NCBI GenBank assembly: GCA_913009735.1
Contig: CAJVYU010000003.1
Span: 1 to 56,163 of the forward strand
Length of the DNA stretch: 56,163 bases
DNA from: an uncultured Fidelibacterota bacterium
GTDB taxonomy: Bacteria; Fidelibacterota; Marinisomatia; Marinisomatales; TCS55
Reading direction: 5' to 3'
Shown here: in pieces, positions 1 through 56,163 of the stretch
Layout of the letters: each line of letters starts with the position of its first letter
Numbering within the stretch: position 1 is the first letter of the stretch
Made by a program: the position numbers and the translations under genes
Notes under the pieces: generated by a model
Told to the model about the DNA's origin: nothing
The model's input: the letters and a program-made list of their open reading frames with translations, nothing else
Databases searched by the model: none

Positions 1-90
1 TCTGTAATTGGTGTTATTATTGGCAGGAGTGCCCGGCACAAATTAGGGCGAATCCTTTTATTAGAAATGGCGGATGAGGTTGAGAAATAG
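1..90 (+). CDS. C-terminal end of an unidentified protein (partial)
   Basis: Frame 1 is open from the window edge to a TAG at 88-90 and encodes 29 residues ending EMADEVEK. The first residues are hydrophobic (SVIGVIIG) and are followed by a basic stretch (RSARHKLGR), so this could be the end of a membrane or membrane-associated protein. I do not recognise the family. The start lies outside the window, and chance openness over 90 bases cannot be excluded. Confidence 0.4.
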   Translation, partial: SVIGVIIGRSARHKLGRILLLEMADEVEK

Positions 91-175
91 GATAAAGATT
101 AGGATTAGGATGAAGAATATGAATTGGTATTATAAACACGGCACAAATGTTGGCAAATGAATATTCAACACCCAC

Positions 176-204
176 CTGCCCGACTGTGTCTTTCAGGCGG
201 GCGG
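176..204 (+). terminator. Possible hairpin terminator
   Basis: CTGCCCG (176-182) can pair with CGGGCGG (198-204) with one G-U pair. A T-rich stretch follows from 208. It lies 85 bases after the partial upstream gene. The loop is long (15 bases), so the call is weak. Confidence 0.3.
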
Positions 205-235
205 CGTTGGTTTCTCTTTTTATTTAAGTACTATA

Positions 236-339
236 GGTATTTGACTCCTAGAGAATCAAGAAAAGAGGTTAATCCCGTAGGGATTTAATGTTTATAGTAC
301 AAAATACAAATGATGACGGAACTCCTAGGAGTTCAACTT
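236..339. repeat. Dispersed ~105-bp repeat, copy 1
   Basis: The copy runs from GACTCCTAGAG (243), through CCCGTAGGGATTTAATG (274-290) and TTTATAGTACAAAATACA, to GAACTCCTAGGAGTTCAAC. It contains short palindromes (AATCCCGTAGGGATT and GAACTCCTAGGAGTTC). A second diverged copy lies at 424-540 in the same order and orientation. Such short palindromic cassettes are, from memory, common between genes in FCB genomes. No protein is evident here. Confidence 0.6.
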
Positions 340-423
340 ATTCAGCATAGTGATAAAGACAAATTTGTTATCCAATTCAACACCTTACGGCGTTGTGTTC
401 TTTTTGACATTCCTGTGTTATAA

Positions 424-540
424 ATATTTGACTCCTAACGGAGTCTAACTAAATTGAGGAATCCTGATATTGATTGGGAACCCCAGAGTTTAATATTTAT
501 AACAAAAATACATATAATGAATGAACTCGGAGTTCAACAT
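424..540. repeat. Dispersed ~115-bp repeat, copy 2
   Basis: The order matches copy 1: GACTCCTAACGGAGTC (430-445), then CCCAGAGTTTAATATTTATAA, ATACATATAATGA and GAACTCGGAGTTCAAC. The palindromic ends are kept while the middle has diverged. The repeat reads through in frame with the RNase HI gene downstream, which is why upstream start codons of that gene are not credible. Confidence 0.6.
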
Positions 541-642
541 TTGTTAAGAGCCGATGGCAAACACATTCACGCAAATCTATATCAAAATTGTACGAAACAA
601 TCATCGTTTCCATCTATAAATCACATTAATTTCCCCACCGTT

Positions 643-1152
643 ATGAAACTCGATAAAAACGAAATAACATCTTTAAAGAATTTATTGTCAGAAGCAGAAA
701 ATAGATCCAATGAAACACTGGAAAAACTCTATAAAAAAATGTCAGGGAATACTCACGTGGATTTATATGTAGATGGTGCTGCTGATTTGCATTCAAAAAC
801 ATCAGGAATAGGGGGTGTGTTTTATAGTAAAGGTGAAGAAATCGATACTTTTTCTGAATATTTTGGAGACGCAACCAATAACGAAGCAGAATACAGCGCG
901 CTGATTCGCGGCTTGCAGATTGCTCTTGAAATGAATGTTGCAAGTATTAATATATTTGCAGATAGCCTGTTAGTCGTAAACCAGATTAATGGTGAGTTCA
1001 AAGTCAAACATGAGAATATGATTCCATTACATGCCAATGCTTCAGATTTATTGAGTGAATTTGATTCTTGGGAAATAAATCATATTCCAAGAGACCAAAA
1101 TAAAGTTGCTGACAAATTAAGTAAAGCCGGAATGATGAAAGGTCGTTCCTAA
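643..1152 (+). CDS. RNase HI-like nuclease
   Basis: This 169-residue protein has an N-terminal helical segment of about 35 residues and then an RNase H fold. It would cleave RNA in RNA-DNA hybrids during replication or repair. All four carboxylates of the family are visible: D44 (YVDGA), E81 (TNNEAEY), D107 (FADS) and D157 (KVADKLSKAG). It resembles the RNase HI variant that includes B. subtilis YpdQ more than E. coli RnhA. The frame is open from a TTG at 454, but that extension is translated repeat DNA, so the ATG at 643 is chosen. No clear Shine-Dalgarno site is seen. The function call is firm; the exact start is less so. Confidence 0.85.
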   Translation: MKLDKNEITSLKNLLSEAENRSNETLEKLYKKMSGNTHVDLYVDGAADLHSKTSGIGGVFYSKGEEIDTFSEYFGDATNNEAEYSALIRGLQIALEMNVASINIFADSLLVVNQINGEFKVKHENMIPLHANASDLLSEFDSWEINHIPRDQNKVADKLSKAGMMKGRS

Positions 1153-1195
1153 CAGGTTAGAAGTGAATGGTAACTGGATAAAGGATTAATATTAA

Positions 1196-2260
1196 ATGAA
1201 AGCATTAATTACAGCCGGGGGGCATGGAACAAGGCTGCGTCCCATAACACATACACAAAACAAACACCTCATACCCATAGCAAACAAACTTATGTTGGGC
1301 TATGCGTTGGAATATGCTCACGATGCAGGAATTGAGGAAGTTGGTATTATTATTAATGAAGAGGACAAATCCATTGAAAAGGCATTTGGCAATGGTGACA
1401 GTTATGGATTAACGATTACATATATTGAACAATCCGCTCCTTTAGGTTTAGGGCACGTAGTAAAAATTGCGGAACCATTTATAGGTAGGGATCCATTCGT
1501 TTTTTATCTGGGGGACAATATTCTTGTTGGCGGTATTAAAAAATTTATTGATGAATTTCAATCGAATAGGTCTAACTGCCATCTCGTATTAAGCAAAGTT
1601 CCTGACCCTAATCGTTTTGGTGTCGCGGCTGTGAAAGATGGTAAAATTGTTGGTATCGAAGAAAAACCATCTGATCCGAAAAGTAATTTAGCTGTCACAG
1701 GGATTTATATTTACGATAGTCATATCTTTGAAGCTGTGAATAATATTAAGCCTTCTGCCCGGGGGGAACTGGAAATATCCGATGCCCATCAATATTTATT
1801 GGAAAAAGGGTATTCCGTTACCTATTCAGAAATTACCGGGTGGTGGAAAGATACTGGAAAGCCGTCTGATCTGTTAGAGGCAAATCGATTGGTACTGGAC
1901 AATATTAAAGATGACCGGCACGGTGAAATTGATGCTTTCTCTGCCGTAAGCGGAAGAGTTGTAATAGGAAAAGGATCAAAGATCGTCGATTCAAATGTAC
2001 GAGGTCCAGTAATCATTGGAGATAATGTCGTCATCGATAATGCCTACATTGGCCCCTATACCGCTATTGGAAATGGATGCTCTATTCTGAATAGTGAAAT
2101 CGAATATTCAATTCTGATGAATGGCTGCAGTATTCATAATATTTCTCGTAGGATTGAAGCATCGCTTTTGGGCAGTGATGTGCATTTGTTGCGATCAAAG
2201 TCCAAACCAGTCACCCACCGGTTTATCCTTGGAGACCAAAGCCGGGTTGAAATTGATTAA
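1196..2260 (+). CDS. Glucose-1-phosphate thymidylyltransferase-like nucleotidyltransferase (long RmlA/StrD type)
   Basis: The 354-residue protein activates a sugar 1-phosphate with a nucleoside triphosphate, most likely making dTDP-glucose for surface polysaccharide. The N-terminal domain starts with the nucleotide-binding loop GGHGTRLRPIT (residues 8-18), followed by NKHLIPIANK and FYLGDNIL. The C-terminal third (from about 250) is a left-handed beta-helix of hexapeptide repeats (VIIGDNVVIDNAYIGPYTAIG). This arrangement matches the longer archaeal/actinobacterial type of about 355 residues rather than the 290-residue RmlA. No other rml genes are adjacent, so the substrate is inferred. Confidence 0.85.
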   Translation: MKALITAGGHGTRLRPITHTQNKHLIPIANKLMLGYALEYAHDAGIEEVGIIINEEDKSIEKAFGNGDSYGLTITYIEQSAPLGLGHVVKIAEPFIGRDPFVFYLGDNILVGGIKKFIDEFQSNRSNCHLVLSKVPDPNRFGVAAVKDGKIVGIEEKPSDPKSNLAVTGIYIYDSHIFEAVNNIKPSARGELEISDAHQYLLEKGYSVTYSEITGWWKDTGKPSDLLEANRLVLDNIKDDRHGEIDAFSAVSGRVVIGKGSKIVDSNVRGPVIIGDNVVIDNAYIGPYTAIGNGCSILNSEIEYSILMNGCSIHNISRRIEASLLGSDVHLLRSKSKPVTHRFILGDQSRVEID

Positions 2261-3032
2261 ACCTGTACTTGAATTAAAAAATGTTTCCACATATTATCCC
2301 GGGAAACAGTCATATTTCAAAAAACAAAAATTCAATCAAGCAAACTATAATATAAATTTAAAACTCCGGCCGGGAGAAATTCTTGCTATAGTGGGTGAGA
2401 GCGGAAGCGGTAAATCAACTTTAGGAAACACGATTGTGGGGTTAGTGGATGATTTTGAGGGGGAATTTATATTTCAAGGATCAAATTACAATCCGCGAAT
2501 AATGAGTGATTTAAGAAGTGAGATCCAAATAATTTTTCAAGATTCATTAAGTTCATTAAATCCCAGAATGAAAATTGGGACTGCAATCATAGACGTAATT
2601 AAACATCATCATCCAAATACGGACGTAACCGAAAGAATGGATGAATTATTTTTTAAAGTGAATCTGTCAATAATTACTGCTGGAAAATATCCTCATGAAT
2701 TATCCGGTGGACAACGACAGAGAGCATGTATTGCACGTGCATTAGCTGTCGAACCAAAAATATTGATTTGTGATGAAATTGTATCTGCATTGGACGTTTC
2801 TGTTCAGGCAAAAATTCTAAACCTATTATTAAGATTAGTCGAAGAAGATCATCTTGCAATTCTGTTTACAACTCATGATCTGCATGTGGTTGAATCCTTT
2901 GCTCATCACGTTGTTGTTATGAAAGATGGCAAAATTGTAGAAAAAGGAGTCACAAAAGACATTTTTACCAATCCGCAAAATGCCTACACGAAGACTCTTT
3001 TACAGTCAATCCCAGAAAAGGTTAATTCATAA
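2247..3032 (+). CDS. ABC transporter ATP-binding protein, peptide-transporter (OppF/DppF) type
   Basis: This is the ATPase subunit of an importer, about 261 residues. Walker A is GESGSGKST, the signature is LSGGQRQR, Walker B is ILICDEIVSALD and the H-loop is TTHDLH. Sequence and spacing (FQDSLSSLNPRM; NAYTKTLLQSIP at the end) resemble the OppF/DppF group, but the C-terminal oligopeptide extension is missing. The usual Pro of the CDEPVSALD motif is Ile. An open frame extends upstream inside the preceding gene. The TTG at 2247, overlapping that gene's end by 14 bases, gives the expected N-terminus (KPVLELKNVS); TTG at 2253 is an alternative. No permease gene is adjacent, so the substrate is unknown. 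Confidence 0.85.
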   Translation: MKLIKPVLELKNVSTYYPGKQSYFKKQKFNQANYNINLKLRPGEILAIVGESGSGKSTLGNTIVGLVDDFEGEFIFQGSNYNPRIMSDLRSEIQIIFQDSLSSLNPRMKIGTAIIDVIKHHHPNTDVTERMDELFFKVNLSIITAGKYPHELSGGQRQRACIARALAVEPKILICDEIVSALDVSVQAKILNLLLRLVEEDHLAILFTTHDLHVVESFAHHVVVMKDGKIVEKGVTKDIFTNPQNAYTKTLLQSIPEKVNS

Positions 3033-3103
3033 GGAAAATAGTTTAGAATTGAGTTAACTTTGTCACTTCTATTAGAAGCATTAAATAATCCGAGACTTAT
3101 GTA

Positions 3104-4132
3104 ATGGCATTTCTATCTTCTTTAATAAATTCATTTTCCTGGGTATCCGGCGATATCGCTATTGATCTTGGGACTGCAAATACACTTTTGTGGGTCAATG
3201 GAAAAGGTGTTATGATCAATGAACCGTCCATTATTGCCCGTTCAGTACATGATGGTAAAATTGTTGCAGTCGGAAAAGAAGCAAAAGCAATGGTAGGAAG
3301 AACCCATCGTGAACTTGAAACAATTCGACCTTTGCAAGACGGTGTTATCGCTGATTTTGATATGACAGACGGAATGCTTCAGGGTTTCATACGAAAAATA
3401 AATATCAATCGTTTAGCTCGCCCAAGAATGGTTATTTGTGTGCCTTCCGGTGTTACAGAAGTTGAAAGACGTGCTGTAAAAGATTCCGGTGAGCGTGCAA
3501 ATGCTCGAGAAGTTTATTTAATTGAAGAACCGGTCGCTGCTGCCATTGGGATTGGTCTTGATATTAGTCAGCCAATAGGTAATATCATTGTCGATATTGG
3601 GGGCGGTACAACGGAAATTGCTGTGATTGCATTGAACGGTGTAGTCACAAAAGAAACCATTCGAATTGCAGGTGATGAAATGGATGAACACGTTGTAATG
3701 TGGTTTCGAAACGAACATAAATTGGATATCGGTCTTGCAACAGGTGAAGCGATAAAAATATCTGTTGGTTCTGCAATGCGAATGACGACGAAAACAATCT
3801 CTGTAAAAGGCCGTGATATGGTCAGCGGTATTCCCAAAACGATTGAAGTGTCTTCAGATGAAATTCGACAAGCGTTAAAGGAACCGGTCAATAGTATTGT
3901 CGAAGCTGTAAAACGGGCATTGGAAAGAACTCCTCCGGAATTAGCCGCTGATATTTTAGATAGAGGCATTATCATGACGGGAGGCGGCAGCTTGTTAAAG
4001 GGGATGGACCAGATTATTCGCGAACGTACGAATGTACCGGTGAATTGTGCTGAAGAACCCCTGATATCAGTTGTGAAAGGGACGGGGAAAGTACTGGAGA
4101 ATATCCGTAAATACAGACCCGTTCTAATCTGA
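3104..4132 (+). CDS. mreB: Rod shape-determining protein MreB
   Basis: Bacterial actin homologue, 342 residues (normal length). It polymerises under the inner membrane and guides the elongasome. Visible motifs are the first phosphate loop DIAIDLGTANT, the second phosphate loop VDIGGGTTEIAV, the IEEPVAAAIG segment and the adenosine loop TGGGSLLKG. It is first in the mreBCD-mrdA-rodA order, which settles its identity against DnaK-like relatives. Residues near 190-215 (HVVMWFRNEHKLDIGL) differ from the common YIRRKYNLLIGE pattern, a modest lineage variation. A 96-base gap separates it from mreC. Confidence 0.97.
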   Translation: MAFLSSLINSFSWVSGDIAIDLGTANTLLWVNGKGVMINEPSIIARSVHDGKIVAVGKEAKAMVGRTHRELETIRPLQDGVIADFDMTDGMLQGFIRKININRLARPRMVICVPSGVTEVERRAVKDSGERANAREVYLIEEPVAAAIGIGLDISQPIGNIIVDIGGGTTEIAVIALNGVVTKETIRIAGDEMDEHVVMWFRNEHKLDIGLATGEAIKISVGSAMRMTTKTISVKGRDMVSGIPKTIEVSSDEIRQALKEPVNSIVEAVKRALERTPPELAADILDRGIIMTGGGSLLKGMDQIIRERTNVPVNCAEEPLISVVKGTGKVLENIRKYRPVLI

Positions 4133-4228
4133 TATGATTTGGTAACTGGTAGAGTGGTAGCTGGTAAATCAGTAAGCCCCCTGATGTTATCATTCACCAA
4201 CTACGTATAAAATTAACCACATAATGTA

Positions 4229-5029
4229 ATGAGGAAAATTTATCTCGCTATAATACGTCAGCGCGATCACTTGGTTTTTCTCTTCGCAGTGATCATATCC
4301 CTAACTTTAATTCTATCGAATGATTCTCAAGATGTAGCCATTTTCCGTGGAAAAGTGAATGATATTTTTTCATTCATTTATAAACCTGTTTCCTGGCTCA
4401 GGGCCATGGCAGTTGTGGACGAAGAAGCTGCGCTTATCAGGGAAGAAAATATTGTTTATTCACTGCAAATTGAATCGATGCGTAATCTTGCAGTTGAAAA
4501 CCAGCGGCTACGTGAAATGTTAAATTATAAACGAGAGAGTCAGTTAAAATTACTTCCTGCAAAAGTAATCAATAAAGGGATTACAGTCAATATGAATACG
4601 TTAACGATTGATGTCGGGAGTCATAATGGTATTAAACAAAATTATCCTGTAATAACATCAAAAGGTGTGATAGGAAAAACCATTATTGTCGGAAATCAAA
4701 GCTCTATCGTGCAAATTTTAAGTGATGTAAACTTCCGATTAAGTGTACAAGTTATGCCATCGGGAGCCAGGGGTATTTTAAGGTGGGTGTATGGTGATAT
4801 ATGTGAAATTAGGGAAATACAGAAGAATTCAGAAATCAATGTGGGTGATCGAGTGATTACTTCAGGATTTAGTGATATATTCCCCAAAAATCTCCCAGTG
4901 GGTGAAGTCATAGGTATGCGTGACGAGATAGGCAGTTTCCAGAAAATTGTATCTGTCCGGTTTCCCGAGCAATTGGGATCACTGATAAACTTATTTGTCA
5001 TTATAGAACAAAATCATGAAATGGAATAA
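4229..5029 (+). CDS. mreC: Rod shape-determining protein MreC
   Basis: Periplasmic scaffold of the elongasome, 266 residues. A single N-terminal membrane segment (about residues 15-31), a coiled-coil stretch (about 65-105, ENQRLREML) and a beta-rich C-terminal domain with the family pattern GSHNGIKQNYPVITSKGVIGK are visible. It overlaps mreD by 14 bases, indicating translational coupling. Family and operon position agree. Confidence 0.95.
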   Translation: MRKIYLAIIRQRDHLVFLFAVIISLTLILSNDSQDVAIFRGKVNDIFSFIYKPVSWLRAMAVVDEEAALIREENIVYSLQIESMRNLAVENQRLREMLNYKRESQLKLLPAKVINKGITVNMNTLTIDVGSHNGIKQNYPVITSKGVIGKTIIVGNQSSIVQILSDVNFRLSVQVMPSGARGILRWVYGDICEIREIQKNSEINVGDRVITSGFSDIFPKNLPVGEVIGMRDEIGSFQKIVSVRFPEQLGSLINLFVIIEQNHEME

Positions 5030-5507
5030 ATTCATTTTAATTTTAGCCGCTGTTTTTCTTATTCAGTTTTATTTGGCTGAACTGATGTCTATCAAAATGG
5101 TTCGTCCTGATTTCATGTCAATTTTTATTCTGTATACTTCAATTAAATATGGTCGATTTTATGGAGTAATTGCCGGATTTATTCTAGGACTCTTGACGGA
5201 TCTTTCCGCCGTTGGATCCTATTTTGGACTTTCATCATTATCCTATTCATTTATTGGCTATTTCGCCGGCTTATTAAAAGATCAGTATAACAGGCTAATT
5301 CCGTTGTATTATCATTTAGCATGGATTGGAATTATAGCGTTTCATTTTTTTATTTATTGTTATATCCGATATCAATATTTGTTTGATACTGATAAATGGA
5401 TGTTTATTCAAACATGGTTTTTTACAACCGGATATACAATGGGCTTTATTCTTATTCTTCAATTAATCATTCCATTTAGTTTATTCTATCGTGCTGAAAG
5501 CAGCTAA
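5016..5507 (+). CDS. mreD: Rod shape-determining protein MreD
   Basis: Small inner-membrane protein of the elongasome, 163 residues with about five hydrophobic segments. The family pattern RPDFMSIFILYTSIKYGRFYGVIAGFILG is split here as RPDFMSIFILY and YGRFYGVIAGFILGLLTD. MreD is weakly conserved, so the position between mreC and mrdA is the main support. It overlaps mreC by 14 and mrdA by 17 bases. Confidence 0.93.
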   Translation: MKWNKFILILAAVFLIQFYLAELMSIKMVRPDFMSIFILYTSIKYGRFYGVIAGFILGLLTDLSAVGSYFGLSSLSYSFIGYFAGLLKDQYNRLIPLYYHLAWIGIIAFHFFIYCYIRYQYLFDTDKWMFIQTWFFTTGYTMGFILILQLIIPFSLFYRAESS

Positions 5508-7266
5508 TTTAATACCCAAGAGAAGAATGATTGTCGCCAGTGGTGTCGTTATTCTGTTAATGATGTCACTTCTCATCCGGTTTTTCAGTATCCAGTTTCA
5601 TTCGTATGAAAAATATTCAAAGAGAGCGGAAGTTAATCGAATTCGTGCAATTCCCTTAAATGCACCACGGGGCTTAATCCTTGACCGAAATGGCGAAATT
5701 ATTGTGGATAATTATCCGACATATGTCTTAACAGGTATCCCGGGAGAAATGATAGATAAACGAAAGAATTTTTATATAATCAGTCAGTGTACCGGGATAG
5801 ATACGAGTGTTTTAAAATCAAATTATGATAAATATTACCGGGGAAAATTTTTACCGTCAAGAATCGCGAAAGACCTCACATTCGATCAATTAAGTAGAAT
5901 CGAAGAACATAAAACAGATTTGACCGGAATAAACTATATACAATTTCCTGAGAGGATTTATTCAGGGAAAATTAATGCTCCTCACTTGCTTGGTTATGTT
6001 AAAGAAGTTGACCGTGCTCTTATTAAAGAATTGGCAGAACCTGAAAAGTATATATATGGAGATTTAGTCGGTTGGAGGGGATTAGAAAAAGTATATGAGA
6101 AAAGCCTGCGTGGTGAAAAGGGTATTTATTTTATGGAGGTAGATGCTTTCGGACGAGAAATAGGTATTTCAACTGATCGAAACGCAGAATATCCAGTCCC
6201 TGGAAATAATTTGGTTACATCCATATTATTACCCCTACAGGAAATGTTGGAAAAAAGATTGGAAGGTCTTAAAGGTGTTGCATTGGTCTCTAATCCAAAA
6301 ACTGGAGAAATTTTGGCATTTGTTAGTAAACCGGATTATCCAGCTGATTTATTTACAGGAACAACAACGATAGATGATTGGAAAAAGATAATCAGCGATC
6401 CTGATAAACCATTACTTAACCGGATTACACACGGCCTTTATCCGCCTGGATCTACTTTAAAAATGATTACAGCTATGGCCTTAATTGAAAAGAAAAGAGT
6501 TAGTTATTCCGAGACGATTGATTGCTCCGGTGTGTATACGTTAGGGGATCGGGATTTTCGTTGCTGGAAAGAAAATGGTCATGGAACGGTTAATCTGAAA
6601 AAGGCAATTGCTCAATCGTGTAATATATATTTTTATCATCTTGTTCAACGATTATCCATTGATGAATGGGCAGAAGCATGTCGGCAATTCGGTTTTGGTA
6701 AAAAAGTAGGAATTGACCTGGCCTCTGAAGCAAAAGGTGTTGTCCCAACTTCCTCGTTTATGAATAAACAATATGGGCGCTGGGGATGGTCTAAGGGACA
6801 TTTGTTGAATGTATCATTAGGTCAGGGAGAATTCGTAGCAACACCAATACAGATGCTTCAATATATAAATTTATTGGCAATGAAAGGCCGAACACCTGTT
6901 CTTCATACCATAAAAAATAAGGAAACGGAACTAGTTGAAGTAAATTCTTTTTCTAAGAAAACATGGGATCAAATTGAATCTTTTATGCAACAGGTTATTA
7001 TTGCTCCTAATGGAACGGGTCGGCGTTCAGACCCTAAAATACCCGGGTTAATTATCGCTGGAAAAACGGGTACTGCACAAAACCCGCATGGCGAAGATCA
7101 TGCTTGGTATATAGGGTATGGAAAATATAAAAATGATGTTATTTCGGTTGTCATTCTCATTGAACATGGTGGGCATGGTGGTGTTACATCTGCACCTATT
7201 GCCAGATCAGTTTTTAATTTACTTTTTTCGTCAAATGAAACTATGAAATTGGCTTTTACACAGTGA
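5491..7266 (+). CDS. mrdA: Penicillin-binding protein 2 (peptidoglycan transpeptidase)
   Basis: Elongasome transpeptidase that crosslinks peptidoglycan, 591 residues counted from a GTG start at 5491. An ATG at 5527 would remove 12 residues and is also possible. There is an N-terminal membrane anchor, then the pedestal domain (NAPRGLILDRNGEIIVDN) and the transpeptidase domain. The three active-site motifs are intact: S321-T-L-K324, S376-C-N378 and K525-T-G527. It works with the SEDS glycosyltransferase RodA, whose gene follows with a 4-base overlap. Confidence 0.96.
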   Translation: MLKAANLIPKRRMIVASGVVILLMMSLLIRFFSIQFHSYEKYSKRAEVNRIRAIPLNAPRGLILDRNGEIIVDNYPTYVLTGIPGEMIDKRKNFYIISQCTGIDTSVLKSNYDKYYRGKFLPSRIAKDLTFDQLSRIEEHKTDLTGINYIQFPERIYSGKINAPHLLGYVKEVDRALIKELAEPEKYIYGDLVGWRGLEKVYEKSLRGEKGIYFMEVDAFGREIGISTDRNAEYPVPGNNLVTSILLPLQEMLEKRLEGLKGVALVSNPKTGEILAFVSKPDYPADLFTGTTTIDDWKKIISDPDKPLLNRITHGLYPPGSTLKMITAMALIEKKRVSYSETIDCSGVYTLGDRDFRCWKENGHGTVNLKKAIAQSCNIYFYHLVQRLSIDEWAEACRQFGFGKKVGIDLASEAKGVVPTSSFMNKQYGRWGWSKGHLLNVSLGQGEFVATPIQMLQYINLLAMKGRTPVLHTIKNKETELVEVNSFSKKTWDQIESFMQQVIIAPNGTGRRSDPKIPGLIIAGKTGTAQNPHGEDHAWYIGYGKYKNDVISVVILIEHGGHGGVTSAPIARSVFNLLFSSNETMKLAFTQ

Positions 7267-8495
7267 TTAAAGTATTTATATTAAAATTCAGATCGTCAAA
7301 TTCACTTGTATTTGTTCTTGCATTGTTCCTTTTTGCAATTGGCTTGGTTACACTCAAGAGTATTGAATCAGGTCAAACATCAAGTATTTATAGCCAATCA
7401 TTTTATAAGCAGCTTATTTTTATGATACCTGCACTTATTGGGTTGCTTACAGCATTTCTAATACCCCGACATACAATACATCGGTATATTTATGGTCTAT
7501 ATGGTGTAATATTGATTTTTGTATTAATTCCATATATGGGGAGAGAAATTGCAAATACGTATCGCTGGGTAGATATTGGTCTTCCTATTGGCTTTCAACC
7601 ATCAGAGTTTGCAAAGTGGATTGTCGTTATCGCATTAGCTCGCTATTTATCAGATCACAATTTGCAGATGAATTATTTTTCGGCAAATATTTTGCCAATC
7701 ATTATTGCCTTATTTCCAGCATTTATTATTTTAATTCAACCGGACTTGGGGACAGCGATCATTATCATGGTACCTGTATTGCCCATGCTGTATTGGGCAG
7801 GTGCCAGACCATTTCATCTTTTCTTATTTATTGCTCCATTAATCAGTATTTTAACGGCATTTCACTGGATTTCATTTACTATTTGGGCCATGCTGATGAT
7901 GTTCATTATTTATAAAGCTAAACCTTCGATTATTTTTGGTATTACTACATTTTTTTCAAACGTTTTTTTGGGATTATTGTCACCGGTTTTATGGGGGATG
8001 CTGAAGGATTACCAACAAAAACGAATTTTAACATTATTTAATCCGGAACTTGATCCTTTAGGAGCTGCATACCAAATTATTCAAAGTAAAACTGCTATTG
8101 GCGCAGGAGGTCTACTTGGTAAAGGTTGGGGACAGGGTACCCAAACTCATTTAAAATTCTTACCTGTCCAGGAATCTGATTTTATCGTTTCGGTCATCGG
8201 GGAAGAGCTTGGCTTCGTGGCTATTTTTGTAATAGTTACTATTTTTACTATATTCATCTTAAAGATCATTCGATCGGCTTATAATGTTGATGACCGCTTT
8301 TCCAGTCTAACTATGATAGGAATAGCTTCTATTTTTACAGCACATGTTTTCGTAAATTTTGCAATGACGGTTGGGATGATCCCCGTTAAAGGACTTCCAT
8401 TACCATTTGTGTCATATGGGGGATCATTTTTGCTTTCTAGTTTTATTATGGTTGGACTGATTATGAATTTAAGCATTGATCCCAAAGATTATTAA
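7263..8495 (+). CDS. rodA: SEDS peptidoglycan glycosyltransferase RodA
   Basis: Polytopic membrane protein of 410 residues with about ten hydrophobic segments that polymerises lipid II during elongation. Family signatures include GFQPSEFAKW, QPDLGTA, KFLPVQESDFIVSVIGEELGF and KGLPLPFVSYGGS. The GTG start at 7263 overlaps the mrdA stop (GTGA). It closes the elongasome operon; a 72-base gap follows. Confidence 0.97.
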   Translation: MIKVFILKFRSSNSLVFVLALFLFAIGLVTLKSIESGQTSSIYSQSFYKQLIFMIPALIGLLTAFLIPRHTIHRYIYGLYGVILIFVLIPYMGREIANTYRWVDIGLPIGFQPSEFAKWIVVIALARYLSDHNLQMNYFSANILPIIIALFPAFIILIQPDLGTAIIIMVPVLPMLYWAGARPFHLFLFIAPLISILTAFHWISFTIWAMLMMFIIYKAKPSIIFGITTFFSNVFLGLLSPVLWGMLKDYQQKRILTLFNPELDPLGAAYQIIQSKTAIGAGGLLGKGWGQGTQTHLKFLPVQESDFIVSVIGEELGFVAIFVIVTIFTIFILKIIRSAYNVDDRFSSLTMIGIASIFTAHVFVNFAMTVGMIPVKGLPLPFVSYGGSFLLSSFIMVGLIMNLSIDPKDY

Positions 8496-8567
8496 AAATT
8501 ACAATGATACTTCGTTAAGTCTTGATAAATTCACACCCTTCATTCCCTTGCAAAACGGCGAAAAATT

Positions 8568-9374
8568 ATGATTAAAAAATTCTCACAGTTATCAATTTTT
8601 CTGATAATTCTATCAGTGTCACTTTTTTCACAGAGTGATAAACAAATCAGAGTATTAAATGATAAGATAGCGAAACAAAGCGTTCGAATTGACGGATTAG
8701 AAACGAAGTTAAATATCCTGTTACCGGAAATTCAAAATACATTGAAAGCCACAGTCGCTTCTAAACAGCAATCGGATTCCGTAGCAATTATGATCATTAA
8801 TCGAATAAATACCATTCAAAACAAGATTCGTTTATTGGAAGATAAAGCTGCTTATTCTGACAGTACAAATTTTGAAGTATTGGCTCAATTGGTTATGATT
8901 GAAAACAAGATTATCACTTTAGCAAACAGCTTTACAGAATTATATAATGTCAGAAAAGATCAGACGCCTGCTTCACCGAGTTCCAGGATCAATCCTGCAG
9001 AGTATAAAAGAATTTATATTGAGAGTTTGAGTAATTTCCAAAACAGTTTGTATACCCAAGCAATTAACGGCTTTTCAAAGTTAGTCATCAGTGACCCTCA
9101 AAATAATTTGGCAGATAATAGCCAATACTGGCTGGCGGAATGTTATTACTCTCAAAAAAATTATAAGCGTGCAATAATCGAATTTGAAAAAGTATTCACT
9201 TTTGCTGGGACAGATAAAGATGATGATGCCCAGTTGAAATTAGGTTTGGCTTATCAAAGTATGGGAAATTTAGAAAAAGCCAGGGAGGAATTTCAAAGAC
9301 TGATTGATTATTTCCCGGGTAGTGAATTTTATGACCGAGCAAAAATTTCAATCAAACAATTAACCATCGAATAA
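8568..9374 (+). CDS. YbgF/CpoB-like periplasmic coiled-coil TPR protein
   Basis: This 268-residue secreted protein begins with a signal peptide (about residues 1-22), continues with coiled coil (about 25-125), and ends with TPR units (SQYWLAECYYSQKNYKRAIIEFEKV; QLKLGLAYQSMGNLEKAREEF, each quoted in part). CpoB/YbgF links peptidoglycan synthesis with outer-membrane constriction. No tol-pal genes are adjacent, so the same role here is inference from architecture and from its place after the cell-wall operon. Confidence 0.75.
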   Translation: MIKKFSQLSIFLIILSVSLFSQSDKQIRVLNDKIAKQSVRIDGLETKLNILLPEIQNTLKATVASKQQSDSVAIMIINRINTIQNKIRLLEDKAAYSDSTNFEVLAQLVMIENKIITLANSFTELYNVRKDQTPASPSSRINPAEYKRIYIESLSNFQNSLYTQAINGFSKLVISDPQNNLADNSQYWLAECYYSQKNYKRAIIEFEKVFTFAGTDKDDDAQLKLGLAYQSMGNLEKAREEFQRLIDYFPGSEFYDRAKISIKQLTIE

Positions 9375-9389
9375 GAAAAGTTAAGTTTT

Positions 9390-10214
9390 ATGAGTAAAAT
9401 CTTCTACATGACAACAGAAATCATTCCGTTTGCCAATACGTCAAGTCTGGCTCTTTTTTCAACCAGAGTGCCATTAATGCTTCAGGGGAAGGGGCATGAT
9501 ATAAGAACGATCATTCCAAAATATGGTTACGTCAGTGAAAGAAAATATATTTTACGTGAGGTAATCCGTCTTAGAGAGATTCCTTTTGAATACGATGGAA
9601 ATGAAATGGTATTGTCAGCAAAAAGTGCATTCATACCGAAAACGAGAGTACAAGTTTATTTTCTTGAAGATTCGAAATGGTTTAAACCGTTAACCAATCT
9701 TGTGTATAAAGCAAAGAATGGTCGTGTGTTATCAGATAACGATGAACGGTATGCTATTTTTGGAAAAGCAACACTCGCAACATTGCCACACTTATTTTGG
9801 AAACCGGATATTTTTCTTTGCAATGGATGGCAATCTTCCTTTGTCCCTGCTTTATATAAAGAAATTTATCAGAATGATGATTTTTATTCTAAAATAAAAA
9901 CTGTTTTGATGGTTCATGATATAGATGAAGAATATAATTCATTTAGTACGGTTGCTTTTGAAAAGGCAGGCCTCAAGTTACCGTCTGCATTGAAAAAAGG
10001 TACTGTTAACGCTTACGAAGCGGCAGCTGAACATGCAGACATGATTATTGCTTTAGAATCACCATCTAACAATTTGACTGAAAAATTATTATCGCTGCCA
10101 GCAATAAATGCTGTTAAGAAAAAAGTCCAAACTATCAAGGTTCCTGAAGGAGAAGAAATTGATTATCAGCCCGTTGCCGATAATCTCGATAAAATCCTTG
10201 AGAAACTTAACTGA
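9390..10214 (+). CDS. Degenerate GT5-like protein (glycogen synthase N-terminal half only)
   Basis: The 274-residue protein matches only the first Rossmann domain of glycogen/starch synthases. The N-terminus (FYMTTEIIPFANTSSLALFS) aligns with the synthase pattern E..P..KTGGLADV, but the ADP-glucose-contacting KTGGL is NTSSL here. IRTIIPKYGYVSER and FLCNGWQSSFVPAL match conserved fold elements. The whole C-terminal glucan/nucleotide domain is absent; a full enzyme has about 480 residues. From memory, similar 270-residue proteins sit next to DUF4270 lipoprotein genes in Bacteroidetes, as here. A glycogen synthase activity is unlikely; a scaffold or regulatory role is possible but unproven. Confidence 0.7.
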   Translation: MSKIFYMTTEIIPFANTSSLALFSTRVPLMLQGKGHDIRTIIPKYGYVSERKYILREVIRLREIPFEYDGNEMVLSAKSAFIPKTRVQVYFLEDSKWFKPLTNLVYKAKNGRVLSDNDERYAIFGKATLATLPHLFWKPDIFLCNGWQSSFVPALYKEIYQNDDFYSKIKTVLMVHDIDEEYNSFSTVAFEKAGLKLPSALKKGTVNAYEAAAEHADMIIALESPSNNLTEKLLSLPAINAVKKKVQTIKVPEGEEIDYQPVADNLDKILEKLN

Positions 10215-10239
10215 TAGTTTTTCGTATATACCGCATTCC

Positions 10240-11505
10240 ATGAAAACATATTATTTAACATATATCCTGGTCACAGGAATGTTTCTCGTATCAATTAATG
10301 GATGCATGGAAGAACCATTGGAAGCTGACTTGAGTAACGCCAATTTACTATTGGATACTTTAAATTTGTATGATATCGAAGGTGTTACATATCAAATCCC
10401 ACCATCAATTGGGAATAAGTCTCGTTTATCTTTAGGCGATGATAATGACTTTAAATACAAAGCTATTTTACTAAAAACATCATTTATCTCCGCACAATCA
10501 ATCCAATGGACATTGGCATCATTGATCGATACAAGTATAATTGTTGACAGCGCATTTTTCACGTTGCGTCTAGCGATTGATTCCTTAATAAATCCAGCTT
10601 CATTTTCACTCTTTTCATTTCCGAATGTTACGGATTCTGTGTTTAGTGAGTCGAAATCACATTATTTAAATTTTACGGATTCAGAGATTTCCACAGGTCA
10701 TTATGTCACTTCAGCCTTGGAAGAAGAATATGAATTTTTTGTTGATTCAGTTGCGAAATCCGTTTTTAGAACCAGGTTCAATGTTGAGGATATGCTTGAT
10801 TCGACATTTATGGATACTTCATTAAATTATACAGTTATGTTGACATTGGATGATGAGGACGGTGAACTGCATTCATTTTACAGCAGGGAATATTTTTCAT
10901 CTGAAAACACCACACCTGTTCTTGACATTTATTTTAGACAATTTATTTATCCCGATTCAGCAGATACATCACAAGATACTTCAATAGATACCCTGCATAG
11001 ATCATTTAATGTTATTAGTGATTTGAGTATTTTAGTTCCACCTGCAATTACTGCAGAAGACACATCATTTATTTCCTTAAGCAGGGGAAAAGGACTTCGC
11101 AGTCTAATCTCTTTGGATTTTTTAGATTCATTGGATTTACCGAAACAGACAACGTTTGACAAAGCTGAACTCACATTTCACATCGTCCCGGATACAACAA
11201 TCTCATCCTTTTCAATATATGCAATTCCACTGCAAGATACTGTTGAGTTCATTGATTTTGCATATTTTGATGAGGACAATTTTAATGTTTATAATTATTT
11301 AACTGTCAGTGGAACTGTATCAAACGATAAAGTCGTTTTTAATATTAAACGCTTTTTACAGGATCATTATTTTGATAATATCAATAACCTTGGTATAAAA
11401 TTGTATTCAAACGTAAAAAATAATATTCATTCGACAATACACCTTTATTCAAGCTCTCATGATTCCCTTTATCCAAAATTATTTATTCAATATGTGGCTC
11501 CGTAG
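10240..11505 (+). CDS. DUF4270-like outer-membrane lipoprotein
   Basis: A 421-residue secreted protein. It has a lipoprotein signal with lipobox INGC (C22). The mature part is rich in Asp, Ser and Thr and predicted mostly beta, with repeated patterns like DSAFFTLRLAIDS and KAELTFHIVPDTT. Length and pattern fit DUF4270, a family of unknown function, and the GT5-like neighbour supports that. The ATG at 10240 is chosen because it starts the signal peptide; the frame is open further upstream inside the previous gene. It overlaps the next gene by 14 bases. Confidence 0.65.
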   Translation: MKTYYLTYILVTGMFLVSINGCMEEPLEADLSNANLLLDTLNLYDIEGVTYQIPPSIGNKSRLSLGDDNDFKYKAILLKTSFISAQSIQWTLASLIDTSIIVDSAFFTLRLAIDSLINPASFSLFSFPNVTDSVFSESKSHYLNFTDSEISTGHYVTSALEEEYEFFVDSVAKSVFRTRFNVEDMLDSTFMDTSLNYTVMLTLDDEDGELHSFYSREYFSSENTTPVLDIYFRQFIYPDSADTSQDTSIDTLHRSFNVISDLSILVPPAITAEDTSFISLSRGKGLRSLISLDFLDSLDLPKQTTFDKAELTFHIVPDTTISSFSIYAIPLQDTVEFIDFAYFDEDNFNVYNYLTVSGTVSNDKVVFNIKRFLQDHYFDNINNLGIKLYSNVKNNIHSTIHLYSSSHDSLYPKLFIQYVAP

Positions 11506-12757
11506 ACTTTTATTACTATTAACAATTTCTGTCGCTTTCAGCCAATCAATTCATAATGCTTATGGGTTAGGGGAAATTTATTTTAATCATAATGCATCCT
11601 CTTTAGCGATGAGCAGTCGGGGAATTATCCCATCTTTTACTGAAGATGTTTCTTTATCAAATCCTGTAACCTGGAATAATTTGAAATTTGCCTATTTAGC
11701 CGGTAATTATTCAGGGAACGAGGTATCGAGTGAACTTGGAGTTAATGGTTTAACCGGATTTAACAGTGTTCATTTTGCTGTACCGATCGGCACGAAATAT
11801 GCTTGGGGATTTGGAATAAAACCTGTGTTTAATCAACAGTTTTCGCTAAAAGGATCCGTAAATGAGATTTTTATTAATGGTGATACATTAAGCACACAGC
11901 ATTTTATGGAAGGATCAGGTGGAATAACTTCTTTATATACGGCATTACGATTCCCGTTGACAACAACCGAAGGGATGGCAGTTGGACTTGATATTCTATT
12001 CGGTTCACTCCGAAAAGACACAGAATTTAGTTTTGACAATCGGACCTATCATTATTTTCAGAGGAATATATTCACAGGATCCTTATACAAACTGTATTTT
12101 TCATCCAGTCGATTTAATAATGGAAAAATCCCGGCGAATATTTTCGTCATGATTTCAGGATCCATCCAATCTTTAAAAGCGAGGCAACTATCATTTCAGC
12201 CATTTGAAGATGTGAATGGAAATGGATATTTTGATACAAGTCCACCGAGTGATAATCCGACTCCATCAAGTGTCCCAGCCGCTGAAATAACTATATTTCA
12301 TAATATTTATAATCCTTTTGAAATCGGTTTCGGTCTGGACTTTAAATTTAAAAAAAGAACGCACATTATGGTTGAACTCCATCATTGGCAGGATAAGGGA
12401 GATAAACCCAAAGAATTATTTCCATTGAAATCGCTTTATATAAATAAATCGAATCAATATTCCATAAGCGTTTCAAAATTTTCACCAGCGCTTGCTTTTA
12501 AACTGTCGCAAAAGATACAATATAGAGCTGGGTTGTATTATCGAAATGATAATGTGTATACTGATCTTTCTGCCATGAATGAATTTGGCTTAACAGTAGG
12601 ATTTGGTATTAAATTCGGTTATACAAATAATCAATTGGATTTTGCGTATAAATACGGTTCGCGTACTGGTGATATGATTTCAGATGAAATAATTCAACAA
12701 ATAACTATCGGCGTCCATCTTGGCGATCTCTGGTTCGTCAAGCGTCGTTCGAAATGA
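11492..12757 (+). CDS. Outer-membrane beta-barrel protein (PorV/FadL-like fold)
   Basis: A 421-residue protein with an N-terminal signal (MWLRRLLLLLTISVAFSQS). It then follows the pattern AYGLGEIYFNHNASSLAMSSRG ... LSNPVTWNNL (quoted in part), typical of FCB outer-membrane barrels whose N-terminal segment plugs the pore. Alternating hydrophobic strands continue to the C-terminus (FAYKYGSRTGD; ITIGVHLGDLWFVKRR). The ATG at 11492 gives a clean signal peptide; an ATG at 11459 lies further inside the previous gene. Coupling to the DUF4270-like lipoprotein suggests a joint envelope role. Substrate unknown. Confidence 0.7.
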   Translation: MWLRRLLLLLTISVAFSQSIHNAYGLGEIYFNHNASSLAMSSRGIIPSFTEDVSLSNPVTWNNLKFAYLAGNYSGNEVSSELGVNGLTGFNSVHFAVPIGTKYAWGFGIKPVFNQQFSLKGSVNEIFINGDTLSTQHFMEGSGGITSLYTALRFPLTTTEGMAVGLDILFGSLRKDTEFSFDNRTYHYFQRNIFTGSLYKLYFSSSRFNNGKIPANIFVMISGSIQSLKARQLSFQPFEDVNGNGYFDTSPPSDNPTPSSVPAAEITIFHNIYNPFEIGFGLDFKFKKRTHIMVELHHWQDKGDKPKELFPLKSLYINKSNQYSISVSKFSPALAFKLSQKIQYRAGLYYRNDNVYTDLSAMNEFGLTVGFGIKFGYTNNQLDFAYKYGSRTGDMISDEIIQQITIGVHLGDLWFVKRRSK

Positions 12758-12767
12758 GGATAAATAA

Positions 12768-14033
12768 ATGAAAGAAATTCGTTTATCAAAATTGGTTAGT
12801 ATAGGTGTAGCAGCCATTTTTCTCTCGATGTGTGTACCCCCCGAAGATAATGAAAACAATGAAGATGCTGCATTTGAAGCATATTTGGATTCCCTGCGTG
12901 AAGTTCGATGTCCGCGATTGATGAGCAGCGCAGCAGAATATTATAAAAACAGAGATTGGCCTTCAACTATTCGAGTGTATCGTGAACTTGTTGATTTAGG
13001 TTGTGATCGTGATGATCCTGAAGAAATATATCAATATTATGCCATTGCTCACGAATATTTGGGACAATTTGATAGTTCAGAATTTGTTTTAGTGAAGGGG
13101 TTGCAACTTTTACCGAACAATGTCCAATTACGCAAACGATTGGTTTATGCTTATTCAAAACAAGGAAAAACCGAATTACAGATTTCTGAATTAATACGTT
13201 TAAACGATTTAGTGCCTGATGATATCCAAATTAAAATGGATTTGGCTGAATTATATGGTTTACAGGAATTGTATGAAGATCAGATTGATATCTTGCAAGA
13301 TATATTAGATATTGATCCGGCGAATGAAAAAGCGCAAAGTGAAATTGCTATTGTTTATGAAATGACCGGCAAGGATCCATTGGATGTATATCGTGAGAGA
13401 TTTAGAACAAATCAAAACAATGTTTCTTATGGAATAGATTTAGCCGATCGATTGTTATTGAATGATGAGCCTTATGAGGCAATTAACATATTGAAAAAAG
13501 TGATTAAAGTAGATAATTCCAGTAAACTGGCCTACAGAAAATTAGGACAAGCCTATTTTATGGCTGATCAACTAGATGAAGCTTCGGGTGCCTATGAAGA
13601 ATTATTTAAACTGAATCCGCGGGACGTTCAAATTGCAATAAAAATATGTGATGTGAATACAGCCGGACAAAATTATGCAAAAGCATTACGATGGGCTGAT
13701 AAACTAATTTCCATGGATAAAAATAATGGTGAGGCGTATGGTAGAAAAGGGAATGTATATTACAAATCATTTCAGGATTGCAGAACACCAGTCATATCTT
13801 TAGACGATAGAATTGTGGCGACATTTGCTTTTAACAATTTCAATAAAGCAGAAAAACTAAACTATAAAAGTTTTAACAGTTCCAAGTCTTGGTTGAAAGA
13901 AAATGAAGTTCTTTTTACCCGTGCCCAATGGTTTATGCTCGATGATAATGTTAAAAATCAGGGGTATGTAACCGTACGGAGTGAATGTTATAATTGGGTT
14001 CAAGAAAAGCTTAAAAAGGACCCTAAATGGTAA
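12768..14033 (+). CDS. TPR-repeat protein, candidate lipoprotein
   Basis: A 421-residue protein with an N-terminal hydrophobic segment ending FLSMC (C22). That is an imperfect lipobox because Met precedes Cys. At least seven TPR-like helical pairs follow ([37 protein letters not shown], in part). TPR scaffolds bind other proteins. The place right after a beta-barrel gene (10-base gap) suggests an outer-membrane assembly or gliding/secretion-type partner. Four Cys residues in the mature protein could form disulfides. I cannot assign a named family. Confidence 0.7.
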
Positions 14034-14055
14034 TTTTTTAAAACAGTATTCAATC

Positions 14056-15354
14056 ATGTCCTACCTGAAAGATGCTGATCCCGAATTATTCGATATTCTC
14101 TATAGAGAGATTGATCGCGAATCATCCACTCTTGAACTGATCGCCTCAGAAAATTTTGTCAGTTACCCCGTACTGGAAATGGCCGGTGGCGTTATGACTA
14201 ATAAATACGCTGAAGGTTATCCGGGACGACGCTATTACGGTGGGTGCGAACATGTCGATGAAGCAGAAGATCTTGCGCGGGATCGAGCAAAAAAACTGTT
14301 CAATGCAGACTATGCGAACGTTCAACCACATTCTGGATCACAAGCGAATATGGCTGCGTTATTTACATTCGTTAAACCTGGTGATACTATTATGGGCTTG
14401 GATTTAGCTCACGGTGGTCACCTTACTCACGGCAGCCCCGTTAATTTTTCAGGAAAACTTTTTAATATCGTTTCTTATAAGGTTGACCGTGAATCCGGTC
14501 GTGTGAATTTTAATGATGTACTCGCATTAGCCAAAGCGCATAAACCAAAGTTGATTATTTGCGGTGGAAGTGCTTATCCACGGTTTATTGAGTTTGAAGA
14601 GTTTAAAAATGTTGCAGATGAAGTTGGCGCTTTTCTTATGGCTGATATTGCTCATCCTGCCGGATTGGTCGCTACCGGTCTGCATCCATCGCCAATGCCA
14701 TATTGTGATGTTGTGACAACTACCACCCATAAGACACTTCGAGGACCTCGAGGTGGTATGATTTTAATGGGCCAAGATAATCAAAACCCATTTGGGATCA
14801 TTGCACCAAAATCAGGTCGTGTAAAAAATATGTCGGAATTAATTGATTCAATGGTTATGCCAGGTATTCAAGGGGGTCCATTGATGCATATCATTGCCGC
14901 TAAAGCTGTCGCCTTTGGTGAAGCGTTGAAGCCTGAATTCAAAAAGTATTCTAAGCAAATCGTGCTCAATGCAAAACGGTTATCAGATGAACTTCTAAAA
15001 AAAGATTATACTCTCGTTTCAGGCGGAACGGATACCCATGTGATCTTGATCGATTTAACCCATAAAGGTATTACCGGAAAAGCAGCAGAAAAAGCGTTAG
15101 AAAATGCAGGAATCACCGTGAATAAAAATATGATTCCCTTTGATGAGCGAAGTCCGTTTGTGACCAGCGGTATACGCATAGGCACTCCGGCAATTACTAC
15201 TCGTGGTATGAAAGAAGATGAAATGATATTGATTTGTAATATGATTGATCAAATCATCAAAAACATCGATAATGATAATCTTATCAATTCTGTTATGAAT
15301 TCTGTTAAAGAATTATGCGAAGCATTTCCTCTCTACAGTGATCTTCGCAATTAG
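14056..15354 (+). CDS. glyA: Serine hydroxymethyltransferase
   Basis: This PLP enzyme converts serine and tetrahydrofolate to glycine and 5,10-methylene-THF, the main cytosolic source of one-carbon units. It has 432 residues, the usual length. Signature segments are [27 protein letters not shown] and the PLP-binding lysine K226 in [14 protein letters not shown]. The ATG at 14056 is chosen over the upstream open frame, which overlaps the previous gene. It lies 22 bases after the TPR gene and is probably cotranscribed. Confidence 0.97.
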
Positions 15355-15391
15355 CATATATTATTTATTTAAATTATTTTCCTTCCTCTAA

Positions 15392-16249
15392 ATGTTAATT
15401 AAGCATCCAATACGAAATATTGTATTATGTTTAGTTGCAATTGCTATATCTTCTTGCTCCACGGCATATTATTTAGATAAGCACCCTGTTTTAACAAAAA
15501 AGATTTTTTATAAAAAGGTTATTCGCGCTGAAGGAAAATTAACACAAGAGACGGTGACACCGGACTTATTCTTAAAAGCGTGTCAATTGCGAACACAATA
15601 CACATATGCATTTATTATGGAAGAAGCAGATCGACTGATAGAGTTAAATTACAATTCCGGAAAAGAACTATATCAAGATGCATTGAAAAGTTTTGAAATG
15701 GCAATTAATTATGGAAAGACAGCATTAGAACTCCGCTATCCTGAACTTATCAATCACATAGGCATAAACAAAAAGGGCCCATACTTCACTAATGAAGATA
15801 TTCCATATTTGTATTGGTTGGCGGCTGCAATGGGTGGCGCAATCAGTTCGAGCAGGGGAAAACCTGAATGGGTGATTCAATTGCCGATTGTCGGTTATTT
15901 GCTTGAGTCTGCATTGGCTATTGACGGTTCATGGAATAATGGAGCAATTCATTCTGCTATGATTTCATATTCCATGTCTCGAGCAGATTTAAAGGGCAAT
16001 AACGTCCAAGAAGCTACAAAACATTATAAAAAAGTAAATATGTTGTCGAATTCTCAAGATTTGAGTGCCCATGTTTCATATGCGGAAAATGTTCTTGTTA
16101 ATCAACAAAATCAAAGTGAATTTATTAATTTGCTGAACCGTGTGATTAATGCTCAAGATACGGACATTGATGAATTAGTATTAGGGAATATCATTGCACG
16201 TAAACGGGCACGCTGGTTACTTTCAAGAAAGGATGAATTGTTTTATTAG
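15392..16249 (+). CDS. TRAP-transporter-associated TatT-like lipoprotein
   Basis: A 285-residue lipoprotein with lipobox ISSC (C22) and an all-helical TPR-like body. Features resembling the TatT family described in Treponema (Tp0956) are AYAFIMEEADRL-type helices (here TYAFIMEEADRLIELN), LYWLAAAMGGAISSSRG and ALAIDGSWNNGAIHSAM. TatT forms a trimer that docks the ligand-binding subunit TatP. The next two genes encode exactly that partner and the permease, which supports the call strongly. It lies directly before tatP (1-base gap). Confidence 0.85.
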   Translation: MLIKHPIRNIVLCLVAIAISSCSTAYYLDKHPVLTKKIFYKKVIRAEGKLTQETVTPDLFLKACQLRTQYTYAFIMEEADRLIELNYNSGKELYQDALKSFEMAINYGKTALELRYPELINHIGINKKGPYFTNEDIPYLYWLAAAMGGAISSSRGKPEWVIQLPIVGYLLESALAIDGSWNNGAIHSAMISYSMSRADLKGNNVQEATKHYKKVNMLSNSQDLSAHVSYAENVLVNQQNQSEFINLLNRVINAQDTDIDELVLGNIIARKRARWLLSRKDELFY

Positions 16250-16250
16250 A

Positions 16251-17264
16251 ATGAAATTATTAATACATATTATCTGTTGTGTGCTGGTAGTTAGTCAGCT
16301 AAGTGCAAAAAAAACAATTATCAAATTAGCTACGTTAGTTCCGGAAGGAACAGACTGGTATGGAATGCTCGTGGAAATGGGACAGCGTTGGAAAGAAGCG
16401 ACGGATGGCCAGATCATTCTGCGTATTTATCCAGGGGGTATTGTAGGTGACGAAAGAGATATGATCAGAAAAATGAGGATAGGGCAAATCCAGGCCGCTG
16501 CGATTTCCTCTGAAGGTCTCTCTGAAGTCAACCCGGCAGTCAGCGGATTTGTTCTGCCCTTACTTTTTGATGATTATGATGACGTGGATTGGCTGCGTGA
16601 AAAATTGTCTGCTCAATTAGAAGAAGGTATGAGACAAAATGGGTTTGAAGTCTTATTATGGGCTGATGTCGGTTGGGCAAAGTGGTTTACAACAAAACCG
16701 ATTGTTTACCTCGATGATCTCAAAGGAATGAAAATTTTTACCTGGGCCGGCGACTACCGTACCCAAAATTTATGGGAAAGTGCTGGTTTTCAATCTGTGC
16801 CTTTGGCTTCCATCGATGTGTTGTCAGGACTCCAAACGGGACTGATAGATGCCATTGCCACAACACCTTTGTATGCATTATCTCAACAATGGTTTAGTAC
16901 TGCCAATTATATGCTTGACATTAATTGGGGTCTATTAACTGCTGGTGTTATCATCGATAATAGAGTCTGGAATCGAATTCCTCCTGAATATCAAGCAGTG
17001 ATGAAAGAAATTGCCCACGACATAGGTTTAAAGCATCAAGCGAAAACCAGATATCAAGATAAAGAAGCAATCCAAATCATGAAAAAATATGGGTTAACAG
17101 TCCATGAATCTACCGTTGAAGAAAAAGAGAATTGGAAAAACTACTTAGAATCCTGGCATGGTGAATTACGTGGAAAATATGTAACAGAAGAAATTTTTGA
17201 TACAGTTATAAAATATATGTCAGAAAAAGATTCTCTGGATGCGACTCGTCGACTACCAGAATAA
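16251..17264 (+). CDS. TRAP transporter solute-binding protein (DctP/TatP type)
   Basis: Periplasmic ligand-binding subunit of 337 residues. A signal peptide (VVSQLSA, cut near residue 19) is followed by the DctP family pattern: IKLATLVPEGTDWYGM, RIYPGGIVGDERDMIRKMRIGQIQ and the QTGLIDAIATTPL segment. The ATG at 16251 directly precedes the signal peptide. Ligand identity cannot be read from the sequence; carboxylates or hydrophobic molecules are typical of TRAP and TPAT systems respectively. It is linked to the permease by a 3-base gap. Confidence 0.92.
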   Translation: MKLLIHIICCVLVVSQLSAKKTIIKLATLVPEGTDWYGMLVEMGQRWKEATDGQIILRIYPGGIVGDERDMIRKMRIGQIQAAAISSEGLSEVNPAVSGFVLPLLFDDYDDVDWLREKLSAQLEEGMRQNGFEVLLWADVGWAKWFTTKPIVYLDDLKGMKIFTWAGDYRTQNLWESAGFQSVPLASIDVLSGLQTGLIDAIATTPLYALSQQWFSTANYMLDINWGLLTAGVIIDNRVWNRIPPEYQAVMKEIAHDIGLKHQAKTRYQDKEAIQIMKKYGLTVHESTVEEKENWKNYLESWHGELRGKYVTEEIFDTVIKYMSEKDSLDATRRLPE

Positions 17265-17267
17265 AAT

Positions 17268-19076
17268 ATGGTCGATAATAAAATACAAAGGAAGTTAAGC
17301 CTCAAGTGGGGAGAAGACATTTTAGCATTAACTGTTTTTGTTCTTCTGGCATTTATTCCTTTTTTTGAAACAATATCCAGACTATTTGGAGGGTCAGGTG
17401 TACCTGCGTCCCCTGTTCTTGTCCAGCATTTAACTTTGTGGATAGGATTTGTTGGGGCCGTATTAGCGACACGCCAAAATAGACTGTTAGCTCTTACAAC
17501 AAAACCCCTATTCCGACCGGATGAAGATTTTCATATTGGAAGATGGTTGGCAAAAAATGTGTCCTTTATTGTCATGATTATGCTCATGTGGGGTAGTTTT
17601 CGTTTAGTACAAATTGAATATCAGTTCCCCGTTAATATTGCACCCAATATTCCACGATGGTTTGTCATGAGTATCATGCCGCTTGGCTTTGGGCTAATGG
17701 CTGTTCAGATATTTTATAGTAGTTTTTCCAACCGGATGCTCCGCAGTGTTATGCTGATGATGGCAATAATGTGGATATTTATTTCTATATCGGATGTATT
17801 TAATGATAATACATTTATTTTAATCGTAGGAAGTTCAGCAATTCTCATTTCATTATATTATGGAGCCCCGATATTTATTGGACTTGGAGGCATTGCAGGA
17901 TTACTATTTTGGAGTGAATATATTCCAATTTCCGCGATCCCTGCTGAGACATATAGAATAGTTGTTTCGCCTTCTCTCCCAACGATACCTTTATTTACAT
18001 TGGCTGGATATATACTTGCCGAAAGTAATGCATCCACACGCATTGTAAATTTATTTCGAGTTCTTTTTGGTTGGATACCCGGTGGAACACCGATAGTCAT
18101 TGTTTTGTTATGCGGGTTTTTTACAGCCTTAACCGGCGGGTCCGGAGTCACGATACTGGCTCTGGGCGGCATATTATATCCTTTACTACGGAAAGAAGGA
18201 TATAGTGATTTATTTTCGCTGGGATTAATTACAGTATCTGGTTCATTGGGATTATTATTTCCTCCAAGTTTACCTGCGATCATATTTGGAGTAACTGCAG
18301 GTGTATCTATTAAAGATATTTTTATTGCGGGGTTAATTCCCGGGTTTATTCTGATCATTTCAGTTGCCGGTTGGGCAATCCTCCAGGAAAGGAAAAGAAA
18401 AAGATTACTAGATAAAATTTCTATTCCAGATATTTTAAATGCTGTATGGAATGCAAAATGGGAAATATTAATCCCTATTATCGTTTTATTCGGTATTTTC
18501 AGTGGTTTTACTACATTAGTGGAAACAGCGGCATTAATCGTATTTTATACATTTATCGTCGAAGTGTTCATTTTCAAAGATCTTAAAATAACCGACTTTC
18601 CAAAAATTGTCCTGGATTGTGCCACATTGATCGGTGGAGTACTGATTATCCTTGGTGTTGCAATGGGATTAACGAGTTATTTAGTTGATGCGCAAATTCC
18701 TATCCTTTTATTGGGTTGGGTAAAAACTGCCATCACTTCAAAATATGTATTTTTATTGATGTTGAATATTCTCTTATTGGCTGTGGGTTGTCTTATGGAT
18801 ATTTTTTCAGCTATTATTGTTATCGTTCCGCTTATTATGCCTCTTGGAGTGCATTTTGGAGTCGATCCTGTTCATTTAGCTGTTATATTCATTGCAAATC
18901 TTGAACTTGGATTTTTAACACCGCCGGTTGGATTAAATTTATTTCTATCAGCATATCGTTTTAATAGAGATATGCCGACTATTTATAAAGCGACCTTACC
19001 GTTTTTTGTTGTACGGTTTATTGTTGTCTTACTCATTACCTATGTTCCTATTATTTCATTGGGATTATTGCAATAA
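17268..19076 (+). CDS. TRAP transporter fused permease (DctQ-DctM)
   Basis: A 602-residue inner-membrane protein. The first ~150 residues form the small four-helix DctQ domain, fused to the large DctM domain (from about 190). Conserved DctM segments include PLFTLAGYILAES, GWIPGGTPIVIV, GSGVTILALGG, GSLGLLFPPSLP and LELGFLTPPVGLNLF. It performs sodium- or proton-driven uptake of the ligand delivered by the preceding binding protein. Fused QM subunits are common; here the fusion is complete and in frame. Confidence 0.93.
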   Translation: MVDNKIQRKLSLKWGEDILALTVFVLLAFIPFFETISRLFGGSGVPASPVLVQHLTLWIGFVGAVLATRQNRLLALTTKPLFRPDEDFHIGRWLAKNVSFIVMIMLMWGSFRLVQIEYQFPVNIAPNIPRWFVMSIMPLGFGLMAVQIFYSSFSNRMLRSVMLMMAIMWIFISISDVFNDNTFILIVGSSAILISLYYGAPIFIGLGGIAGLLFWSEYIPISAIPAETYRIVVSPSLPTIPLFTLAGYILAESNASTRIVNLFRVLFGWIPGGTPIVIVLLCGFFTALTGGSGVTILALGGILYPLLRKEGYSDLFSLGLITVSGSLGLLFPPSLPAIIFGVTAGVSIKDIFIAGLIPGFILIISVAGWAILQERKRKRLLDKISIPDILNAVWNAKWEILIPIIVLFGIFSGFTTLVETAALIVFYTFIVEVFIFKDLKITDFPKIVLDCATLIGGVLIILGVAMGLTSYLVDAQIPILLLGWVKTAITSKYVFLLMLNILLLAVGCLMDIFSAIIVIVPLIMPLGVHFGVDPVHLAVIFIANLELGFLTPPVGLNLFLSAYRFNRDMPTIYKATLPFFVVRFIVVLLITYVPIISLGLLQ

Positions 19077-19108
19077 ATGTGGGAACTATCACACCCTGTA
19101 TTCATTTC

Positions 19109-19139
19109 TTGACTATAGACAAGACACTGAATATATTTG
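19109..19139 (+). promoter_or_regulatory. Promoter candidate of porV
   Basis: TTGACT (19109-19114) is followed after 17 bases by TATATTTG (19132-19139), fitting the Bacteroidetes-type TAnnTTTG element. Transcription would leave a 5' leader of roughly 90 bases containing the small hairpin GACAG-GTTGTT-CTGTC near 19200 and an AGGAG site 8 bases before the porV ATG. The 158-base gap after the TRAP operon is consistent with a new transcription unit. Confidence 0.55.
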
Positions 19140-19234
19140 CCCTCGTAAAAAGGAGCTATATCGAAGCTAAATCGTTATTACTTATTAGAAGAAAACAAGA
19201 CAGGTTGTTCTGTCGAAAATAGGAGTTTATATTA

Positions 19235-20614
19235 ATGAAACGATTTCTCATGGTCGTAACCATGGCCTTTTTAGCTTTTTCAAACCCCATTTATTCCCAA
19301 AGTGAGGCTGGTGCTATATTTTTACTTATTTCGCCTGGAGCGCGCGCTGGTGGTATGGGAGAAGCCCAAGTCGCGGTTGCCGATGATGCGTATGCCACTT
19401 TTTGGAACCCTGCAGGACTCGCTTTCTTGAAAGGGTCCGAATTGGCACTTATGCATGTGAACTGGCTGCCGAACCTCGCTGATGATATGTTTTACGAATT
19501 TTTTGCTTATCGGAAACATATTCCCTATTTGGGCACAATCGGTGGACATCTGATTTATCTCAGTCTCGGTGAACAGATCAGGATGGGCGAGACACCAGAT
19601 GATTATCTGGGAACATTTACAAGTTATATGATGGCTTTATCTCTTTCGTATAGTTCGTTGCTTACACCTAAAACCTCTTTAGGAATTAATGCAAAAGTAT
19701 CTTATCAACATTTAACTGAATTTGGCGCAGGGGGAGAAAAGGGAAAAGGAACCTCAACAGATTTTGGTTTTGATATAGGATATTTGCACAAAGAATTTTT
19801 AACCCCAAGACTGACAATGGGTATGACTGTCACAAATATTGGGCCGAAAGTTTCCTTTATTGATCCGGCACAAGCAGATCCACAACCCACTAATTTTACT
19901 CTTGGATTGAATTATGCCATTGTGAAATCTAAATATAATAAAATCAATATAGTTTATGATGTCGATAAATTACTTGTAGCAGCATATCCGGATATGGACT
20001 GGGATGGGGATGGATATGTCGGTGGTTTTGACGAATACGGGCATCAATCGGATAAAAATGCAAGTTACAATAAGAGTGGTCAGCAAGAAACGGCTCACTC
20101 TGATCCAATTTATATAGGTATTTTTACTTCATGGGTCGATGACTGGTTGCTGGGTGGCGATATGGATATGAACGGTACCACCGATGAATACGATCATATT
20201 ATTGGCGGGTATGATTGGAATGATTCCTACGGTGATCCCGATCGCCCTGGGTATGGTAATGGTAAAATCGAGGTTGATGAAGGAGAAATCATACCAACAG
20301 AAGGTGAACCGGGAGATCCGGGGTGGGGTGCTTATAATGGATATGGTCAAAAAGAAGTCGGAAGCGCTAAAAGTCGTACGATTAAGAATGAACTTGACAA
20401 GCTGATCCATAATTTTGGAGTTGAATACTGGTATGGAAAATATTTTGCCCTTCGGGCCGGATATCTTTATGATAAGACTGGAAAAATTATGAATCCTACT
20501 TTTGGTGTAGGATTGCGTTTTGCAAATTATGGTTTTGATTTTGGGTATACTTCTGGAGAACCTGATCATCCATTAGCAAACACGATGCGTTTTTCCCTGA
20601 ATATGGAATTCTAA
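19235..20614 (+). CDS. porV: PorV/PorQ-family outer-membrane protein (T9SS-associated)
   Basis: A 459-residue beta-barrel of the PorV family. PorV carries T9SS cargo from the translocon to the attachment complex. A signal peptide (to about residue 21) is followed by the signature LLISPGARAGGMGEAQVAVADDAYATFWNPAG (quoted in parts: SPGARAGGMGEA, ATFWNPAGLA). Unusually, an Asp-rich insertion with calcium-loop-like patterns lies at about D253-D266 (DMDWDGDGYVGGFDEYG) and D309-D320 (DMDMNGTTDEYD). The following gene is a T9SS cargo, so the pair may be functionally linked. Which PorV paralogue this is cannot be decided here. Confidence 0.8.
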   Translation: MKRFLMVVTMAFLAFSNPIYSQSEAGAIFLLISPGARAGGMGEAQVAVADDAYATFWNPAGLAFLKGSELALMHVNWLPNLADDMFYEFFAYRKHIPYLGTIGGHLIYLSLGEQIRMGETPDDYLGTFTSYMMALSLSYSSLLTPKTSLGINAKVSYQHLTEFGAGGEKGKGTSTDFGFDIGYLHKEFLTPRLTMGMTVTNIGPKVSFIDPAQADPQPTNFTLGLNYAIVKSKYNKINIVYDVDKLLVAAYPDMDWDGDGYVGGFDEYGHQSDKNASYNKSGQQETAHSDPIYIGIFTSWVDDWLLGGDMDMNGTTDEYDHIIGGYDWNDSYGDPDRPGYGNGKIEVDEGEIIPTEGEPGDPGWGAYNGYGQKEVGSAKSRTIKNELDKLIHNFGVEYWYGKYFALRAGYLYDKTGKIMNPTFGVGLRFANYGFDFGYTSGEPDHPLANTMRFSLNMEF

Positions 20615-20648
20615 TATTCCGTATTAATTAATTGACATTATCATTATC

Positions 20649-23348
20649 ATGAATCGCCCGTGTCTGCTTTTAATCTTATACATTATATGCACACCGCTAT
20701 CTGCTGAAATTATTGGCGATAAGATCGTAAAAATCCTTCGTGTTTCCTTTCCTGTAGACGATATAGAAGGTACAACAGGCAACGGCGACTTTCTTTATTT
20801 ATCAACTTTGGATTTATGTTCTGATTATACTATTGATCCAATACCTCACGATAAATCCTATTTTGAATCCCAGTTGAAAGCTGTTGATAATTATTTCAGA
20901 TCGATTTCTTATGGAAAGTTCGGATTTGATCTCGATAATTCTATTATTTTTCCTTTCGGAAATGAAAACAGTTATTTGCTCTCCAAGACTATGGATTATT
21001 ATAATCCTTATGGTGATGATGATCTTCATAAAGAACGCATTACTGAGTTATTCGTTGAATCAATTGAAAAAGCAAATTCTGAAGATGGAATTGAATTTTC
21101 CGATGATGATTTAGTGGTCATTGTACACGCAGGAATCGGTCAGGATTTTTCTTTACCGTTTCTGGATCCAACTCCGGAAGATATCCCTTCAACATATATC
21201 GATGAAGAAATGTTGTCAAATTACAATGGTGGACCTGTATCCATCGGTAATTCCTCTGTTTCACACGGCATTATTATTCCGGAGACCCAAAACCATCTTC
21301 TTTTTATTGATGTTGCTGAAACCATGTTTGCCGGCTCGGATACGCCCTGTGAGTATCAATTTGGTCTCACAGGAACGTTTGCCCTCATGGTTGGCTTTGC
21401 AATTGGCTTACCACCTCTGTGGGATACGGAATCAGGGCAGAGCGGAATTGGTGTTTTTGGACTGATGGATCAAGGTTCAAATAACGGTCGTGGACTGATC
21501 CCTTCACCACCGGATGCATGGACAAGGATATATGCCGGCTGGGAAGAGCCCGTTGTCGTTAAACCGGGAGCAACCATCGATTTACCCAGCCGTTCTGAAG
21601 ACAATGTTGTACAAATGGATATTAACGACAATGAATATTTTTTAATCGAAAATCGAACAAACTGGTTTCGCACAAATGTTTCAATCGATTCTATTCGATA
21701 TTTGGTGTATGAGCAGAGCGGAAAAGATCGATATCCGCCTTTGGTAGAAGTTTTATTTGATTCTGTATCAATAGAAAAAGATTCAAATGGCGTCGTTACG
21801 TCAATCCCGGATTATGATTTAGGTTTACCGGCATCCGGTTTATTGATCTGGCATATCGATGAAAATAGAATCAATACAGGTTTAGCAAATTATTCGGTTA
21901 ATGGGGATCGTGAAAATCGCGGTGTGGACCTGGAAGAAGCCGACGGTGCACAAGATATCGGCTATCCTAATATTTTTCTCTTTGCGGACCCAACAAGCGG
22001 TTATTTTGGCGATATGTGGTTTCAGGGTAACCCGGAATACGAAAGCCTCTATCCTGATTTTAAAGGTGAACCCATTGAATTTACTCCATTTACCTATCCA
22101 AATACGAAAAGCAACTATGGTGCTTCAACGTATTTAAGTATTAATAATATCGGTTTACCCGGTGACACAATATCATTTTCTATAACCAATGCCATGCTTG
22201 CTGATGAATTTCCTGATACATCATTACATATTGGTTTGGTCTATGATTTTGATAATGATGGGTCGATGGAAATAGTAGGTGGGAAAGATAGTTTATGGGT
22301 TGCTCAAGAAGGAGAAATACAAAACCGGATTTATTTCTATCAAACGGACAACGAAGTTTATGATTTTTCAATTGGTGCTTTCGATTCAAGAGATAAACTC
22401 ATTATTTTTGAACGTGACAGCAATTCGACAATTGCTTCCCATTTTTCATGGAATTCTATCATGAAATCAATGGTGCTGGAGGATCAAACATCATTTAATA
22501 CTGCTCATGTATTATTCATTAATGATTCAACCGGAAATCATCAATATTTAGAAGATCCACAAGAATCGTCACAGCCAACATGGATAATAAATTATGATGG
22601 ATCACTTGATAGTTTAGATAGAGGCACATGGATTTCTGCAACAGATTTAAATCTGGATGGAACATCTGAATATTTATCAATGGAAAAATCTGGAAAATTA
22701 TCTGCAAAACATCTGGGCGGGATTTCTGTGTCAGGTTTTCCACTGTATTTTACTTCACATGCACAAGCCGCATTAACGAAAGATCTTTACAGTGATGACC
22801 ACCCGGAAATTGTCATTCAAAATACAGATAATGAAATTATTATTCTCAATTGGAAGGGTGAAGTTGAATATCGCTTAACCAACTATGGTGATCTCGTTCG
22901 TTTGGGGCAATATGAAGGAAGGAATGCCATTATAACTGAATCAGCCATTTGGCTTTTTGATGAAACAAATGAGAATTATGGAAATGAGTGGACATCTACT
23001 CATCATGATTTTGGTAATACGCGTACATTGCACTTGAATATCCCAAAACGATCTCCTGATGAATCGTTATTCGATAAAGATAAAACATATGCTTATCCCA
23101 ATCCGGCTTATAATGGAATTGTAAAATTGCGCATTGCTGTAGAATCTGCAGAAAACGTGGAAATCATGATCTATGATTTTGCAGGATATTTTGTCGAGAG
23201 ATTTGAATCAGATATAATCCCATCAACTATTCATGAAATAAACTGGAATATAAACGATCTTGAGTCTGGGGTTTACTTTGCCAATGTTAAGGCAACAAAA
23301 GGCAATAAGACTGATTCAAAAATCCTTAAGATAGGAATTATCAAATAG
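20649..23348 (+). CDS. M6-peptidase-like T9SS cargo with erased zinc site
   Basis: A secreted protein of 899 residues with a signal peptide (about 1-19), an M6/immune-inhibitor-A-like region (about 25-330), FG-GAP-like repeats (about 530-770: VYDFDNDGSMEIVGG, ATDLNLDGTSEY, TKDLYSDDHPEIVI) and a C-terminal T9SS sorting domain (from YAYPNPAYNGIVKLRI, about 815). Where M6 enzymes read HEFGHxLGLPxLYD, this protein reads LMVGFAIGLPPLWD: both His and the Glu are replaced (L246, M247, F250). Downstream fold markers (GIGVFGLMDQGS; DAWTRIYAGWEEP) are kept. I infer a non-catalytic binding or matrix protein. It lies 34 bases after porV and 3 bases before the next gene. Confidence 0.75.
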   Translation: MNRPCLLLILYIICTPLSAEIIGDKIVKILRVSFPVDDIEGTTGNGDFLYLSTLDLCSDYTIDPIPHDKSYFESQLKAVDNYFRSISYGKFGFDLDNSIIFPFGNENSYLLSKTMDYYNPYGDDDLHKERITELFVESIEKANSEDGIEFSDDDLVVIVHAGIGQDFSLPFLDPTPEDIPSTYIDEEMLSNYNGGPVSIGNSSVSHGIIIPETQNHLLFIDVAETMFAGSDTPCEYQFGLTGTFALMVGFAIGLPPLWDTESGQSGIGVFGLMDQGSNNGRGLIPSPPDAWTRIYAGWEEPVVVKPGATIDLPSRSEDNVVQMDINDNEYFLIENRTNWFRTNVSIDSIRYLVYEQSGKDRYPPLVEVLFDSVSIEKDSNGVVTSIPDYDLGLPASGLLIWHIDENRINTGLANYSVNGDRENRGVDLEEADGAQDIGYPNIFLFADPTSGYFGDMWFQGNPEYESLYPDFKGEPIEFTPFTYPNTKSNYGASTYLSINNIGLPGDTISFSITNAMLADEFPDTSLHIGLVYDFDNDGSMEIVGGKDSLWVAQEGEIQNRIYFYQTDNEVYDFSIGAFDSRDKLIIFERDSNSTIASHFSWNSIMKSMVLEDQTSFNTAHVLFINDSTGNHQYLEDPQESSQPTWIINYDGSLDSLDRGTWISATDLNLDGTSEYLSMEKSGKLSAKHLGGISVSGFPLYFTSHAQAALTKDLYSDDHPEIVIQNTDNEIIILNWKGEVEYRLTNYGDLVRLGQYEGRNAIITESAIWLFDETNENYGNEWTSTHHDFGNTRTLHLNIPKRSPDESLFDKDKTYAYPNPAYNGIVKLRIAVESAENVEIMIYDFAGYFVERFESDIIPSTIHEINWNINDLESGVYFANVKATKGNKTDSKILKIGIIK

Positions 23349-23351
23349 TCC

Positions 23352-26309
23352 ATGTATCGTATTTCACTCTTATTTTATATAATCGTTTTCTCGGTTACGC
23401 TATTTGGTCAATTTCGTTACAACCATCCAGAGATTGATTGGCAAACGTTTGAAACAGAGCACTTTCAAGTCCATTTTTATAAAGGAACAGAGGGAACTGC
23501 ACGCGAGGGTGCTTTCGTCGCAGAACAGATTTATCCCTATGTGACCGGTTTATACGATTATGAACCACCAACCAAGACAGACCTTATCTTCACGGATGTA
23601 GATGATATTTCAAACGGTGCAGCGTATTATTATGACAATAAAATTATCATTTGGGCGTCTCCGCTAGAATTTGAGTTACGGGGTAGTCATCGTTGGTTGC
23701 AAAATGTAGTTACCCATGAATTCACTCACATTGTTTCATTGCAGAAAGCGATGAAAGCAGGTTTGAAATTCCCCGGAGCATATTTTCAATGGATGGATTA
23801 TGAAGATGAAAAACGCAAGGATGTTTTATACGGTTTTCCGAAATCAATTGCGAGCTATCCACTGCCTGGAACAGTAGTTCCACCATGGTTGGCTGAAGGT
23901 TCAGCGCAATATATGTACGAAGGAGCAGATTGGGATAATTGGGATACGCACCGGGATATGATTCTCCGTGATAGAACCCTGAATAATAAATTATTATCAT
24001 TTACCGAAATGAACACGTTCGGTAAAAAGGGAATCGGCAATGAATCAACATATAATGCCGGTTTTGCAATGTGCCGTTATATTGCGGGGAAGTACGGAGC
24101 TGAATCGTTAAAAAAGATTATGGTAGAGCTTTCAAAACCGTTCGAGTTTTCTATTAATAACGCTATAAAGAATGCAATTGGGATAAATGGGAACGATCTG
24201 TATGCTAACTTTAAAAACATGTTAGAGAAGCGATATGAATTCTTAACTGAAAGTGTTCAGAGGAACAAAATGACCGGTCAAATTATTGAAGATGGCGGAT
24301 CGGCAAACTTGTATCCTAAATGGTCACCGAGCGGAAATATGATTGCATATATTTCTAATAAAGAGAATGACTATTTCGGACAAACTGATTTATTTATTTT
24401 GGATATGGATACTAAAACAACAAAAATGATTGAAAGTGGTGCATTATCAGCTCCATTTTGGCATCCTTCAAAAAATGTGGTTTATTATACAAAAAAATCA
24501 AAAATTCCAAATAAACACGGCTCTAGGTTCTTTGACATCTATATGTATGATCTGGATAAAAACAAAGAAACTCGTTTAACCAAGTATCAGAGAGCATATA
24601 ATCCTGTATTTATTGAGAAAGATAGTTCAATCGCATTTTTATCTACATACGATGGTGGGCAAAATATTTTTCGTTTAAATCTTATAAAAAATACAATTCA
24701 GAAAATGACTTCATATGAAAACCGTTCTATCTTAAGCAGTTTACACTACGATGAAATAAATGAGAGATTAATTTTCAATAGAACTCAAAATCAATACAGG
24801 GATACATATTATTTGTCTTTAAGTGATTCATCTACTGGAGAAATACTATCCAATCCACTTTGGGATGAACGGGATGCTGTCTATAAAAATAATCAATTGA
24901 TTTATTCGGATGACCGTTCAGGAATATTTAATCTCTTTATGATCGATGAAAAAACGATGGAGCAATCGTACATTACAAATGTAACGGGTGGAGCCTTCAT
25001 GGCTGATATAAATAATCAGGGGGAAGTGGTTTATTCTCTTTATCAAAATGGCGTGTATAAAATCGCATTGATTGACTCGATACAAATGATAGATGAACAG
25101 GATGTTGGCTATTCACCGACATATTTTATTAAGAATGAATTTCTTCCTGATGCAATGAATGATGAATATATATCAAAATCAAAGCCATATACGGATAATT
25201 TCACTACTATGTTTCTCTTACCCAGGATTATGGTTGATTATGAAACAATAAAACCCGGATTCTATTTTTATTCTTCAGAAGTATTGGAACGCCTGAATGT
25301 GTTCGGAGGTGCTTCCGTAAACAAAGTAATGGACGTTGATCTTTTTTTCATTTTTGAATTCAAGCTATTTTATCCTACTCTTTTTGCTGAAGTATTTTAT
25401 CTGACACGCAACATTCAGCAATCCAATTTTTATTCATCCTATGAGATAGATGATAATCTGAAGTTCAGGTTAACTCAATTCAATGCAGGGATGCGCTTTC
25501 CTTTATTTGGGATCACACAAATGGAATTAATTTCATCCTGGCAGGTTTACCGGGCATTTGTAAAGGAAACTATTCCAAAGGAGAACCTGACAGCCGGCGT
25601 AGCTTATGATTATTATCGCGGTTGGATTAATGGTTTTAAATGGGAATTGAACAATATAAAAAGAATGGCTGACAGTAATATAAATCCTTCAAAAGGGTAT
25701 GCAATTCATTTTTCAGCGATGTATGAAAAAAATGACTTTATTACTGGTTTAAATTTGTCTGACGCCGGTACACTGACTGCAGAATTTGCTGATAACAACA
25801 CATGGCGAATAAATATTGATGGGAACTATCATTTATCCATTCCATATACGAACCGTTGGACATTGTCTTTTGGAACGCAATTGGGCTGGCTATCCAATAA
25901 TGATGTGGATCCTTTTTTTAATTTCTTCAGTGGTGGCATGATTGGATTGAAAGGTTATCCGTTTTACAGCATTGAAGGTACCCGGGAGCTCATCAATGAA
26001 ATTACATTTCGCGTCCCCTTATTTTCACAAAAACATATTCAATTAGGATGGTTTATCCTGCAGAATAATGTTCTTGGCTTCGTATTCCAAAATGGAAATG
26101 CCTGGACAGGCGGTTTTGACGTGTCAGAAATAAAAAATTCTGTTGGAATTCAATGGCGGTTTAATGGCTTCTCTTTTTATAACTTCCCGACTGCATTAGA
26201 GCTTGAAATGCATCGTGGACTAAACGTTTTCGATAAAAAGGTAAATGATGATGTATTTTCTTACGGAAATGAGGTTAGATATTATTTCAAACTATTATTT
26301 GGATTTTGA
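23352..26309 (+). CDS. Gluzincin-like metallopeptidase fused to propeller repeats and an outer-membrane beta-barrel
   Basis: A 985-residue secreted protein. After the signal peptide (about 1-19) comes a peptidase-like domain with a zinc motif H122-E-F-T-H126 and a downstream Glu (E182 in WLAEGSAQYMYEG), the gluzincin layout. TolB/PD40-like propeller blades follow (about 305-620: YPKWSPSGNMIAYIS, LFILDMD). The last ~330 residues look like a barrel with Omp85-like ending features (FFSGGMIGLKGYPFYSIEG; ELINEITFRVPLF; EVRYYFKLLFGF). I infer an outer-membrane-anchored protease exposed in the periplasm or at the surface. Adjacent to the erased M6-like cargo, an odd active/inactive peptidase pair. 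Confidence 0.75.
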   Translation: MYRISLLFYIIVFSVTLFGQFRYNHPEIDWQTFETEHFQVHFYKGTEGTAREGAFVAEQIYPYVTGLYDYEPPTKTDLIFTDVDDISNGAAYYYDNKIIIWASPLEFELRGSHRWLQNVVTHEFTHIVSLQKAMKAGLKFPGAYFQWMDYEDEKRKDVLYGFPKSIASYPLPGTVVPPWLAEGSAQYMYEGADWDNWDTHRDMILRDRTLNNKLLSFTEMNTFGKKGIGNESTYNAGFAMCRYIAGKYGAESLKKIMVELSKPFEFSINNAIKNAIGINGNDLYANFKNMLEKRYEFLTESVQRNKMTGQIIEDGGSANLYPKWSPSGNMIAYISNKENDYFGQTDLFILDMDTKTTKMIESGALSAPFWHPSKNVVYYTKKSKIPNKHGSRFFDIYMYDLDKNKETRLTKYQRAYNPVFIEKDSSIAFLSTYDGGQNIFRLNLIKNTIQKMTSYENRSILSSLHYDEINERLIFNRTQNQYRDTYYLSLSDSSTGEILSNPLWDERDAVYKNNQLIYSDDRSGIFNLFMIDEKTMEQSYITNVTGGAFMADINNQGEVVYSLYQNGVYKIALIDSIQMIDEQDVGYSPTYFIKNEFLPDAMNDEYISKSKPYTDNFTTMFLLPRIMVDYETIKPGFYFYSSEVLERLNVFGGASVNKVMDVDLFFIFEFKLFYPTLFAEVFYLTRNIQQSNFYSSYEIDDNLKFRLTQFNAGMRFPLFGITQMELISSWQVYRAFVKETIPKENLTAGVAYDYYRGWINGFKWELNNIKRMADSNINPSKGYAIHFSAMYEKNDFITGLNLSDAGTLTAEFADNNTWRINIDGNYHLSIPYTNRWTLSFGTQLGWLSNNDVDPFFNFFSGGMIGLKGYPFYSIEGTRELINEITFRVPLFSQKHIQLGWFILQNNVLGFVFQNGNAWTGGFDVSEIKNSVGIQWRFNGFSFYNFPTALELEMHRGLNVFDKKVNDDVFSYGNEVRYYFKLLFGF

Positions 26310-26311
26310 TC

Positions 26312-27238
26312 ATGATTAGAATAATAATTCTCGTACTATTCAGTGTGTATTTAACAGCTGGGGATCTTTATTTATTTAACGATCGTTTTCAGCCGTCACT
26401 TCGTATCGATACAGTTGTTGATAGTTATACAATGTTAGATACATCGGATATCAGTGAAATAGACACAATAGAGTTTATAGGTAATTATCCGGCAAAGCCC
26501 ATGCTGTATTCCCTTCTTCTTCCCGGATTAGGACAGTATAAAAATGGGGATCCTCTTTGGAAGTCGGCGATGTTTGTCGGAGTGGAATTGGCATCATTTG
26601 CCGGGTGGGCCCAATGGAGCAAAAAAGCAGAGGATATTCGTAATCAATATGAAAAGTTTGGTGATATACATTGGACGCTTAAAAGTTGGGTAGAGAACAC
26701 AAAAGATGGACTTTATGGTTTAAATCAATATGAAGATGCCAAGATAGATGGGACTCATAAGCTGACTTTGCATTTGTCCGGTTCTTTAGCTGAAGTGTTT
26801 GGTGAATTTGTTTCGTCGGATTCTTTAGTGAATTATCCTGAATGGATTTATTCAGAAGATCTCTCGTTGAGTAAAGATCAACATTTTTATGAGAATATTG
26901 GTAAATATGATCAATTTGTTGGTGGATGGGATGATATTAATCTGTTATATACTGTGAATAAAATAGTGGAAGACACCACAGAAGTCATTTTAATGACACC
27001 CAATAAAAATGACTATATCTCTGAACGCGATAGGAGTAATAAATTTTTGAAAATGGCGAATTTTGCTGTTACAGCCATAATGTTCAATCACGTCATTAGT
27101 GGATTAGAGGCTGTTTTTACAAACCAAAGGCAGGCAAGGGATAAAGCACAAAAAACAACAAAAACTGATGTTGGATTATATTTTGATCCAAGAAATAAAT
27201 ATGGAGTAGGCGGGATTGCAGTCTCTTATGAATGGTAA
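26312..27238 (+). CDS. DUF5683-like envelope protein
   Basis: A 308-residue protein with an N-terminal signal (about 1-17) and the motif KPMLYSLLLPGLGQYKNGDPLWKSAMFVG (quoted in parts: SLLLPGLGQYKNGD), typical of DUF5683-like proteins with two or three membrane helices. The long middle part (about 95-240) is hydrophilic; a last hydrophobic stretch lies near 250-270 (FAVTAIMFNHVISGLEAVF). Function unknown. The start is ATG 26312 just past the previous stop; an in-frame TTG at 26306 would add two residues. It overlaps the signal region upstream of bamD by the end of its frame only. Confidence 0.65.
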   Translation: MIRIIILVLFSVYLTAGDLYLFNDRFQPSLRIDTVVDSYTMLDTSDISEIDTIEFIGNYPAKPMLYSLLLPGLGQYKNGDPLWKSAMFVGVELASFAGWAQWSKKAEDIRNQYEKFGDIHWTLKSWVENTKDGLYGLNQYEDAKIDGTHKLTLHLSGSLAEVFGEFVSSDSLVNYPEWIYSEDLSLSKDQHFYENIGKYDQFVGGWDDINLLYTVNKIVEDTTEVILMTPNKNDYISERDRSNKFLKMANFAVTAIMFNHVISGLEAVFTNQRQARDKAQKTTKTDVGLYFDPRNKYGVGGIAVSYEW

Positions 27239-27245
27239 AGAAAAA

Positions 27246-27986
27246 ATGAAAATACAATTAAGCATTATATTAATATTTATTTTCTTATTTACTGCATGCT
27301 CTTCTTCAAGACCACAGGATGACTTGGACATTCAAGTACAGTTTGATAAAGCAATGAAATCGTTAGAAAAGAAACGTTATTTACGGGCACAAGAAGAGTT
27401 TTACACTGTCGCAATAAAAGGATTGTCTACAGACTTAGGCGATGATGCACAATTCTATTTAGGTGAATCTTATTTTTTAAATAAAGAATATGTTTTGGCT
27501 ATAGCAGAATACGATCGTTTGATCAGACGAATGGGCTTTAGTGAATATGTGCAAAAAGCTCGTTGGCGAATATGTCAATGTTATGTTAAACAATCACCAA
27601 AGTTTTATTATGAACAAAGTTCCACTGAAAATGCATTAAGCAAGCTTCAGGAATTTGTGGATGATTATCCAAATTCCGAATTTACTGAAGAAGCGATCGA
27701 AACCATCGGCGAATTACGAAATAAACTTGCAAGAAAATTATATGAAACCGGCCGGCTGTACATTAAAATGGAAGAGTATGAATCAGCTATTATTGCATAT
27801 AAGGATCTTTTATCAAAATACTATGATACTGATTTCGTTAGTGACTCTCACGTTCAGATTATTAAATGTCTTAAACGCTCCGGAGAATTGGACAAAGCCA
27901 AAGAATATTATTTTGATAATAAGAAGCAAATTATAAAAGCCGATCAATTGGCGAAAGCTGAAAAATTAATAAATAGCGATCGATAA
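27246..27986 (+). CDS. bamD: Outer-membrane protein assembly factor BamD
   Basis: A 246-residue lipoprotein (lipobox FTAC, C18) of the BAM complex that inserts beta-barrels in the outer membrane. Five TPR-like units are visible, including DAQFYLGESYFLNKEYVLAIAEYDRLI (in part), PNSEFTEEAIETI and ESAIIAYKDLLSKYYDT. Length and repeat pattern agree with BamD. The ATG at 27246 starts the lipoprotein signal; the in-frame ATG at 27216 overlaps the previous gene and would spoil it. Confidence 0.88.
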   Translation: MKIQLSIILIFIFLFTACSSSRPQDDLDIQVQFDKAMKSLEKKRYLRAQEEFYTVAIKGLSTDLGDDAQFYLGESYFLNKEYVLAIAEYDRLIRRMGFSEYVQKARWRICQCYVKQSPKFYYEQSSTENALSKLQEFVDDYPNSEFTEEAIETIGELRNKLARKLYETGRLYIKMEEYESAIIAYKDLLSKYYDTDFVSDSHVQIIKCLKRSGELDKAKEYYFDNKKQIIKADQLAKAEKLINSDR

Positions 27987-27992
27987 TATATA

Positions 27993-28577
27993 ATGAAAAA
28001 AGTATGTCTTTTTGGCGGTACTTTTGATCCGCCGCACATTGGTCATCTCCTCGTAGCGCAAACAGTCGCAGAAGCGGAAAATTTTGAAAAAATAATTTTC
28101 GTGCTGACCAACCAGCCGCCATTTAAAAATGATTTCTCTTCAGTAGGACATCGTTTGTCTATGTTAAAGATGGCCATAGCAGGAAATCCCAAATTTGATT
28201 TATCAGAGATTGAATTAGAGCGGGGTGGAGTTTCCTATACAGTTGATATGATTAAAGCCTATAAAAAAGAAACACACATAAAAAAAGAAGAATTATTCTT
28301 TTTAATCGGCAGTGATTCGTTAATGGAATTCCACACATGGGATAGACCAAAAGAAATTTTGAAAGAATGTAAACTACTGATAGCAATTCGTCCCGGATTT
28401 CGTCCAAGTGATGTACCCAGATGGGTATTAAAGGAAGTCCAGTTTGCGAATATTCCCCGTTTTGAAATTTCATCCACTACAATACGGAAGCGGTGGAAAG
28501 AAGATAAAACGATTCGATACATGGTTACACAGCCCGTCTGGGAATATATCAACGCGCATAAATTATTTTCTTTATGA
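27993..28577 (+). CDS. nadD: Nicotinate-nucleotide adenylyltransferase
   Basis: NAD biosynthesis enzyme that adenylylates nicotinate mononucleotide, 194 residues. The nucleotidyltransferase motif GGTFDPPHIGHL (residues 8-19) and the C-terminal SSTTIRKRW (ISSTxIR) motif are both present, as are GGVSYTVDM and LIGSDSLMEFHTW, which separate NadD from CoaD. It overlaps the next gene by 4 bases. Confidence 0.96.
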   Translation: MKKVCLFGGTFDPPHIGHLLVAQTVAEAENFEKIIFVLTNQPPFKNDFSSVGHRLSMLKMAIAGNPKFDLSEIELERGGVSYTVDMIKAYKKETHIKKEELFFLIGSDSLMEFHTWDRPKEILKECKLLIAIRPGFRPSDVPRWVLKEVQFANIPRFEISSTTIRKRWKEDKTIRYMVTQPVWEYINAHKLFSL

Positions 28578-29494
28578 TCTTGATTTTCGCATTTTTAGTT
28601 ATGGGTGGACTACTCCTTTATTATGGAGCAGATTGGATCGTGCAGGGTGGCAGCCATCTTGCGGCCCAGATTGGACTTTCACCTTTAGTGATTGGCCTGA
28701 CAATTGTTGCTTTTGGAACATCGCTTCCCGAACTGGTTGTGAGTTTAACAGCTGCACTTAAAGACTCATCGACAATTGCTATTGGTAATGTTATCGGATC
28801 AAATATTGCTAATGTAGGACTTGTAATGGGTTTAAGTGCTCTTTTATTTCCAATTACAATAACATTTTCGAGAATTCGTAACGATCTTATCATTTATTTA
28901 ATTGCCGCTCTGGTATTTATATATTTTTGCTCTGATGGTCTTATTGAACGATGGGAAGGAGTTGTGTTATTTTCAGGCATTATTATGTACACGGGTTACT
29001 GTATTACTCATCCAAATCGAAGAGTTGCAAAGAATACAGATGGAAAAAATTCTATAAGTAAATGTGTATTATATCTATTAATCGGTGCTGTATTATTGTA
29101 TTGCGGATCGAATTTATTCGTTGAAGGTGCTATTTCTTTAGCAAAATTATTAGGTGTCAGTGAAATAGTGATTGGAATGTCGGTTGTGGCTCTCGGGACT
29201 TCTCTTCCTGAACTGGCAACTTCGATTGTTGCTGCATTTCGTAAAGAAAGTGGAATATCGGTTGGTAATATTATTGGATCGAATTTATTTAATATTTTAT
29301 CGGTTATTGGATTAGTTAGTTTTCTTCATCCACTTAATTCACCTCAAGAAATCATGTTTCTTGAAATTCCATTTATGGTTGCATTCGGTGTTGTTTTATT
29401 CCCGATTGCATTAATGAAACAACCCATACCAAAGTTATCTGCCGGGGTTTTACTTGCCGGATACATTCTATTCATTATTTTATTATTTAATTAG
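28574..29494 (+). CDS. Calcium/sodium antiporter (CaCA family, YrbG-like)
   Basis: A 306-residue inner-membrane protein with about ten hydrophobic helices and two inverted alpha-repeats: TIVAFGTSLPELVVSL ... IGNVIGSNIANVG and SVVALGTSLPELATSI ... VGNIIGSNLFNILS. These carry the acidic ion-binding Glu residues of the exchanger family. The ATG (28574) overlaps the nadD stop. Ion specificity (Ca2+ versus other cations) is inferred from the family. Confidence 0.93.
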   Translation: MILIFAFLVMGGLLLYYGADWIVQGGSHLAAQIGLSPLVIGLTIVAFGTSLPELVVSLTAALKDSSTIAIGNVIGSNIANVGLVMGLSALLFPITITFSRIRNDLIIYLIAALVFIYFCSDGLIERWEGVVLFSGIIMYTGYCITHPNRRVAKNTDGKNSISKCVLYLLIGAVLLYCGSNLFVEGAISLAKLLGVSEIVIGMSVVALGTSLPELATSIVAAFRKESGISVGNIIGSNLFNILSVIGLVSFLHPLNSPQEIMFLEIPFMVAFGVVLFPIALMKQPIPKLSAGVLLAGYILFIILLFN

Positions 29495-29539
29495 ATAGGA
29501 ACATTTGTAGTGCAGTTAATCTGACATTAGATTGAGCTT

Positions 29540-30190
29540 ATGATAAAACTCGAAAATGTATCTTATTCATATAAAAAAGGATTCGGTCTTTCAAATATTG
29601 ATTTAACGATTGATGATGGTGAATTTGCATTCATAATCGGACCAACAGGATCAGGTAAAACGACCTTGCTTCGTTTAATTTATCTGGATATTTTGCCTGA
29701 TACTGGAATCGTAAAAGTCGGTAAATTTTCATCCAATTCAATTAAAAAACGTAAGATTCCACAACTTCGCAGATCTATCGGAATGATTTCACAAGATTAT
29801 CATTTACTTAAAGATCGAAACCTGTTTGAAAATGTGGCTTTGCCTTTACATGTCATTGGATATAGTAAGAGTGATATTAGTGATTTAGTGATTGAAGTGA
29901 TAGATGAAGTTGGACTTACGGGTAAAGAAGATCATTTTCCTGATGAATTATCTGGTGGAGAACAGCAGAGAGCATGTCTAGCCAGAGCATTAATTAAAGA
30001 GCCGGAAATTATTCTGGCTGACGAACCAACCGGCAATCTCGACCCTGTCACTGCCTTTGATCTTGTTAAGTTGCTTGAAGAAGTAAATGGGGAAGGCACA
30101 ACGGTATTTATGGCATCGCACAATTATAGTCTGATCAAAAGCCGGAATCACCGTATTGTTGAAATCCACGATGGTAAATTGCGCAACTAA
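29540..30190 (+). CDS. ftsE: Cell division ATP-binding protein FtsE
   Basis: ABC ATPase of the FtsEX complex that activates septal peptidoglycan hydrolases, 216 residues. Walker A GPTGSGKTT, signature LSGGEQQR, Walker B IILADEPTGNLD and the H-loop MASHN are intact. ftsX follows after 2 bases, which distinguishes it from lipoprotein-export LolD. Confidence 0.95.
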   Translation: MIKLENVSYSYKKGFGLSNIDLTIDDGEFAFIIGPTGSGKTTLLRLIYLDILPDTGIVKVGKFSSNSIKKRKIPQLRRSIGMISQDYHLLKDRNLFENVALPLHVIGYSKSDISDLVIEVIDEVGLTGKEDHFPDELSGGEQQRACLARALIKEPEIILADEPTGNLDPVTAFDLVKLLEEVNGEGTTVFMASHNYSLIKSRNHRIVEIHDGKLRN

Positions 30191-30192
30191 AG

Positions 30193-31059
30193 ATGAATAA
30201 GTTTTTATTTTTACTGGGCGAAGGTTTAAAAAATTTATGGAGACATAAATTAACTGTATTCACAGCCGTTTTTTCAATCTTTTTAGCACTAACGACAGTT
30301 GGTATTCTATTTATTGCGGAGCAAAATACCCAAAAGATCATTGAATACATGCGGTCCAAATATAAAATTGAGGTTTTTTTCACAGATTCAATTACGGATA
30401 AACAGGCAGAACAAATAGTCCTTGAAATCAGAAAAATTCCAGGAGTGTATTCCACAACGTTGATCACGAAAGAACAAGCGTTACAAATATATAAATCTCA
30501 ATTCAATGAAGATCTTTTTGAATTTCTGGATTATAATCCGTTACCATCCAGTTGTGTTGTCAATGTAACCCGTAAGAAAGATGGTCTCTTGCGTGTAGAC
30601 TCAATCATTGATAAAATCCAATCAATGAAAGGTGTTGATTCCGTTAATCACCAAAGAAGGTTGATCAATAGAATCGAAAAAATTTACGATCAGGGGCTCT
30701 TGGCATTATCAGCAGTAGCATTTGCAATTATGCTTGTAACGGTCATGATTATATCAAATACGATCAAACTCACGATTTATGCAAAAAAGGATCTTATTCA
30801 GGCATTAAAAATGATCGGTGCTACCAATTCATTCATACGGTTGCCGTATATCTTGGAAGGAATTTTTCAAAGTATCATCGGAGCTAGCCTGGCTGCGGGG
30901 CTTTTATATGGAGCAGTTTATGGAGCCAACGAAATATTAGGACAAATCACAACGTTTACATTACCGGTCCAATGGTCTTTTCTCGGTTGGTTATTCCTTA
31001 TAGCTGTCGTGATTAGTCTCTTCGGAAGTAGTCGCGCAATTTCTCGATTTATCAAGTAA
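30193..31059 (+). CDS. ftsX: Cell division protein FtsX
   Basis: Membrane partner of FtsE, 288 residues. One N-terminal helix (about 20-42) is followed by an extracytoplasmic domain (about 45-165, with the typical IEVFFTDSITDKQAEQI and GVYSTTLITKEQAL) and three C-terminal helices. The KDLIQALKMIGATNSFIRLPYILEG segment (parts) is the coupling helix region. Confidence 0.94.
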   Translation: MNKFLFLLGEGLKNLWRHKLTVFTAVFSIFLALTTVGILFIAEQNTQKIIEYMRSKYKIEVFFTDSITDKQAEQIVLEIRKIPGVYSTTLITKEQALQIYKSQFNEDLFEFLDYNPLPSSCVVNVTRKKDGLLRVDSIIDKIQSMKGVDSVNHQRRLINRIEKIYDQGLLALSAVAFAIMLVTVMIISNTIKLTIYAKKDLIQALKMIGATNSFIRLPYILEGIFQSIIGASLAAGLLYGAVYGANEILGQITTFTLPVQWSFLGWLFLIAVVISLFGSSRAISRFIK

Positions 31060-31120
31060 TTATTCGAGAGAAATGCGTCTTGTTCACAGTTAGCTAAAAT
31101 TTATAAATTTAGAATTCATT

Positions 31121-32149
31121 ATGAGCAAATATTTAATCGATATCTCTCCCAGGGAACAGCATGTTTTGAAAGCTGTCGTAGAAGATTACATTCTGACCAA
31201 TGTACCTATTGGATCAAATTTTCTTAAGAATAATCATACCTTTAACTGTAGTCCTGCTACGTTAAGAAATACAATGGCACGTCTTGAGAAGAAACAGTTA
31301 CTTATGCATACTCACACATCTTCCGGTCGTATTCCAACGGATCTTGGTTACCGTTATTATGTCGATCATTTAATGGAACAGAATGATATTGGTTTAAATC
31401 AATTGGAAAATATTGAAAATAAATTGGCTTCCGTGTCTACTAATCTAATAGAATTATTACAAACAACTGCAGCGATGCTGTCAAAAATCAGCCACCTGTT
31501 TGGTGTAACCATGATTTTACGGTTTGATCGAAGTATTTTACAAGAAATTGAATTGGTGTCTCTTTCAACAGACAGAGTCATGGTTGTATTAGGTATGAAA
31601 TCAGGAATGGTACGTTCAATCGTTTTAAATTTAGAATTGTCTGTTAAAGAAAGCGATTTACATAAGGTTACCAATCTATTAAAAGAAAAATTATTGGGTT
31701 TAACTCTCAGGGAAATTCAAGATTCCATTCGGCTTCGTATGAAAGATTCTCCTCTTTCTCATCACGAAATAATCCAGATATTACTCACCAACCCAAAGGA
31801 ACATTTTTCCATACCTGAAAATCAAATGGTTTACACATCCTCGACGATGACACTACTGGAACAACCTGAATATCAGCATGTTGAAAATTTACAAAAAACA
31901 CTGATTGCAGTTGATAGTGAAAACATCACACACTATTTCAATACATTTCTAAATAAAAAGAGCAATTATTTATTTATTGGTAAAGAAAATCTGGACGAAA
32001 TTTATAGTGACTGCACAATTGTGACGAATGTGGTTGGAGGTTCATTATTTCAAGGGCAAATTGGTATTATTGGTCCAACGCGCATTCCCTATGCTAAAAT
32101 AACTGGAATATTAAATCATTTTTCGGAGATAATGAATCGTGTCTGCTAA
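31121..32149 (+). CDS. hrcA: Heat-inducible transcription repressor HrcA
   Basis: Repressor of class I heat-shock genes, 342 residues. The N-terminal winged helix (SPREQHVLKAVVEDYILTNVPIGS, in parts; CSPATLRNTMARLEKKQLL; HTSSGRIPTDLGYRYYVD) and the C-terminal GAF-like domain (GTRIPYAKI-like IGPTRIPYAKITG) are clear. It normally binds the CIRCE element TTAGCACTC-N9-GAGTGCTAA. I see no CIRCE in the 61 bases upstream, so autoregulation here is not supported. Confidence 0.95.
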   Translation: MSKYLIDISPREQHVLKAVVEDYILTNVPIGSNFLKNNHTFNCSPATLRNTMARLEKKQLLMHTHTSSGRIPTDLGYRYYVDHLMEQNDIGLNQLENIENKLASVSTNLIELLQTTAAMLSKISHLFGVTMILRFDRSILQEIELVSLSTDRVMVVLGMKSGMVRSIVLNLELSVKESDLHKVTNLLKEKLLGLTLREIQDSIRLRMKDSPLSHHEIIQILLTNPKEHFSIPENQMVYTSSTMTLLEQPEYQHVENLQKTLIAVDSENITHYFNTFLNKKSNYLFIGKENLDEIYSDCTIVTNVVGGSLFQGQIGIIGPTRIPYAKITGILNHFSEIMNRVC

Positions 32150-32666
32150 AACGAAAAAAGAAATGAAAACAAAAAAAGTTAAAGAAACAAAAGAACAACG
32201 TTTAGAAAAAAATATAGAAGTACTTACTCTGAAATTGAGCGAAATGGAAGATAAGCACGTTCGCCTGAAAGCTGAGTTCGATAATTTTCGTAAACGAAAA
32301 GAAAAAGAAATCATCAATTTGATTCGCTATGAGGGTGAGGACGTTTTTAAAAGTATGCTTTCTATTATAGATGATTTAGATCGAATGAAAAATGCAATAC
32401 ACACATCGGGTCAGGAGGAAAGTAACGCATCAATACTTAAAGGAATTGATTTAATATTGCAAAAGATCCAAAAGCTGTTTGAAGAACGCGGAATAGAATC
32501 CTTTGGTGAAATCGGTGATATGTTGGATTCAGAATACCACGATGCATTAATGGTCCGTGAGGAAAAAGGTCGAAAAGAAAACGAAATCATTGAAGTATTT
32601 GAGAAAGGATTTAAATATAAAGACCGAATTATTCGTCATGCCAAAGTGGTCGTGAATAAAGTATGA
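32139..32666 (+). CDS. grpE: Nucleotide exchange factor GrpE
   Basis: DnaK co-chaperone, 175 residues. A Lys-rich start is followed by a long helix (about 20-60, [16 protein letters not shown]) and the C-terminal beta domain ending in [17 protein letters not shown]. The GTG start at 32139 overlaps hrcA by 11 bases, and the end overlaps dnaJ by 4. Confidence 0.95.
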
Positions 32667-33793
32667 AAGATTTATATGAAGTATTGGGAGTTGATAAAAA
32701 TGCTACCGCTGACGAAATCAAAAAAGCATATCGTAAAGTCGCATTAAAATATCATCCGGATAAAAACCCTGATGATAAAGACGCTGAAGTAATATTTAAA
32801 GAAGCTGCCGAAGCGTATAGTGTATTAAGTGACAAACGCAAACGTCAGCAATATGACCAATTCGGTCATGCCGGTGTTGGGATGGGTGACCAAACACAAG
32901 GTTATAGCGGCGGCGGGGGCGGATATCACCATATGTCCATGGATGATATCTTCAGTCAATTCGGAGATATTTTTGGAAATGACATATTTGGGAGTTTCTT
33001 TGGAGGTGGCGGTCATGGAAGCCAATCTATCCGCAGGGGAAAAGATCTGAGAGCAACGGTTGAATTAAAATATAAAGAAATTGTTACCGGTGTAGAAAAA
33101 ACAATTAGAATAAATCGATTAGAACATTGTCCTACCTGTCGTGGCAGCGGCGCGTCTCCGGGAACCAGCCCAACGACTTGCCAACAATGTGGAGGAGCAG
33201 GACGAGTAAGGCAAATGTCCCAGTCGTTTATTTTTCAATCCGTTGTGGAGAAGGTATGTCCTATTTGCAGGGGTTCCGGTAAAGTAATAACAAAACCATG
33301 TAAAGATTGCCATATGGGTTTAGTCCGGAAAACTATATCGGTGAAGGTTAAAATTCCTGCCGGTGTAGAATCAGGTAATTATATGCGTTTAAACGGTCAA
33401 GGAAATAAAGGAGAGAGCAATCAGCCCGCCGGAGATCTCGTTGTATTTTTTGAGGAAGAGGATCATCCATATTTTACCCGGGATGGTGAACATTTGTTTT
33501 TGGAAGCGATGATTCCATTCAGCATGGCTGCTTTAGGTGGATCGCTGGAAGTCCCAACGGTTGAAGGCGGTAAAGCAAATTTAAAAATCCCTCCGGGAAT
33601 TCAGTCCGGCCAAATCCTGCGTATGCGGAATAAAGGGTTTCCCCGGTTAAGAGGGTTGTCCCGTGGTGATCAACTTGTGAGAATTCAAGTCGAAACGCCT
33701 ACCGGGATGAATCGAAAACAAAAATCCTTATTAAAAGAAATGGCGGAAAATGAAAATAAAATTAAAAATCCGTTTAAAAAAATAAGATTATGA
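32663..33793 (+). CDS. dnaJ: Chaperone DnaJ
   Basis: DnaK co-chaperone of 376 residues. It has a J domain with HPD (KYHPDKNP), a Gly/Phe-rich linker (about 75-115), a zinc domain with [24 protein letters not shown] and CKDCHMGL, and the C-terminal substrate domains. The fourth zinc motif keeps both Cys but has HMGL in place of the usual HGxG. dnaK itself is not in this window. Confidence 0.96.
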
Positions 33794-34242
33794 TGACCAT
33801 TTTTACCAGTCAGGAGAGAATGGTTATTCAATTCTTGATGATATCAATTGCTATCGGTCTGGTAACTGGAGTCGTAAGAAAAATGTATTTTTCTCCTGAT
33901 TTTTCAGAGCAGATTGAAAAGGATATCGCATTATTCAAAAACACCACTGAAACAATATTAAATTCACGTTTGACCGTGCCTGAAAACGCTTTAACAAAAA
34001 CGGATGACATTGAGGATGAAAAATCTGTAAAATCACTTGATATTAATACAGCAAAAAAATCAGATTTATTGACTTTGCCTAAAGTCGGTCCTGTTACCGC
34101 TGAAAGAATTATACGTTATCGAGATGATTACGGACCCTTTAAATCAATTGATGATTTATTAAATATTAAAGGAATTGGTTCTAAAACGTTAGATAAAATG
34201 AAACCACTTATTACTGTAGGTACAAATGGAAAAAAATATTAA
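33790..34242 (+). CDS. ComEA-like helix-hairpin-helix protein
   Basis: A 150-residue protein with one N-terminal membrane helix (about 10-26) and two C-terminal helix-hairpin-helix motifs: [27 protein letters not shown] (parts) and [23 protein letters not shown] (parts). ComEA-type proteins bind incoming double-stranded DNA during transformation. The pilin-like and PilM-like genes that follow make a DNA-uptake role attractive. It overlaps dnaJ (ATGA) and the next gene by 17 bases. Confidence 0.8.
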
Positions 34243-34981
34243 AAAACGTCAAATCAGATCAGATCTTCTAGAATTAATTATTGTATTATCTCTGATTTTC
34301 ATGATCATTACAATCTATGTGCCAAAAGCGATTTGGGAAGAAGAATCAATCGTTGAAAATGAAAGTCGATTTAATATTCAAAATATATATGATGTAGAAA
34401 TGTTTTACAATACCCTGACAGATACATTCAGTGCTGACGCTGCATGGGCAATTGATCTTGTAAACGCCGTTAGGGATTCTTTATATGCAGATTCAACCTA
34501 TCTTGACAAGAGGGTCCTTACTTTAGGCGATATGGAAGTGGCTGTTGATATTCCAAAAGGCTATGATGTTGAATTTGATACAACGTTTGGTTTCCCTCAA
34601 ACTCGTAGAGATACTATAATCGACACAACGAATATAATTGTAATGTATTCAGATGATTTAGGTAGAAACGATACTATTTTCATTCAGCACAAAGATCTGG
34701 ATAAGTATGAACTGGATTCAAATTTTATTGATCTGGTAGGAACGGAAACAAAAATGAGAACGGAATTAGTCAATTATTATGATTCATACCAGCCATCTCG
34801 TTCAATGCTGAATTGCCCCTTGACAAAAAAGCCATATAAAATTACTATCTCTGATAAAAATAGCAGTGTTCGGGTTGCAAGTCCGATTACTGATGTGTAT
34901 AAAGAACGCCGTTATTTAATCTTTTCGTTTAAAGCCCATAATCACGGTTATATAAACGACGGCGTCCGCAGTTGGGACTAA
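34226..34981 (+). CDS. Cryptic pseudopilin-like protein
   Basis: A 251-residue protein of no family I can name with certainty. The N-terminal hydrophobic helix LLELIIVLSLIFMIITIYVP (residues 14-33) parallels type IV pilins: E16 and P33 keep the exact Glu5-Pro22 spacing. However the prepilin-peptidase site is not recognisable, with R11-S12 where Gly-Phe is expected. The C-terminal part contains NCPLTKKPYKITISDKN, similar in pattern to the CP..G..Y.. end of some pseudopilins. It lies between a ComEA-like and a PilM/GspL-like gene. I infer a pilin-like component of a DNA-uptake or secretion machine. Confidence 0.55.
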   Translation: MEKNIKKRQIRSDLLELIIVLSLIFMIITIYVPKAIWEEESIVENESRFNIQNIYDVEMFYNTLTDTFSADAAWAIDLVNAVRDSLYADSTYLDKRVLTLGDMEVAVDIPKGYDVEFDTTFGFPQTRRDTIIDTTNIIVMYSDDLGRNDTIFIQHKDLDKYELDSNFIDLVGTETKMRTELVNYYDSYQPSRSMLNCPLTKKPYKITISDKNSSVRVASPITDVYKERRYLIFSFKAHNHGYINDGVRSWD

Positions 34982-34990
34982 CGTCTCTCT

Positions 34991-36721
34991 GTGATTTTTC
35001 TTTCTTTTAACCATTCTAATTTACTGTGTACTGTCTGGTCACATGCAGACGGGAAGTCTTTATTAACACAGATTTCCCAAATATCTCTTGCTGGAAATCT
35101 TGATCGCGCCAGGGCAAATGAAACTTTATTCAAGAATATATTTGAACAAACATTTAAATCTCTGACCAATGAAGTCTCTTTAGACGGTCATGAAGTTTTT
35201 ATCACTATCCCCGATCATTGGGTTCATCTTGATTTCACTAAAGTCGATCCGGAGAGTAAAAAAGATGATAGCTGGGACTTAATACTATGGCAGAAATCAC
35301 TGCGGTTCGGCTCCAGTTCGGCAGATTATTCCACCTTCGCAGAACCGATACAAAACAATTTATATCATGTGCTCCATGTACCGAATATATTTATTTCGAC
35401 CATAAAATTATCTTTAAATGAGTTTGGCGCCTCCCCGGTCTGGCTGGGAACAGAATCGATGACATTCACGGGATCCACGACGAGAACTTTTGGAGTTTGT
35501 TCTGATAATGGAACTGGATATGATCTATTCATTGTCAAAAGAAAAACGTTACTAGCAAGTTCAGTTCGATTTGTTAAAGGCGCATTGAAGGCAGCCAATT
35601 CATTTGGTTTTAAGGATGAGATTACAGATTTATTAAACGTAGGTCCAAAATCATCAAAAGGAAAATTAAAGACAATCTATTGTGTTGATGAATTGTCAGA
35701 TACTCGGCAGGCTCATTGGGCAGGTTTTAAATTAAACTTTTTTGAACCGTTTAAAACTGCATTGAATGAAAGTGCAGAATCATTCGATGATTATTCCTAT
35801 CATTTATTAGCAATTCAAACCATGCAGGATGATCATTCTTTTACGCGTTCTGAAATTAACTTTTTTGCAAATGAAGGTATTGTTGAAAGCTCGATAGATG
35901 ATATTGAAAATGTTATTTTAGTGGACAAAACTAAAAATGAGAAAAAATCTGAAACAAAACCTGCGAAAGTTTCAAAAGTAAAACCAAAAATAAAAAAGTC
36001 TATTGATTTGCAAAAAGTAGTCGTTTTCCTAACAACAACAGTTATTATTCTGGCATTTTTATTGTCTCTCTACTTAAAAAATGCAAATCAAATTACTTTT
36101 CCTTTCGTTGATACTAAACCTGTTATTGAGAAATCAGTTGTTGAAACAGTCGTAGATGAAGGCATAAAGGAATCAAGATATCCCGAACAATTAGTGGATA
36201 TTATGAATCATTCCAATTCTATGATTTATGCCATTAATTTCATTTATTCAACATTTGAACATAAAAGTATTTCCTTCCTGTCTATGAGTAACCTTGATTT
36301 GCAATTGGAGATTGTGAATGGTGAAAAAATCGAAAAGGATTTTATGGAACTTGGGACAATGATAAATTATTCTGTCATTGGACTTGATTGCTGTGGTGGA
36401 TATAAACATTTTTACGATTTTCGTTTACCCCTGATAAAGGCCGAGGAAATGGGTGTCATTGGCACGACAAATACATTCCAAGCGGCTATAAGTAACCTGG
36501 GTTTGGTTAAGAAATTGGATCCAATAGATAAAGGATCGTTTATTCAAACTCCATTTATTATCAAACTAAATGGAGAACAGAACAGGAACACATTTTTTGA
36601 GTCTTTGAAACATCAGGGTGAAAATATATTATTGCGAAAAGCTATAGTCAAAACCGATCCGGAGAGTGGTGATTCACAATCAGTATTTTATATTTCCGTT
36701 TTCGAGCGTAAGAGCATGTGA
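34991..36721 (+). CDS. PilM/GspL-like bitopic protein
   Basis: A 576-residue protein. The first ~290 residues look like a divergent actin-like (PilM/GspL) domain beginning MIFLSFNHSNLLCTVWSHADG, a Lys-rich linker follows (about 310-335), then a single membrane helix (about 341-360) and a C-terminal periplasmic domain of about 210 residues, possibly PilN/O-like. That order matches GspL or a PilM-PilN fusion. Nucleotide-binding motifs are not clear. The start is GTG 34991, 10 bases after the pseudopilin-like gene. Assignment rests on architecture and context. Confidence 0.5.
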   Translation: MIFLSFNHSNLLCTVWSHADGKSLLTQISQISLAGNLDRARANETLFKNIFEQTFKSLTNEVSLDGHEVFITIPDHWVHLDFTKVDPESKKDDSWDLILWQKSLRFGSSSADYSTFAEPIQNNLYHVLHVPNIFISTIKLSLNEFGASPVWLGTESMTFTGSTTRTFGVCSDNGTGYDLFIVKRKTLLASSVRFVKGALKAANSFGFKDEITDLLNVGPKSSKGKLKTIYCVDELSDTRQAHWAGFKLNFFEPFKTALNESAESFDDYSYHLLAIQTMQDDHSFTRSEINFFANEGIVESSIDDIENVILVDKTKNEKKSETKPAKVSKVKPKIKKSIDLQKVVVFLTTTVIILAFLLSLYLKNANQITFPFVDTKPVIEKSVVETVVDEGIKESRYPEQLVDIMNHSNSMIYAINFIYSTFEHKSISFLSMSNLDLQLEIVNGEKIEKDFMELGTMINYSVIGLDCCGGYKHFYDFRLPLIKAEEMGVIGTTNTFQAAISNLGLVKKLDPIDKGSFIQTPFIIKLNGEQNRNTFFESLKHQGENILLRKAIVKTDPESGDSQSVFYISVFERKSM

Positions 36722-37227
36722 TGCGTATCTTGGCCGGCCGTTATAAAGGTCGTTCGATCAAAACGATACAAACCCAGTCATACCGCCCAACTCAATCCAG
36801 AATTCGTAAAAGTTTGTTTGATATATTGGGGCCTCTGGATGGACTGACCTTTTTGGATTTATATGCAGGAAGCGGTATCATCGGTTTTGAAGCGGCCAGT
36901 AGGGGGGCAATGAAAATCACGTTTGTGGAGAAACAATTATTATTCGTCAGGCTCTTGAGTGAAAACACCCGGGAATTTGATGATGGTTTGTTCAAGATGT
37001 TAAGGCAAACGGCTTTTCATCATTTAAGAGATTGCGGGAAATATGACATTATTTTTGCAGATCCACCTTATCGTAGCGATGAGTTGGTTGAACTGGTTAA
37101 ATTGTCTTTGGAACATATAACTAAAAATGGCCGTTTTATCCTTGAATCAAAAAAAGGAGCACAATTACCCGTTGGAGCAGACGTAAGAGTTTATGGTGAT
37201 ACACAGTTAAACATTTGGACACTATGA
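36721..37227 (+). CDS. rsmD: 16S rRNA (guanine966-N2)-methyltransferase
   Basis: SAM-dependent methyltransferase acting on small-subunit rRNA, 168 residues. Signatures: MRILAGRYKGR, the PTQSRIRKSLFDIL segment, the SAM loop FLDLYAGSGIIGFEAASRGA (parts) and the catalytic D114-P-P-Y117. The ATG at 36721 overlaps the previous stop; an adjacent GTG at 36718 is equally readable. The end overlaps coaD (ATGA). Confidence 0.95.
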   Translation: MRILAGRYKGRSIKTIQTQSYRPTQSRIRKSLFDILGPLDGLTFLDLYAGSGIIGFEAASRGAMKITFVEKQLLFVRLLSENTREFDDGLFKMLRQTAFHHLRDCGKYDIIFADPPYRSDELVELVKLSLEHITKNGRFILESKKGAQLPVGADVRVYGDTQLNIWTL

Positions 37228-37703
37228 AAAAAATAATATATCCAGGAACATTTGACCCAATTACCAACGGTCATTTAGATATAGCTGAACGTGCATCTAA
37301 ATTGTTTGATGAACTGATTATTGTGGTGGCCGGTAATCCCAACAAAAATCCATTATTCTCCGTTGAAGAACGAATGGATATGATCAAAAAATCAACGCAT
37401 CAATTAAACAATATACAAGTGATGACAACGGATCGTTTGATCGTTGATTTTGCGAAAGAGTCGTCTGCTATGGCGATTATTCGTGGGTTACGGCACGTCA
37501 GTGATTTCGAATATGAGTTTCAAATGGCTATGATGAACTATCACATGGCCCCGGAGATCACAACGATTTTTATGATGCCGGATGAAAAATATATTCATTT
37601 AAATTCATCAGTTTTAAAAAATATTGTAAAATTAAATGGGGATGTTGCCGATTATGTTCCAACGTACGTTTTAGATCAATTACATATGAAATTGAATAGC
37701 TGA
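37224..37703 (+). CDS. coaD: Phosphopantetheine adenylyltransferase
   Basis: Coenzyme A biosynthesis enzyme of 159 residues that makes dephospho-CoA from 4'-phosphopantetheine and ATP. Family motifs: YPGTFDPITNGHLDIAERA (parts), IIRGLRHVSDFEYEFQMA and the C-terminal HLNSSVLKNIVKL. The ATG at 37224 gives the usual N-terminus KKIIYPGTFDP. The rsmD-coaD pairing is widespread in bacteria. Confidence 0.97.
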   Translation: MKKIIYPGTFDPITNGHLDIAERASKLFDELIIVVAGNPNKNPLFSVEERMDMIKKSTHQLNNIQVMTTDRLIVDFAKESSAMAIIRGLRHVSDFEYEFQMAMMNYHMAPEITTIFMMPDEKYIHLNSSVLKNIVKLNGDVADYVPTYVLDQLHMKLNS

Positions 37704-37761
37704 ATTTTTATAAATTCGTACCCCGGTTTTACCTGTTTCATTTCTTAAAATAAGATAATTA

Positions 37762-38019
37762 ATGCCTACATACGATTACATTTGCAAAGATTGCGGACAT
37801 ATCTTTGAAGTATTTCAATCTATGTTTGATCCCACAATAAAAGAATGTCCATCTTGTAATGGCCATGTCCGCCGCATTGTCAGTGGTGGAACGGGATTAA
37901 TTTTTAAAGGAACCGGTTATTATGAAACCGATTATAAAAATAATGGAAAAACTTCATCGAAAGAAAAATCCGAAACAAAAAAAGAAACAACTAAAAACGA
38001 AAAGAAAGATAAAGATTAA
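37762..38019 (+). CDS. FmdB-family zinc-ribbon protein
   Basis: An 85-residue protein. The N-terminal half is a zinc ribbon ([18 protein letters not shown] ... CPSCNG), with the typical [23 protein letters not shown] continuation given in parts. The last 25 residues are Lys/Glu-rich and disordered. FmdB family proteins are small putative regulators of unclear role. The stop overlaps the icd start by one base. Confidence 0.9.
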
Positions 38020-39260
38020 TGTCAAATAATTTACAGTATACAGCTCCTGCTGAAGGTAGAAAAATAACTCTAAAAAATAATAAGCTCGTCGTCCCTGATA
38101 ATCCGATCATTCCATTTATCGAAGGAGATGGAATAGGACCTGATATTTGGCGAGCGTCAAAAATGGTCTTTGATGCTGCAGTCAAAAAAGCTTATGATGG
38201 AAAACGGAAAATACAGTGGATGGAAATTCTTGCAGGAGAGAAGTCTTATAATGAATGTGGTAAATGGCTTCCGGATGAAACACCCAAAGCGATTGGTGAA
38301 TATTTTGTTTCAATTAAAGGGCCTTTAACCACTCCTGTAGGAGGAGGGATTCGGAGCTTGAATGTTGCATTGAGACAAATATTAGATCTGTATGCCTGTA
38401 TACGCCCTGTACGTCATTTTACCGGCGTCCCAAGTCCGGTTCTTAAGCCGGGTAACCTTAATATTGTCATTTTCAGGGAAAATACAGAAGATGTTTATGC
38501 AGGTATTGAATGGGAAAGTGGGTCAGATGATGCTAATCGACTAATTAAAATTCTGCGTGATGATTTTAATAAAGAAATCAGAGAATTATCAGGACTTGGA
38601 ATTAAACCTATGAGTCCTTTTGGATCAAAACGATTAGTAAAGCAAGCCATTCAATTTGCAATTAAAAATGACAAGAAAAGCGTCACTCTTGTTCATAAAG
38701 GCAACATAATGAAATTTACTGAAGGAGCTTTCCGTGATTGGGGATATGAATTGGCAATGGATGAATTCTCTGATGATGTTATTACAGAAAAAGCTTTATG
38801 GGATGAATATTCTGGTATAGCGAATGATAAGGTTATTATCAAAGATCGGATTGCAGACGCCATGTTTCAGCAGGTACTTCTTCGTCCTGAAGAATATGAT
38901 GTTATTGCTACTTCAAATTTAAACGGTGACTATTTATCTGACGCATGTGCAGCACAAGTCGGTGGATTAGGCATGGCTCCGGGAGCAAATATGTCAGATC
39001 ATGTGGCATTATTTGAAGCCACGCATGGTACAGCTCCCAAATATACAAACCAGGATAAAGTTAACCCCGGTTCTCTCATTTTATCCGGTGTTATGATGCT
39101 GGATTATTTGGAGTGGAAGGAAGCCGGTAGTTTGATTATTGACGCGATCCGTGAAACGGTATTACAAAAAAAGGTAACCTACGATTTAGAAAGACAAATG
39201 GAAGGCGCAACAAAGTTGTCTACATCGGGATTTGCTGAAGCTATTATCAGCAATATGTAA
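38019..39260 (+). CDS. icd: Isocitrate dehydrogenase (NADP type)
   Basis: TCA-cycle enzyme converting isocitrate to 2-oxoglutarate, 413 residues. The substrate loop [13 protein letters not shown] includes S113, the position that is phosphorylated in the E. coli enzyme. [25 protein letters not shown] matches the metal/cofactor region (parts). K341-Y342 in [17 protein letters not shown] are the residues that select NADP in the E. coli-type enzyme. No kinase/phosphatase gene (aceK) is in the window. A strong terminator follows. Confidence 0.97.
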
Positions 39261-39280
39261 ATGATGAAAAATGAATCTGA

Positions 39281-39311
39281 AAAAAAGGTGCGCCACCTGC
39301 GCACCTTTTTT
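39281..39311 (+). terminator. Intrinsic terminator after icd
   Basis: A perfect 13-bp stem (AAAAAAGGTGCGC at 39281-39293, GCGCACCTTTTTT at 39299-39311) with a 5-base loop CACCT. The T run on one arm and A run on the other make it able to act in both directions. It separates icd from obg. Confidence 0.9.
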
Positions 39312-39329
39312 GTTTTAAATTGAATTATT

Positions 39330-40304
39330 ATGTTTGTTGATTATACAATTTTAAAATGCATATCAGGGAAGGGCGGTGCCGGTGCCGTTTCGTTTCGACG
39401 GGAGAAATTTGTACCCAAAGGAGGTCCTGACGGAGGAAATGGCGGCAAAGGGGGAGATGTTATCTTTCGAGCAGACAGGCAATTGCACACACTCCGGGAT
39501 ATTCGCTATAAAAAAGTATATAAAGCAAAAAATGGCCAACCCGGATCTTCCAATCAAAAGACTGGGAAAAATGGGGAAGATGCTCTCATTCGAGTTCCGC
39601 TGGGAACAGTTATAAAAATTGAAAATACAGGTGAAGTTACTGCTGACCTTGTTGAAGACAATCAGGTCTTTATCGCTCTTAAGGGTGGTATAGGTGGCAG
39701 AGGAAATGCGTGCTTTAAATCAGCCACCCATCAAACGCCTCGTTATGCCCAACCGGGAATGGAAGGAAAAGCGGAAACATTTGAGGTTGAGCTCAAAGTA
39801 CTGGCCGATGTGGGCTTGGTTGGACTGCCTAATGCCGGAAAATCTACTTTATTATCGGTTGTATCGTCAGCTCGACCGAAAATTGCAGATTATCCATTTA
39901 CTACACTAGAGCCGAATCTTGGTATCGTGAAATATGGAGAATTTCAGTCATTTGTCATGGCGGATATTCCCGGACTGATTGAAGGTGCTGCTAAAGGTAA
40001 GGGATTAGGGCATCAATTTTTAAAACATGTGGAACGAACCAAAGTTTTATTATTTATGATTGATTGTACAGAAGAAAATCCACAATCTGTTTTTGAAACA
40101 TTATCAGCAGAATTAAAAACATATAATCCTGATATGAAGAAAAAACCCTATTTGATTATCAGAACGAAAATAGACTTGAGAAATGATGATACAGATGCAA
40201 TGTGGTCACATATGTCTAATATGCTGGATATTTCCTCGGTGACTAACCAGGGTGTTAAACAATTGATATCTCGTATAACTGAATTACTGCATGAAAAAGA
40301 CTGA
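39330..40304 (+). CDS. obg: Obg GTPase
   Basis: Ribosome-associated GTPase needed for large-subunit maturation, 324 residues. The N-terminal Gly-rich Obg fold (CISGKGGAGAVSFRREKFVPKGGPDGG in parts), G1 GLPNAGKST, the FTTLEPNLG switch, G3 DIPGLIEGA and G4 RTKIDL are present. The C-terminal OCT domain of the B. subtilis protein is absent, a common variant. The end overlaps dprA by 14 bases. Confidence 0.96.
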   Translation: MFVDYTILKCISGKGGAGAVSFRREKFVPKGGPDGGNGGKGGDVIFRADRQLHTLRDIRYKKVYKAKNGQPGSSNQKTGKNGEDALIRVPLGTVIKIENTGEVTADLVEDNQVFIALKGGIGGRGNACFKSATHQTPRYAQPGMEGKAETFEVELKVLADVGLVGLPNAGKSTLLSVVSSARPKIADYPFTTLEPNLGIVKYGEFQSFVMADIPGLIEGAAKGKGLGHQFLKHVERTKVLLFMIDCTEENPQSVFETLSAELKTYNPDMKKKPYLIIRTKIDLRNDDTDAMWSHMSNMLDISSVTNQGVKQLISRITELLHEKD

Positions 40305-41385
40305 TCTTATCCAAATATTAAATCTATTAAATGTACCGAAACTTGGACCCCAAAGAGTTCGAAACATTATGGCACATTTTGAGAATGGCGATGCAGTATT
40401 CAATGCAACAAAAAAGGACTTATGTCAGCAGTCTGGTATTGATATCGCAATTGCCGGATCGATAAAGAATTATAACGATTTCGATTTTGGCGAAAAAGAG
40501 GTTAAAAAATCCGAGAATTTAAATGTATCTATTGTCTCCATCTGGGATGATGAATATCCGATTATGTTAAAGAAAATTTATGATCCACCTGTCATTTTAT
40601 TTACAAAAGGACAATCGCTGAATAAAGAAGAAGATGCAGTCGCCATAGTTGGCACAAGAAAGTTCACACCTTATGGTAAAAGTATGACAATATCTATCGT
40701 GAAAGACCTGAATTCTTCCGAAATAACGGTTGTCAGCGGTTTGGCCAGAGGTATTGACACTATTGCCCATAAAGAAACCGTAAAAAATAAGATGCGGACC
40801 ATCGCAGTTCTTGGCAGTGGAATTGATGTTGTTTACCCAGCTGAAAATTGGAAATTGTTTAACGAAATTTGCGAAAAAGGGACCGTTATTTCCGAATTTC
40901 GGTTTGGCACTAAACCGGATGGCGGAAATTTTCCCCAACGTAATCGGATTATCAGCGGACTATCTCACGCTACGGTTGTCATCGAAGCAGGACATAGGAG
41001 CGGCGCCATCTTAACGGCATTTAATGCTGTAGATCAAAACAGAGATGTGTTTGCTGTTCCGGGACGAGTAACCGATCCCCAGAGCAAGGGAACGATTCGG
41101 TTAATTCGGAATGGTGCATTCCCAGTGGAAAGAGGAAAACAGGTTATCGATCATATTCAACCGAAGTTATTTAAACCACGCAGACCCGTGCAGGAAACGA
41201 TCAACCTTAAATTAACAGATGACGAAAGATCATTATTGGTCGTTCTAAATCATCAGCCTCAGCATATAGATGAAATTGTGTCCGTATCAGGAGTAAATCT
41301 GACAAAGACACTTACATTACTTTTAGGAATGGAATTAAAAGGAGCTGTCATACAATTGAGCGGGAAACAGTTTGTACGCGCTTGA
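40291..41385 (+). CDS. dprA: DNA processing protein DprA
   Basis: Loads RecA on incoming single-stranded DNA during natural transformation, 364 residues. An N-terminal HhH-like part (LLNVPKLGPQRVRNIM) is followed by the Rossmann domain with VAIVGTRKFTPYG, SGLARGIDTIAH, GSGIDVVYPAEN, FPQRNRIISGLSHATVVIEA and a C-terminal winged helix (HIDEIVSVSGVNLTKTLTLL). With the ComEA-like and pilin-like genes about 5-7 kb upstream it hints at competence in this organism. Confidence 0.95.
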   Translation: MKKTDLIQILNLLNVPKLGPQRVRNIMAHFENGDAVFNATKKDLCQQSGIDIAIAGSIKNYNDFDFGEKEVKKSENLNVSIVSIWDDEYPIMLKKIYDPPVILFTKGQSLNKEEDAVAIVGTRKFTPYGKSMTISIVKDLNSSEITVVSGLARGIDTIAHKETVKNKMRTIAVLGSGIDVVYPAENWKLFNEICEKGTVISEFRFGTKPDGGNFPQRNRIISGLSHATVVIEAGHRSGAILTAFNAVDQNRDVFAVPGRVTDPQSKGTIRLIRNGAFPVERGKQVIDHIQPKLFKPRRPVQETINLKLTDDERSLLVVLNHQPQHIDEIVSVSGVNLTKTLTLLLGMELKGAVIQLSGKQFVRA

Positions 41386-41432
41386 TCAGATTGCTAATTT
41401 CCCCGCCGTAAAACAACATATAAAAATTACTT

Positions 41433-41526
41433 GGAGAGGTGGCCGAGCTGGCTGAAGGCGCTCGCCTGCTAAGTGAGTAACCGGAGATAATCTGGTTCGA
41501 GAGTTCGAATCTCTCCCTCTCCGCCA
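41433..41526 (+). tRNA. tRNA-Ser (anticodon GCU), CCA encoded
   Basis: Acceptor arm GGAGAGG (41433-41439) pairs with CCTCTCC (41516-41522), discriminator G41523, CCA at 41524-41526. The anticodon arm CTCGC-CTGCTAA-GTGAG contains the anticodon GCT. A long variable arm (TAACCGGAGATAATCTGGTT region) marks it as class II serine tRNA, and the T-arm is GAGAG-TTCGAAT-CTCTC. The encoded CCA merges directly into the first unit of the tandem repeat downstream. Confidence 0.95.
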
Positions 41527-41723
41527 ACCTGCGTACCGCTTCACGGTATCTTCGGTCGGCAGGCCAACTTGCGTATTGCTATGCGGTACCTTCGGTTGGC
41601 AGGCCAACTTGCGTATTGCTATGCGGTACCTTCGGTCGGCAGGCCAACTTGCGTATTGCTATGCGGTACCTTCGGTCGGCAGGCCAACTTGCGTATTGCT
41701 ATGTGGTACCTTCGGTCGGCTAG
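41524..41723. repeat. Five tandem 40-bp repeats starting in the tRNA CCA end
   Basis: Units begin at 41524, 41564, 41604, 41644 and 41684, each starting CCAAC and ending GG(C/T)(C/T)GGCAGG or a close variant (the last ends TCGGCTAG). The first unit is the most diverged; units 2-4 are nearly identical, differing at a single position (GGTTGG versus GGTCGG), and unit 5 differs slightly (ATGTGG and CTAG). Unit content includes CTTGCGTATTGCTATGCGG and GGTACCTTCGGTCGG, with a weak stem across unit junctions (GTTGG-CAGG-CCAAC). The period is not a multiple of 3, so reading frames through it are not coding. Confidence 0.95.
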
Positions 41724-41788
41724 CCAACATAAGAAGAATCTTCAGTTGATTAGCCGACCATATTTATAACCAGAATTATGGAGATGAT

Positions 41789-42031
41789 ATGTGGTATGTA
41801 TATGCATTGGAAAACCCGAAAAAAAACTTTATATACATTGGACATTCAAATGATTTAAAGCGACGGTTAAAAGAACATTCTGATGGTAATACTCAATCTA
41901 CTAAAGCCTATCTTCCCTTGATATTAAGTGCCTATGTTGCAGTAACATCGGAGCAAAAAGCTAAACGATTAGAAAAATATTTTAAGACTGGTTCGGGGAA
42001 AACAATTTTGAAAAAAAGAATTCTCCAGTGA
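41789..42031 (+). CDS. Small GIY-YIG nuclease-like protein
   Basis: An 80-residue single-domain protein of the GIY-YIG superfamily. It has WYVYALE (Y-x-Y for GIY), FIYIGHSNDLKRRLKEH (YIG and catalytic Arg) and the metal-binding Glu in AKRLEKYFKTGSG. It is similar in size and ending (GSGKTILKKR) to UPF0213-type proteins. It has no extra DNA-binding domain, unlike classic homing endonucleases. A GGAG lies 6-9 bases before the ATG. It sits after a tRNA-Ser gene and a tandem repeat, and the same arrangement recurs in decayed form at 42081, so a role in mobility of the module is a fair hypothesis. Confidence 0.88.
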   Translation: MWYVYALENPKKNFIYIGHSNDLKRRLKEHSDGNTQSTKAYLPLILSAYVAVTSEQKAKRLEKYFKTGSGKTILKKRILQ

Positions 42032-42080
42032 GGGAATAATTGTGAGAATCCAGGCCAAACGAAGGCGAAGCGTAGTTTGG

Positions 42081-42132
42081 TCTCCCTCTCCGCCAACTTG
42101 CGTATTGCTATGTGGTACCTTCGGTCGGCAGG
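42081..42132. repeat. Second tRNA-Ser 3' tail plus one 40-bp repeat unit
   Basis: Bases 42081-42097 (TCTCCCTCTCCGCCAAC) repeat exactly bases 41512-41528, the 3' end of tRNA-Ser with its CCA. One 40-bp unit (42093-42132) follows, matching unit 5 of the first array most closely (ATGTGG). No tRNA body precedes it; instead CCAAAC and GTTTGG (around 42055-42080) can pair as a stem. It marks the start of a second module copy. Confidence 0.85.
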
Positions 42133-42193
42133 CCAACATAAAATCTTCAGTTGACTAACCGATCATATTTATAACCAGTATTATGAAGGTGAT

Positions 42194-42262
42194 ATGTGGT
42201 ATGTTTATATATTAGAAAACCCGGAAAAAACTTTATATATGTTGGATATACGAATGAATTAA
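42194..42262 (+). pseudogene. Truncated, frameshifted GIY-YIG gene copy
   Basis: The frame opens MWYVYILENPEK like the intact gene at 41789, then one base is missing in an A run near 42222-42228 compared with that copy. This shifts the frame and stops it at 42260-42262. Restoring one A would give NFIYVGYTNELKW, the GIY-YIG motif. Homology to the intact copy ends near 42267. The upstream leader (42133-42193) also matches the first module's leader. Confidence 0.85.
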
Positions 42263-42314
42263 AGTGGGTTTAATAAACCGGTAAAACGGTTCTGATTATT
42301 GAGTTCACTCACAT

Positions 42315-42332
42315 CCACGATTAATATCGTGG
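42315..42332. repeat. Palindrome of a dispersed repeat family
   Basis: CCACGATTAATATCGTGG is an inverted repeat with 6-bp arms and an AT-rich centre. It is related to the perfect 20-bp palindrome 76 bases downstream and resembles hairpin-forming intergenic repeats. Confidence 0.7.
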
Positions 42333-42390
42333 GTTGCGTCCTCATTGGAAACAAAATATATTGTTGTGAAATGGCGTATTGATCCTAAAA

Positions 42391-42410
42391 CCCACGAATT
42401 AATTCGTGGG
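42391..42410. repeat. Perfect 20-bp palindrome
   Basis: CCCACGAATTAATTCGTGGG is a perfect palindrome. With the one at 42315 it forms a pair enclosing TTGGAAACAA..., and GTGGAAACAA also follows the second, so the unit is repeated, not just the palindrome. No coding potential is apparent in this stretch. Confidence 0.75.
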
Positions 42411-42431
42411 GTGGAAACAATAACAAGCCGG

Positions 42432-42451
42432 AACCGATTCATCGGTTTTTC
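42432..42451 (+). terminator. Possible intrinsic terminator
   Basis: AACCGA (42432-42437) and TCGGTT (42442-42447) form a 6-bp stem with a 4-base loop, followed by TTT and a T-rich stretch. It would stop transcription coming from the tRNA/GIY-YIG region. Confidence 0.45.
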
Positions 42452-42593
42452 TTCGTAGTGTGCAATCTTATTAATTTGAAAGTTGAGTTTATTCCTTAAT
42501 TCAGTCATTATATAGAACAGAGCCATTTTGATTTGTATGTCTTTTTTGCGATAAGATCCATTATGAATATAATTAATTGACATAAATTCTAAC

Positions 42594-43301
42594 ATGTGCG
42601 GACGCTTTACACTCACAAAAGACAAGGAAGAAATCGAGGAACGCTTCGAAATTCACATCGATCCCACCATGTTCTCCAAAACGTACAATGCAGCGCCAAA
42701 TCAAATATTACCCATCATTACAAACGACATACAGGAACAGGCTTCCTTTCATCGCTGGGGATTAATCCCACATTGGGCGAAGGATGAACGTATCGGGAAT
42801 AAACTCATCAATGCCCGCGCAGAAACCATTACAGAAAAGCCCTCATTTCGTGATGCAGTGCAAAAAAGACGCTGTTTAGTGATAACAGACGGTTTTTATG
42901 AATGGGAGCGTTCCGGGGCTAATAAACAACCATATCGCATCACGTTAACAGATGAAAGTCTGTTTGCTTATGCGGGTCTTTGGGAATCATGGTCTGCACC
43001 GGATGGCAGGGAAGTGCGTTCGTTTACGATTATTACCGTTGAGCCGAATGAACTCATAAAACCCATTCACAATCGCATGCCGGCTATGCTTTCTCAGGAA
43101 ACAGAGAAAGTTTGGATCTCCGATGAGCCATTGGAAACGGTTTTGCATTTACTCCAGCCTTATGACGAAGAAGAAATGAATGCCTATCCTGTATCCACCC
43201 GTGTAAATTCGACAAAAAATAATGACCCGAGCTTATTAGAAACCGATCAACAAACTTTATTTAGCCCGATTAATTTACCAGCCGCAGATAAACACGGATA
43301 A
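42594..43301 (+). CDS. SOS response-associated (SRAP/YedK-like) protein
   Basis: A 235-residue SRAP-domain protein that forms a covalent crosslink with abasic sites in single-stranded DNA. The catalytic Cys2 (MCGRF), the NARAET motif, GFYEW and the conserved His in IHNRMPAML are all present. The N-terminal Met must be removed for Cys2 to act, so the ATG at 42594 is firm. It stands alone, downstream of the repeat region; such genes are often seen near mobile DNA. Confidence 0.95.
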   Translation: MCGRFTLTKDKEEIEERFEIHIDPTMFSKTYNAAPNQILPIITNDIQEQASFHRWGLIPHWAKDERIGNKLINARAETITEKPSFRDAVQKRRCLVITDGFYEWERSGANKQPYRITLTDESLFAYAGLWESWSAPDGREVRSFTIITVEPNELIKPIHNRMPAMLSQETEKVWISDEPLETVLHLLQPYDEEEMNAYPVSTRVNSTKNNDPSLLETDQQTLFSPINLPAADKHG

Positions 43302-43424
43302 ACACTGATATTATAGAAGTTGAAAAAATAATTGAATAATAAAAAGTTTTTCATAAAAACACTTTGTGTCTATTTGACAAAATTCGTGACATACTTGTCT
43401 AATGAATAAGGCAGGGTAGATAAT

Positions 43425-43967
43425 ATGAGAAAAATACTGTTGTTGTTAATAACCTTACTATCCATCATAATAGCGCAAACACCGCAATTGATTATAGATG
43501 AAAAAACAGGCGATCCCATGCTTATCGGTTTAAGCCAACGGAGTGACTATGAAAGCAGAGATGACTTCAAGGAGTGGTTTAAGGAAGGATATGAAAGCTA
43601 TGTAATTGATGAAGAAACGCTTTCCATGATATCAGAAGTTGATAAGGACTTAACACTTGAATGTTTTATGGGAACATGGTGCGGGGACAGTCGGAGAGAA
43701 GTACCGCGAATCTATAAAATTTTAGACTATTTGAACTTTGATGAAGAAAAACTGAAGATCATGAGCGTTGATAGAAAAAAAGTCAGTCCTGGGGGAGAAC
43801 AAAAGGGACAGAATATTCACCACGTTCCCACATTGATATTTTATAAAGAAGGAAAGGAAATCGGTAGAATTATAGAATCCCCTGTAGGGTCACTGGAAGA
43901 GGATTTTGTGGATATTCTATTCGGTAATCCGCCAACACCCAATTATGCAGATTGGGAAAAAGAATAA
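43425..43967 (+). CDS. Secreted thioredoxin-like protein
   Basis: A 180-residue protein with an N-terminal signal (about 1-18). The thioredoxin-like domain has TWCGDSRRE in place of WCGPC, i.e. a single active-site Cys (CxxS), and the cis-Pro segment HVPTLIFYKEGKE. CxxS thioredoxins cannot complete a dithiol reduction by themselves, so binding or isomerase-like action is more likely. An upstream TTGACA near 43374 could be part of a promoter but no convincing -10 was found. Confidence 0.8.
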   Translation: MRKILLLLITLLSIIIAQTPQLIIDEKTGDPMLIGLSQRSDYESRDDFKEWFKEGYESYVIDEETLSMISEVDKDLTLECFMGTWCGDSRREVPRIYKILDYLNFDEEKLKIMSVDRKKVSPGGEQKGQNIHHVPTLIFYKEGKEIGRIIESPVGSLEEDFVDILFGNPPTPNYADWEKE

Positions 43968-44087
43968 TCTTTGAAATATTGGTATTTATACATAGACCTA
44001 AATTGAGCGATTCCATAAAATGAGGCATTTGTTTATTTCTCGAAAACATGCGGGTCTTCCCATTTCTTGCACCACCCTTACCAATGT

Positions 44088-46119
44088 TAACCCGTCTTAA
44101 GCAGTTCGCGGATCAAAAACCTGTAAGTTATTGATATCAAGGACTCGAGTCTAAAAGGTCGGCACTACAGGACAAAAATTTTCTAGTTGGTAATTTTCAT
44201 TCCGGAGGTAATTTTCGGTGGGGGTTGATCCGGTAGAACCAGATTCATTTGGTGTAAAAGTAACTGTTGATCTTTATCAGGTTGAGTGTATCTTGATAGA
44301 ATAATTTGTCTACCATCAGTTGTAGGCAAGTGAATATCCAGCATCTGCATTGAAATAAACTTTTCTATAACAGCTTTTGGAGTCAACCCAGAGGCCAACG
44401 CTTTTAACCGCTGTTTTAATGTAACCTGGAGACAGTAGGCTACAAAGGCAATAAATATATGTGCTTCGATTCGGTGATCTTTCTGATGAAAAACCGGGCG
44501 GATCTTCAAATTATTTTTTAATTCTTTAAACGCCTGTTCAACTTCTGTAAGCTGAATATAGTATTCCCACAGTTTTGCAGGACGTTCTTTAGTAAGATTG
44601 GACCGTAAGAGATAATTTCCTTCCCGGCGTATTACTTGTGCCAAGCGTTTTTTATCTAATACAAAGGTAAAGGTTTCCTTCGTAACCGACTGGTTTTTCC
44701 CCGGTAAATTAATTTTCACCAATGACCAGGTACGGCCGGCTTCTTTTTTGGCTGCCCCCAGCTTTAGCAATAACTGATCCCGTGTGAGTTTTTGCTCTTG
44801 TAATTCATGTAAACGGCTCCAAAGTTTTTTCAATCGACGTTGACGCATTGATCGTTCCTTATTCACACGACCGGCACTTCTTGCAAGGATATAGAGTTCA
44901 TCACCATTTTCTAAGAGTTTTACCTCCACGGACTCACGGGCTTTATTCCAGTGTAAAGAATGAAACTTTTTTTCCAGTTTAGTCAAACGTCCTTTGGGAG
45001 TCCCCACCAGGTAATGTACCGGATATTCCATCTGTCTCATGGCTGCCAGGGTTTCTTCGGTGGGAATACCACGATCCATTAACCATATTCGGTCGTACCG
45101 CCCATATTGTTCTTCTATTCTTGAAAGAAAAGCAGGTAAGGTGGTCTTATCTGAGGTATTGCCAGGCATTACTTCATAAGCCATTGGAAAACCTTCAGGC
45201 GTGACTATCAGAGCAATAACCACCTGGACACAGTCAGGTCGCTTGTCCCGGCTGTAGCCAAATTTCTTTTTACTATATTTAGGGGGATCACACTCAAAAT
45301 AGGTGCTGGTCAAATCATATAATAGAACATCAAATTTTACATCAAACAAGGTCTCCCACTTTTGACGTAAAAAAGAAAACATATCCTCCTTATATTCCAA
45401 TAATCTATCCAGACAACGATACAGCTTGTCAATCTGAACCAAAGAAAAATCCTCTCCCAATAGATCGGGCATGGCACTGTTGATATACCAATGACGGTGC
45501 AACCGCCATTCACTGCCCGGATCTATCAAGCTGTAACTTACCAGGGTCTTGAAAACATTCAGCCACCGGGTTCCCTTCCGGGAAGGGGTTAATCTTTCTG
45601 ACCAAAACTCATCAAAATCCAATTGCTCCCACAACTGACAAAATAACCAGCACGCTCCCCACTGGCGGGAATGATGCAGCTGTAGCTGGCTAAGTCTGAT
45701 CTGAACAACATCGCAATCAAGCACGGGAGCTTTTCTGTCTTCCGGAAATATGGCCATCTGGGTAGGCTGCGATTGCCCATCGGTAAATACATCGATTGTT
45801 CTACACCAGGCGGCCTTCTGAGAATCATTGATCTCGCCTAAATACAATACTTGCCTCTGTACAACACGACCATTAGATACACGTCGGTTCTCAACAATGC
45901 TCCAATATCGATGGTTTTTACCATCCTTAAAACGGTTTTTGGCTCGTAAAAACATAACCGAATTTTTACTTTATTATGATTGAATAGCAATAGGGTAGGT
46001 CGGCACTACAACACCATATGACCTGTTTTCGAAATACCGAACCCTATTTATCAGGCACTTACAGGTATCGTTACACGTAATTTTGTTGGTTCTTGGGCTG
46101 AATCGCTTAAGACGGGTTA
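44088..46119 (-). mobile_element. IS1634-like insertion sequence (about 2.0 kb)
   Basis: A 15-bp perfect inverted repeat, TAACCCGTCTTAAGC (44088-44102) and GCTTAAGACGGGTTA (46105-46119), brackets the transposase gene and gives a total length typical of the family. Similarity continues imperfectly inward (CCTGTAAGT on both sides). I see no target-site duplication outside these ends. A 14-bp direct repeat AGGTCGGCACTACA (44156-44169 and 45997-46010) lies inside, close to the gene. The alternative that this direct repeat is the target duplication is weaker because no inverted ends adjoin it. Confidence 0.65.
44183..45955 (-). CDS. IS1634/IS4-superfamily transposase
   Basis: DDE transposase of 590 residues, apparently intact. 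Candidate catalytic residues are Asp in LLYDLTSTYFE, Asp in RIWLMDRGIPT and Glu in TEVEQAFKELKNNLKIRP. The N-terminus (FLRAKNRFKDGKNHRYWSIVENRR in parts) and the length fit IS1634-type proteins. It is the only gene between 42.6 and 53.3 kb on the minus strand. Confidence 0.9.
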   Translation of the reverse strand: MFLRAKNRFKDGKNHRYWSIVENRRVSNGRVVQRQVLYLGEINDSQKAAWCRTIDVFTDGQSQPTQMAIFPEDRKAPVLDCDVVQIRLSQLQLHHSRQWGACWLFCQLWEQLDFDEFWSERLTPSRKGTRWLNVFKTLVSYSLIDPGSEWRLHRHWYINSAMPDLLGEDFSLVQIDKLYRCLDRLLEYKEDMFSFLRQKWETLFDVKFDVLLYDLTSTYFECDPPKYSKKKFGYSRDKRPDCVQVVIALIVTPEGFPMAYEVMPGNTSDKTTLPAFLSRIEEQYGRYDRIWLMDRGIPTEETLAAMRQMEYPVHYLVGTPKGRLTKLEKKFHSLHWNKARESVEVKLLENGDELYILARSAGRVNKERSMRQRRLKKLWSRLHELQEQKLTRDQLLLKLGAAKKEAGRTWSLVKINLPGKNQSVTKETFTFVLDKKRLAQVIRREGNYLLRSNLTKERPAKLWEYYIQLTEVEQAFKELKNNLKIRPVFHQKDHRIEAHIFIAFVAYCLQVTLKQRLKALASGLTPKAVIEKFISMQMLDIHLPTTDGRQIILSRYTQPDKDQQLLLHQMNLVLPDQPPPKITSGMKITN

Positions 46120-46550
46120 GCGGTGATTTTGTAGAGCAGGAGGTAAGTCTTTCCGATTTTAACACCCCGTTGTTCATACGCATATCAGCTCAACCTCCCG
46201 ATGCTGCTACACCTTTTATAATAGATGATATTTATTTAAAAGTGATCCATTTTCTGGGTACAGAGTATGATCATAATGCGACCCCAACGACATTCACTCT
46301 CCATGAAAACTATCCCAACCCCTTCAACCCGGTTACCACCATCCGCTATGAATTGCCCATCCGGGCCGAGGTTAAACTGACGATCTATAATATCATGGGA
46401 CAGGAGGTGGCTGTGCTGGTGAATGGTAAACGGGTAGCCGGTGAGCATAAGGTTATTTGGAATGCCGGTAATTTACCCAGCGGAATTTATTTTTATTGTT
46501 TAAAGACACCGGGAAAACAGATTACGAAAAAGTTGGTGGTGCTAAAATAG
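46119..46550 (+). pseudogene. Headless T9SS cargo remnant with C-terminal sorting domain
   Basis: The frame is open from inside the IS end, but the protein-like sequence begins at about 46119 (SGDFVEQEVSLSDF). It continues through PFIIDDIYLKV, a typical end of a carbohydrate-binding or jelly-roll domain, to a classic type A sorting domain (LHENYPNPFNPVTTIRYELP ... LPSGIYFYCLKTPGKQITKKLVVLK, in parts). There is no signal peptide or start. The missing front is not found on the other side of the IS. I infer a gene destroyed by insertion and deletion. Confidence 0.75.
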
Positions 46551-46598
46551 TCTGAATCGACTGTTTCATCAAGCCAAAGAGGGCTTAATTTCCCGGCC

Positions 46599-47501
46599 AT
46601 GAAAAAGTACTTTCCACCACTGGCTGTCATTATAGCCGCTTTCCTGTGGAGCCTCGACGGTATCCTGCGCCAGCAATTATACGACATACCATCTTTTCTG
46701 ATTATCACCCTGGAACATGCATTCGGAGCAATACTTTTTCTACCTTTCTTGATTAAAGGGTGGAGCCAGGTTAAAATGTTGGACCAGCGAGGTTGGGGGT
46801 CAATGTTATGGATAAGTATTTGTGGTGGTATTCTCGGGACATTTTTCTACACAAAAGCATTAAGTTATATAAACTATATTGATTTATCTGTAGTGGTACT
46901 CCTGCAGAAATTTCAACCGATTTTTGCAATTCTTCTTGCTTCGGTTATTTTAAAAGAAAAACTTTCCAGTCGTTTTCTTCTTCTGGCAGGAGTCGCCCTC
47001 GTGGGAGGATATCTGGTCACATTCGGAGTGACCTCCATGTCCGCCTGGGATGACCGCACCACCATTGCTTCTTTATTGGCATTACTGGCTGCATTCAGCT
47101 GGGGGAGTTCCACCGTATTGGGAAAGCATGCTTTAACAAGATTGCCCTTCCAGGTGGTTACCTCTCTTCGATTAACCGTTACTGCTTTGCTGGCAGGGTT
47201 TGTTTTATTGGCTTCCCAAGATATAACAGCTGTAACGGAAATGACCGGAGCCCAATGGAATTCTTTAATGTTGATCGTTGCGTCCACCGGGGCAGTGGCT
47301 TTGTTCATTTATTACTATGGACTCAAACACTTACCCGCATCACATGCAACCATATATGAATTGTTCTGGCCGTTATCTGCTATAAGTATTGATTGGTTTG
47401 TTCGCGGACGGTCCATGTCCCCGGCTCAGATAGCAGGATCCGTTATTTTGCTTACAGCCATTGTAATGCTGACCCAGGAACGACAAAAAAATAATGGCTA
47501 A
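46599..47501 (+). CDS. EamA/DMT-family transporter
   Basis: A 300-residue inner-membrane protein with ten predicted helices in two EamA repeats (AAFLWSLDGILRQQL; ALLAAFSWGSSTVLGKHAL). Substrates of the drug/metabolite transporter superfamily vary and cannot be inferred. It overlaps the following MFS gene by 8 bases, so both are likely cotranscribed. Confidence 0.88.
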   Translation: MKKYFPPLAVIIAAFLWSLDGILRQQLYDIPSFLIITLEHAFGAILFLPFLIKGWSQVKMLDQRGWGSMLWISICGGILGTFFYTKALSYINYIDLSVVVLLQKFQPIFAILLASVILKEKLSSRFLLLAGVALVGGYLVTFGVTSMSAWDDRTTIASLLALLAAFSWGSSTVLGKHALTRLPFQVVTSLRLTVTALLAGFVLLASQDITAVTEMTGAQWNSLMLIVASTGAVALFIYYYGLKHLPASHATIYELFWPLSAISIDWFVRGRSMSPAQIAGSVILLTAIVMLTQERQKNNG

Positions 47502-48750
47502 CCTTACCACGCAAAAACTAAAGCAAAATCTTTTTTACAATTGCATTCATGAATTTAGCTGGGGGTTCGGCATTGCATTTCATTCTACCTATGCTGTTAT
47601 TCCATTATTTTTAAAAAAACTTGGAGCTCCCGATGCGGTTATTATTTCGATTGCAGGGCTCTTCGGTATTTTGCTGGCTTTCCCAATGCTTTTTTCCGCC
47701 GCGCTGGGGAGAAATATTCGGAATATTAAAAAAGCTGTTATCATATCACATACAACCGTATTGCCTCCGATTCTAATCGTGGGATTTATCTTTGCTTTTT
47801 TTGCTCCTACGGGACCTTCTGCGTGGGTGTACTATTATGTGTGTTTTATTTTCTACAGTTTAGCGCTTGGTGTTATTATACCTATTTGGACCGGGTTTCT
47901 TTCTCACGTATTTCCTCGAAAAAATCGCGGTAATTACCTGGGGATTTCTTTTGCTTTTAACAGCATTGGCGGATTCATCGGCGGTATCCTTGTTAAGATA
48001 TTGCTGAATAGTTCCATTCCGTTTCCAAATAATTTTGGCTGGGGTTTTATTATCCTGGGTAGTTCAATCACCGTCGGAATATTAGTTTTTCTACTATTCA
48101 ATATTGACAATAAATCCGCAAACACTCCTCATAAGACAATTACTGATTTTTGGAACGATACAAAATCCATCATTAAAACACATAGGAATTTTAGATACTA
48201 TTTGTTCAGCCGCATTTTTATCACAGCCCATTTCCCCGCTATGAGTCTTTATGCCGTTTATACTCAGGATCTTTTCAGTTTTGACATCAGTGAAGCGGGT
48301 GTATTTACCATTTTACAAGTTATTGCATTTGGGTTTGGCAGCGTGTTTGCAGGGAAAATTGGTGACCGCTGGGGACATAAAACGGCCATTACGCTATCTT
48401 TCAGCGGCTATCTTCTGGCAATTATTTTTACTGTATTTGCCAGTTCGATGTATCATGTATACGCAATTTTTCTTTTTCTGGGGTTAGGGCAAGGCGGATT
48501 TATGCCATCTGCCATGAATATGGTTTATGAATTTGCTGAAACAAGAGATAGTAAAATATATATGGCGTTAATTGATACTTTTCTGGCGCCGTTCATTTTA
48601 TTAATGATCGTAATGGCAAGTTTACTGAATCCAATGATAGGAACCCGAAATCTATTTATCGTGCTTGGTGCGTTGGTGTTCGTTGGGTTATTACTCTTAA
48701 CCTTTTGGGTAAAAGAACCCAGGCGCCGTCCACACCTTACGAATGGTTAG
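47494..48750 (+). CDS. Major facilitator superfamily transporter
   Basis: A 418-residue protein with about twelve hydrophobic helices. MFS-like loops include the second-half GKIGDRWGHKTAI motif (G-x-x-x-D-R-x-G-x-x) and KLGAPDAVIISIAGLFG near the N-terminus. The middle loop (about residues 205-230) is basic. Substrate unknown. It is paired with the EamA gene. Confidence 0.85.
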   Translation: MANLTTQKLKQNLFYNCIHEFSWGFGIAFHSTYAVIPLFLKKLGAPDAVIISIAGLFGILLAFPMLFSAALGRNIRNIKKAVIISHTTVLPPILIVGFIFAFFAPTGPSAWVYYYVCFIFYSLALGVIIPIWTGFLSHVFPRKNRGNYLGISFAFNSIGGFIGGILVKILLNSSIPFPNNFGWGFIILGSSITVGILVFLLFNIDNKSANTPHKTITDFWNDTKSIIKTHRNFRYYLFSRIFITAHFPAMSLYAVYTQDLFSFDISEAGVFTILQVIAFGFGSVFAGKIGDRWGHKTAITLSFSGYLLAIIFTVFASSMYHVYAIFLFLGLGQGGFMPSAMNMVYEFAETRDSKIYMALIDTFLAPFILLMIVMASLLNPMIGTRNLFIVLGALVFVGLLLLTFWVKEPRRRPHLTNG

Positions 48751-48960
48751 CGGTGAATACCCGGCCGTTGAGAGGTAACCGTTGAGTCGTATGTGTTTTT
48801 TTAAATTGTCACTTTTTTCTTGTTTTAAAACTATTCCACATACTACAATTTCACAAGGAACCTTTAACCGGTTACTACTCACGCCTCATCAATTATCAAT
48901 CAACCAACTTTTTCCTTGTTTTCCTGAAGGCGATCCTTGAAATTCATCGGGTATCCGAGA

Positions 48961-49332
48961 ATGATTAAACACCTTAAATTCATATTATTACTGTTGATTC
49001 TATTAGCCGTGACCGGCTGCAAGGATGATCCGCAGCGCCATATTAATCTAGCTCAATGGTATGCTCAAAAAGGGCTGGTTGATGAAGCAATATTAGAATA
49101 TAGAGAGGTGACCCGCCTCCTCCCAAACGACACAAAAACCATGAGCCGTGAAGAGTATGAACTATTAGCCAAGGCTCATTACAGATTGGCATTAATGTAT
49201 ACAAAAAAAGACTGGTGGGATTACGCGCTGAAGGAAGCAGAAACAAGTTTTGAACTTCTGCCAACTCGTGAGTATTATGAAATACTTACTCTTTTAAAGA
49301 AGCGAATCCAACTCCGGGATTCAGACTCCTGA
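48961..49332 (+). CDS. Small TPR lipoprotein
   Basis: A 123-residue lipoprotein with lipobox VTGC (C20) and two TPR-like units (INLAQWYAQKGLVDEAILEYREV in part; YRLALMYTKKDWWDYALKEAE). The ATG at 48961 starts the signal; an in-frame ATG at 48937 would put 8 more residues before it. No specific family is recognised. Confidence 0.75.
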   Translation: MIKHLKFILLLLILLAVTGCKDDPQRHINLAQWYAQKGLVDEAILEYREVTRLLPNDTKTMSREEYELLAKAHYRLALMYTKKDWWDYALKEAETSFELLPTREYYEILTLLKKRIQLRDSDS

Positions 49333-49507
49333 TCCATTTCTTTTAAATTAAACTTTAAAAAGAACCTGATCGGCTTTCGCTACCATTTAATAAAATCTGT
49401 TTCCGGTCGTAATAATAGAGAAATTGTTTTAGCCTCGTCATCGGGCATGGCTGCACAGCGCATTCGAGGGTATTTGAAAAGTCGAACTATTTTGTCTTAA
49501 AAAAGAG

Positions 49508-49540
49508 TTGGACAATATGAATCAGTGCTAATATCTTTTG
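49508..49540 (+). promoter_or_regulatory. Possible promoter of the etf operon
   Basis: TTGGAC (49508-49513) is followed after 18 bases by TATCTTTTG (49532-49540), close to TAnnTTTG. This would place the transcription start almost at the etfB ATG (49551), with a very short leader. The 218-base gap upstream holds no gene. Confidence 0.3.
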
Positions 49541-49550
49541 CGCTTCCTTT

Positions 49551-50471
49551 ATGCCAATAAAACTAATTGTATTAGCAAAACAAGTCCCTGACACACACAA
49601 CGTGACAGCGGATGCAATGAAAGCCGATGGCACAGTGAATCGTGGTGCCCTTCCGGCTATTTTTAATCCTGAAGATTTAAACGCTTTGGAAATGGCATTG
49701 GAGATTAAAGACCAAACGGATGCCACGGTCACCGTTATGACGATGGGGCCGCCTCGAGCCGCCAATATTCTCCGAGAAGCGATGTATATGGGCGCCGATG
49801 CAGGTATTCTAATTACAGATCGTCATTTTGCCGGCGCTGATACTCTTGCCACTTCTTACACGCTTGCCCTTGGTATTGAAAAAGTCGGAGATGTAAATCT
49901 CATCCTGTGCGGCCGGCAAGCCATCGATGGCGATACGGCACAAATCGGCCCTCAGGTTGCAGGAAAACTGGGCATCAATCAACTAACATATGTTGAAGAA
50001 GTTGTTAATGTTGATAAAAATTCCATTACCTTAAAACGCACTCTTGGGCATGTCAGCGAAACGGTTAACACGTCTTTGCCGCTCCTTATTACGGTAACAT
50101 CTTCTGCCAATCTTCCGCGGACTTTCGGGGCGAAGCGATTGATGAAATATAAAAAAGCCCGAACATCGATTGAAGCTGAACAGGAAGTAAAAAGAAGCTC
50201 AACGACCGGCGAATACGGAATGGAACTCCTCCTGGATGAAATCGAGAAAAAGAAAAAAGAATTAAAAACAAAAGGACTGTATCTTGAAACCTGGACAGCC
50301 GACGATATAAACGCAGATCATGAACAGATCGGTTTACCGGGTAGTCCAACCAAAGTTAAAAAAGTGCAGAGCGTGGTCTTTGCTGCTTCGGAATTAAAAA
50401 AGATTGAACCCAGCCCGGAAGGTATTCATGATATGATTATAGAACTCATTGAGGATAGAACTTTTGGCTAA
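49551..50471 (+). CDS. etfB: Electron transfer flavoprotein beta subunit
   Basis: This subunit binds AMP and carries electrons from acyl-CoA dehydrogenases to the quinone pool with EtfA. It has 306 residues, longer than the common 255-260, mainly because of a charged helical insertion at about 205-245 (EAEQEVKRSSTTGEYG ... DEIEKKKKELKTKG, parts). Family segments: VLAKQVPDTHNV, FNPEDLNALEMAL, LILCGRQAIDGDTAQIGPQVA (parts). It overlaps etfA by 8 bases. Confidence 0.94.
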   Translation: MPIKLIVLAKQVPDTHNVTADAMKADGTVNRGALPAIFNPEDLNALEMALEIKDQTDATVTVMTMGPPRAANILREAMYMGADAGILITDRHFAGADTLATSYTLALGIEKVGDVNLILCGRQAIDGDTAQIGPQVAGKLGINQLTYVEEVVNVDKNSITLKRTLGHVSETVNTSLPLLITVTSSANLPRTFGAKRLMKYKKARTSIEAEQEVKRSSTTGEYGMELLLDEIEKKKKELKTKGLYLETWTADDINADHEQIGLPGSPTKVKKVQSVVFAASELKKIEPSPEGIHDMIIELIEDRTFG

Positions 50472-51492
50472 ACAACCTGAAAACGTTCTGGTCTTCATTG
50501 AGATGGAACACGGTAACGTGGCAGACGTGAGTCTTGAGCTAGTATGCCAAGCCCGGGAACTTGCTGATACACTCCATGTCAACGTTGATGCCATTGTCTT
50601 GTCGGGAACGAATGTAGACATCTGTGGTCAAACGATTATTTCATATGGTTGTGATACGGTTTATACCGTTTGCGATCGCCGTCTCGAGTTTTATGAAACA
50701 TTGCCTTATGCAAAAATCGTAAGTGATTTTGTGCGCGAATCCAAACCGCAAATTGTATTATTTGGAGCAACGGCCATTGGTCGGGATATCGCTCCACGGG
50801 TTGCGAGCGCCTTAAGAACGGGTCTCACCGCAGATTGTACAGACCTCGAAATCGGAGACCATGAAGACAAAAAACAGAAGAAAACGTTTAAAAATATTTT
50901 ATATCAGATACGTCCCGCATTTGGCGGAAATATTATTGCCACTATTATTACACCGGAGCATAAACCACAAATGGCAACCGTCCGCGAGGGCGTGATTAAA
51001 CTTAGTGTGCCAGAAAAAAAACGAAAAGGGACTATTAAACCTTTCGAAAATGTTCATTGGGACAAAATTCCATTTATTAATACCGTCCTTGAGCGCATGA
51101 TTCATGAAAAGAAAGTCAATATGAAGGGTGCAAGCATTGTTGTTTCCGGCGGCGGCGGCGTTGCCAGCAAAGAAGATTTTGATCTTATTAAACAATTAGC
51201 GGAAACACTGGGCGGAGTTGTTGGCGCATCCCGCGCTGCCGTAGATAATGGCTATATCGGCAAAGAACACCAGGTGGGTCAAACCGGAACGACTGTTCGA
51301 CCAAAACTTTATATTGCTTGTGGTATTTCCGGGGCTGTACAGCACCGAGTGGGGATGGACCAATCGGGTAAAATCATTGCGATTAACACTGATCCTGAAG
51401 CTCCAATTTTTAATGTTGCCCATTATGGCATTGTTGGTGATCTCCACAAAGTTATCCCCATGATGATAAAAGCCTATAAGGGAAAAAATTAA
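50464..51492 (+). CDS. etfA: Electron transfer flavoprotein alpha subunit
   Basis: FAD-binding partner of EtfB, about 342 residues. The C-terminal FAD domain shows VVSGGGGVASKEDFDLIKQLAE (parts), VGASRAAVDNGYI, QVGQTGTTVRPKLYIACGISGAVQHRVGMDQSG (parts), and IAINTDPEAPIFNVAHYGIVGDLHKVIP. The N-terminal start is uncertain: TTG 50464 gives AKQPENVLVFIE and an 8-base overlap; TTG 50449 would add five residues. Confidence 0.95.
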   Translation: MAKQPENVLVFIEMEHGNVADVSLELVCQARELADTLHVNVDAIVLSGTNVDICGQTIISYGCDTVYTVCDRRLEFYETLPYAKIVSDFVRESKPQIVLFGATAIGRDIAPRVASALRTGLTADCTDLEIGDHEDKKQKKTFKNILYQIRPAFGGNIIATIITPEHKPQMATVREGVIKLSVPEKKRKGTIKPFENVHWDKIPFINTVLERMIHEKKVNMKGASIVVSGGGGVASKEDFDLIKQLAETLGGVVGASRAAVDNGYIGKEHQVGQTGTTVRPKLYIACGISGAVQHRVGMDQSGKIIAINTDPEAPIFNVAHYGIVGDLHKVIPMMIKAYKGKN

Positions 51493-51494
51493 TC

Positions 51495-53231
51495 ATGGGA
51501 AATTATTTTAAAGACACACCCGATATTCGCTTCAACCTTGAACGGGTAGGGCTTAAAGCGTTGGCGGATCTTATGGAAAATGATTATTCAGATGTGAAAA
51601 CATTTGATTTTGCTCCTGAGAATGCCGATGAAGCTGTTGAGAACTATTTTGATATTTGTGATTTAGCCGGTGAACTCTGTGCCGGTCCTATCGCTGAACG
51701 TGCGAGACAAATTGATCGTGAAGGGAATACCGTTTCTGATGGAAAAGTTACTTATCATAAGTTAGTTCAAAATAACCTGCGAGATTTTCAACGTGCACAA
51801 CTTATGGGAATATCCCTGCCCCGCGCCTATGGTGGACTCAATATGCCGCAAGTTGTGAAAATCGCCGTATTGGAAATGGTTTCCCGCGCCGACGCTTCCC
51901 TCATGAACCTTGTTGGTTTACAGGATATTGGTGAAACCATCAATGAATTTGGAACCAATGACCAGAAACGCCAATTTATTACAGGGTTAGCCAGCGGTGA
52001 TGCTACCGGTGCTATGATTTTAACGGAACCGGATTCCGGTTCCGACTTACAGTCTGTCCGTCTTGCTGCGATTCCCCCTCGACCCGGAGAAGATCCAAAC
52101 GTTTGGCATTTGAATGGTGTAAAACGATTTATTACCAACGGGAATGGCGATACACTATTGGTTTTAGCCCGGTCAGAAGAAGGAACTCGAGACGGACGCG
52201 GACTTTCCATGTTTGTCTGCTCCAGGGATGAGACGATTTACATTCGTCGATTAGAAAATAAACTGGGTATTCACGGATCGCCTACCTGCGATATGACATT
52301 CAATAATACACCGGCTTATCTTGTGGGACAGCGGAAACGCGGACTCATTAAATATGTAATGTCGTTAATGAATGGTGCAAGGATGGGAGTTTCTGCTCAA
52401 GCAATTGGAATTGCCGAAGCCGCATATAAAGAAGCTCATGAATACGCCGAAAAACGTATTCAATTTGGGAAACCCATTATCAAATTCCCGGCTGTATATG
52501 ATATGCTCACCGATATGCGTTTAAAAATCGAAGCCGGACGATTACTTCTTTATGAGGCTGGTCGGATTGTAGATATGTTTAAGATTCCCACCGCACATAT
52601 GGAAACAGCTAAAGAAAAAGGTGAAGCTGTTGATTTGGAAATGAAAAAACAAATTAAAATGTACGAGCGCCTGGCGTCTGTGCTTACTCCATTATCAAAA
52701 TATTATAACTCTGAAATGAGCAACGAAGTTGCTTACAAAGGTATTCAGATTATGGGCGGCAGCGGCTTTATGAAAGATTATAACATGGAACGCTATTATC
52801 GCGATGCACGAATTACCAATATCTATGAGGGGACTTCCCAATTACAGGTCATTGGTGCGCTTAGCGGCATATTATCGGGTGTTATGGATAAAATTTTTCA
52901 AGATTTTGTTGAGTACGAATTCCCACGACGACTGAATCCCGTTGTCCGCGTTGCCAAAGACATGGTCCCTCTATTATATGAGACAATCGCTTTTGTAAAA
53001 GAGAAGAAAAATTCAGAATACACCGACTATGTTGCAAAACGTATTGTGGATATGTGTCTGGATATTTATCAATCCATTCTCTTCCTGGAATGTGCTGAAA
53101 TTAACGAAAGAAAAGAACATATTGCTGTCGTGTGGGTTCGGGAAGCAAATCTTCGCGTTTCATTCAATCATAAGTTCATATTAGAAGATCGACATGACGT
53201 GATTGATCTCCACAAAGAAATTTTAGACTAA
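51495..53231 (+). CDS. Acyl-CoA dehydrogenase
   Basis: Flavoenzyme for the first step of fatty-acid or related acyl-CoA oxidation, 578 residues. Conserved segments: MILTEPDSGSDLQSV, NGVKRFITNG, GARMGVSAQAIGIAEAAY and the catalytic-region E445 in ITNIYEGTSQLQ. The extra ~120 residues at the C-terminus, beyond a 380-residue core plus N-terminal extension, match the long acyl-CoA dehydrogenase group. It lies 2 bases after etfA, consistent with delivery of electrons to that ETF. Chain-length preference cannot be read. Confidence 0.93.
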   Translation: MGNYFKDTPDIRFNLERVGLKALADLMENDYSDVKTFDFAPENADEAVENYFDICDLAGELCAGPIAERARQIDREGNTVSDGKVTYHKLVQNNLRDFQRAQLMGISLPRAYGGLNMPQVVKIAVLEMVSRADASLMNLVGLQDIGETINEFGTNDQKRQFITGLASGDATGAMILTEPDSGSDLQSVRLAAIPPRPGEDPNVWHLNGVKRFITNGNGDTLLVLARSEEGTRDGRGLSMFVCSRDETIYIRRLENKLGIHGSPTCDMTFNNTPAYLVGQRKRGLIKYVMSLMNGARMGVSAQAIGIAEAAYKEAHEYAEKRIQFGKPIIKFPAVYDMLTDMRLKIEAGRLLLYEAGRIVDMFKIPTAHMETAKEKGEAVDLEMKKQIKMYERLASVLTPLSKYYNSEMSNEVAYKGIQIMGGSGFMKDYNMERYYRDARITNIYEGTSQLQVIGALSGILSGVMDKIFQDFVEYEFPRRLNPVVRVAKDMVPLLYETIAFVKEKKNSEYTDYVAKRIVDMCLDIYQSILFLECAEINERKEHIAVVWVREANLRVSFNHKFILEDRHDVIDLHKEILD

Positions 53232-53306
53232 CACACGTTTTAATTTATAATGGAGAAAATTTAGGTCTTTTTCTCCTTATTGCAACATTCAAGACTATTA
53301 GATTTG

Positions 53307-54587
53307 TTAGTTTTCTGCCCTCGAAAAGGCTACTGCCTTCATGTCTTTTTCGGCCCTTGAGAGGCCAAACCTTGTTGCAACGTCCCTCCAGTTTCTAACA
53401 GCAGTTTTCACTTCTTCAATTATTTGTAATGCTCGTTTCTCTGTCAAACGAAAATATTTATGTACTTTCATTGCAACATTTAAATCAAGAGAATTATCGT
53501 TTTCGGATATATTCAATTTTAATCCTCTTCCTATTTCTACGGGGTTAACGTCATATGCGGGAGACAAAAGCCAACCTTCATTCGTTAATATAAATCCATG
53601 ATTTCTCAGATGATCGTCTGTATTTGAGACGCAGATACTGAATACAATCCTTTTCCACAATTCATCCAAATCTTGCATAATATTGGCCCCATTGTTTGAA
53701 ATAAATTCTACTAAATCTAGATAGCTGGCCCCATCTGAATAGTCAGCGCCGTCTACATACCCCAACATGGTCATTGCTGATGCAAAATAGATTCTTTCAC
53801 CATTGATCTTTCGATCGAAACGTTTAGTAAGAAAGGTGTAATGGTTCGAAGAAAATTTCATTGCCCGTGATTTTGCCATGTTTATTCCAGCTGCCTGCGC
53901 TAGTTTATATGTCACTATTTCCCAACCACCAATATCTTCTTGATCGTTTCTACTTGGAAATTTAGCTATCCATAAAGAACCATCAGTATCAACTACGCTC
54001 GCTTTTGGTCTTGCTCCTCCAAGTGATGCTCCTGGAGCAAATAACATGCTTAGCCAGTTCAGGTATTCAGGGTCCTCAACTGCGTCATCTTTTTCAAGTT
54101 TCAAGCTAATTTCTTCTAGCTCTCTTAATGAAGTCCAAGGTGGGCTGGCCATTTCTTTATTATCGTTTAAAAATGGCCCATCTTCTTTTATTTTGAATCT
54201 TAAGGCTCCCATTCTATGACCATCATAAACGCCTAATAAATAATCCGTTTCGAACAACTTCTGTTCTTCCCGTTCCTCTGATCTCGCCAATGCAGCTTCT
54301 CGTCTTCTCATCAAAATACGTCCCCAGCGATCGGGGGATGAATCTAAAAACAAACCAAAATTTTCTTTGCCTTCATTGTTTAGGAAGTGAAGTCCTGAAT
54401 ATAATTGCAAATCCGGGTCGAGTAATTGTGCATGTTTTGACTGTAACCATTCCTCATCATATTCAAAAGAAAATATTTCTTTTCCTCTTAATATTTCAGA
54501 GTGTAATATCCCTAAAGGGTTTGGATTCTCCATTCCTTGCCAGTGTGCAAACACGTAGATATGACGTTTGTCAAATTTCCTGTTCAT
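53307..54587 (-). CDS. hipA: HipA-family serine/threonine kinase toxin
   Basis: A 426-residue kinase of the HipA family; E. coli HipA phosphorylates glutamyl-tRNA synthetase and causes persistence. Visible are the Gly-rich loop with the autophosphorylated-type serine S188 (GASLGGARPKA), the ATP lysine K209 (WIAKFP), E223, the catalytic N322-T-D-D-H-L-R-N segment (D324) and SPAYDVNP. All catalytic elements look intact. It overlaps hipB by 4 bases, antitoxin first. Confidence 0.93.
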   Translation of the reverse strand: MNRKFDKRHIYVFAHWQGMENPNPLGILHSEILRGKEIFSFEYDEEWLQSKHAQLLDPDLQLYSGLHFLNNEGKENFGLFLDSSPDRWGRILMRRREAALARSEEREEQKLFETDYLLGVYDGHRMGALRFKIKEDGPFLNDNKEMASPPWTSLRELEEISLKLEKDDAVEDPEYLNWLSMLFAPGASLGGARPKASVVDTDGSLWIAKFPSRNDQEDIGGWEIVTYKLAQAAGINMAKSRAMKFSSNHYTFLTKRFDRKINGERIYFASAMTMLGYVDGADYSDGASYLDLVEFISNNGANIMQDLDELWKRIVFSICVSNTDDHLRNHGFILTNEGWLLSPAYDVNPVEIGRGLKLNISENDNSLDLNVAMKVHKYFRLTEKRALQIIEEVKTAVRNWRDVATRFGLSRAEKDMKAVAFSRAEN

Positions 54588-54907
54588 GACTTATTATGTC
54601 TCTTCGGAGCCCTTCCTTTTGTTATCATTTTAGCATCTTGCAGTTTTCTTCCCAATTCATCGTCTTTAGCAATTAATGTAAAATCATTCCCCAATCCGAG
54701 TACCGTTAAAACCTGTAAATACGATCCAATGCTCACACCCGCATGGCCGCTTTCAATGTAGAATAGAGTAGTACGGCTGATATTCGCACGCTCCGCAACC
54801 TGCTCACTACTTAGTTTTCTTCTAAGTCGTGCCAACTTAATATTCTCTCCTACTGCAGTAAGTATTTTCTGCGTTTTCGGTAATAATATAGTTCTTTTAT
54901 TTGCCAT
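54584..54907 (-). CDS. hipB: HipB-like HTH antitoxin
   Basis: A 107-residue Xre-type DNA-binding protein. The helix-turn-helix lies at about residues 30-55 (LSSEQVAERANISRTTLFYIESG, in parts). A basic tail (RAPKRHNKS) follows. It represses its own operon in the known HipBA systems. The ATG is at 54907-54905, inside the left arm of a large inverted repeat. Confidence 0.92.
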   Translation of the reverse strand: MANKRTILLPKTQKILTAVGENIKLARLRRKLSSEQVAERANISRTTLFYIESGHAGVSIGSYLQVLTVLGLGNDFTLIAKDDELGRKLQDAKMITKGRAPKRHNKS

Positions 54908-54963
54908 AATGTTTAATTATATGAACAAATATAGTTAATTCTGTTTATATAATTAAACATTAT
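54906..54963. promoter_or_regulatory. HipB operator: 22-bp-arm inverted repeat
   Basis: Left arm 54906-54927 and right arm 54942-54963 are reverse complements with one mismatch, separated by a 14-base AT-rich spacer. The outer 17 bases of each arm (ATAATGTTTAATTATAT and its complement) match perfectly. The left arm covers two bases of the hipB start codon, so a dimer bound here would block initiation of transcription at or very near the start codon. Confidence 0.8.
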
Positions 54964-55197
54964 TATTATTTATTGATGCTTCTATAGTATCTAATTAATA
55001 TTAGCTGTTTACTTCTGAGTTATATACGATAGAAGATAAACGATAATATCAGTAAACATGAAAGCGATCCTCTGTTTTTTAGGAAAAATTAACTTTAAAG
55101 AGATTAGAACTAAGCAAACTCGATGAGCTAATCTGATTCGTTATAACTAATTCCTATTGATAAAGAGGTTGCTTTTTATTTTTTACGCTTGATTTAA
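54964..55197. other. Intergenic region without a recognised gene
   Basis: This AT-rich gap between the divergent hipBA promoter and the end of the SDR gene shows no open frame with protein-like content and no clear hairpin. The oppositely directed hipBA promoter should lie at its left edge. Confidence 0.5.
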
Positions 55198-55983
55198 TTA
55201 GTAAATCCGCCCTGAACGATGTTCTCCACCATCTACGTAAACGGTGGAACAATTGATAAAATCGGCTTCCGGTTGCAATAACATGGAGACTACTCCCGCT
55301 ACGTCTTCGGGGGTGGTGGTGCGTCGCATGGGATTACGGTATTCCGCACGTTTTACCCAATCTTCCCATCGATCGGAAATTTTTGTTAATGCTCTGGTTG
55401 GTGTAACACCCGGCTGAATAGCATTTGCTGTGATACCAAAACGACCTAATTCCCAGCCAATTTGACGAATAATGGCTTCCATGGCAACTTTTGCAACACT
55501 TACAGGACCATATCCCTCCATTGCAACATAATTCCCTTCGCTTGTAAATCCCATAACGCGCGATCCTTTACCCAGTAATCCGGCATCGTGCAATCGTTGT
55601 GTCCAGTATAGCAAGGATGATCCCATCACATGAACGGTCATGTCCATTTGTTTTCTTGTGACATGCGTTTCACCAAGTAAGTCCATGGTGGTACCGAATG
55701 CAATGGAATGCAGAAGCATCTTTACCGGTTCGCCTCCTGTGATTTCAGCTATTTGAGGAATAAATTTATCCATTGTTTCAATGGCCGCGGCATTCACATT
55801 CCAGAAATGAACCCGGCCGTTATTGATACCGGATATTTCTTCTTTTAAGGCTTCGGCTTGTTTTTTTATTTCCCCGCGGTCAAAGTGAAAACCGATAATG
55901 CCATAACCGTCTTCCGCAAGGCGTTTTGCGGTGGCGCCGCCATGACCGGCTGAACATCCAAGTATAAGTACCCATTCAGACAT
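55198..55983 (-). CDS. Enoyl-ACP reductase-like SDR (FabI/FabL type)
   Basis: A 261-residue short-chain dehydrogenase. The nucleotide loop is G9-C-S-A-G-H-G15-G16, and the catalytic pair is Y158-x6-K165, the spacing characteristic of enoyl-ACP reductases FabI and FabL rather than the Y-x3-K of ordinary SDRs. NAIQPGVTPTRAL and FINCSTVYVDGGEH are typical C-terminal segments. The loop lacks the FabI SIAxG pattern, so it is nearer to FabL-like or a sister group. The ATG at 55983 is preferred; the frame runs open to 56049. Upstream sequence to the window edge shows no other gene. Confidence 0.8.
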   Translation of the reverse strand: MSEWVLILGCSAGHGGATAKRLAEDGYGIIGFHFDRGEIKKQAEALKEEISGINNGRVHFWNVNAAAIETMDKFIPQIAEITGGEPVKMLLHSIAFGTTMDLLGETHVTRKQMDMTVHVMGSSLLYWTQRLHDAGLLGKGSRVMGFTSEGNYVAMEGYGPVSVAKVAMEAIIRQIGWELGRFGITANAIQPGVTPTRALTKISDRWEDWVKRAEYRNPMRRTTTPEDVAGVVSMLLQPEADFINCSTVYVDGGEHRSGRIY

Positions 55984-56163
55984 GTTTACTCCATTTTTGA
56001 AGGGTGAATTTAGACAAGACATGTCCCACAGCAAACCAGTGCTGTCCAAAATAAATTAGTTTTAACATATTTTTGATAAAATAATTTATGCTTTTCGACG
56101 ATCAAGGACGGTTTTGGACAGATTTTTCCACTTATTCAAAAAACAATCCCCTTATTATTTCAA

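Follow-up and report, generated by a model that had tools for sequence, protein, structure and literature searches.

Small GIY-YIG nuclease genes behind tRNA genes point to an undescribed family of minimal mobile elements

Behind an intact tRNA-Ser(GCT) gene in the window (the whole 56,163-nucleotide stretch of DNA that was analysed, from a Ca. Neomarinimicrobiota genome), a set of 40-bp repeats, a small GIY-YIG nuclease gene and a second copy of the tRNA 3' end are followed by the beginning of the same series again, which raises the question of what kind of unit this is and how it came to lie at a tRNA gene. An earlier note, made from the sequence alone, had described five 40-bp repeats, a leader and a complete GIY-YIG gene after the tRNA, an exact 17-base copy of the tRNA tail, and a second unit with one 40-bp repeat, a similar leader and the start of another GIY-YIG gene, all of which are present at the coordinates given in Table 1. 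Exact copies of the tail TCTCCCTCTCCGCCAAC begin at 41512 and 42081, a distance of 569 bp, and there is no third site in the window with up to 2 mismatches allowed. The second GIY-YIG sequence goes out of frame after ~13 codons and is cut off near 42264, and is therefore a dead fragment. Sequence searches of the whole genome, from which the genome-wide repeat counts are taken, find the 40-bp repeat elsewhere only as a diverged copy on contig C62.

Table 1. Features of the tRNA-Ser(GCT) locus, by position in the window
Feature	Position	Strand	Support
tRNA-Ser(GCT), intact	41433..41526	+	ARAGORN; Rfam RF00005 E 3e-10
tRNA 3' tail, copy 1 (TCTCCCTCTCCGCCAAC): T-stem 3' strand, acceptor and CCA	41512..41528	+	
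Five 40-bp units, tandem left-hairpin array: GCCAAC-TTGCG..CTTCG-GTTGGC with AGG linker	41523..41722	+	
Leader, from hairpin array to start codon	41723..41788	+	88% identity with second leader
GIY-YIG nuclease gene, 80 aa, single domain	41789..42031	+	PF01541 E 1.8e-15
Right hairpin CCAAACGAAGGCGAAGCGTAGTTTGG, inverted relative to the left ones	42055..42080	-	DNA fold z -2.1
tRNA 3' tail, copy 2, exact	42081..42097	+	
One 40-bp left-hairpin unit of the second, truncated element	42092..42131	+	
Second GIY-YIG gene, 5' fragment: frame broken, 3' part missing	42194..42264	+	

The tRNA-Ser(GCT) gene is probably the target, its 3' tail being restored by the element; CCA is encoded here, whereas it is absent from the orthologous tRNA-Ser genes of G001, G002 and G016. 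The surrounding ORFs (40291-45955) include dprA, SRAP and thioredoxin genes and a DDE transposase. These neighbours lie outside the unit, which holds one gene, and there is no tyrosine or serine integrase among these ORFs, as had been stated for the locus before. The DDE transposase gene (PF01609; 44183-45955, minus strand) is complete and lies 2 kb downstream of the element. The truncated second element is directly followed by two palindromes, CCCACGATTAATATCGTGGG and CCCACGAATTAATTCGTGGG (42315-42409), with the look of REP or IS200-type sequences.

In the 80-aa protein the residues of the GIY-YIG catalytic site (Y5, Y16, G18, R26, H30 and E62) are conserved in the alignment, and the AlphaFold2 model is predicted to take up the GIY-YIG fold with confidence (mean pLDDT 90). 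The solved structures nearest to the model are UPF0213 proteins, SLX1 and the catalytic domain of I-TevI, with the UPF0213 protein BH0048 (PDB 1zg2) in first place by Foldseek and with a sequence match of E 2.5e-17. While UPF0213 (BH0048; EF2693) and SLX1, a branched-DNA repair nuclease that works with a partner protein, are thus the closest sequence and fold matches, single-domain GIY-YIG proteins in the sampled genomes also form a separate clade without tRNA neighbours. There are matches to PHROG homing endonucleases at 2e-5; the Rfam search finds no intron at the locus, so that the gene is free-standing, and there is no recognisable DNA-binding domain outside the fold of ~80 residues. Within the clade, where dS is not saturated, dN/dS is 0.04-0.21, which indicates that the nuclease is under purifying selection.

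The association with tRNA genes is not confined to this locus. A genome-wide search finds six GIY-YIG domains in the window genome, one of which is UvrC, and the other five genes (5/5) are each directly downstream, on the same strand, of tRNA-Gly, tRNA-Leu, tRNA-Ser, tmRNA or tRNA-Met. There are 78 tRNA-linked GIY-YIG matches in genomes of the same order. Among 40 such relatives most of the small GIY-YIG genes follow an intact tRNA, with a gap of 0-10 nt behind Ala, Asp, Leu, Val, Pro, Met and Gly tRNAs and of ~30-340 nt behind tRNA-Ser and tmRNA, while a minority are ~30-100 nt in front of a tRNA. Some units are indeed upstream of the intact tRNA and carry a 5' partial tRNA copy instead. A scan of 84,980 species genomes across phyla, by protein similarity alone and with the Ser-clade alignment as query, returned 68 loci. 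Of the 57 with enough upstream sequence to judge, 53 have a same-strand tRNA or tmRNA gene no more than 420 nt upstream (52 detected by script, plus L210, with tRNA-Ser 72 nt upstream). The linked loci come from Fidelibacterota, Bacteroidota, Balneolota, Ignavibacteriota, Pseudomonadota, Chloroflexota and Omnitrophota, and from the CPR lineages Peregrinibacteria, Buchananbacteria and Falkowbacteria, so that tRNA-linked relatives are present in at least eight bacterial phyla. Linkage by chance is estimated at ~0.3% per gene, given ~45 tRNA genes in 3 Mb. No tRNA accompanies UvrC at the 8 loci with full 1.5-kb flanks, a small control drawn from 28 UvrC loci, and none of the 21 members of the separate clade of single-domain GIY-YIG proteins is tRNA-linked. 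No hidden non-coding RNAs were found by Rfam beside the GIY-YIG genes that have no tRNA.

The nuclease tree has 20 changes of tRNA isotype, as against at least 43 in 300 shuffles, and nuclease clades therefore track tRNA identity. The targets also include tmRNA genes (L004, L023, L027, L091, L102, L110, L113, L221 and L285), which have been hit by at least two distinct nuclease clades. In the IMG/VR collection a relative is present on one contig only, with a tRNA-Lys 80 nt away, which rules out a phage vector as the main carrier as far as that collection goes. Two loci show other surroundings. At L056 (G026:C65, 1500-1730, minus strand) a GIY-YIG gene of the same family is found right behind a tyrosine recombinase resembling an integron integrase; it is flanked by GTTAG/CTAAC inverted ends and is possibly a gene cassette. 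At L015 (G009:C47, 1501-1737) the GIY-YIG gene interrupts an apparent four-helix-bundle (23S intervening-sequence) protein gene and is bounded by inverted ACCCCGTGAAAT / ATTTCAC-GGGG ends, with relatives of this palindrome in L012.

The units share an anatomy as well as a location: intact tRNA, a hairpin with the core CTRCG..CTTCG, the GIY-YIG gene, the hairpin again in inverted orientation, and a copy of the tRNA tail that begins in the T-loop. Beyond the gene, 58 of 104 units have a tail copy that is 3'-anchored and 9 nt or longer, and in 40 of these 58 it starts at tRNA positions 57-62, within the T-loop or at the beginning of the T-stem 3' strand; about 46 of the 104 have no clean tail copy, through decay, contig ends or another arrangement. 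In the Ser clade the inverted hairpin is often immediately before the tail copy, while in other clades a different palindrome, such as CCTGCCTG..CAGGCAGG or TCCCGAC..GTCGGGA, breaks the pseudo-tRNA right after GTTC. The left hairpin of the Ser clade starts at the last bases of the tRNA, across phyla, and has a covarying outer stem of 6 bp, the invariant core CTRCG..CTTCG and an inner stem that varies. Its motif is found in plus orientation in the left region of 38 of 52 units and in minus orientation in the right region of 29 of 52, with a background of less than 1. The gene takes its stop codon from the CGTAG of the right hairpin in 15 units, which makes the hairpin part of the element. The 17-base repeats of the window, likened earlier to attachment sites, are thus present, although they are better described as the tRNA tail from the T-loop onwards, lying behind an inverted hairpin that had been missed, and the 40-bp repeats, likewise present, are an array of the Ser-clade left hairpin. 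Folded as RNA, the best of these left units (41563-41600) has a z of -3.3 and the others are weaker; as single-stranded DNA, the right hairpin alone among those of the window folds significantly, and no conclusion is drawn from this contrast.

The earlier note had proposed a minimal element, mobile or self-duplicating, in association with tRNA 3' tails, and had suggested searching related genomes and comparing orthologous tRNA-Ser loci, with a module always at one conserved site as the outcome that would count against mobility. The opposite was found: there are empty orthologous sites and copies at many other tRNA genes, and full, hairpin-only and empty loci beside a strong tRNA association elsewhere, so that the proposal is supported at the level of sequence. 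The dprA/tRNA-Ser(GCT) locus is occupied in G000, G009 and G022, while the GIY-YIG gene is absent there in G002, G016 and G055 (G009's own genus); reading of the sequence behind the tRNA showed an empty site in G002 and G016. In two further genera there is no GIY-YIG gene in any genome that holds the locus, and G001, of the window's own genus, has a decayed remnant. Full and empty sites are likewise both seen at tRNA-Met, -Pro, -Gly and -Ser(CGA), and in the case of tRNA-Leu one species keeps the interrupted tail alone, as a scar. Outside the phylum, 3 genomes from the genus of Fodinibius halophilus carry the full element at the orthologous tRNA-Ser(GCT) site, 7 have just the hairpin there and 2 have an empty site; in the genus of Rhodohalobacter sulfatireducens the site is occupied in one genome, where the gene is cut by the contig end, and the remaining loci that were read are empty or scarred. 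There is, then, presence/absence polymorphism at a conserved site.

The occupants also change. At the Ser(CGA) site the nucleases of sister species are 33-35% identical while their UvrC proteins are 86-91% identical, which means that different elements have occupied one site, and related nucleases are found at different serine tRNAs within one genome (G009, G033). In the one-contig genome G057 four identical 692-bp units follow tRNA-Asp, together with 14 copies of the tRNA-Asp tail. Also in this genome (L331; G057:C1:2678800-2683400, minus strand), pseudo-tRNA tails with a T-loop palindrome repeat at ~104 bp without the nuclease, which would mean that this piece can multiply alone. Hairpin arrays of the form CGAAGC..GCGTAG, tandem or nested and without a nuclease gene, are present at L318 (G001:C166), at L329 (G178:C97) and downstream of L233, and resemble nested palindrome growth. 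An apparent horizontal transfer between families (L002/L047; nuclease 92% identical, UvrC 57%) was rejected. The G039 contig concerned (G039:C190; L047, L266), binned with another family's genome, shares 89% identity with the window genome over 1.7 kb and is probably mis-binned, leaving the patchy distribution as the evidence for horizontal movement.

We consider it probable that this is a minimal selfish mobile element of tRNA genes, which cuts the T-loop, is copied by break repair and rebuilds the tRNA. An element-free tRNA gene would be cut by the nuclease in or next to the conserved T-loop (GTTCGA), and the break would be repaired from an element-bearing tRNA locus, so copying the element in. 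Since the element would bring its own tRNA 3' half (T-stem 3' strand, acceptor and CCA), the tRNA would stay functional and the old tail would be pushed downstream as the second direct repeat. The inverted, imperfect end hairpins may be the structures that the nuclease recognises, or may protect the inserted copy. Unequal recombination between tail copies could then give tandem arrays, or the loss of the gene, with hairpin or tail scars left behind. There is a precedent in SegB, a phage GIY-YIG enzyme that cuts tRNA genes at the motif RAWTSGAAC and causes a tRNA segment to be amplified in tandem (PMC13096335). Read on the other strand, this motif is the T-loop GTTCSAWTY, and because the insertion boundary lies at or next to the T-loop, matching the SegB motif, a homing-like account is the most economical. 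The free-standing GIY-YIG homing endonucleases of T-even phages, SegB included, are alike in being intron-free genes adjoining tRNA genes; the present element differs in residing in bacterial chromosomes across phyla, in having only ~80 aa, in using many different tRNA genes and in being bracketed by inverted hairpins and a tRNA-tail copy. Nor does it make the clean insertion without target duplication expected of a free-standing homing endonuclease, given the tail copied in 58 of the 104 units. More tentatively, it is possible that the units form an autonomous element class in at least eight phyla, in which the lone ~80-aa nuclease recognises both imperfect hairpins (CTRCG..CTTCG) and T-loops, puts a ~0.6-kb unit into tRNA and tmRNA genes, which are rebuilt in the process, and is the source of the palindromes dispersed in the host genomes.

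Integrase-based elements classically leave direct repeats of a tRNA tail and a restored tRNA, and both are seen here. The unit might instead be a degenerate or non-autonomous integrative element, in which a tyrosine integrase acting in trans recombines the tail copies as att sites while the GIY-YIG gene travels as a passenger, although we think this unlikely. While the unit shares tRNA 3'-end direct repeats and a restored tRNA with the genomic islands, ICEs and prophages of tRNA genes, it has ~0.6 kb, one gene and hairpin ends, and no integrase was found in the sequence around the units. The same single gene recurs across many phyla where varied cargo might be expected, its clades follow tRNA identity, and the hairpin ends are conserved, the gene often stopping on the hairpin's own TAG.

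The hairpins themselves might point to another origin, since they are also found alone. The short hairpin CGAAGCYTNRGCGTAG has 6-15 copies in several element-bearing genomes and 0 in three element-free relatives, the reversed control having 0 occurrences in the same genomes, and 30 of 50 inspected copies are away from any GIY-YIG gene. These scattered hairpins resemble REP palindromes and REPtrons, a REPtron being the gene of a RAYT transposase with REP palindromes on its two sides (Di Nocera 2013, PMC3733652), and Y1 transposases are present in most of the palindrome-carrying genomes and missing from the palindrome-free relatives. That the GIY-YIG gene was merely caught between ordinary REP-like hairpins spread by RAYT/Y1 transposases is nevertheless improbable. 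G188 has the element and both hairpins without a Y1 transposase match, the hairpins keep to fixed places across phyla, with those at the left and right ends oppositely oriented, and a passenger would leave the tRNA-tail copy and the tracking of tRNA identity unexplained. The Ser-clade element is like a REPtron in that a single enzyme gene has inverted imperfect palindromes on either side, which also occur as dispersed solo copies, but its enzyme is a GIY-YIG nuclease and not an HUH/Y1 transposase, and its insertion is tied to tRNA genes; the REPtron paper (Di Nocera 2013, PMC3733652) makes no mention of GIY-YIG.

A host nuclease that serves tRNA maturation, a tRNA stress response or the repair of tRNA genes, and that stays beside its substrate gene in a common transcript, would account for the shared strand, the closeness to the tRNA and the strong purifying selection. 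We regard such a role as quite improbable, as the gene is patchy within genera, with empty and scarred sites, dead fragments (such as that in the window) and tandem arrays, and as many different tRNAs are involved and unrelated nucleases can hold one orthologous site. An assembly or annotation artefact at repetitive tRNA loci has a negligible probability: most cases are indeed from metagenome-assembled genomes, many of them at contig ends, but the element is also present in the named strains Fodinibius halophilus 2W32 and Rhodohalobacter sulfatireducens WB101, in the Ignavibacterium chromosome record CP070637 and in the one-contig genome G057, and flanks match in sister species.

The proposed selfish tRNA-gene element thus stands between three known systems and is a member of none of them, as one defining feature of each fails (there is target duplication, there is no integrase, and there is no Y1 transposase). 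By analogy, it would act like a homing endonuclease, while being bounded like an integrase-based tRNA element and built like a REPtron. No description of chromosomal tRNA-linked GIY-YIG elements was found in the open-access literature searched, and the comparisons made here point to very small mobile elements of tRNA genes that form a family not yet described. The element is common, and cultured strains are among its hosts. If this reading is true, the element would rank with the smallest autonomous mobile elements known, and would represent a second route, besides integrases, by which DNA can colonise tRNA genes without killing them. Two questions would also become testable: by what means a GIY-YIG enzyme with a single domain locates its target, and what the source is of some of the many palindromic repeats in Bacteroidota, CPR and related genomes.
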